From: a virus
Strand: one strand, 5' to 3'
DNA: 22,304 nucleotides
Virus record (IMG/VR): IMGVR_UViG_3300036826_000205
Location: 1 to 22,304 of that record
This document shows, one piece after another, positions 1 to 22,304 of the stretch. How positions within the stretch are numbered: position 1 is the first letter of the stretch; each line of letters begins with the position of its first letter. A program made the translations under genes and the position numbers. Under the pieces are notes generated by a model that worked only from the letters and a program-made list of their open reading frames with translations, ran no database searches and was not told the origin of the DNA.

Positions 1-11
1 TTCTCGGGTAG

Positions 12-28
12 GAAGCGGAATCCGCTTC
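12..28. repeat. short perfect hairpin at the left edge
   Basis: GAAGCGG (12-18) pairs with CCGCTTC (22-28) around a 3-base loop. No T-run follows, so it is not a terminator. It resembles the other short spacer hairpins in this window (411-473, 10518-10546, 19053-19067). It may lie inside the 3' end of a gene that begins before the window, because one frame stays open from base 2 to a TAG at 38-40. Confidence 0.4.
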
Positions 29-54
29 GATGTACGATAGCCGAACAAACAAAT

Positions 55-390
55 ATGCCGCGCGGAGCATTGCGCGATCTGGCAATCGCTGTTTTGCGAT
101 ACGACCAGGCGGTTCGCAAGGTGCAGGCGGACGTAGAGCACGAGAAAACCACTTGCGTGCCGGACATGGACGAGCTGTATGAAGAGATGGTGGAACTGGC
201 TCGGGAAAAGGCATTCGCGCCGGCGCCGAACCGCGGCCCTAGCGCTGTGTGTCCGCGCGTCTCGTCGCTCGAATGGGAAAACTTCCGTTTGAAGGAAGCG
301 CTCGAACGGCAGACCGCCCACATTCTCGCGCTGGAGTTCGCCAACGACGAGCTGAAGGCGCGCATCGAAGAGATTATTTCTGGCGGTTAG
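55..390 (+). CDS. small coiled-coil hypothetical protein
   Basis: This 111-residue protein is not recognised. Residues about 72-108 (SLEWENFRLKEALERQ onward) are charged and heptad-like, ending DELKARIEE, and predict a parallel coiled coil. The N-terminal half (LAIAVLRYDQAVRKVQ, then acidic DMDELYEEMVELAREK) is also helical. No catalytic motif or membrane segment is visible. The ATG at 55 has no obvious Shine-Dalgarno. The same frame stays open to the left edge, so the true start could lie outside the window. A competing frame ends with a TAG at 38-40, which would put a preceding gene close upstream. A structural or DNA-binding role is possible, but nothing in the sequence decides this. Confidence 0.6.
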   Translation: MPRGALRDLAIAVLRYDQAVRKVQADVEHEKTTCVPDMDELYEEMVELAREKAFAPAPNRGPSAVCPRVSSLEWENFRLKEALERQTAHILALEFANDELKARIEEIISGG

Positions 391-410
391 TGGCCGTTCT
401 CCCGCACAAT

Positions 411-473
411 GACTTGCGTAGCAAGTCACCGCTATGCGGCAATGAAGCGAAGCAGCCAGCCATCCGGGCTGGC
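411..473. repeat. cluster of three short hairpins in a spacer
   Basis: Three perfect stem-loops follow one another: GACTTGC/GCAAGTC (411-417 with 421-427, loop gta), CCGC/GCGG (429-432 with 436-439, loop tat) and GCCAGCC/GGCTGGC (455-461 with 467-473, loop atccg). The last is followed by GGCTTTAATT, which is too T-poor for a convincing terminator. The arrangement resembles the hairpin chain at 19143-19234. It lies between the coiled-coil gene and the small basic gene, so it could stabilise or attenuate the mRNA. It could also be a host-type intergenic repeat carried by the phage. Confidence 0.5.
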
Positions 474-509
474 GGCTTTAATTCAACGTTTGAAGGGAGA
501 ATTTGAAAC

Positions 510-617
510 ATGGCAACGCCAAAGAAACCAATGACCGGTGCGAAGCGGAACAGGACGAGCGGCGGCAGTAAAGCGAAGAAGGCCGCAGTCCGGAAGCCCG
601 CCGGCAAAAAGAGCTAA
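510..617 (+). CDS. very small Lys/Arg-rich protein
   Basis: This 35-residue protein (MATPKKPMTGAKR...KKS) is strongly basic, with about twelve Lys/Arg residues and almost no acidic ones. It has the low-complexity Ala/Lys/Pro composition of histone-tail-like or nucleoid-type peptides. The ATG at 510 has the best ribosome binding site in this part of the window, AAGGGAGA at 493-500 with a 9-base spacer. A strong intrinsic terminator follows about 50 bases after the stop. The good ribosome site and the terminator support a real gene. The role is unknown; nucleic-acid binding is an inference from charge alone. An overlapping frame (538-753) has neither signal and is rejected. Confidence 0.6.
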   Translation: MATPKKPMTGAKRNRTSGGSKAKKAAVRKPAGKKS

Positions 618-663
618 GCGATCTTTTTTAGAACCCGTCGCGCCAGCGGCGGCGAACAGAGCG

Positions 664-692
664 AGGCGTCCCTCCGGGGACGCCTTTTTTTT
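664..692 (+). terminator. intrinsic terminator after the small basic gene
   Basis: AGGCGTCCC (664-672) pairs with GGGACGCCT (677-685) over a TCCG loop, and eight T residues run from 685 to 692. This is a textbook Rho-independent terminator. It separates the left small-gene unit from the integrase. Confidence 0.92.
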
Positions 693-769
693 GGAGACCG
701 ACATCGTAGAAGAGGAATCGGTGGAGATCCCGGCGCTGGCCTGGCTCTCGTAGAGCTGGCAGTACTTGC

Positions 770-1471
770 ATGACTGAGTTGCACAGTGAGACATTATTCG
801 GCGGTGGCGTAGTCGAAGCCCCGCAAAATATGGGGAAAAAACGCGGCTTTTCGGGCCGAGTGCGACAGTCTGACAAGACTGTCTCACCCAAGCGCAAATA
901 CCAGCGCTACGAACTCGACGGCTGCAAGTACCTCGAAAAGCACGAGTTAGACGCCTTCTTTTCGGTCATCAAATCGAAGCGGGATCGCGCGATTTTGCGG
1001 CTGGTCTACCATCACGGGCTACGCGCGCATGAAGTCGGCCTCTTAGATCTCTCGGACTTCCGCAATCGGGACGGCGTTTTATTCGTGCATCGCGGTAAGG
1101 GAAGCATCAGCCGGGAGCATTCGCTCGTAGACGAAGAACTGCGCACCCTGCGGACTTACATTCGCGAAGTGCGCGGCAGCGATCCGGGTCCGCTGTTTCC
1201 CTCACGGCAAAGCCGCAACAAGGGCATCAGCCGGCAGCAACTCGACCGGGTGATCAAGCGCTACTGCAAGCTGGCCGGCATCCGGCCGGAGAAAGCGCAC
1301 ATGCACGCGCTCAAACATTCGTGCGGCACCCACCTGGCGGAACGCGGCCTGAGCGCGGCAGAGATTCAGGACTGGCTCGGGCATCGGGATTCGAAGTCGA
1401 CCGACATTTATATGCACTTCTCTCCCAAGCGCCGCAAGGCGGCCTGGGAGAAGAACCGCGACTGGCGCTAA
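770..1471 (+). CDS. int: tyrosine recombinase (phage integrase), catalytic domain only
   Basis: Tyrosine recombinases cut and rejoin DNA through a 3'-phosphotyrosine; phage members insert the genome at att sites. Visible catalytic positions are R85 (GLRAHEV), K110 (HRGKGS), H179 (HALKHS), H205 (GHRD) and the nucleophile Y214 (TDIYMH). The second catalytic arginine of the HxxR box is a lysine here (H179-A-L-K182), which is a departure from XerC/XerD/lambda Int. The protein is only 233 residues. The catalytic domain starts near residue 52 and no SAM-like core-binding or arm-binding domain precedes it, as in FimB/FimE-type recombinases. Residues 1-50 look poorly conserved, and an internal ATG at 830 is an alternative start. 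No convincing Shine-Dalgarno is seen at either. No att core could be identified. It could act in phage integration or in inversion or resolution. Confidence 0.88.
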   Translation: MTELHSETLFGGGVVEAPQNMGKKRGFSGRVRQSDKTVSPKRKYQRYELDGCKYLEKHELDAFFSVIKSKRDRAILRLVYHHGLRAHEVGLLDLSDFRNRDGVLFVHRGKGSISREHSLVDEELRTLRTYIREVRGSDPGPLFPSRQSRNKGISRQQLDRVIKRYCKLAGIRPEKAHMHALKHSCGTHLAERGLSAAEIQDWLGHRDSKSTDIYMHFSPKRRKAAWEKNRDWR

Positions 1472-1477
1472 AACCTA

Positions 1478-1597
1478 ATGAAACTCACGATCTGCTGGTC
1501 GGCCATTGTGGACATCGTAATCGTTGTGGCCGCCTGTATGACTAAAAACTGGTGGCTCCTGATTCTTTTGTGCCTGACCGGCACATACCGGCGCTGA
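1478..1597 (+). CDS. 39-residue hydrophobic protein with two putative membrane segments
   Basis: An ATG six bases after the integrase stop opens a 39-residue frame. It has two hydrophobic stretches, ICWSAIVDIVIVVAACM (about 5-21) and WWLLILLCLTG (about 25-35), separated by TKN and ending YRR. This is consistent with a tiny hairpin membrane protein with a basic cytoplasmic end. There is no strong ribosome site, so it may be translated by coupling to the integrase. It is too small to assign. A holin or other small phage membrane peptide is possible but unproven. The clean hydrophobic pattern and position argue against chance. Confidence 0.45.
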   Translation: MKLTICWSAIVDIVIVVAACMTKNWWLLILLCLTGTYRR

Positions 1598-1605
1598 AAC
1601 GTGCC

Positions 1606-1636
1606 GCGCGGGGCTTGAAAAAGAATCAAGTTTTTT
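1606..1636 (+). terminator. weak AT-rich hairpin followed by six T residues
   Basis: CTTGA (about 1615-1619) pairs with TCAAG (about 1627-1631) and is followed by TTTTTT. The stem is only five base pairs, so termination here would be inefficient. It lies just upstream of the stronger hairpin at 1656-1683 and may act with it to end integrase transcription. Confidence 0.3.
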
Positions 1637-1655
1637 GCAGCCAGCAAAAAAGAAA

Positions 1656-1683
1656 ACGCCCTACCCGGTCTCCGGTAGGGCGT
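1656..1683. terminator. 10-bp hairpin, probable bidirectional terminator
   Basis: ACGCCCTACC (1656-1665) pairs perfectly with GGTAGGGCGT (1674-1683) across an 8-base loop. On the minus strand it is followed by TTTCTTTTTT, a good U-tract. On the plus strand it is followed by the pyrimidine-rich CTTCCTTCT and preceded by the A-rich counterpart. It would stop plus-strand integrase transcripts and antisense transcripts running left from the Tad2-like gene, and so insulates the packaging module. Confidence 0.8.
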
Positions 1684-1721
1684 CTTCCTTCTGCTCTGCG
1701 GGTTGTTGGTTTTTCAATCCA

Positions 1722-1741
1722 CTGCCGTTTCGACGGGGCAG
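1722..1741. repeat. UUCG-loop hairpin upstream of the packaging genes
   Basis: CTGCCGT and ACGG..CAG can pair over a TTCG tetraloop with a small GG bulge on the 3' side. It ends about 16 bases before the ATG at 1758, within the likely 5' leader. There is no T-run. A role in mRNA stability or start-site control is possible but weakly supported. Confidence 0.25.
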
Positions 1742-1757
1742 AAGTTCATTCTAGGGC

Positions 1758-1910
1758 ATGAAGCCGTTCATCTTCAAGCGCGGCACGCGCTGGGCGATCT
1801 TCCACGTACTGGAGGGCGAGCCGATCATCTTCCAGACGGCGAAATGGAGCGATGCGCTCACGTTCGCGTTGAACCTGGCGCGGCTGCGCGCCGAAGGAAT
1901 TGGGCGCTAG
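1758..1910 (+). CDS. 50-residue hypothetical protein preceding terS
   Basis: The frame MKPFIFKRGTRWAIFHVLEG...ARLRAEGIGR is 50 residues with a balanced soluble composition. It suggests beta-strands in the first half (FIFKRG, WAIFHVLE, PIIFQTA) and an amphipathic helix at the end (SDALTFALNLARLRAEG). Its TAG (1908-1910) is followed directly by the ATG of the terS-like gene at 1911, which is strong evidence of co-translation. It is the first gene after the terminator at 1656-1683 and so is likely first in the packaging operon. I do not recognise the family. Small genes next to terS are common in phages, but function cannot be inferred from that. Confidence 0.6.
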   Translation: MKPFIFKRGTRWAIFHVLEGEPIIFQTAKWSDALTFALNLARLRAEGIGR

Positions 1911-2195
1911 ATGGCACACGGCGGAAAGCGCAAAGGCGCCGGCCGGAAGCCGGGCGTCCGCAATAAGAAAACGAAGAAGGTCCTGGAGCTGGTCGAGGCG
2001 ACAGGCAAGACGCCGCTCGATGTGATGCTCGATCTGATGCGCGTGGCCTATGGGCGCGGCCACATCGACGCCGCACTCGATGCGGCACGGGCCGCGGCGC
2101 CGTATGTGCATCCGAAGCTGCAAGCCATCGAGCACATCGGTAAGAACGGCGAAGCGCTGATTCCCAAGCGCCTCGAAATCGTGTTTATTGACTAG
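1911..2195 (+). CDS. terS: putative terminase small subunit
   Basis: Small terminases recognise the packaging site and regulate the large subunit. This 94-residue protein begins with the basic, Gly-rich GGKRKGAGRKPGVRNKK, typical of the N-terminal DNA-binding arm or HTH region of many small-terminase-like proteins. It continues with TPLDVMLDLMR (32-44) and a second helix, AALDAARAAAPYVHPKL, a pattern seen in phage proteins next to terL. The start directly abuts the previous stop (TAG|ATG). The protein is short for a full TerS and no clear oligomerisation domain is visible, so it may be a reduced form. Downstream, terL is separated from it only by a minus-strand gene whose stop codon abuts this gene's stop (2195|2196). 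Confidence 0.65.
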   Translation: MAHGGKRKGAGRKPGVRNKKTKKVLELVEATGKTPLDVMLDLMRVAYGRGHIDAALDAARAAAPYVHPKLQAIEHIGKNGEALIPKRLEIVFID

Positions 2196-2477
2196 CTACG
2201 CACTGGGATTGGTGTCGCGGATCGTCCAGTCATTCGCGAGGATATCGACCTGCGACGGGCACCAGACCGCAACATAACCCTGTGCGGTTTGCATATCGAT
2301 GTGGGCGTGATAATCGACCTCGAACCCGACCGGGTAATGCTTCGCCATCGGGCGGCCGGCTGCCACAGCGAAACGTGAGCCGGGCACGAGGAAGAGAAAC
2401 AGTCCCTTGCCGTTCCAACCGGAGCGGGCAACGCAGTGGCCCTGTTTGAGCGCGGCGAGCGCTTCTGCGAAATCCAT
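2196..2477 (-). CDS. tad2-like: DUF2829 / Tad2-like protein, candidate anti-Thoeris factor
   Basis: The 93-residue protein matches the DUF2829 family in order: an N-terminal MDFAEALAALKQG helix, ARSGWNGKGLFLFLVPGS (17-34, with W21), YPVGFEVDYHAHIDMQTA (48-65), then VAVWCPSQVDILANDWTI (69-86). DUF2829 includes Tad2, a phage protein that sequesters the cyclic ADP-ribose-type signal made by Thoeris defence systems (established for characterised members). Function in this phage is inferred from family membership. It lies on the minus strand between terS and terL, its stop directly abutting the terS stop. Its start is 30 bases from terL, so its promoter must lie inside terL. The ATG at 2477 is preceded by a weak GGTAAG. 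The length is typical of the family. Confidence 0.85.
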   Translation of the reverse strand: MDFAEALAALKQGHCVARSGWNGKGLFLFLVPGSRFAVAAGRPMAKHYPVGFEVDYHAHIDMQTAQGYVAVWCPSQVDILANDWTIRDTNPSA

Positions 2478-2507
2478 TTGTCTTACCGTAGCAACGTGTT
2501 TTATTGA

Positions 2508-3791
2508 TTGATCGATCCAGAGCGATTAGAAGTCATCCGCCAGCAAGTCGAGTTCAAGCGGATCGTGCGCTTTCTCTTCAAGCCGCATTGGCTGAAGGTC
2601 CTGTACGGCGGGCGCGGCGGCATCAAATCGTGGTCGATGGCGCAAGCCCTGCTGATTCAGGGCATGGAATCGACGCAACGCATTCTCTGCTGTCGCGAGT
2701 TGCAGAAGTCGATTGCAGAGTCGGTACACGAGCTGCTCGAGCATCAGATCAAGCGGCTCGGAATCACAGACCTGTATCGCGTCGAGAAAGCGCACATCTA
2801 CGGGCCGGATGGCACCGAGTTCGCGTTCACTGGCCTGCGCGATGCGCAGAACTTGAAAAGCTACGAAGGCTTTGATCGCGCCTGGGTCGAAGAAGCGCGC
2901 AACGTGAGTAAGCGCTCCTGGGATATGCTCTTTCCCACGATTCGCAAAGAGGGCGCGGAGGTGTGGGTCTCCTTCAATCCCGAGCTGGATACAGACGAGT
3001 CTTACAAACGATTCATCCTGAACGCGCCACCGGGCGCGATGGTGGTCAAAACCTCCTGGCGCGATAACCCCTGGCTGAGTTCGCACTTACTCGATCAGAT
3101 CCACCACATGGAAGCGACGGCACCGGACGATTTTCTGCATATCTATGAGGGCGCCTGCAAGGTTACGCTCGATGGTGCCATTTACGCGCATGAGATTCGC
3201 GCACTGACGCAAGCGAACCGCATCACGCGCGTGCCGTATGATCCGGCGCTCCCGGTGCATACCTTCTGGGACCTCGGCATCGCGGATCAAACCGCCATCT
3301 GGTTCGTGCAGTCGGGCGCGTTCGAGTTTCGCTTCATCGACTTCTATCAGGCGCGTAACCTGCCGTTGTCGCATTACTTGCAGACCTTGCAAGGCCGCGG
3401 TTACGTCTACGGCTTTCATCACTTGCCGCACGACGGCAACCGGCGCGATTTAGGAACCGGGAAGAGCATCGAGCAGAACATGACGGCGGCCGGCTTCCGC
3501 GTCAAGATCGTGCCGCAGATCGGGCTCGCGAACGGCATCAATGCGACACGCAATCTGTTCGCGCGCAGCTACTTTGACGAAGTGAAATGCACGGACGGCT
3601 TGAATTGCTTGCGGCGCTATCGCTGGCAAGTGAACCCGGACACCGGGATTTACTCGAAAACGCCGCTGCACGACGACAACTCGAACGGCGCGGATGCATA
3701 CCGCATGGCGGCCGTAGGGCTCACCGAGCCGGCGCGGAAGAAGGAAGAACAGCGGCAGCGTTTCCGGGCGCAGGTCAGCGCCTGGTCGTAA
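2508..3791 (+). CDS. terL: terminase large subunit (Terminase_3 type ATPase/nuclease)
   Basis: TerL powers DNA translocation into the procapsid and cuts the concatemer. Visible are a Walker A-like loop, YGGRGGIKSW (33-42), the Walker B region FDRAWVEEA (122-130), and a coupling-type WVSFNPE (153-159). The C-terminal RNase H-like nuclease shows acidic residues at D255 (FWDLG), D309 (LPHDGN) and D396 (NGADAYR). At 427 residues it is near the usual size for this family. In Walker A, isoleucine replaces the glycine normally before the lysine; related terminases often carry alanine there. No ATG is available at the N-terminus. A TGA directly precedes TTG at 2508, which is the likely start, without a clear Shine-Dalgarno. 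It is separated from terS by the antisense Tad2-like gene. Confidence 0.95.
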   Translation: MIDPERLEVIRQQVEFKRIVRFLFKPHWLKVLYGGRGGIKSWSMAQALLIQGMESTQRILCCRELQKSIAESVHELLEHQIKRLGITDLYRVEKAHIYGPDGTEFAFTGLRDAQNLKSYEGFDRAWVEEARNVSKRSWDMLFPTIRKEGAEVWVSFNPELDTDESYKRFILNAPPGAMVVKTSWRDNPWLSSHLLDQIHHMEATAPDDFLHIYEGACKVTLDGAIYAHEIRALTQANRITRVPYDPALPVHTFWDLGIADQTAIWFVQSGAFEFRFIDFYQARNLPLSHYLQTLQGRGYVYGFHHLPHDGNRRDLGTGKSIEQNMTAAGFRVKIVPQIGLANGINATRNLFARSYFDEVKCTDGLNCLRRYRWQVNPDTGIYSKTPLHDDNSNGADAYRMAAVGLTEPARKKEEQRQRFRAQVSAWS

Positions 3792-3867
3792 AAAAGTTTC
3801 AGGCGAGGCCTACGCTCGGCGAGTTATCAAGTAGAGCGGCTTTAAAAGCTTGAGTGCCTGGAGTTAG

Positions 3868-4023
3868 ATGCTATTCAGCTTGATTGTTTGCGGATACGGG
3901 GTGACGCTGTACGTCCATTACTACGACCCGGTTTTCGACGAGCGGCATCGCTTCAAGTTCGGCATTTTCTCGCGTCACCGGTTGCTGTGGAAAATCAAGA
4001 TCGCACGAAGGCTTCGATCTTGA
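3868..4023 (+). CDS. 51-residue protein with N-terminal membrane segment
   Basis: The frame MLFSLIVCGYGVTLYVHYYD... has a short hydrophobic N-terminus (about 1-18), then a tyrosine/histidine-rich turn and a strongly basic tail (SRHRLLWKIKIARRLRS). This suggests a small membrane-anchored protein with a basic cytoplasmic end. A GGAG motif lies four bases before the ATG. The last 29 bases overlap the 3' end of a minus-strand gene (3995-4255), so the two are convergent. It may follow terL in the same transcript after a 76-base gap. No family is recognised. Confidence 0.45.
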   Translation: MLFSLIVCGYGVTLYVHYYDPVFDERHRFKFGIFSRHRLLWKIKIARRLRS

Positions 4024-4255
4024 TCGAGTGGAGACGGTTCAGCTCGCGCTGAAGCGTCCGCACCGTGCCAACCCAGACGCCGGCCTCTATTGAGCCGAGC
4101 GTGTACGGGACATAGCGCGGGCCGAGAAGCTGACGCGGCGGGGCGGGCCAGGCCGGATACAAACGCCGGCGCCAGGCGAGCCGCTCGATCTCTTCGAGCG
4201 TGGGTTGCGCGATCAGCGGCGCCGCGAGCACAGCCAGGAACGAACGGCGGTTCAT
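3995..4255 (-). CDS. small protein with twin-arginine-type signal, unknown function
   Basis: The 86-residue protein starts MNRRSFLAVLAAPLIAQP, a twin-arginine (RRxFL) motif followed by a short hydrophobic core and an Ala-rich cleavage region. Export by the Tat system is therefore plausible. The mature part contains LEEIERLAWRRR, the Pro/Trp-rich YPAWPAPPRQLLGPRYVPYT, and a C-terminal helix (VRTLQRELNRLHSIKI). The ATG at 4255 overlaps the stop of the upstream minus-strand gene (ATGA), so the pair is translationally coupled. A longer frame starting at 4321 exists, but the ATGA junction and the signal favour 4255. An exported product is unusual among head-assembly genes. It could be a lysogenic-conversion or superinfection factor, but no function is assigned. 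Confidence 0.55.
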   Translation of the reverse strand: MNRRSFLAVLAAPLIAQPTLEEIERLAWRRRLYPAWPAPPRQLLGPRYVPYTLGSIEAGVWVGTVRTLQRELNRLHSIKIEAFVRS

Positions 4256-4488
4256 TGGGGCAGGATCGCACGAATGCGAAACGGCGCGATGTAGCAGGGC
4301 ACGCCGGGCATGTCGTCCCATTCGACGTAATAGCCAACAGAAAAGCCGGCGCGCACCATCGGCGCGACTACCCGGCCCCGCGCTCCGTCACGATGCAAGT
4401 CTTCCGGCTTGGATTCGATCTTTTCGATGAGCGTCCCCGCGGGTAGCGCGGTGGACGCAGGAAACAGCGTTAGCACCTTAGACAACAC
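4252..4488 (-). CDS. small conserved-looking protein with GYYVEWDDMPGVP motif
   Basis: From a GTG at 4488 this encodes 78 residues. The C-terminal half contains DGARGRVVAPMVRAG then GYYVEWDDMPGVPCYIAPFRIRAI. That is a compact SH3-like beta pattern; a similar GYFVEWDD-PG-PV stretch occurs in small phage-associated hypotheticals as I recall, though I cannot search. The hydrophobic start (LSKVLTLFPASTALPAG) could be a weak signal or part of the fold. A TTG at 4536 would extend it but would overlap the plus gene starting at 4490. The GTG leaves the two divergent starts one base apart. Its stop overlaps the ATG of the Tat-signal gene, so they form a two-gene antisense unit. Confidence 0.55.
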   Translation of the reverse strand: MLSKVLTLFPASTALPAGTLIEKIESKPEDLHRDGARGRVVAPMVRAGFSVGYYVEWDDMPGVPCYIAPFRIRAILPQ

Positions 4489-4489
4489 T

Positions 4490-4693
4490 ATGGCAAAACT
4501 CACCGCCGCGCAGCGGAAAGCGCTGCCGGCCAGCAAATTCGCCGGGCCGAATCGGTCCTATCCCGTCAACGATCGGGTCCACCAGATCAAGGCCGAGCAG
4601 TTCGCGACGAAAGAAGAGAAGAAGGGGAAACTCTCGCCCGCCGCGGCGAGCCGCATCCACGCCAAAGCGCAACGCCTGTTGGGAGAGAAGTAA
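4490..4693 (+). CDS. 67-residue basic phage protein
   Basis: The product reads MAKLTAAQRKALPASKFAGP, NRSYPVNDRVH, then a Lys-rich helix ending RIHAKAQRLLGEK. The pattern 'ALPASxFAGPxRSYPV.D..H' is a familiar small phage motif (as in DUF6582-type segments), often found near packaging and portal genes; the role is unknown. Its size and the SYPV.D..H motif resemble the N-terminal region of some phage scaffold/protease-associated proteins. The longer frame from 4409 would add 27 poorly conserved residues, so ATG at 4490 is preferred. The next gene starts with TTG two bases after this stop and uses the GGGAGAGAAG at the end of this gene as its ribosome site, so the two are co-translated. Confidence 0.65.
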   Translation: MAKLTAAQRKALPASKFAGPNRSYPVNDRVHQIKAEQFATKEEKKGKLSPAAASRIHAKAQRLLGEK

Positions 4694-4694
4694 T

Positions 4695-5312
4695 TTGCGC
4701 CGCATCGACGAAAAGCAAGTGAATCACATGCTGATGTCGCATGGACTCGGCAAACTGGACGATCCCGGCCTGGTTCCGCAGCTCCGCTTTGTGGTCTCGC
4801 GCGTCATCAAAACGCACGAGCAGTTTCGCGAATTGCTGAACCGCTGCGAAGGCTCGAAGCGCTACGCCATGTACGAAGCGCTGCACTCCGCGCTGCCGTT
4901 CCAGGCGAAGCCGCTGGATGTGTATATCGCCGAACTGGCTGACCTGGCCGAGCGCAAACAGTTGCCGATCGTGCAACCGGACGGCACGCTCGCCGAATTC
5001 AAGGTGCCGGAGATTAGCTCTCAGCCCGCGGCGATCAGCGATCGGCCGGATGAGGCGCTCGAAGCCGCGTACTGCCGGCCCGCCGAAGAAAAACTCGCGC
5101 AGGCGCTGGTCGAAGAAACCGCGGCGGAAAAGTTCCTCGAACTGGTTTGCCGGAGCTGCACGCGCGGGGAAACCTTCGCCGGCTGGAACAAGGACGCCGC
5201 CATCGCGAAAGCCCGCGAGGCCGGTTGGCGCGACGTGTACTCGACCGCCCGGCAAGAGCACGCCGAGCTGTGCCCCGTGTGCATCGAGAAGTACTGGCCG
5301 AGCTTGAAGTAA
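4695..5312 (+). CDS. 205-residue protein with C-terminal Cys4 zinc-finger-like motif
   Basis: The start is a TTG at 4695 preceded by GGGAGAGAAG at 4681-4690. The N-terminal half is helical (DEKQVNHMLMSHGLGKLDD, then RFVVSRVIKTHEQFRELLNR). The middle (about 95-120) is Pro/Ser-rich and probably a linker. The C-terminus has CRSC and CPVC (about 152-155 and 192-195) flanking GETFAGWNKDAAIAKAREAGW. This is the arrangement of a small treble-clef or zinc-ribbon fold, and aromatic residues (EKYW) follow. Such Cys-Cys 'GW' domains are common in hypothetical phage proteins. Metal binding is inferred. It sits just before the portal gene. The stop abuts the stop of a minus-strand gene (5312|5313). Confidence 0.7.
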   Translation: MRRIDEKQVNHMLMSHGLGKLDDPGLVPQLRFVVSRVIKTHEQFRELLNRCEGSKRYAMYEALHSALPFQAKPLDVYIAELADLAERKQLPIVQPDGTLAEFKVPEISSQPAAISDRPDEALEAAYCRPAEEKLAQALVEETAAEKFLELVCRSCTRGETFAGWNKDAAIAKAREAGWRDVYSTARQEHAELCPVCIEKYWPSLK

Positions 5313-5480
5313 TCACGAAACACTGAGCCACTCTTCCACCGTGCAGCGCCAACACGTTGCACGGCAGCGAGACCACTGAAATTTGCCCGTGCGCACATAG
5401 CGCGGATGCCAACGGCTCCAGGTGTGGGTCACGCCCACCATGCCGCACCGCTCATAGAGCACCGAATCGAAACGCACCAC
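5313..5480 (-). CDS. small Cys/Trp-rich antisense protein, possible zinc ribbon
   Basis: The 55-residue frame from a GTG at 5480 contains RCGMVGVTHTWSRWH and a C-terminal FQWSRCRATCWRCTVEEWL. With C12, C39, C43, C46 and the histidines it has the composition of a small metal-binding ribbon. It exactly fills the gap between two plus genes. Its stop abuts the stop at 5312, and its start is seven bases from the portal ATG at 5488. Alternatives are GTG at 5477 and ATG at 5441; none has a clear ribosome site. No plus-strand frame occupies this gap, which supports a coding assignment. The function is unknown. Confidence 0.45.
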   Translation of the reverse strand: MVRFDSVLYERCGMVGVTHTWSRWHPRYVRTGKFQWSRCRATCWRCTVEEWLSVS

Positions 5481-5487
5481 TACCAGA

Positions 5488-7695
5488 ATGGCTGACAAGA
5501 ACGAAGCGCTGCTGAAGCGCATCCGCGACCGCTATCGCTACGCCTCCGACCAGTGGCGGGAAGCCCGCGAACAGCGCCGCATCGACATGCGCTTCATCCA
5601 GGGCGATCCGTGGGAGGAACAGGACCGCAAAGCGCGCGAGGACGCCGGCCGCCCGTGCATCAACCACGACGAATTAGGCCAGTACGTGAATGCCTCCGTG
5701 AACAACGTGCGGCAGAACAAACGCGGTATCAAGGTTTCGCCCGATGGCAATGGCGCGACCGAACAGACCGCGGCCAATCAAGAGAACCTGGTCCGCACCA
5801 TCGAGAAGAACTCCGGCGCGCCGTTCATTTACTGCCAAGCCTTTCAACAGATGGTGGAAGGGTCCTATGGCTTCTTTCGCGTCTCGCGGAAGTACGTTTC
5901 CGATGATTCGTTTGACCAGGAAATCTGCCTCAAGCCCATCGCGAACCCGGATAGCGTCCTCCCTGATCCGGACTGCAAAGAGCCCGACTGGAGCGACCAG
6001 CGTTACTCGTTCGTGCTCGATCCGATGTCGCGCGACGAATTTAAGCTGCGCTGGCCGAAGGCCAAGATTCAGGACTTCTCGAACGAAGACATGCGGGTAG
6101 CGCCCCAGTGGATTCGCGAGAACGATGTCGTGACCGCCGAGTACTGGGAGGTAGAGATCGAAGAAGTCACGCTCTACCTGCTCGCCTCGGGCAAAATCAC
6201 CGACGATCCAGAACCGCATCACAACATCGCCCGCTCACGCACCGTGGAGCGCAAGAAACTCGTGCAGTACTTCACCAACGGCGTGGAGATTCTGGAACGC
6301 ACCGAACAGCCAGGCCCGCTCATTCCCGTCATTCCGATGATCGGGCTGGAGCGCTGGATCGACGAGGGCTCAGGGCCGAAGCGCGTCATCAATTCGCTGA
6401 TCCGCCTGGGGCGCGACCCGCAGATGTCGCACGCCTATCTGTGCTCCCTCGAAATGGAGGAAGCCGGGCTCACTCCGAAAACCGCGTGGAAGGGATACAA
6501 GGGCCAGTTCGAGAGCGACTGGGAAGCCTGGACCACCAGCCACAAGATTCCGCATGCCGTTCTGCAAGCCGATCCGATGGTGGATGGCGCCACGGGCCAG
6601 GTGCTCCCGCTGCCCACGCGCGAGCCGTTCACCCCCAATTTCCAGCAGTACGAGATCGCGAAAGACTCCTGCCGGCGCGCCATTCAGGCGGCGATGGGCA
6701 TTTCGCCGCTGCCGACCGCTGCGCAGCGCAACAACGAAAAGTCCGGTGTGGCGCTGGAGCGCATCACCGATGCGCAGAACCTCGGCTCGTATCACTTCAT
6801 CGACAGTTTCGATCGCGCGCTGCAATACGCCGGCCGCGTCATTCTTTCCTGGATTCCGGTTACGTATGACACCGAGCGCGAGCTATCGCTCCGCAAAGCC
6901 GACGATTCGCACCTGACCGTGCGCATCAACACCGAGACGCCGTACCTCGACGAGAAGACGCAACAACCGGTGCATTTCGATACCGCGGAAGGCGATCACT
7001 ATCCGGATATTTCGACTGGGCCAAGTTACCAGTCGCAGCAGGAAGAGGCCGCGGCGTTCCTCGACACGCTGATTCAGAACATGCCCAACCTGCCGGTGGC
7101 GCCGCCGCAGGCCGCGAAGCTGCTCGCTTTAGCGATCCAAATGCGGAATCTGGGGCCGAAGGGCGACCAGATGGCCGAGATCATCGCGCCCGCCGACCAG
7201 ACCGGCCAGCAGGCGATGCAGATGGCGCAGCAGGCGCAACTGCAGAACCAACAAATGCAGGAAGCGATCGCCAAGCTGCAGGCCGAACTGCAAAAACTGC
7301 AAATCGAACGCGCCGGCAAGGTGATCGACAACCAGGGCCGCCTGGCGATCGAAAAGATGAAGATCGAAGCCGGGCTCGCCGAAGCCGAGATCGAAACGAA
7401 AGCGCAGATCGCCAGCGAACGCAACGAGTTCGTTTCCGATTTGTGGAGCCAGATGCACGACCAGGCGCACGAACACGCCATGCAAATCGCGGATCAGGCG
7501 CACGGGCGGCAGATGACGGAGCTGGAGCAACAGCACGAACAGGCGCTCGCGAGCCAGCAAGCCGTGCAGCAGCAACAGCAGCAGCAAGCCGATCAGGCGC
7601 ACGAGATCGGGATGGCGCACCGCCAGGGCGAGCAGCAATTGAAGCTCGCCAAAGCGAAGCCGCAACCAAAGCCCAACGGGAGCGCGCAGAAATGA
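5488..7695 (+). CDS. P22 gp1-like portal protein with long Gln-rich C-terminus
   Basis: The portal forms the dodecameric vertex ring through which DNA enters and leaves. The N-terminus (LLKRIRDRYRYASDQWREAR, DMRFIQGDPWEEQDRKARED, then GRPCINHDELGQYVN) is the signature of P22-type portals. So are the internal NPDSVLPDPDCKEPDWSD and the IRLGRDPQMSHAY region. The length of 735 residues is close to P22 gp1, about 725. From about residue 560 the protein becomes Gln/Ala/Glu-rich coiled coil with an uninterrupted glutamine run near 691-697. In P22 this end forms the helical barrel that senses packaged DNA. The start has no Shine-Dalgarno. The stop overlaps the ATG of a 35-residue gene (ATGA at 7692-7695). 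Confidence 0.93.
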   Translation: MADKNEALLKRIRDRYRYASDQWREAREQRRIDMRFIQGDPWEEQDRKAREDAGRPCINHDELGQYVNASVNNVRQNKRGIKVSPDGNGATEQTAANQENLVRTIEKNSGAPFIYCQAFQQMVEGSYGFFRVSRKYVSDDSFDQEICLKPIANPDSVLPDPDCKEPDWSDQRYSFVLDPMSRDEFKLRWPKAKIQDFSNEDMRVAPQWIRENDVVTAEYWEVEIEEVTLYLLASGKITDDPEPHHNIARSRTVERKKLVQYFTNGVEILERTEQPGPLIPVIPMIGLERWIDEGSGPKRVINSLIRLGRDPQMSHAYLCSLEMEEAGLTPKTAWKGYKGQFESDWEAWTTSHKIPHAVLQADPMVDGATGQVLPLPTREPFTPNFQQYEIAKDSCRRAIQAAMGISPLPTAAQRNNEKSGVALERITDAQNLGSYHFIDSFDRALQYAGRVILSWIPVTYDTERELSLRKADDSHLTVRINTETPYLDEKTQQPVHFDTAEGDHYPDISTGPSYQSQQEEAAAFLDTLIQNMPNLPVAPPQAAKLLALAIQMRNLGPKGDQMAEIIAPADQTGQQAMQMAQQAQLQNQQMQEAIAKLQAELQKLQIERAGKVIDNQGRLAIEKMKIEAGLAEAEIETKAQIASERNEFVSDLWSQMHDQAHEHAMQIADQAHGRQMTELEQQHEQALASQQAVQQQQQQQADQAHEIGMAHRQGEQQLKLAKAKPQPKPNGSAQK

Positions 7696-7799
7696 CGCTC
7701 GCGCTGGCTGTCGTGCTGCTGGCGATCACGCTTGCCGGCCGCCAAGGGCCGAAACCGCCGCGTGGGCCTTTCGAGTATCGCCCCGATTGGTGGGATTAA
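7692..7799 (+). CDS. 35-residue membrane peptide coupled to the portal gene
   Basis: The ATG overlaps the portal stop (ATGA). The product is MTLALAVVLLAITLAGRQGP then KPPRGPFEYRPDWWD: one hydrophobic segment (2-16) followed by a Pro-rich, aromatic acidic tail. It looks like a signal-anchor peptide or lipoprotein-like fragment without a lipobox cysteine. Its stop overlaps the stop of a minus-strand gene (7796), sharing TTAA. Translational coupling makes expression plausible. The function is unknown. Confidence 0.45.
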   Translation: MTLALAVVLLAITLAGRQGPKPPRGPFEYRPDWWD

Positions 7800-8101
7800 T
7801 TTACGGTGGGCGGGCGCGCGGGCGCGTCGTTCGGTTTGTCCGCGAATAGCTTCGGATTGTAAGCGAACAGATCATGCCGGCCGGTGAGGCAGGCGAGCCG
7901 ATGCTCCAGCGCCATGAGGCACATCATTCCGTCGCGGTGGTCCTTCCGCAATTCGCGGATGGCGGCCCGCAGTGCGTGGATCGCACGCCACACCGAGTAA
8001 GCCAAGTAAGTCAAAGCTCCGGCCAGTAAGAGTTGGCAGACCGCCACAACCAAAGGGTTCACGTCCTTCAGTTTTGCAGTAACTCGCTCGCGCGAGCGCA
8101 T
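7796..8101 (-). CDS. single-span membrane protein with basic helical region, antisense
   Basis: From ATG at 8101 the product is 101 residues. It has a membrane segment, NPLVVAVCQLLLAGALTYLAY (about 15-35), then an amphipathic, Arg-rich helix (SVWRAIHALRAAIRELRKDHRD) and a Pro-rich end (NDAPARPPTVN). This resembles small type-II or type-III membrane proteins such as some holins or inner-membrane spanins, but no diagnostic feature fixes it. It fills the space between the 35-residue peptide and the scaffold gene. Its stop overlaps the former, and its start is 17 bases from the scaffold ATG. An alternative GTG lies at the DVNPL position, preceded by GAAGGAC but with too short a spacer. Confidence 0.55.
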   Translation of the reverse strand: MRSRERVTAKLKDVNPLVVAVCQLLLAGALTYLAYSVWRAIHALRAAIRELRKDHRDGMMCLMALEHRLACLTGRHDLFAYNPKLFADKPNDAPARPPTVN

Positions 8102-8118
8102 CGCGCACCACACCAACT

Positions 8119-9231
8119 ATGTCTGACGTAATCGCAGATTCGTCGTCTGCCCCAACAGCAACACCAGCGCCTTCGACCGTGATGCTTCCGACCAGTGCGG
8201 AGTATCGCAAGACCGGGCACGAGGCCGTCGAGCCTCGTGCTGGCACGGCGCAGCCGCCGAAAGCGGAATCGGCACCCGCAAAGAAACAAACCCCGTCCGA
8301 GCCGGCAGACGATGCCGGCGAAAGCGCCGCGGCCTCGGAAGCCGGGAACGATCCCAAGCAGGAGAAACGCGAAGCGAAGCCCCGCAGCAATGCGGAATCG
8401 CGCCTTAAAGAAGTACTTGAAGATTTGAAGCGCGCCGGGCTCACCCCCGCCGAACTCAAAACCTTCCGCGCTAAAGCGGAGGAGCACAGCTCCTCTAAGC
8501 GCGAGGCACAGGCCGCCGCGAAAGCCGAAGCAGTACCGGAGTCCACCGCAAAACCGGCTGAAGCGAAAGCGCCGACCTACGAGGACGCGCACCCCAAACC
8601 CAAGCTCGAAGATTTCGATTCGATTGAAGCCCACACCGAGGCTTTGACCGATTGGAAGTTGGACAAGCGCGAGTTTGAACGCGCCGCACGCGAAGCCGCC
8701 CAAGCGCAGCAGAAAGCCATCAGCGACAAGCTGACGGACGCCAAAGCACGCTACGGCGACGATGCCGAAACCTCGATCCGCAGCGCCGCGAAAACCATCG
8801 CGGAGAGCGTGGAGGTGCCTGGCGCCGTGAAAGCGGTGCTGACCGATTCGCCGGTGCTGGTCGATGTGCTCTACACGCTCAACTCGAAAGAGGGCGAGCT
8901 GCAGGCCTTCCTCGATCTCGCCAAAACGAATCCGGCCGCCGCGATCCGCAAAGCGGTTTTGCTCGAACACCTGGTCAGCCAGGAGTTGGGCAAAGCCGAT
9001 AGCGACGCTGGCACGGCGCAAGCCGCGCAACGCGATGAGTCGGGCAAGTTCGTGTCCAGTAGTAAACCTCCTGCCAAACGAGTAACCGAGGCGCCGCCCC
9101 CGCCGCGCGAGGCCAGCGGAAGAAGTTCCGCCCCTCCCGACGACGTGGAGTCGGCCGCCAAAACCGGGGATTTCGCAGCGTACCGAGCAGCACAAAATCG
9201 CCGCGATCTCGCCCGCTTCCAAGGCAAATAG
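8119..9231 (+). CDS. scaffolding protein (gp8-like position)
   Basis: Scaffolds guide coat assembly and leave before or during packaging. This 370-residue protein lies between portal and coat, the classic position. Residues 1-115 are disordered and rich in Ala/Pro/Ser/Glu. Residues about 90-120 (NAESRLKEVLEDLKRAGLTPAELK) and about 150-310 are helical and highly charged, with a run of long helices. The C-terminus (SAAKTGDFAAYRAAQNRRDLARFQGK) is a short basic helix, as expected for the coat-binding end of P22-like scaffolds. No enzymatic motif is seen. Assignment rests on position and composition rather than close similarity. The ATG at 8119 lacks a ribosome site. The coat gene starts six bases after the stop. 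Confidence 0.8.
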   Translation: MSDVIADSSSAPTATPAPSTVMLPTSAEYRKTGHEAVEPRAGTAQPPKAESAPAKKQTPSEPADDAGESAAASEAGNDPKQEKREAKPRSNAESRLKEVLEDLKRAGLTPAELKTFRAKAEEHSSSKREAQAAAKAEAVPESTAKPAEAKAPTYEDAHPKPKLEDFDSIEAHTEALTDWKLDKREFERAAREAAQAQQKAISDKLTDAKARYGDDAETSIRSAAKTIAESVEVPGAVKAVLTDSPVLVDVLYTLNSKEGELQAFLDLAKTNPAAAIRKAVLLEHLVSQELGKADSDAGTAQAAQRDESGKFVSSSKPPAKRVTEAPPPPREASGRSSAPPDDVESAAKTGDFAAYRAAQNRRDLARFQGK

Positions 9232-9237
9232 CCGCCA

Positions 9238-10479
9238 ATGGCAAACCCAAACACCTTTCTAAACACTTCCTGGGTCTCTATGGAGATCCTGCGCCTCCTC
9301 GTCAATTCGCTGGAGGTCACCGAGTATTTCAACCGCGATTGGGAAAAGGACTTCAACAAAGAGTTCGCTCCCGGTTCGTCCATTTCCGTCAAGTTCCCGC
9401 AGCGCTTTACGACCACCGATGGCATGGGCTACGCGCCGCAGGGCATCAACCGCGTTTCGACCACCATCTCGCTCGATCAGTGGATTCAAATCGGCTTCGA
9501 ATGGGATGACTACGAACGCGCCGTCAAGCTGGAGCGTTCCGAAGCAGAGTTGCGCGAGAACTATTGGGCGCCCGCCGCGGCCGCCTTCGCGCAGGAATAC
9601 GACAGCCGTTCGGCCAAATTCGCGTATCAGAACGCCTCCTCCGTTGCCGGCGTGCTCGGCACCGATCCCACGAGCGTGAGCACCTTCTACACCGCTCGCC
9701 AGATTCTGAAGCAGAAGGCCTGCCCGCCCGGCAAGCGCGCGATGTGCATCTCGTCCTCGATGATGTCTTCGCTCGGCTCGAACATCACCAACATCTTCAA
9801 TCCGCCCGACGAGATTTCGAAGATGTTCAAGGAAGGCGCGCTCGGCCGGCTGGCCGGGTTCGACTTCTACGAGTGCAACAGCTTGTACACGCACACGGCC
9901 GGCACCTGGGCCGCGACGGTTTCCGTCAATGGCGCCAACCAGTCCGGTACCTCGCTCATCATCACCGCGACCGCGGGCGACACGTTCAAAACCGGCGACA
10001 AATTCAAGATCGCCAACGTGAACTTCGTCAACCCGATGACGCGGCGCTCTCCGGGTCCGCTCAGCGCCGAGACCTTCACAGTCACGCAAGACCTCACCGC
10101 TGCCGGCGGCGGCGTCGATGTGCTGAACTTCCTGCCCGCCATCTATGGACCCGGCTCGCAGTATCAGAACGTCGATGCACTGCCCGCCAATTCCGCAGCT
10201 CTGACCTTGTGGCCCGGCACCGCCTCGCCCAACGGCAAGAGCGGCACCGCCGCGCTCGCGCTGTCTCGTTATGCCTTCGCCGCCGTGGGCGCCAAGCTCT
10301 ACGTGCCGAAAGCGGTCGAGCAGGGCGGCCAGGCGCAGGATCCCGACACGGGCTTCAGCGTCCGCAAGGTGATCGCGTGGGATCCGGTGCGGTCCATGCA
10401 GATTAACCGGCTCGATTCGTTGATCGGGTTCGGCAGTCTCTACCAAGACAATGGCGCGGTTGTCGTGGCGGGCGCGTAG
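9238..10479 (+). CDS. major coat protein, P22 gp5 type (HK97 fold)
   Basis: The product is 413 residues (P22 coat is about 430). Family-like features are the N-terminal ANPNTFLNTSWVSMEILRLL, the FNRDWEKDFNKEFAPGSSIS stretch, VKFPQRF, and the C-terminal ARFAF/ALSRYAFAAVGAKLYVPKA and VRKVIAWDPVRSMQINRLDSL, which close the coat core. Residues about 222-345 are a beta-rich insertion, matching the position of the P22 I-domain. The capsid lattice is therefore predicted to be P22-like. It is followed by a leader with a hairpin and a small decoration-type gene. Confidence in the fold is high. The exact relatives were not searched. Confidence 0.93.
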   Translation: MANPNTFLNTSWVSMEILRLLVNSLEVTEYFNRDWEKDFNKEFAPGSSISVKFPQRFTTTDGMGYAPQGINRVSTTISLDQWIQIGFEWDDYERAVKLERSEAELRENYWAPAAAAFAQEYDSRSAKFAYQNASSVAGVLGTDPTSVSTFYTARQILKQKACPPGKRAMCISSSMMSSLGSNITNIFNPPDEISKMFKEGALGRLAGFDFYECNSLYTHTAGTWAATVSVNGANQSGTSLIITATAGDTFKTGDKFKIANVNFVNPMTRRSPGPLSAETFTVTQDLTAAGGGVDVLNFLPAIYGPGSQYQNVDALPANSAALTLWPGTASPNGKSGTAALALSRYAFAAVGAKLYVPKAVEQGGQAQDPDTGFSVRKVIAWDPVRSMQINRLDSLIGFGSLYQDNGAVVVAGA

Positions 10480-10517
10480 TTAGCGCCCGACTTGGATTGA
10501 GCCTTCGCCTCGCTCAT

Positions 10518-10546
10518 GCCGCGAAGCGGTCATCCCGCTCTGCGGC
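10518..10546. repeat. long imperfect hairpin between coat and decoration genes
   Basis: GCCGC (10518-10522) pairs with GCGGC (10542-10546), and the inner AGCGG (10525-10529) pairs with CCGCT (10535-10539) around a small loop. No U-run follows. Located about 40 bases after the coat stop, it could protect the abundant coat mRNA from 3' exonucleases or reduce read-through. A short frame through this segment (from 10516) is not credited as a gene. Confidence 0.4.
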
Positions 10547-10606
10547 CTGATAAGGCGCGGGCTCATCCAAGCCTCGCGAATTTTTCAAGGAGCAAACCAA
10601 GACAAC

Positions 10607-11032
10607 ATGGCAAATCGTGTCTCTTCTCACTTCGGGTTGCAAGACCCGCGTTTCGATTCGCTCGTCATGCCGCTCAATGTCGTTTCGACGTTGAGCCCGG
10701 CAGCGGCGCACACCTACACCACCGATGAAATCCTCGGCGGCCTGATCCTACGGGATACCAACGGCGCCGGGCGCACGGATGTGCTGCCTACCGCAGCCTT
10801 GCTGGTAGCAGCCATTCAAGGCGCGATGGTCGGCACTTCGTTCGAGTTCCACATCCGCAACACCGCGGATGCAGCGGAAACTTTGACGATCTCGGCCGGC
10901 ACCGGCGGAACCACCTCCGGAACTATGACGATCGCGCAAAACAACGCCAAGACGTTTCGCGTGGTGCTCACCAACGTGGGCATCGGCAGCGAAGCCTATA
11001 CAGTTTATTCACTCGGAACTGTGACTTTCTAG
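10607..11032 (+). CDS. putative capsid decoration / head-fibre protein
   Basis: The 141-residue product has a beta-rich, Thr/Ala/Gly-rich sequence. Its core, SFEFHIRNTADAAETLTIS then GTMTIAQNNAKTFRVVLTNV and a C-terminal YSLGTVTF, looks like a small beta-sandwich that I recall in proteins encoded just after phage coat genes. The N-terminus (FGLQDPRFDSLVMPLNVVS) may dock to the capsid. P22 itself has no equivalent. An AAGGAG lies at 10587-10592 but 14 bases from the ATG, a long spacer. A strong terminator follows at 11068. The decoration role is an inference from position and fold style. Confidence 0.6.
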   Translation: MANRVSSHFGLQDPRFDSLVMPLNVVSTLSPAAAHTYTTDEILGGLILRDTNGAGRTDVLPTAALLVAAIQGAMVGTSFEFHIRNTADAAETLTISAGTGGTTSGTMTIAQNNAKTFRVVLTNVGIGSEAYTVYSLGTVTF

Positions 11033-11067
11033 TCGAGCCGAGCACATACTCTGTAACTCCTAAAGTC

Positions 11068-11104
11068 GGCCGCGCCCCTGCCTTCGGCACGCGCGGCCTT
11101 TTTT
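11068..11104 (+). terminator. strong intrinsic terminator after the decoration gene
   Basis: GGCCGCGC (11068-11075) pairs with GCGCGGCC (11091-11098), and an inner TGCC/GGCA pairing (11079-11082 with 11086-11089) tops the stem. Six T residues follow (11099-11104). It marks the end of the coat/decoration transcription unit. The next unit must start here or rely on read-through. Confidence 0.9.
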
Positions 11105-11114
11105 CACGCTTCAC

Positions 11115-11195
11115 ATGGAACCGTTCAAGGCTGGCGTACCCATGCCGAGTCGCAGATCCGGCCTGTTTTTGGCCGGAGTCCAAGTGAGGCTTTAG
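11115..11195 (+). CDS. 26-residue mini-ORF, copy 1 of a paired element
   Basis: ATG at 11115 opens MEPFKAGVPMPSRRSGLFLAGVQVRL, stopping at 11193-11195 just before the ATG of the next gene (11200). The product matches the ends of a second mini-ORF at 19090-19260: KAGV.(T)P.RRSGL at the N-terminus and AGxQVRL at the C-terminus. The nucleotide block is also alike, 36 of 40 bases (11126-11165 versus 19101-19140) and 29 of 32 bases (11171-11202 versus 19236-19267). CCGGCC (11159-11164) pairs with GGCCGG (11171-11176) to form a hairpin. No Shine-Dalgarno is visible. It may be a coding leader, a structured RNA, or a mobile repeat. Confidence 0.4.
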   Translation: MEPFKAGVPMPSRRSGLFLAGVQVRL

Positions 11196-11199
11196 CCCA

Positions 11200-11643
11200 A
11201 TGCCACTCAACGAAGCGCGCGGCTACGTGCGCTCAAACCTCACCCAGGAGCAAAAGCAAGAAGCGCTCGCCGCCATTTACGGCGGGCCTATGGACGTTAT
11301 GCAACAGCAATTTTCCGCCGAACAGTTGGAACAGATGCGCGCCATCCTGGCGCAGCACGACGGAGCACAGCGCAACGGGATCAAGGAGTTTGACCTGAAC
11401 AACCCGCCGAAACAGCCCTACGTTTACCAGGAGTTTCCGCGCTGCCTGTATCACCACGCGAAAAACATCACGCGCAACGCGCACTCGCACGAAGAAGTGG
11501 AAGCCGCACTCGCGGCCGGCTGGTCCAAACAACCCCTTCCCGCCGAGGAGCTGGATGGCACGGCGCAGCCGCTCGATACGCAGGATGCAGCGGAAGCTGC
11601 CGCGCTCGATGCGATCGCCCGCAAGAAGAAGAAAGCAGCCTAA
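11200..11643 (+). CDS. putative head-completion-associated protein
   Basis: The 147-residue product is helical and charged at the N-terminus. It contains a segment YVYQEFPRCLYHHAKNI followed by EEVEAALAAGWSKQPLP. The 'FPxxLY ... eEvxxAlAxGW..xP' pattern is frequent in small phage head-associated proteins as I recall. The C-terminus is Lys-rich (ARKKKKAA). It lies between the decoration and gp4-like genes, a position where head-completion or joining proteins are expected. Its start is 4 bases after the mini-ORF stop, and the GTGAGG at the end of that element may serve as its ribosome site. Confidence 0.6.
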   Translation: MPLNEARGYVRSNLTQEQKQEALAAIYGGPMDVMQQQFSAEQLEQMRAILAQHDGAQRNGIKEFDLNNPPKQPYVYQEFPRCLYHHAKNITRNAHSHEEVEAALAAGWSKQPLPAEELDGTAQPLDTQDAAEAAALDAIARKKKKAA

Positions 11644-11646
11644 TTC

Positions 11647-12408
11647 ATGGCGAACACCTGGAACGATCTCATCTTCGATGCGCTGCTCGAACTCGGCGTG
11701 TATTATCCAGGCGAGAGCCTGCGCGCCGAAGATCAGCAGATTTGCAGCCGCAAGCTGCGCCGCATCATCGACACCTGGGCCGCGCGCCGGGTGTTCGCCT
11801 ACGACGTCAATTTTCAGCTCTACACGCTGACCCCCAACCACGCGCCGCACCTGATCGGGCCAGGCCTCACGAGTCCGGATTTTGCGACACCGAACAACGC
11901 GCCGCGCCCGCAGCGTATCGAGAGCGCTTCGCTCGTGCTCAACACGCAAACGCCGGCCATCGATTCGCCGCAACTGAACATCCGCGATGACGCCTGGTGG
12001 GCGGCCGAGCGCGTGAAGGGACTCACTTCGAACGTGCCGACCGACCTCTACTATTCGGCGCAGTTTCCGGACGGCGAACTGAACTTCTGGCCCGTGCCCA
12101 ATTTCGCCTATCAAGTGCGGCTGGAGCTGTGGACCATTCTCGGGCAGCTTCCCACCAATCTCGCCTCGACCTTCTCGGCGCCGCCGGCCTATGAATCGAC
12201 CTTGCTCTATTCGCTCGCGATCGACGCCGCCACCGCCTACCAGCGGCAAGTGACACCGGAACTAGCCGCGAAACACAACGCGGCCCGCAAGGCGCTGCAG
12301 GCAGACAACGACAAGAGCCCCCGCACGCAATCGGCCGACTGGGGCGTGCATCCATCCAGTTGCTCGCGCCGCGGCGATTTCAATTACTACACGGGAGGCC
12401 CCGCCTAA
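11647..12408 (+). CDS. tail accessory factor, P22 gp4-like
   Basis: In P22, gp4 multimers extend the portal and receive gp10. This 253-residue protein begins with the typical helical start (WNDLIFDALLELGVYYPGES, AEDQQICSRKLRRIIDTWAARR), then VFAYDVNFQLYTLTPNH and IGPGLTSPDF, resembling the P22_Tail-4 family. P22 gp4 is about 166 residues. The extra length is C-terminal, beginning around residue 150, and includes PPAYESTLLYSLAIDAATAY and a final Arg-rich SSCSRRGDFNYYTGG. The next gene starts directly after its stop (GTG after TAA), indicating co-translation. Confidence 0.82.
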   Translation: MANTWNDLIFDALLELGVYYPGESLRAEDQQICSRKLRRIIDTWAARRVFAYDVNFQLYTLTPNHAPHLIGPGLTSPDFATPNNAPRPQRIESASLVLNTQTPAIDSPQLNIRDDAWWAAERVKGLTSNVPTDLYYSAQFPDGELNFWPVPNFAYQVRLELWTILGQLPTNLASTFSAPPAYESTLLYSLAIDAATAYQRQVTPELAAKHNAARKALQADNDKSPRTQSADWGVHPSSCSRRGDFNYYTGGPA

Positions 12409-14469
12409 GTGGCTCCGTTTGCCGGATTCATCGGCGAGACGTATGGCGGCCGTTCCTCGGCCGCGGATGCCGAGCGCTGCATCAATCTCTTTCCGGAGCG
12501 GATTGAATCGCCGACCGGCCGGACGAAGACCGCGTACACGCTGCTAGAAAAGCCGGGGCTCAAGTCGTTTGCATCGCTCTCCGCGCAGGATCTATCGCTC
12601 GCCGGCAAAACCGCGAGTTCCGCCACGTTGAGCGTGGTGACGGCGCAGACCGTACCCGGGGGCGCCTCGGCGAGTGCGGTGTTCACCATGAACCTGCCAC
12701 TTGGCGCTACCCCGTCGCTGGCGATGTCGCAGTGGGGGTTTTTCGACTCAACGACGTACACGCAGCGCACGAATACCTCGACCTGGCTGGGTCCGGGGGG
12801 CGGTTCACAGTGGTCCTACACGACCGACAACGGCTGGGTCCATACGAGCTACGCAAACCCGTGGGACAGCGTGGTGAGCCTGTTTATTTTCAGCTCGCTC
12901 TCGGGCAGCGGCACGCAGCAGCTCTTCGTCTACGACTGCTACATCGACGTCGACTTCACCGACGGCTCATCAGCGCGCTTGCGGCCGACCGAAACGAGCA
13001 TCGTCACCGCGGGCTCCGGCAGCGTCGCGAATCCCCAGAACGCGATCGACGGCAACCTAACCGACTTCGCCGAAATCGACCGCTCCGTGTTCGGCACTTC
13101 TGATCCGGCCATTCTCCAGCTTTACGGCTTCGAAGTCGCCTTCGTGAATGGGGTGCCGCAAGTCACCGACTGGCCGGGCGCCACCGCTGATAGCGTGACC
13201 GCGGAAGTGGAACTGAACGGCAGAGGCTTTGCGATGGCGAGCGTCGGGCCGAACAGCGCATTTTTCGAGGTACACGCGGATGGCAGCGTTACGCAGTACG
13301 GCTTCGATCTGCCGGGCGACCTGCGCCCGCAAATGGAGCCCTCGCAGACGCAAATTCTGATTCTCGCGGGCGGGCAGGGCTTCGTTTTCGATCTGCGCTC
13401 GAACGTGCTCTCGGCGATCACCGCCGCCGGTTTTCCGGCCGGCGCCGTCAAAGCGGGATTTCTCGACGGCTACTTCGTCGTACTCGAACCCGCGAGCCAG
13501 ACGTTCGCCATCTCCGGCCTGAACGACGGCATGAGCTGGGACCCGCTCGACTTCGGCGATGCGGAAGGTGAGCCGGGCAACATCGTTACCTTTGTCGTCG
13601 ATCACCGGCAGATCTGGTTTCTCGGCAACAACCACGGCGAGATTTACTACAACTCGGGCGATGCCAATTTCCCGATCGTGCGCCTCGAAGGCGCGTTCAT
13701 GGAGCAAGGCTGTTCCGCGATCGACTCCGCGTTCCAGTGCGACAACACGATTGTTTGGAAGGGCGGTAACCGCGACGGCGAAAACATCTTCTGGCGCGCC
13801 AACGGCTACACGCCGCAGCGCATTTCGACGTATGCGATCGAGGCGCTGGTCGATAGCTACGGCGACACCAGCGACTGCCGCGGCTACTGCTACCAGGAAA
13901 CCGGCCACACCTTCGCGCGCTGGGATTTTCCGAGCGCCTACAACGGGCTCGGCGCGTCTGTGCTTTACGACGTGGGCGAGCAGCTCTGGCACGAGCGCGG
14001 CTGGTGGGATTCGTCGCTCGGTCTATATCGCGGCGACCTCGCGCGCACGCATATGTTTGTCTTCGGCAAGCACCTGGTCGGCGATTACCGCTCGGGCACG
14101 ATCTACGAGCAGTCGATGGATTACGCGACCGACGCCGGCGCCATCATCCGGCAGTTGCGCGCGGCGCCCGATCTCGCCAATGGCGGCAAATGGACGTTCT
14201 ACGGCGAGTTCCGACTCTTGATGGAGGTCGGGATCGGCCTGGACGGCGGCGTAGTGCCTGGCAGCGATCCGCAGGCGATCCTGCAGCTCTCGAACGATGG
14301 CGGCAAAACCTGGGGCATCGAGCGGTCCCGCTCGATGGGCAAGATCGGCGAGTACCGGACGCTGGTCCGCTGGACGCCGAACGGCCGCAGTAACAACCGG
14401 GCGTTTCGCGTCATCATCGCCGAGCCGGTACGCACCGTGCTCATTGCCGCAGATCTGGATGCGCAATGA
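12409..14469 (+). CDS. tail plug / packaged DNA stabilisation protein, P22 gp10-like, with large insertion
   Basis: gp10 plugs the portal after packaging and connects to the needle. The N-terminus (CINLFPERIESPTGR, then LLEKPGLKSFASL) and the downstream core (QTQILILAGGQGFVFDL, PAGAVKAGFLDGYFVVLEP, then VVDHRQIWFLGN) are gp10-like beta-propeller features. At 686 residues it is about 200 longer than P22 gp10, about 472. Residues about 58-268 form an insertion: one jelly-roll-like part (YDCYIDVDFTDGSSARL) and one resembling an F5/8-type domain (NPQNAIDGNLTDFAEI). The start is a GTG directly after the previous stop. The insertion may bring host-binding ability to the tail tip. Confidence 0.82.
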   Translation: MAPFAGFIGETYGGRSSAADAERCINLFPERIESPTGRTKTAYTLLEKPGLKSFASLSAQDLSLAGKTASSATLSVVTAQTVPGGASASAVFTMNLPLGATPSLAMSQWGFFDSTTYTQRTNTSTWLGPGGGSQWSYTTDNGWVHTSYANPWDSVVSLFIFSSLSGSGTQQLFVYDCYIDVDFTDGSSARLRPTETSIVTAGSGSVANPQNAIDGNLTDFAEIDRSVFGTSDPAILQLYGFEVAFVNGVPQVTDWPGATADSVTAEVELNGRGFAMASVGPNSAFFEVHADGSVTQYGFDLPGDLRPQMEPSQTQILILAGGQGFVFDLRSNVLSAITAAGFPAGAVKAGFLDGYFVVLEPASQTFAISGLNDGMSWDPLDFGDAEGEPGNIVTFVVDHRQIWFLGNNHGEIYYNSGDANFPIVRLEGAFMEQGCSAIDSAFQCDNTIVWKGGNRDGENIFWRANGYTPQRISTYAIEALVDSYGDTSDCRGYCYQETGHTFARWDFPSAYNGLGASVLYDVGEQLWHERGWWDSSLGLYRGDLARTHMFVFGKHLVGDYRSGTIYEQSMDYATDAGAIIRQLRAAPDLANGGKWTFYGEFRLLMEVGIGLDGGVVPGSDPQAILQLSNDGGKTWGIERSRSMGKIGEYRTLVRWTPNGRSNNRAFRVIIAEPVRTVLIAADLDAQ

Positions 14470-14525
14470 GGCGAAGACTCAGCTTGGATGAGGCCGCGTT
14501 TCTCAGCGAGCCGAAGACTCAATAA
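14466..14525 (+). CDS. 19-residue mini-ORF between gp10-like and fibre genes
   Basis: An ATG overlapping the gp10 stop (ATGA) opens MRRRLSLDEAAFLSEPKTQ and stops directly before the ATG at 14526. The spacer also holds a 10-bp direct repeat, CGAAGACTCA (14472-14481 and 14512-14521). The frame bridges the two genes with no gap, so it could couple their translation. It is too short for a function to be read from it and could be a chance frame. Confidence 0.3.
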   Translation: MRRRLSLDEAAFLSEPKTQ

Positions 14526-15080
14526 ATGGTCCAGCCCTGGCAAGCTCCCGTTCCGGTTGTCGGCCCGGGCGGAAAAGCCTCGCCCGAATGGCTGCGCTGG
14601 TTGCAGCAGTTGCTCGCCGCCGGCAAAGCCATCGACGCGAACGGAGCGGACATCACGCAGCTCCGCAGCCTGCTCGCGACCGTCCAGACGGCGGTCACGG
14701 CGATCGAGGCCGAAATCGCGACGCTCGAACCGCTCACGCTTGAAACGAACTACGCGCGCAACGGCTCGCAGACGCAACTCAATCTCGTGGCAGGCACGAA
14801 CATCACGCTTTCGGATAACGGCGCGGGCGACGTGACGATCTCTGCCGCGCCCGGCGGCAGTAGCGGCAGCACCGTGGAGGAGACGCCGGCCGGCGCACTC
14901 GACGGCGAGAATATCAGCTTCACGCTCAGCCATTCGCCCAATCCTTCGGCTTCGCTCGCGCTCTATTTGAACGGCGTCGAACAGCGCGCAGGCGTCGATT
15001 ACGCACTCAGCGGCACGACCATCAGCTATGCCGTCGCTCCGAAGTCGGACGACACCATGAACGCCTATTACTCCTACTGA
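14526..15080 (+). CDS. short coiled-coil fibre, candidate tail needle
   Basis: The product is 184 residues. Residues about 20-75 are helical with a heptad-like coiled coil (ITQLRSLLATVQTAVTAI, EAEIATLEPLTLE). A short beta segment typical of fibre shafts follows (LVAGTNITLSDNGAGDVTIS). The C-terminal domain (FTLSHSPNPSASLALYLNGV, then VDYALSGTTISYAVAP and YYSY) is a common compact fibre-tip type. It stands directly after the gp10-like gene, the place of the P22 needle gp26, and has the same broad design of coiled coil plus tip, though shorter. The needle assignment is an inference from position and architecture. Confidence 0.6.
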   Translation: MVQPWQAPVPVVGPGGKASPEWLRWLQQLLAAGKAIDANGADITQLRSLLATVQTAVTAIEAEIATLEPLTLETNYARNGSQTQLNLVAGTNITLSDNGAGDVTISAAPGGSSGSTVEETPAGALDGENISFTLSHSPNPSASLALYLNGVEQRAGVDYALSGTTISYAVAPKSDDTMNAYYSY

Positions 15081-15082
15081 AC

Positions 15083-15889
15083 ATGGCGATCACTACTGTT
15101 CAAGGCGCCTCGGGGATCGCGCATGCCTCCGTACCCGCAAGCAGCAGCGCCACGGAGACCGTCACCGCAACCTTCGGCAGCAACAATACGGCCGGCAACG
15201 TTCTCTTCGTCTGGATTTTGCTCAACCAGAAGGGCGTCGGCGTCAGCAACAGCTCTCCTTCGGTCACCGACACGCGCGGGAACACCTACACGCAAGACCT
15301 CGCGGTGCCTCCGGCCGGAAACAACAATGGGGCCGGCTGCTGGCTGTACCATGCGACGAACATCGCAGGCGGAGCGAACACCATCACGTTCAGCTTCCAG
15401 GGGGTCGCGGGCACCTTCGGCGTGGCGGGCAGCTTCGAGTACGCCGTCCTGGCTGTCGAGTATAGCGGGATGCCCTCGCCCGCGGTGCAAGCGACCAGAA
15501 ATCTCGGAATCGTCGGAGGCGGGGGCAACTCTCCACAAACGCTCACCTTCCCGGACAGTCATGCGGTTTCGGTCAGCGTCACGTTTGGCGCGGGAACGAA
15601 CACAGTCGGGGTGGACGACACCGGCATATCCGTCGCGGACATCCTCAGCGGGGGCGCCAATTATCTGATTGCCGCCTCTCTGTCCAACAACGCCACCTTC
15701 GGAGTGCCCACCGCTTCCCCGAGCGGTTACCAGACCTTCGCGCAGGAACAGATGGCGCCCGACGCGACAAACGGTTATTACGCCTACTACTGGGATTCGG
15801 CTTCACCGGTCCCCACCGGCGTGCTGTTGCTCTATCCCGGCATGGAGGGTCACATGACGCCACAACTCAACGGCGGGACCAACGGTTAA
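15083..15889 (+). CDS. beta-sandwich adhesin, likely host-binding
   Basis: The 268-residue product begins MAITTVQGASGIAHASVPAS with T/S-rich strands. It has the pattern VTATFGSNNTAGNVLFVWIL, SVTDTRGNTYTQD, WLYHATNIAGGANTITFSF, then AVEYSGM. This is an immunoglobulin-like or carbohydrate-binding sandwich of the kind common in extracellular bacterial proteins and phage fibres as I recall. It has no enzymatic motif. It follows the coiled-coil fibre by two bases, so the two are probably co-translated, and the product probably binds a cell-surface glycan. The first 30 residues lack a signal peptide, consistent with assembly in the cytoplasm onto virions. Confidence 0.6.
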   Translation: MAITTVQGASGIAHASVPASSSATETVTATFGSNNTAGNVLFVWILLNQKGVGVSNSSPSVTDTRGNTYTQDLAVPPAGNNNGAGCWLYHATNIAGGANTITFSFQGVAGTFGVAGSFEYAVLAVEYSGMPSPAVQATRNLGIVGGGGNSPQTLTFPDSHAVSVSVTFGAGTNTVGVDDTGISVADILSGGANYLIAASLSNNATFGVPTASPSGYQTFAQEQMAPDATNGYYAYYWDSASPVPTGVLLLYPGMEGHMTPQLNGGTNG

Positions 15890-15897
15890 TAATCTCA

Positions 15898-16551
15898 ATG
15901 GCAAAACTTTCGAGACAAGTCGGAACGACGAGTCAAATCGTCAATGTCTTCATTCAGGACGCAAGCGCGACCACTGGCGCGGGCCTCACGGGCCTGCTCT
16001 ACAATTCGTCGGGCTTGACCGCCTATTACAAGCGCAACACCGCGTCCGCCTCGACCGCGGTCACGCTGGCGACCGTCGGCACGCTCGGCACATTCACCAG
16101 CGGCGGTTTCAAAGAGGTCGATGGGACGAACATGAGAGGCGTTTACGAATTTCACCTGCCGGACGCCGCGCTCGCGAGCGGAGCCGACAGCGTGGTGTTC
16201 TGCCTGCAGGGCGCTACCAATATGGCGCCGCTGCTGCTGGAGATCGAGCTGACCGCTACCACAAATCAGGTCGATACCCGCGTCACCAAAAACACGGCGC
16301 TGAACAATTTTCAATTCCTGCTCGTCTCCTCAGCCGATCACGTCACGCCTAAAACCGGAGCCACGGTCACCGCCACGCGCTCGATTGACGGTGGCGCGTT
16401 CGCTCCGTGCGCTAACTCCGTCGCGGAGCTGAGCAACGGAATCTACACGATCGATCTCGCCGCGAGCGATTTGAACGGCACCGTCATCACGCTGCTGTTC
16501 GGGGCCACCGGCGCGGACCCGCGCTACGTCACCATCCTCACGCAAGCGTAA
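15898..16551 (+). CDS. fibre / tail-tip protein with repeated beta domains
   Basis: The 217-residue product has MAKLSRQVGTTSQIVNVFIQ, AGLTGLLYNSSGLTAYYKRN, GGFKEVDGTNMRGVYEFHLP and DSVVFCLQGATNMAPLLLEI. These form a recognisable phage-protein domain that I recall from tail-fibre and baseplate-associated proteins. The second half (GATVTATRSIDGGAFAPC, LSNGIYTIDLAASDLNG) looks like a related small domain. It is beta-rich and has no catalytic motif. It is packed between two other adhesin genes, so it is likely a fibre component or adaptor that sets the host-binding tip. Confidence 0.65.
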   Translation: MAKLSRQVGTTSQIVNVFIQDASATTGAGLTGLLYNSSGLTAYYKRNTASASTAVTLATVGTLGTFTSGGFKEVDGTNMRGVYEFHLPDAALASGADSVVFCLQGATNMAPLLLEIELTATTNQVDTRVTKNTALNNFQFLLVSSADHVTPKTGATVTATRSIDGGAFAPCANSVAELSNGIYTIDLAASDLNGTVITLLFGATGADPRYVTILTQA

Positions 16552-16557
16552 TAACGC

Positions 16558-17700
16558 ATGATCCTCGACTGGTCAGCCGAACTCGGTTACATCGGCCTGC
16601 GGCCGCTGGTCCGTTCCTGGGGAGCGGACGGGGCGGCGGCCACCACGCCGACACAGCGCGGCAACATCGACTACGACCAGATTCGCGCCCCCGCCCGGCA
16701 CGGCATCGGATCACAGATTCAGATGTTTTCGGGCGGTCCGAGCGCGGCCGGCCAGGTCGCCGTCTTCGATGCTACGGGAAACCTCGTTCCTTCAAGCGGC
16801 GGCGCGGGCGGCGGCGTGTCGAGCGTCGGTCTTTCGATGCCGGGCGAGTTCAGCGTTTCCGGTTCCCCGGTTACATCTTCGGGCACGCTGGCCGTCAGCA
16901 AAGCCAATCAAAGCGCGAACGAGGTCTATGCGGGACCCACGAGCGGCGGGGCCGGGGCGCCCGCGTTCCGCAGTCTGGATTCGGCTGATCTGCCGGTGGC
17001 GACTACTTCGCAGCTCGGAGCGGTGCAGCCGGATGGCACGACCGTCACGATCTCGGGCGGTGTCATCAGCGCTGCGGCTTCCTCAGAGGGGCCATTCACC
17101 GCGCCTCCCGCCGCGGCCAACTGGATCCAGCAGAATTTTTCAGCTCAAACGTCGCTGACGGACTTCACGTCGCCTGTACATGGGGTCCGCATCGCGGAAG
17201 CGGTGCACAGTTACGGGAACACCAATCTCGCGCGGTACGCGCTGCGGGCCATTGTCAGCTCGCACTGGTCGATTAAGGCCAGGCTGCGCCGGCACAACAT
17301 CACCACAAGCTTTATGGCCTGGGGCCTGGTCGTGCGGGATTCGGCAAGTTCCAAGTCGGTTGTGTTCGGTTTCGATTTTGAGGCGGGCGGCCTGGGCGGC
17401 GTCAAGATGACCAACGACACGACCTATAACGGCGCTCTCAATCTCGGCGGCAACCAGTTGCCGTACCAGATGAACATCTGGATCCGGCTCGATTACGACG
17501 GCACGAACTGCACCATGCGGATCTCTGCCGACGGCGTCTACTGGTCGCAGGTTATCCAGTACGCGAGTTCGGCACTCTGGGGCTTTCTGACAAACGCCGC
17601 GACGCATTACGGCTTCGGTTACAACGCGAACAACTCCGGAAACGGAGGGGTCAATCAAGAAGTCGACCTGCTCTCCTGGACCGAAAGCGCGTTGCCGTGA
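16558..17700 (+). CDS. tail fibre / spike-like protein with C-terminal lectin-like domain
   Basis: The 380-residue product starts with an anchoring segment (LDWSAELGYIGLRPLVRSW). It continues with Gly/Ser-rich fibre repeats (SVGLSMPGEFSVSGSPVTSS, ANEVYAGPTSGG, AFRSLDSADLP), a pattern frequent in phage fibre shafts. Residues about 185-375 form a beta-sandwich (TSFMAWGLVVRDSA, VVFGFDFEAGG, MNIWIRLDYDGTNCTMRISA) resembling a concanavalin or laminin-G type carbohydrate-binding fold. No lyase or hydrolase motif is visible, so binding rather than cleavage is expected. The stop overlaps the start of the next gene (TGATG). This is likely the principal receptor-binding tip. Confidence 0.65.
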   Translation: MILDWSAELGYIGLRPLVRSWGADGAAATTPTQRGNIDYDQIRAPARHGIGSQIQMFSGGPSAAGQVAVFDATGNLVPSSGGAGGGVSSVGLSMPGEFSVSGSPVTSSGTLAVSKANQSANEVYAGPTSGGAGAPAFRSLDSADLPVATTSQLGAVQPDGTTVTISGGVISAAASSEGPFTAPPAAANWIQQNFSAQTSLTDFTSPVHGVRIAEAVHSYGNTNLARYALRAIVSSHWSIKARLRRHNITTSFMAWGLVVRDSASSKSVVFGFDFEAGGLGGVKMTNDTTYNGALNLGGNQLPYQMNIWIRLDYDGTNCTMRISADGVYWSQVIQYASSALWGFLTNAATHYGFGYNANNSGNGGVNQEVDLLSWTESALP

Positions 17701-18155
17701 TGCTGTACTTCTGGCGCACTCAGGATTGGGGTTACCTCCGGCTCGTCGCAACGCATCCGAAGCTCTGGCCGCACCTGTCGGATGATTTCTCGGGCGAGCG
17801 CGAAAGCTGGCAGCCGCGCGAGGACGAATCGCTCGTGTACGTGAAAGTGACGGACGACGAGCAATGCTTAGGCTTCTTCCTGCTCGTCCCGCATTCGCCG
17901 GTTCTCTGGGAAGTCCACACGGCGCTATTGCCCGAGGCCTGGGGCGCGCCAGCGCGCGAGGCCGCGAAGGGCGTCATCGCCTGGACCTGGGCGCAGACGA
18001 CGTGCCAGCGGCTCGTCACCAGCGTGCCGGCCTACAACCGGCTCGCGCTCGCGTTTGCGAAACGTGCCGGCATGACGGAGTACGGCCGCAACCCGCGCGC
18101 CTATCAGAAGCACGGAAGTTTGCACGACTTGATTTTGCTCGGCCTCTCGCGCTAA
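17700..18155 (+). CDS. P22 gp14-like / DUF2824 GNAT-type protein
   Basis: The product is 151 residues with GNAT-like features: FFLLVPHSPVLWEVHTALLP strands, then EAWGAPAREAAKGVIAWTW (the helix that follows the acetyl-CoA strand) and SVPAYNRLALAFAKRAGMTE, the classic GNAT end motif. P22 gene 14 is about the same length and belongs to a DUF2824-type family between the needle and gp7, the same position as here. It is required for P22 head assembly; an acetyltransferase activity is possible but not shown. The ATG at 17700 overlaps the previous stop; GTG at 17697 is an alternative. Its stop lies in a tandem palindromic repeat. Confidence 0.72.
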   Translation: MLYFWRTQDWGYLRLVATHPKLWPHLSDDFSGERESWQPREDESLVYVKVTDDEQCLGFFLLVPHSPVLWEVHTALLPEAWGAPAREAAKGVIAWTWAQTTCQRLVTSVPAYNRLALAFAKRAGMTEYGRNPRAYQKHGSLHDLILLGLSR

Positions 18156-18175
18156 AGCGATTCGCGCTAAAGCGA
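18147..18175. repeat. tandem 15-bp palindromic repeat over the stop codon
   Basis: TCGCGCTAAAGCGA occurs twice (18147-18160 and 18162-18175), one base apart. Each contains the palindrome CGCTAAAGCG. The first copy supplies the TAA stop of the gp14-like gene. The CGCTAAAGCG core resembles intergenic repeats I associate with acidobacterial genomes, but I could not search for it. It may be a host-derived repeat or a protein-binding site. Confidence 0.6.
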
Positions 18176-18201
18176 CGACGGCCGCAGGAGTTAAACCACA
18201 C

Positions 18202-19047
18202 ATGCCTGTTGCTACAGCTATCGCCGGTATCGGCTCGTCGATTGTCGGAGGCGCCCTGGGCGCGAACGCTGCCTCCAAAGCGGCCTCGGCCGAAGCCGCG
18301 CAAGGAAGGGCCGCGATCGACCAGAACAACCTGGCGCGCGATACCGCACTCGACACGCAGAAGCAGGTCTACCAGACCGACCAGCAGACGCTCACTCCGT
18401 ATCAGGCGGCGGGCACTGATGCGCTTTCGCAGCTCGGCAGTTCCGTGCTCTCCGGAGCGCCGAATGCGAACACGGTGCTCGCGCAAGATCCGGGGTATCA
18501 GTTCCGGCTCGATCAGCAGAACCAAGCGATTCAGCGCATGGAAGCCGCTTCCGGCGGTGTGGGCAGTGGCGGGGCGCTCAAAGCCGCGGCGCAGTATTCC
18601 GGCAATCTCGCTTCGCAAGAGTACGGCAACGCCTTCAACCGCGTGATGCAGTCGAACGCGCAGCGCTTCGGCCAACTGTACGGTCTGGCCGGGCTCGGGC
18701 AGAACGCGAACCAGCAAGCGCTTTACGCCGGCGCCAATTTCGGCAACCAATCCGGCGCCTACAACCTCGACACCGCGCGCATGAACAGTGATCTCCTAAC
18801 GCAGATCGGCAACGCGCAGGCCTCCGGCTACATCGGGGGAGCAAACGCCATCTCGGGCGCGCTCGGGGGCGCAAACAAAGCGCTCTCGGGATTCTTCCCG
18901 AGCGGGCCCACCGCGGGCGGCCAGGCGTCTTATGACACCGCCATGAACACACCCGCGATGCCGCTGCCTATGGTCCCGCCGACCAACCTCGGGATGCTCG
19001 GCTACCAGGATTACTCGGGCAACCTCGGCAACACCGCCCTGGGTTAA
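18202..19047 (+). CDS. DNA ejection protein, P22 gp7-like
   Basis: Ejection proteins leave the virion with the DNA and help it cross the envelope. The 281-residue product opens with a hydrophobic Gly/Ala-rich segment (TAIAGIGSSIVGGALGAN). It contains the typical block DPGYQFRLDQQNQAIQRM, then SGGVGSGGALKAAAQYS and LASQEYGNAFNRVMQ, which characterises DNA transfer proteins of this type. The C-terminal third is Gly/Asn/Ala-rich. It lies in the gp14-7-20-16 order. P22 gp7 is about 229 residues. The ribosome site is AGGAG (18186-18190) with an 11-base spacer. The following 42-base spacer carries a TTGGGC/GCCCAA hairpin. Confidence 0.82.
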   Translation: MPVATAIAGIGSSIVGGALGANAASKAASAEAAQGRAAIDQNNLARDTALDTQKQVYQTDQQTLTPYQAAGTDALSQLGSSVLSGAPNANTVLAQDPGYQFRLDQQNQAIQRMEAASGGVGSGGALKAAAQYSGNLASQEYGNAFNRVMQSNAQRFGQLYGLAGLGQNANQQALYAGANFGNQSGAYNLDTARMNSDLLTQIGNAQASGYIGGANAISGALGGANKALSGFFPSGPTAGGQASYDTAMNTPAMPLPMVPPTNLGMLGYQDYSGNLGNTALG

Positions 19048-19052
19048 GCCGC

Positions 19053-19067
19053 TTGGGCGGCGCCCAA
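19053..19067. repeat. perfect 6-bp hairpin upstream of mini-ORF copy 2
   Basis: TTGGGC (19053-19058) pairs with GCCCAA (19062-19067) over a GGC loop. It lies right after the gp7-like gene and before the second mini-ORF. There is no T-run, so it is not a terminator. It may mark the edge of the inserted repeat element. Confidence 0.35.
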
Positions 19068-19089
19068 CAAAAGAAGGCAACAGAACAAC

Positions 19090-19260
19090 ATGAAAACGTC
19101 CAAGGCTGGCGTACTAACGCCGATTCGCAGATCCGGCCTGTCGCGGCAAGCCGCCACTTCAGCTCCGACCAAAGACAGGTCGGAGTTGCAAAACTGGCCT
19201 GCTATTGGCCAGAGCACAGGTGGCGCTTTAGCGCAGGCCGGAGCCCAGGTGAGGCTTTAG
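19090..19260 (+). CDS. 56-residue mini-ORF, copy 2 of a paired element, with hairpin chain
   Basis: ATG at 19090 opens MKTSKAGVLTPIRRSGLSRQ and ends AQAGAQVRL, four bases before the next gene's ATG. Its ends match the 26-residue mini-ORF at 11115-11195. The 90-nt difference is exactly 30 codons. Within it lie the stems GCGG/CCGC (19143-19146 with 19151-19154), CTCCGACC/GGTCGGAG (19163-19170 with 19178-19185), CTGGCC/GGCCAG (19194-19199 with 19207-19212) and GCGC/GCGC (19223-19226 with 19231-19234). All are enclosed by CCGGCCTG/CAGGCCGG (19133-19140 with 19234-19241). This may be a structured RNA with an incidental frame, or a small translated leader. Confidence 0.45.
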   Translation: MKTSKAGVLTPIRRSGLSRQAATSAPTKDRSELQNWPAIGQSTGGALAQAGAQVRL

Positions 19261-19264
19261 CCCC

Positions 19265-20653
19265 ATGCCTTTAGATCCACTTCTCGCCCTCGCTTACAAA
19301 TCGCCCGAGATTCCCGATCCGCTGCAGGTCGCACAACAGCGCAACCAGTTGCAGTTACAGCAACAGGCGCTCCAAACCGGCCAGCTCCAGCAAATCGGGC
19401 TCGGCCAAGAGAACCAACTCCGCGCGCAGGCGATTCAGGACGACCAGAATTTTCGGCAGTTGTTCACGCAGGCCATGCAGTCGGGCCAGCCGATCGACCC
19501 GAACGAAGTCATGAAAACGCTGGGACCGGTGCGCGGCGCCGCTTGGAACAAATCGCAGCTCGAAGCAGCGGAAGCCCGCAGCCGGTTGCAGAAGGCGGGC
19601 GACGAGCACGCGCAAGCCGAACAGGACTGGACCGGCGCACAAGCCAATGCGCTTTTGAAGACGGTAGGCGACAACGGCATGGTCGATCCGACCTTACTCG
19701 CCAACACCATCCGCCAGGCGCATCAGCTCGGCTACGAACAGGAAGCGCAGCAGCTCGCCGGTCTCGCCAATCAAGATCCGAAATCCGTCACGAGCGTACT
19801 GACCCAACTCGTACAAGCGAGCAACAAGCAGCGCACCGTGGGCGCCGAAGAGAAGACCGCGACGGCTCGCGAGGACCAGGCCGCCAATACGGCAGCACAC
19901 AACAAGCAGCTCGCCGGTTTCGAAGCCGAGCGCAACACGCTCGATGCCGAACGGCTCGCCATGCAGCAGCGATCGCAAAAGAACCTCGAAAACTATCGCG
20001 CGAAACTGCTTTCGCAGGGCGATACGCGGCTGACGCAGGGCCAGGAACGTATCGACAATTCGCCGTCGAATAACCGCGCCGCCAACGGCCTCACGCTCGG
20101 CCAGAACCAAACCGTTTACACCAAGGCGGAAGCCGAAGAACAAAAGCAGGACGGTTTACGCCAGGCGCTCGGCAACGCGCTCACGAATGGCCTCTATGTG
20201 AAGCCGAACGGTGAAACCGTTCCTTTCGAGAAGGTCATTCCGCCACAAAGAGCCAACGAAGATGACGACGCCTACCAGGCGCGCGTAGCCAAAACCACGG
20301 CCGGCCTCCAGGCGGAAATGCAGAGTCGTTATCGCCAAGCCACCGCCGCGGCCAATCAAGCCACGGCCAGAAAGAACGATGCGCTCCAAGCGGGCGGCGT
20401 CGATCCCGATGTGAGCACCGAAGATGCGATCGCGGCCAGGGGCGGATCCGCAAATCCGCAACCGGGCAATGCGCCGGCACAGCAAGCACCTAGCGGTGCG
20501 GGCAACAATGCGCCGGCAAAGCCCGCGCAGAAACCGGCCGCCGATCCGAACCAGCAGATCAAGGTAAAACTCCCCAACGGGCAGTGGTTGAGTGGGCCGC
20601 GTAAGAACGTGGACGCCTACCTGAAAAGCAAAGGAATGTCCCTACAGCAGTAA
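19265..20653 (+). CDS. DNA ejection protein, P22 gp20-like
   Basis: The 462-residue product (P22 gp20 is about 471) is almost wholly helical and rich in Gln/Ala/Glu/Asn. Examples are QQRNQLQLQQQALQTGQLQQ, NQATARKNDALQAGGVDP and many coiled-coil stretches. The C-terminus is a Pro/Ala-rich linker, then a short basic tail (IKVKLPNGQWLSGPRKNVDA, YLKSKGMSLQQ). There is no catalytic motif. Gene order (7-20-16) and composition support the assignment. The mini-ORF at 19090 ends four bases before its ATG, and the next gene starts directly after its stop (TAA|ATG). Confidence 0.75.
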   Translation: MPLDPLLALAYKSPEIPDPLQVAQQRNQLQLQQQALQTGQLQQIGLGQENQLRAQAIQDDQNFRQLFTQAMQSGQPIDPNEVMKTLGPVRGAAWNKSQLEAAEARSRLQKAGDEHAQAEQDWTGAQANALLKTVGDNGMVDPTLLANTIRQAHQLGYEQEAQQLAGLANQDPKSVTSVLTQLVQASNKQRTVGAEEKTATAREDQAANTAAHNKQLAGFEAERNTLDAERLAMQQRSQKNLENYRAKLLSQGDTRLTQGQERIDNSPSNNRAANGLTLGQNQTVYTKAEAEEQKQDGLRQALGNALTNGLYVKPNGETVPFEKVIPPQRANEDDDAYQARVAKTTAGLQAEMQSRYRQATAAANQATARKNDALQAGGVDPDVSTEDAIAARGGSANPQPGNAPAQQAPSGAGNNAPAKPAQKPAADPNQQIKVKLPNGQWLSGPRKNVDAYLKSKGMSLQQ

Positions 20654-22304
20654 ATGCCGCAGGATTTCTCAGACGCCGCGCAGTACGGCCTCAGTGTCTC
20701 GACACAAGAGCCCACCGGAAGTGTGCCCAAGCTCGACGTGAGTGATGCCGGGAAATTCGGCCTCACCGTATCTGCGAAGGAACCGAACGGGGCGCAAGCC
20801 TTAGACCTGAGCGATGCCGGCAAATTCGGCCTGAGCGTTTCTACGCAAGAACCGGGAACGATTGGCACTCCGGACGGCCGCCTGGCGCGCGTTCCGGGTG
20901 ATGCCCTCATCCGTAACGAGGGGCAAATTCCCACTTCGCCGATGCCCGTTGCAGGCGGCATGAACGTAACGGGAGTGGCGCCGCATGTGCCGGATGTGCT
21001 CAACCCCGGCAAGGGCGGCCAGCTCGCCGTCGAAGGCTTCGAGCAGATGGCTGAACCCGATGCAGCCGAAAAGCTGCGCGGGCTCGGCAAAGTCGGAATC
21101 GGAAGCGTACAAGCGGCCAGTCCCGTACTCACGCTGTTAGGCGCTGCCGCGCCACTCGAATCGCTCGCTTGGGTGGGCATCGGTCAAGGCATCGGCGCGG
21201 GCGCGGGCGAAATCGCACGGCGCAGTGGTGCGAGTCCGGAAGACGCGCGGGAAATCGATGAAGCGGCCAGTCTCTTGCCGATGGCGTTCGGCATTGCACG
21301 ATCCGGGTTACGTGCAATCGCCGAGAACCGAGCGGCCACACAGGAAGCCATCGCCCAACACTTCGAGAATCAGGCCACCACACGGCCAGGCGCGCAAAGC
21401 GTGGATGTCACGGTCGCAAACCCGCAAACTGGCAAGCTCGAATCCACGCCGGTCGTGATGGGCGGCGAAGAGCGCATCCCGGTAACGCTCAAGAGCCCCA
21501 AGGGACCGCGGCCAGCGTTCATCGAAGCACTCGATGACGAGAATTTTCAGGTGGTCGATGCCAAAACCGGCAAGATCATCCAAGCCGGGCGCGCGGATGC
21601 GATCGCAACCGCACTGCGACGCGATGCCGTTGATCCGAGCTGGCTAGACCGCTTGCGGCAAGCGAGCGGAGTGCAGCAACTCGGCACCGAATCGCCGGTA
21701 CCCACTCCGGAAACCACGGAGATGGTCCGCGAGAGCGAAATTCTGGGCGGAAAGCAGAACGGGGCGGGGATTGATACGAGCGATGCCGGCCAGTTCGGCG
21801 TGAAGGTCACACCGGAAGAACCGGCGCAAGCCGCCGCGCCCGCGGCGCCGCCGCAACCGGTCCATTCAGAAGAGGCGGCGCCTAGTGGTGTAGCTTCTGC
21901 CCCCACCGTAACACCGGTTGCGCAACAACTCCAAACCCTCAAACTCCAGGGCGACGATCTCCGCAACGCGCTCGCGGATCCGCAAGCCCGCAGTCATGTG
22001 GTCGGCACGGCCGTGTCCTGGTGGCTCGGCGGCCAGAACGCGCAGCACGCCTCCGTGCCGCTGATGAAGCAGTTGCTCGCGGAGACCTTGCCGGGCGGCG
22101 CACTTGAGGAATTACATCCCGGTAGCGTGACCGTTTATCGCGGCCATGGGGACGGCACGGAAACCGCACGCGCGGGTGTCTCTTCCTTCTCCGTCGATCC
22201 GAGTGTGGCGGAAGCGTATGCCAACGCGCCACGCCATCAGGGCGCGGGTGCCGTGCGCCAAATGGACGTCACCCCGCAAACGCCGGCGATCGCCCTCGAC
22301 AAAC
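20654..22304 (+). CDS. gp16-position ejection protein with repeats and ADP-ribosyltransferase-like end (partial)
   Basis: The gene opens directly after the gp20-like stop and runs off the window, so at least 550 residues are encoded. Near the start are three repeats, DAAQYGLSVSTQEP (7-20), DAGKFGLTVSAKEP (31-44) and DAGKFGLSVSTQEP (54-67). A diverged fourth, DAGQFGVKVTPEEP, lies at 377-390. Residues about 142-190 are hydrophobic and Gly-rich, as expected for a membrane-crossing ejection protein. Near the edge, SVTVYRGHGDG (R496) followed by AGVSSFSVDPSVAEAYA (S511, S513) fits the R...S-x-S signature of ADP-ribosyltransferases. The third motif, with the catalytic Glu, would be beyond the window. 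The ART call is therefore tentative. gp16 position is supported by order. Confidence 0.7.
   Translation, partial: MPQDFSDAAQYGLSVSTQEPTGSVPKLDVSDAGKFGLTVSAKEPNGAQALDLSDAGKFGLSVSTQEPGTIGTPDGRLARVPGDALIRNEGQIPTSPMPVAGGMNVTGVAPHVPDVLNPGKGGQLAVEGFEQMAEPDAAEKLRGLGKVGIGSVQAASPVLTLLGAAAPLESLAWVGIGQGIGAGAGEIARRSGASPEDAREIDEAASLLPMAFGIARSGLRAIAENRAATQEAIAQHFENQATTRPGAQSVDVTVANPQTGKLESTPVVMGGEERIPVTLKSPKGPRPAFIEALDDENFQVVDAKTGKIIQAGRADAIATALRRDAVDPSWLDRLRQASGVQQLGTESPVPTPETTEMVRESEILGGKQNGAGIDTSDAGQFGVKVTPEEPAQAAAPAAPPQPVHSEEAAPSGVASAPTVTPVAQQLQTLKLQGDDLRNALADPQARSHVVGTAVSWWLGGQNAQHASVPLMKQLLAETLPGGALEELHPGSVTVYRGHGDGTETARAGVSSFSVDPSVAEAYANAPRHQGAGAVRQMDVTPQTPAIALDK

Follow-up and report, generated by a model that had tools for sequence, protein, structure and literature searches.

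The terS-tad2-terL junction

The window (the whole stretch of 22,304 nucleotides that was analysed) carries a small gene of the Tad2-like family on the strand opposite to, and exactly between, the genes for the two terminase subunits. The features of this region are listed below.

1911–2195, + strand: terS, small terminase subunit (phrog_15261, E 3e-21; phrog_18735/641, E 1e-4)
2186–2570, no strand: segment without counterpart in the relatives L083/L084 (aligned by blastn up to 2185 and again from 2571)
2196–2477, − strand: tad2-like gene (Thoeris anti-defence 2-like, PF11195), 93 aa (Pfam, PDB, fold and codon score)
2508–3791, + strand: terL, large terminase subunit, TTG start, divergent from tad2 (PF04466, Terminase_3, E 8e-40)
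3791–4481, no strand: second segment, after terL, absent from L084 and with antisense ORFs (aligned by blastn up to 3790 and again from 4482)
3995–4258, − strand: antisense ORF starting MNRRSFLAVLAAPLIA (codon score 0.13 per codon)
4252–4440, − strand: second antisense ORF of the post-terL block (codon score 0.27 per codon for the span)

The terS stop codon (TAG, 2193–2195) directly abuts that of tad2 (2196–2198). At its other end tad2 is separated by a 30-base gap (2478–2507) from the TTG at 2508, which is the first possible terL start because a TGA at 2505–2507 closes the frame upstream. The antisense placement of the gene, with abutting stops and 30 bases before terL, is thus as the original prediction had described it. 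Further neighbours are a portal and a coat, both P22-like. Upstream of terS lies a tyrosine recombinase (770–1471), conserved in L083/L084/L086, which suggests that the phage is temperate or that the enzyme serves recombination of another kind. A GNAT-like acetyltransferase at 17697–18155 matches the phage head-morphogenesis family phrog_651.

The tad2 ORF begins at an ATG that is the earliest start possible in its frame. Its codon-usage score of 0.20 per codon lies above the maximum (0.10) of a null set of 53 spurious ORFs, each of about 60 aa or more. The protein scores 83 bits (E 2.3e-23) against PF11195 (Tad2-like / DUF2829), for which the curated Pfam cut-off is 25 bits, and its residues 1–86 cover profile positions 1–72 of 73, so that the score exceeds the cut-off across the full domain. 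All 15 columns that are invariant among 36 family sequences, this one included, are kept (F3, R18, G20, W21, N22, G23, K24, G25, L26, F27, W72, S75, D78, D83 and W84), although such motifs had partly served to find the relatives and the set is therefore biased towards the motif residues. Most of these positions fall into two blocks, GWNGKGLF (G20–F27) and W-PS--D-LA-DW (W72, S75, D78, D83–W84). The gene had been predicted to encode a full-length Tad2-like protein with the conserved blocks of the family, and this is borne out. The terS-tad2-terL arrangement recurs in a second contig (L002/L082), with 99.985% DNA identity across 6,516 bases and an identical Tad2 protein.

As a protein, this is a normal and routine new Tad2 relative; the unusual part is the slot that its gene occupies. 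Tad2 genes in other phages often lie within a few kilobases of terL and are nearly always co-oriented. Of 72 non-redundant Tad2 loci, only 5 are on the strand opposite to the local majority, and each of the 12 annotated phages inspected has tad2 in the orientation of the adjacent genes, in keeping with the earlier remark that the position is odd. In the closest IMG/VR relative besides the identical copy (L003, 58%), tad2 is again placed between terS and terL, but there it is in sense orientation and accompanied by other small ORFs. In a set of about 150 relatives of TerL, the end of the same-strand ORF upstream almost always lies no more than about 50 bases from the start of the TerL domain. 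In 24 members of the clade, mapped from coat and TerL matches, it is mainly the window's virus, L085 and L086 that have antisense genes immediately next to terL. Antisense placement of a Tad2 gene by the terminase is rare.

Empty sites and other genes beside terL

The nearest relatives, L083/L084 (TerL 77% identical), have no tad2, and the end of their terS runs about 20 bases into terL. In comparison with L084, the 3′ end of terS is identical for about 90 bases up to 2185, and identity resumes at 2571 within terL. The intervening segment holds tad2 together with the 30-base gap and reaches 63 bases into terL. On the far side of terL, the next gene of L084 has its ATG about 15 bases after the terL stop, at the place where the window carries its second block. 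The first ORF of that block (3995–4258, − strand) is 58% identical to L086 4665–4844(−), which has the same place and orientation there; the full second ORF (4252–4440, − strand) gave no Pfam or PHROG match. As both segments are missing from L084, both antisense blocks flanking terL are dispensable. It had been proposed that packaging and anti-defence are physically locked together, a view contradicted by the empty site of L083/L084 and by the different contents found in L085/L086. The ends of the first insert look alike (CGTGTTTATTGAC on the left, CGTGTTTTATTGATTG on the right), yet an ungapped repeat finder returned no direct repeat pairing them as a target-site duplication, and we therefore claim no mechanism of insertion.

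L085 and L086 (TerL 71% and 67% identical to that of the window's phage, respectively) carry different antisense ORFs with CxxC pairs upstream of terL, and further antisense ORFs after it; terS is not seen in L085 because the contig begins there. Scored from an internal Met, the upstream ORF of L085 lies above every null ORF, and that of L086 above the 95th percentile of the null and below its maximum. The coding signal of these ORFs is modest. A comparison of the two zinc-ribbon slot proteins gave no convincing homology between them. An antisense ORF upstream of terL in L151 was set aside, as it overlaps the terS frame and the TerL start and looks spurious.

After terL, L086 has at least four small antisense ORFs (4097–5537), zinc-ribbon-like and Acb2/Tad1-like proteins being among their products. 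The Acb2/Tad1-like ORF (5193–5537, − strand) scores 21.8 bits against PF24729, the Acb2/Tad1 hairpin, for which the cut-off is 27. It is homologous (E 4e-8) to L203 11150–11440, itself scoring 51 bits against PF24729, and has in common with other Acb2/Tad1 members the pattern YHPxTP...PDRTxAxRKLREAxMxANxAI. Its model is a helical hairpin, for which Foldseek returned nothing significant, T4 Vs.4 appearing only at E 4.4. With a score below the family cut-off, we refer to the product only as Acb2/Tad1-like. A gene 65% identical to it is found in L272, an unrelated phage with a different terminase, arranged as follows.

L272 4420–4929, − strand: terS (phrog_4044, E 4e-25)
L272 3164–3508, + strand: Acb2/Tad1-like gene, antisense between terS and terL
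L272 3042 downwards, − strand: terL (phrog_2)

In L272 an ORF adjoining the Acb2/Tad1-like gene is likewise antisense between terS and terL (3164–3780), and terL is split into two ORFs. A further PF24729 protein (44 bits) is encoded in L300 on the strand opposite terL, upstream of terS. The Acb2/Tad1 sponges belong to a different gene family from Tad2 and have an unrelated, helical fold.

Fold, expression and predicted function of the Tad2-like protein

A monomer model of the tad2 protein was calculated with AlphaFold2 from an alignment of 36 relatives from the window and IMG/VR (pLDDT 88). All 24 Foldseek matches in the PDB with E ≤ 0.001 are Tad2/AcrIIA7 chains, the best being ModTad2 with His-ADPR (PDB code: 9eib; TM 0.81/0.86). 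The comparison with Tad2 structures that had been suggested therefore supports a Tad2 fold. Searched by sequence against the PDB, the protein matches ModTad2 (E 3e-17), HgmTad2 (E 6e-15), SPO1 Tad2 (E 3e-14) and the AcrIIA7 chain 9kzr (E 3e-13); PDB entries also label HgmTad2 as 'AcrIIA7' or 'inhibitor of type II CRISPR-Cas'. ModTad2, from a Myroides odoratus prophage (PDB codes: 9eib, 8v3e), is of the same Pfam family and fold with about 40% identity and is a short domain without a long insertion, as the tad2 protein also appears to be; its ligand, His-ADPR, is known, whereas that of the tad2 protein is only predicted. Family, fold and conserved blocks are also common to SPO1 Tad2 (gp34.65; PDB codes: 8sme/8smf/8smg) and to HgmTad2/SptTad2 (PDB codes: 8kbi–8kbk, 8wjd), which have gcADPR or cyclic dinucleotides (CDN) as known ligands. 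HgmTad2 and SptTad2 are longer than the tad2 protein between the two conserved blocks.

Tad2 proteins that have been characterised block Thoeris by binding its signal as tetramers, gcADPR being held by that of SPO1 and His-ADPR by ModTad2 (PMC12043709, PMC13299392); the anti-Thoeris class is typified by a homotetramer with two such pockets. Their pocket is reported to be lined by the loop between beta1 and beta2 and by the beta4-alpha3 loop and helix alpha3 (PMC12043709), elements to which, by our own placement, the GWNGKGLF and W-PS--D-LA-DW blocks would correspond. By analogy with these members, the product of tad2 would form a tetramer and sequester the ADP-ribose-derived messenger of the Thoeris TIR proteins, whether gcADPR or His-ADPR, and the Thoeris effector would then stay off during the build-up of capsids and packaging proteins. 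What the Thoeris sensor recognises is, according to PMC12043709, the major head protein of the phage, and it would therefore make sense for a sponge to be ready before capsid synthesis.

Since tad2 opposes the late operon, it is expected to be transcribed independently of it, and late transcription through the gene would tend to shut it off. Its transcript is plausibly made early or in the lysogen, and we infer expression before or outside late transcription. A promoter inside terL had been considered obligatory. A scan for promoters and terminators, however, returned no promoter-like site inside terL or upstream of tad2, and no terminator behind tad2; read-through from the second antisense block (3995–4536) is possible. 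In total the scan gave one promoter-like site (at 1777, not relevant here) and four terminator-like sites, both numbers at the shuffled expectation. A terminator-like site on the − strand at 3812–3800 folds no better than shuffles and was discarded. A strong hairpin (1656–1683, z −4.8) lies between the recombinase and terminase genes and is a possible transcription boundary.

Given the family membership and the supported fold, an anti-Thoeris role may fairly be inferred for tad2. Overall, we assign a probability of roughly 0.72 to the reading in which tad2 is an accessory antisense anti-defence gene that is transcribed independently and encodes a Tad2-like sponge for the ADP-ribose messenger of Thoeris.

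The nature of the messenger is where the nearest alternative arises. A sponge of the same family could be directed at another signal, such as the cyclic dinucleotides of CBASS: HgmTad2 and SptTad2 were solved with cGG, the CDN site residing in an insertion between beta2 and beta5 (PMC12043709), and Acb2/Tad1-like sponges are found at comparable sites in L086 and L272. In the tad2 protein, however, that insertion looks short or absent. Its domain of 86 residues is near those of ModTad2 (82) and SPO1 Tad2 (83); that of SptTad2 has 95, and in HgmTad2 the segment joining the conserved blocks is about 14 residues longer. Because the form is short and without a clear CDN-binding insertion, an ADP-ribose signal appears the likelier ligand, and we regard a CDN sponge as unlikely. 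The target need not be Thoeris at all, as the family is also named AcrIIA7 or type II CRISPR-Cas inhibitor; the match to 9kzr and the deposition of HgmTad2 under that name would suit an anti-CRISPR, or else a nucleotide-binding protein that has been domesticated for a part of the phage cycle other than defence. The AcrIIA7 chains nevertheless fall within the Tad2 family themselves, and among solved structures ModTad2 with His-ADPR is the closest relative, which makes this reading improbable.

About as improbable, and if anything slightly more so, is that tad2 is a decaying or silent passenger, an unexpressed antisense gene within the late operon. Its orientation and the lack of a recognisable promoter in the scan would fit such a gene, as would the loss here of the terS-terL overlap seen in L084, which leaves terL with a TTG start. 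Against this, the frame is intact, the family-invariant residues are all kept, the codon score exceeds the null, and the second contig encodes the identical protein.

The terS/terL junction as an accessory-gene slot

The empty site, the other antisense contents and the Acb2/Tad1-like gene of L272 together argue that the terS/terL junction is an accessory-gene slot. Judged from these sequence comparisons, it has received nucleotide-sponge genes at least twice, the present difference reflecting either gain here or loss in L083/L084. Two unrelated sponge families, beside unrelated terminases, thus have the same kind of antisense placement, and an antisense sponge gene can sit at a junction where most related phages have terS and terL abutting or overlapping. 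This gives a simple rule for searching uncultivated soil phages, in which small antisense genes flanking terL would lead to new genes of counter-defence, and a testable idea about timing, namely that sponges are transcribed against the late operon. The accessory ('moron') hotspots of P2-like phages (PMC9122126) also hold variable small cargo at a fixed junction of conserved genes and are empty in some relatives. The slot described here differs from these hotspots in its position between terS and terL, its antisense orientation and its nucleotide-signal sponges.

A broader and more speculative reading, which we hold to be doubtful as a whole, is that the terminase region of soil podoviruses is a recurrent antisense counter-signalling slot expressed before the capsid, with the uncharacterised zinc-ribbon (L085/L086) and MNRRSFL-type occupants also serving counter-defence. 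The sites would chiefly be the junction of terS with terL and the one that follows terL, with Tad2 in the window's phage and Acb2/Tad1-like proteins in L086/L272. The antisense orientation would uncouple expression of the sponge from the late operon, so that the sponge precedes capsid synthesis.

The phage, from soil, is a P22-like podovirus, probably of Acidobacteriota. Among bacterial genomes, the closest sets of TerL, portal and coat belong to Acidobacteriota MAGs (L197, L198 and L203), and the probable link to this phylum comes from their similarities of about 37–52%. Among 396 Acidobacteriota genomes, Tad2 is present in five and Acb2/Tad1 exceeds the cut-off in five; none of the five Tad2-carrying genomes has the gene near a TerL of this phage's type. 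In three Acidobacteriota sequences (L391, L392 and L393) the PF24729 hairpin lies inside open frames of about 400 codons, possibly a fused or host-encoded form.
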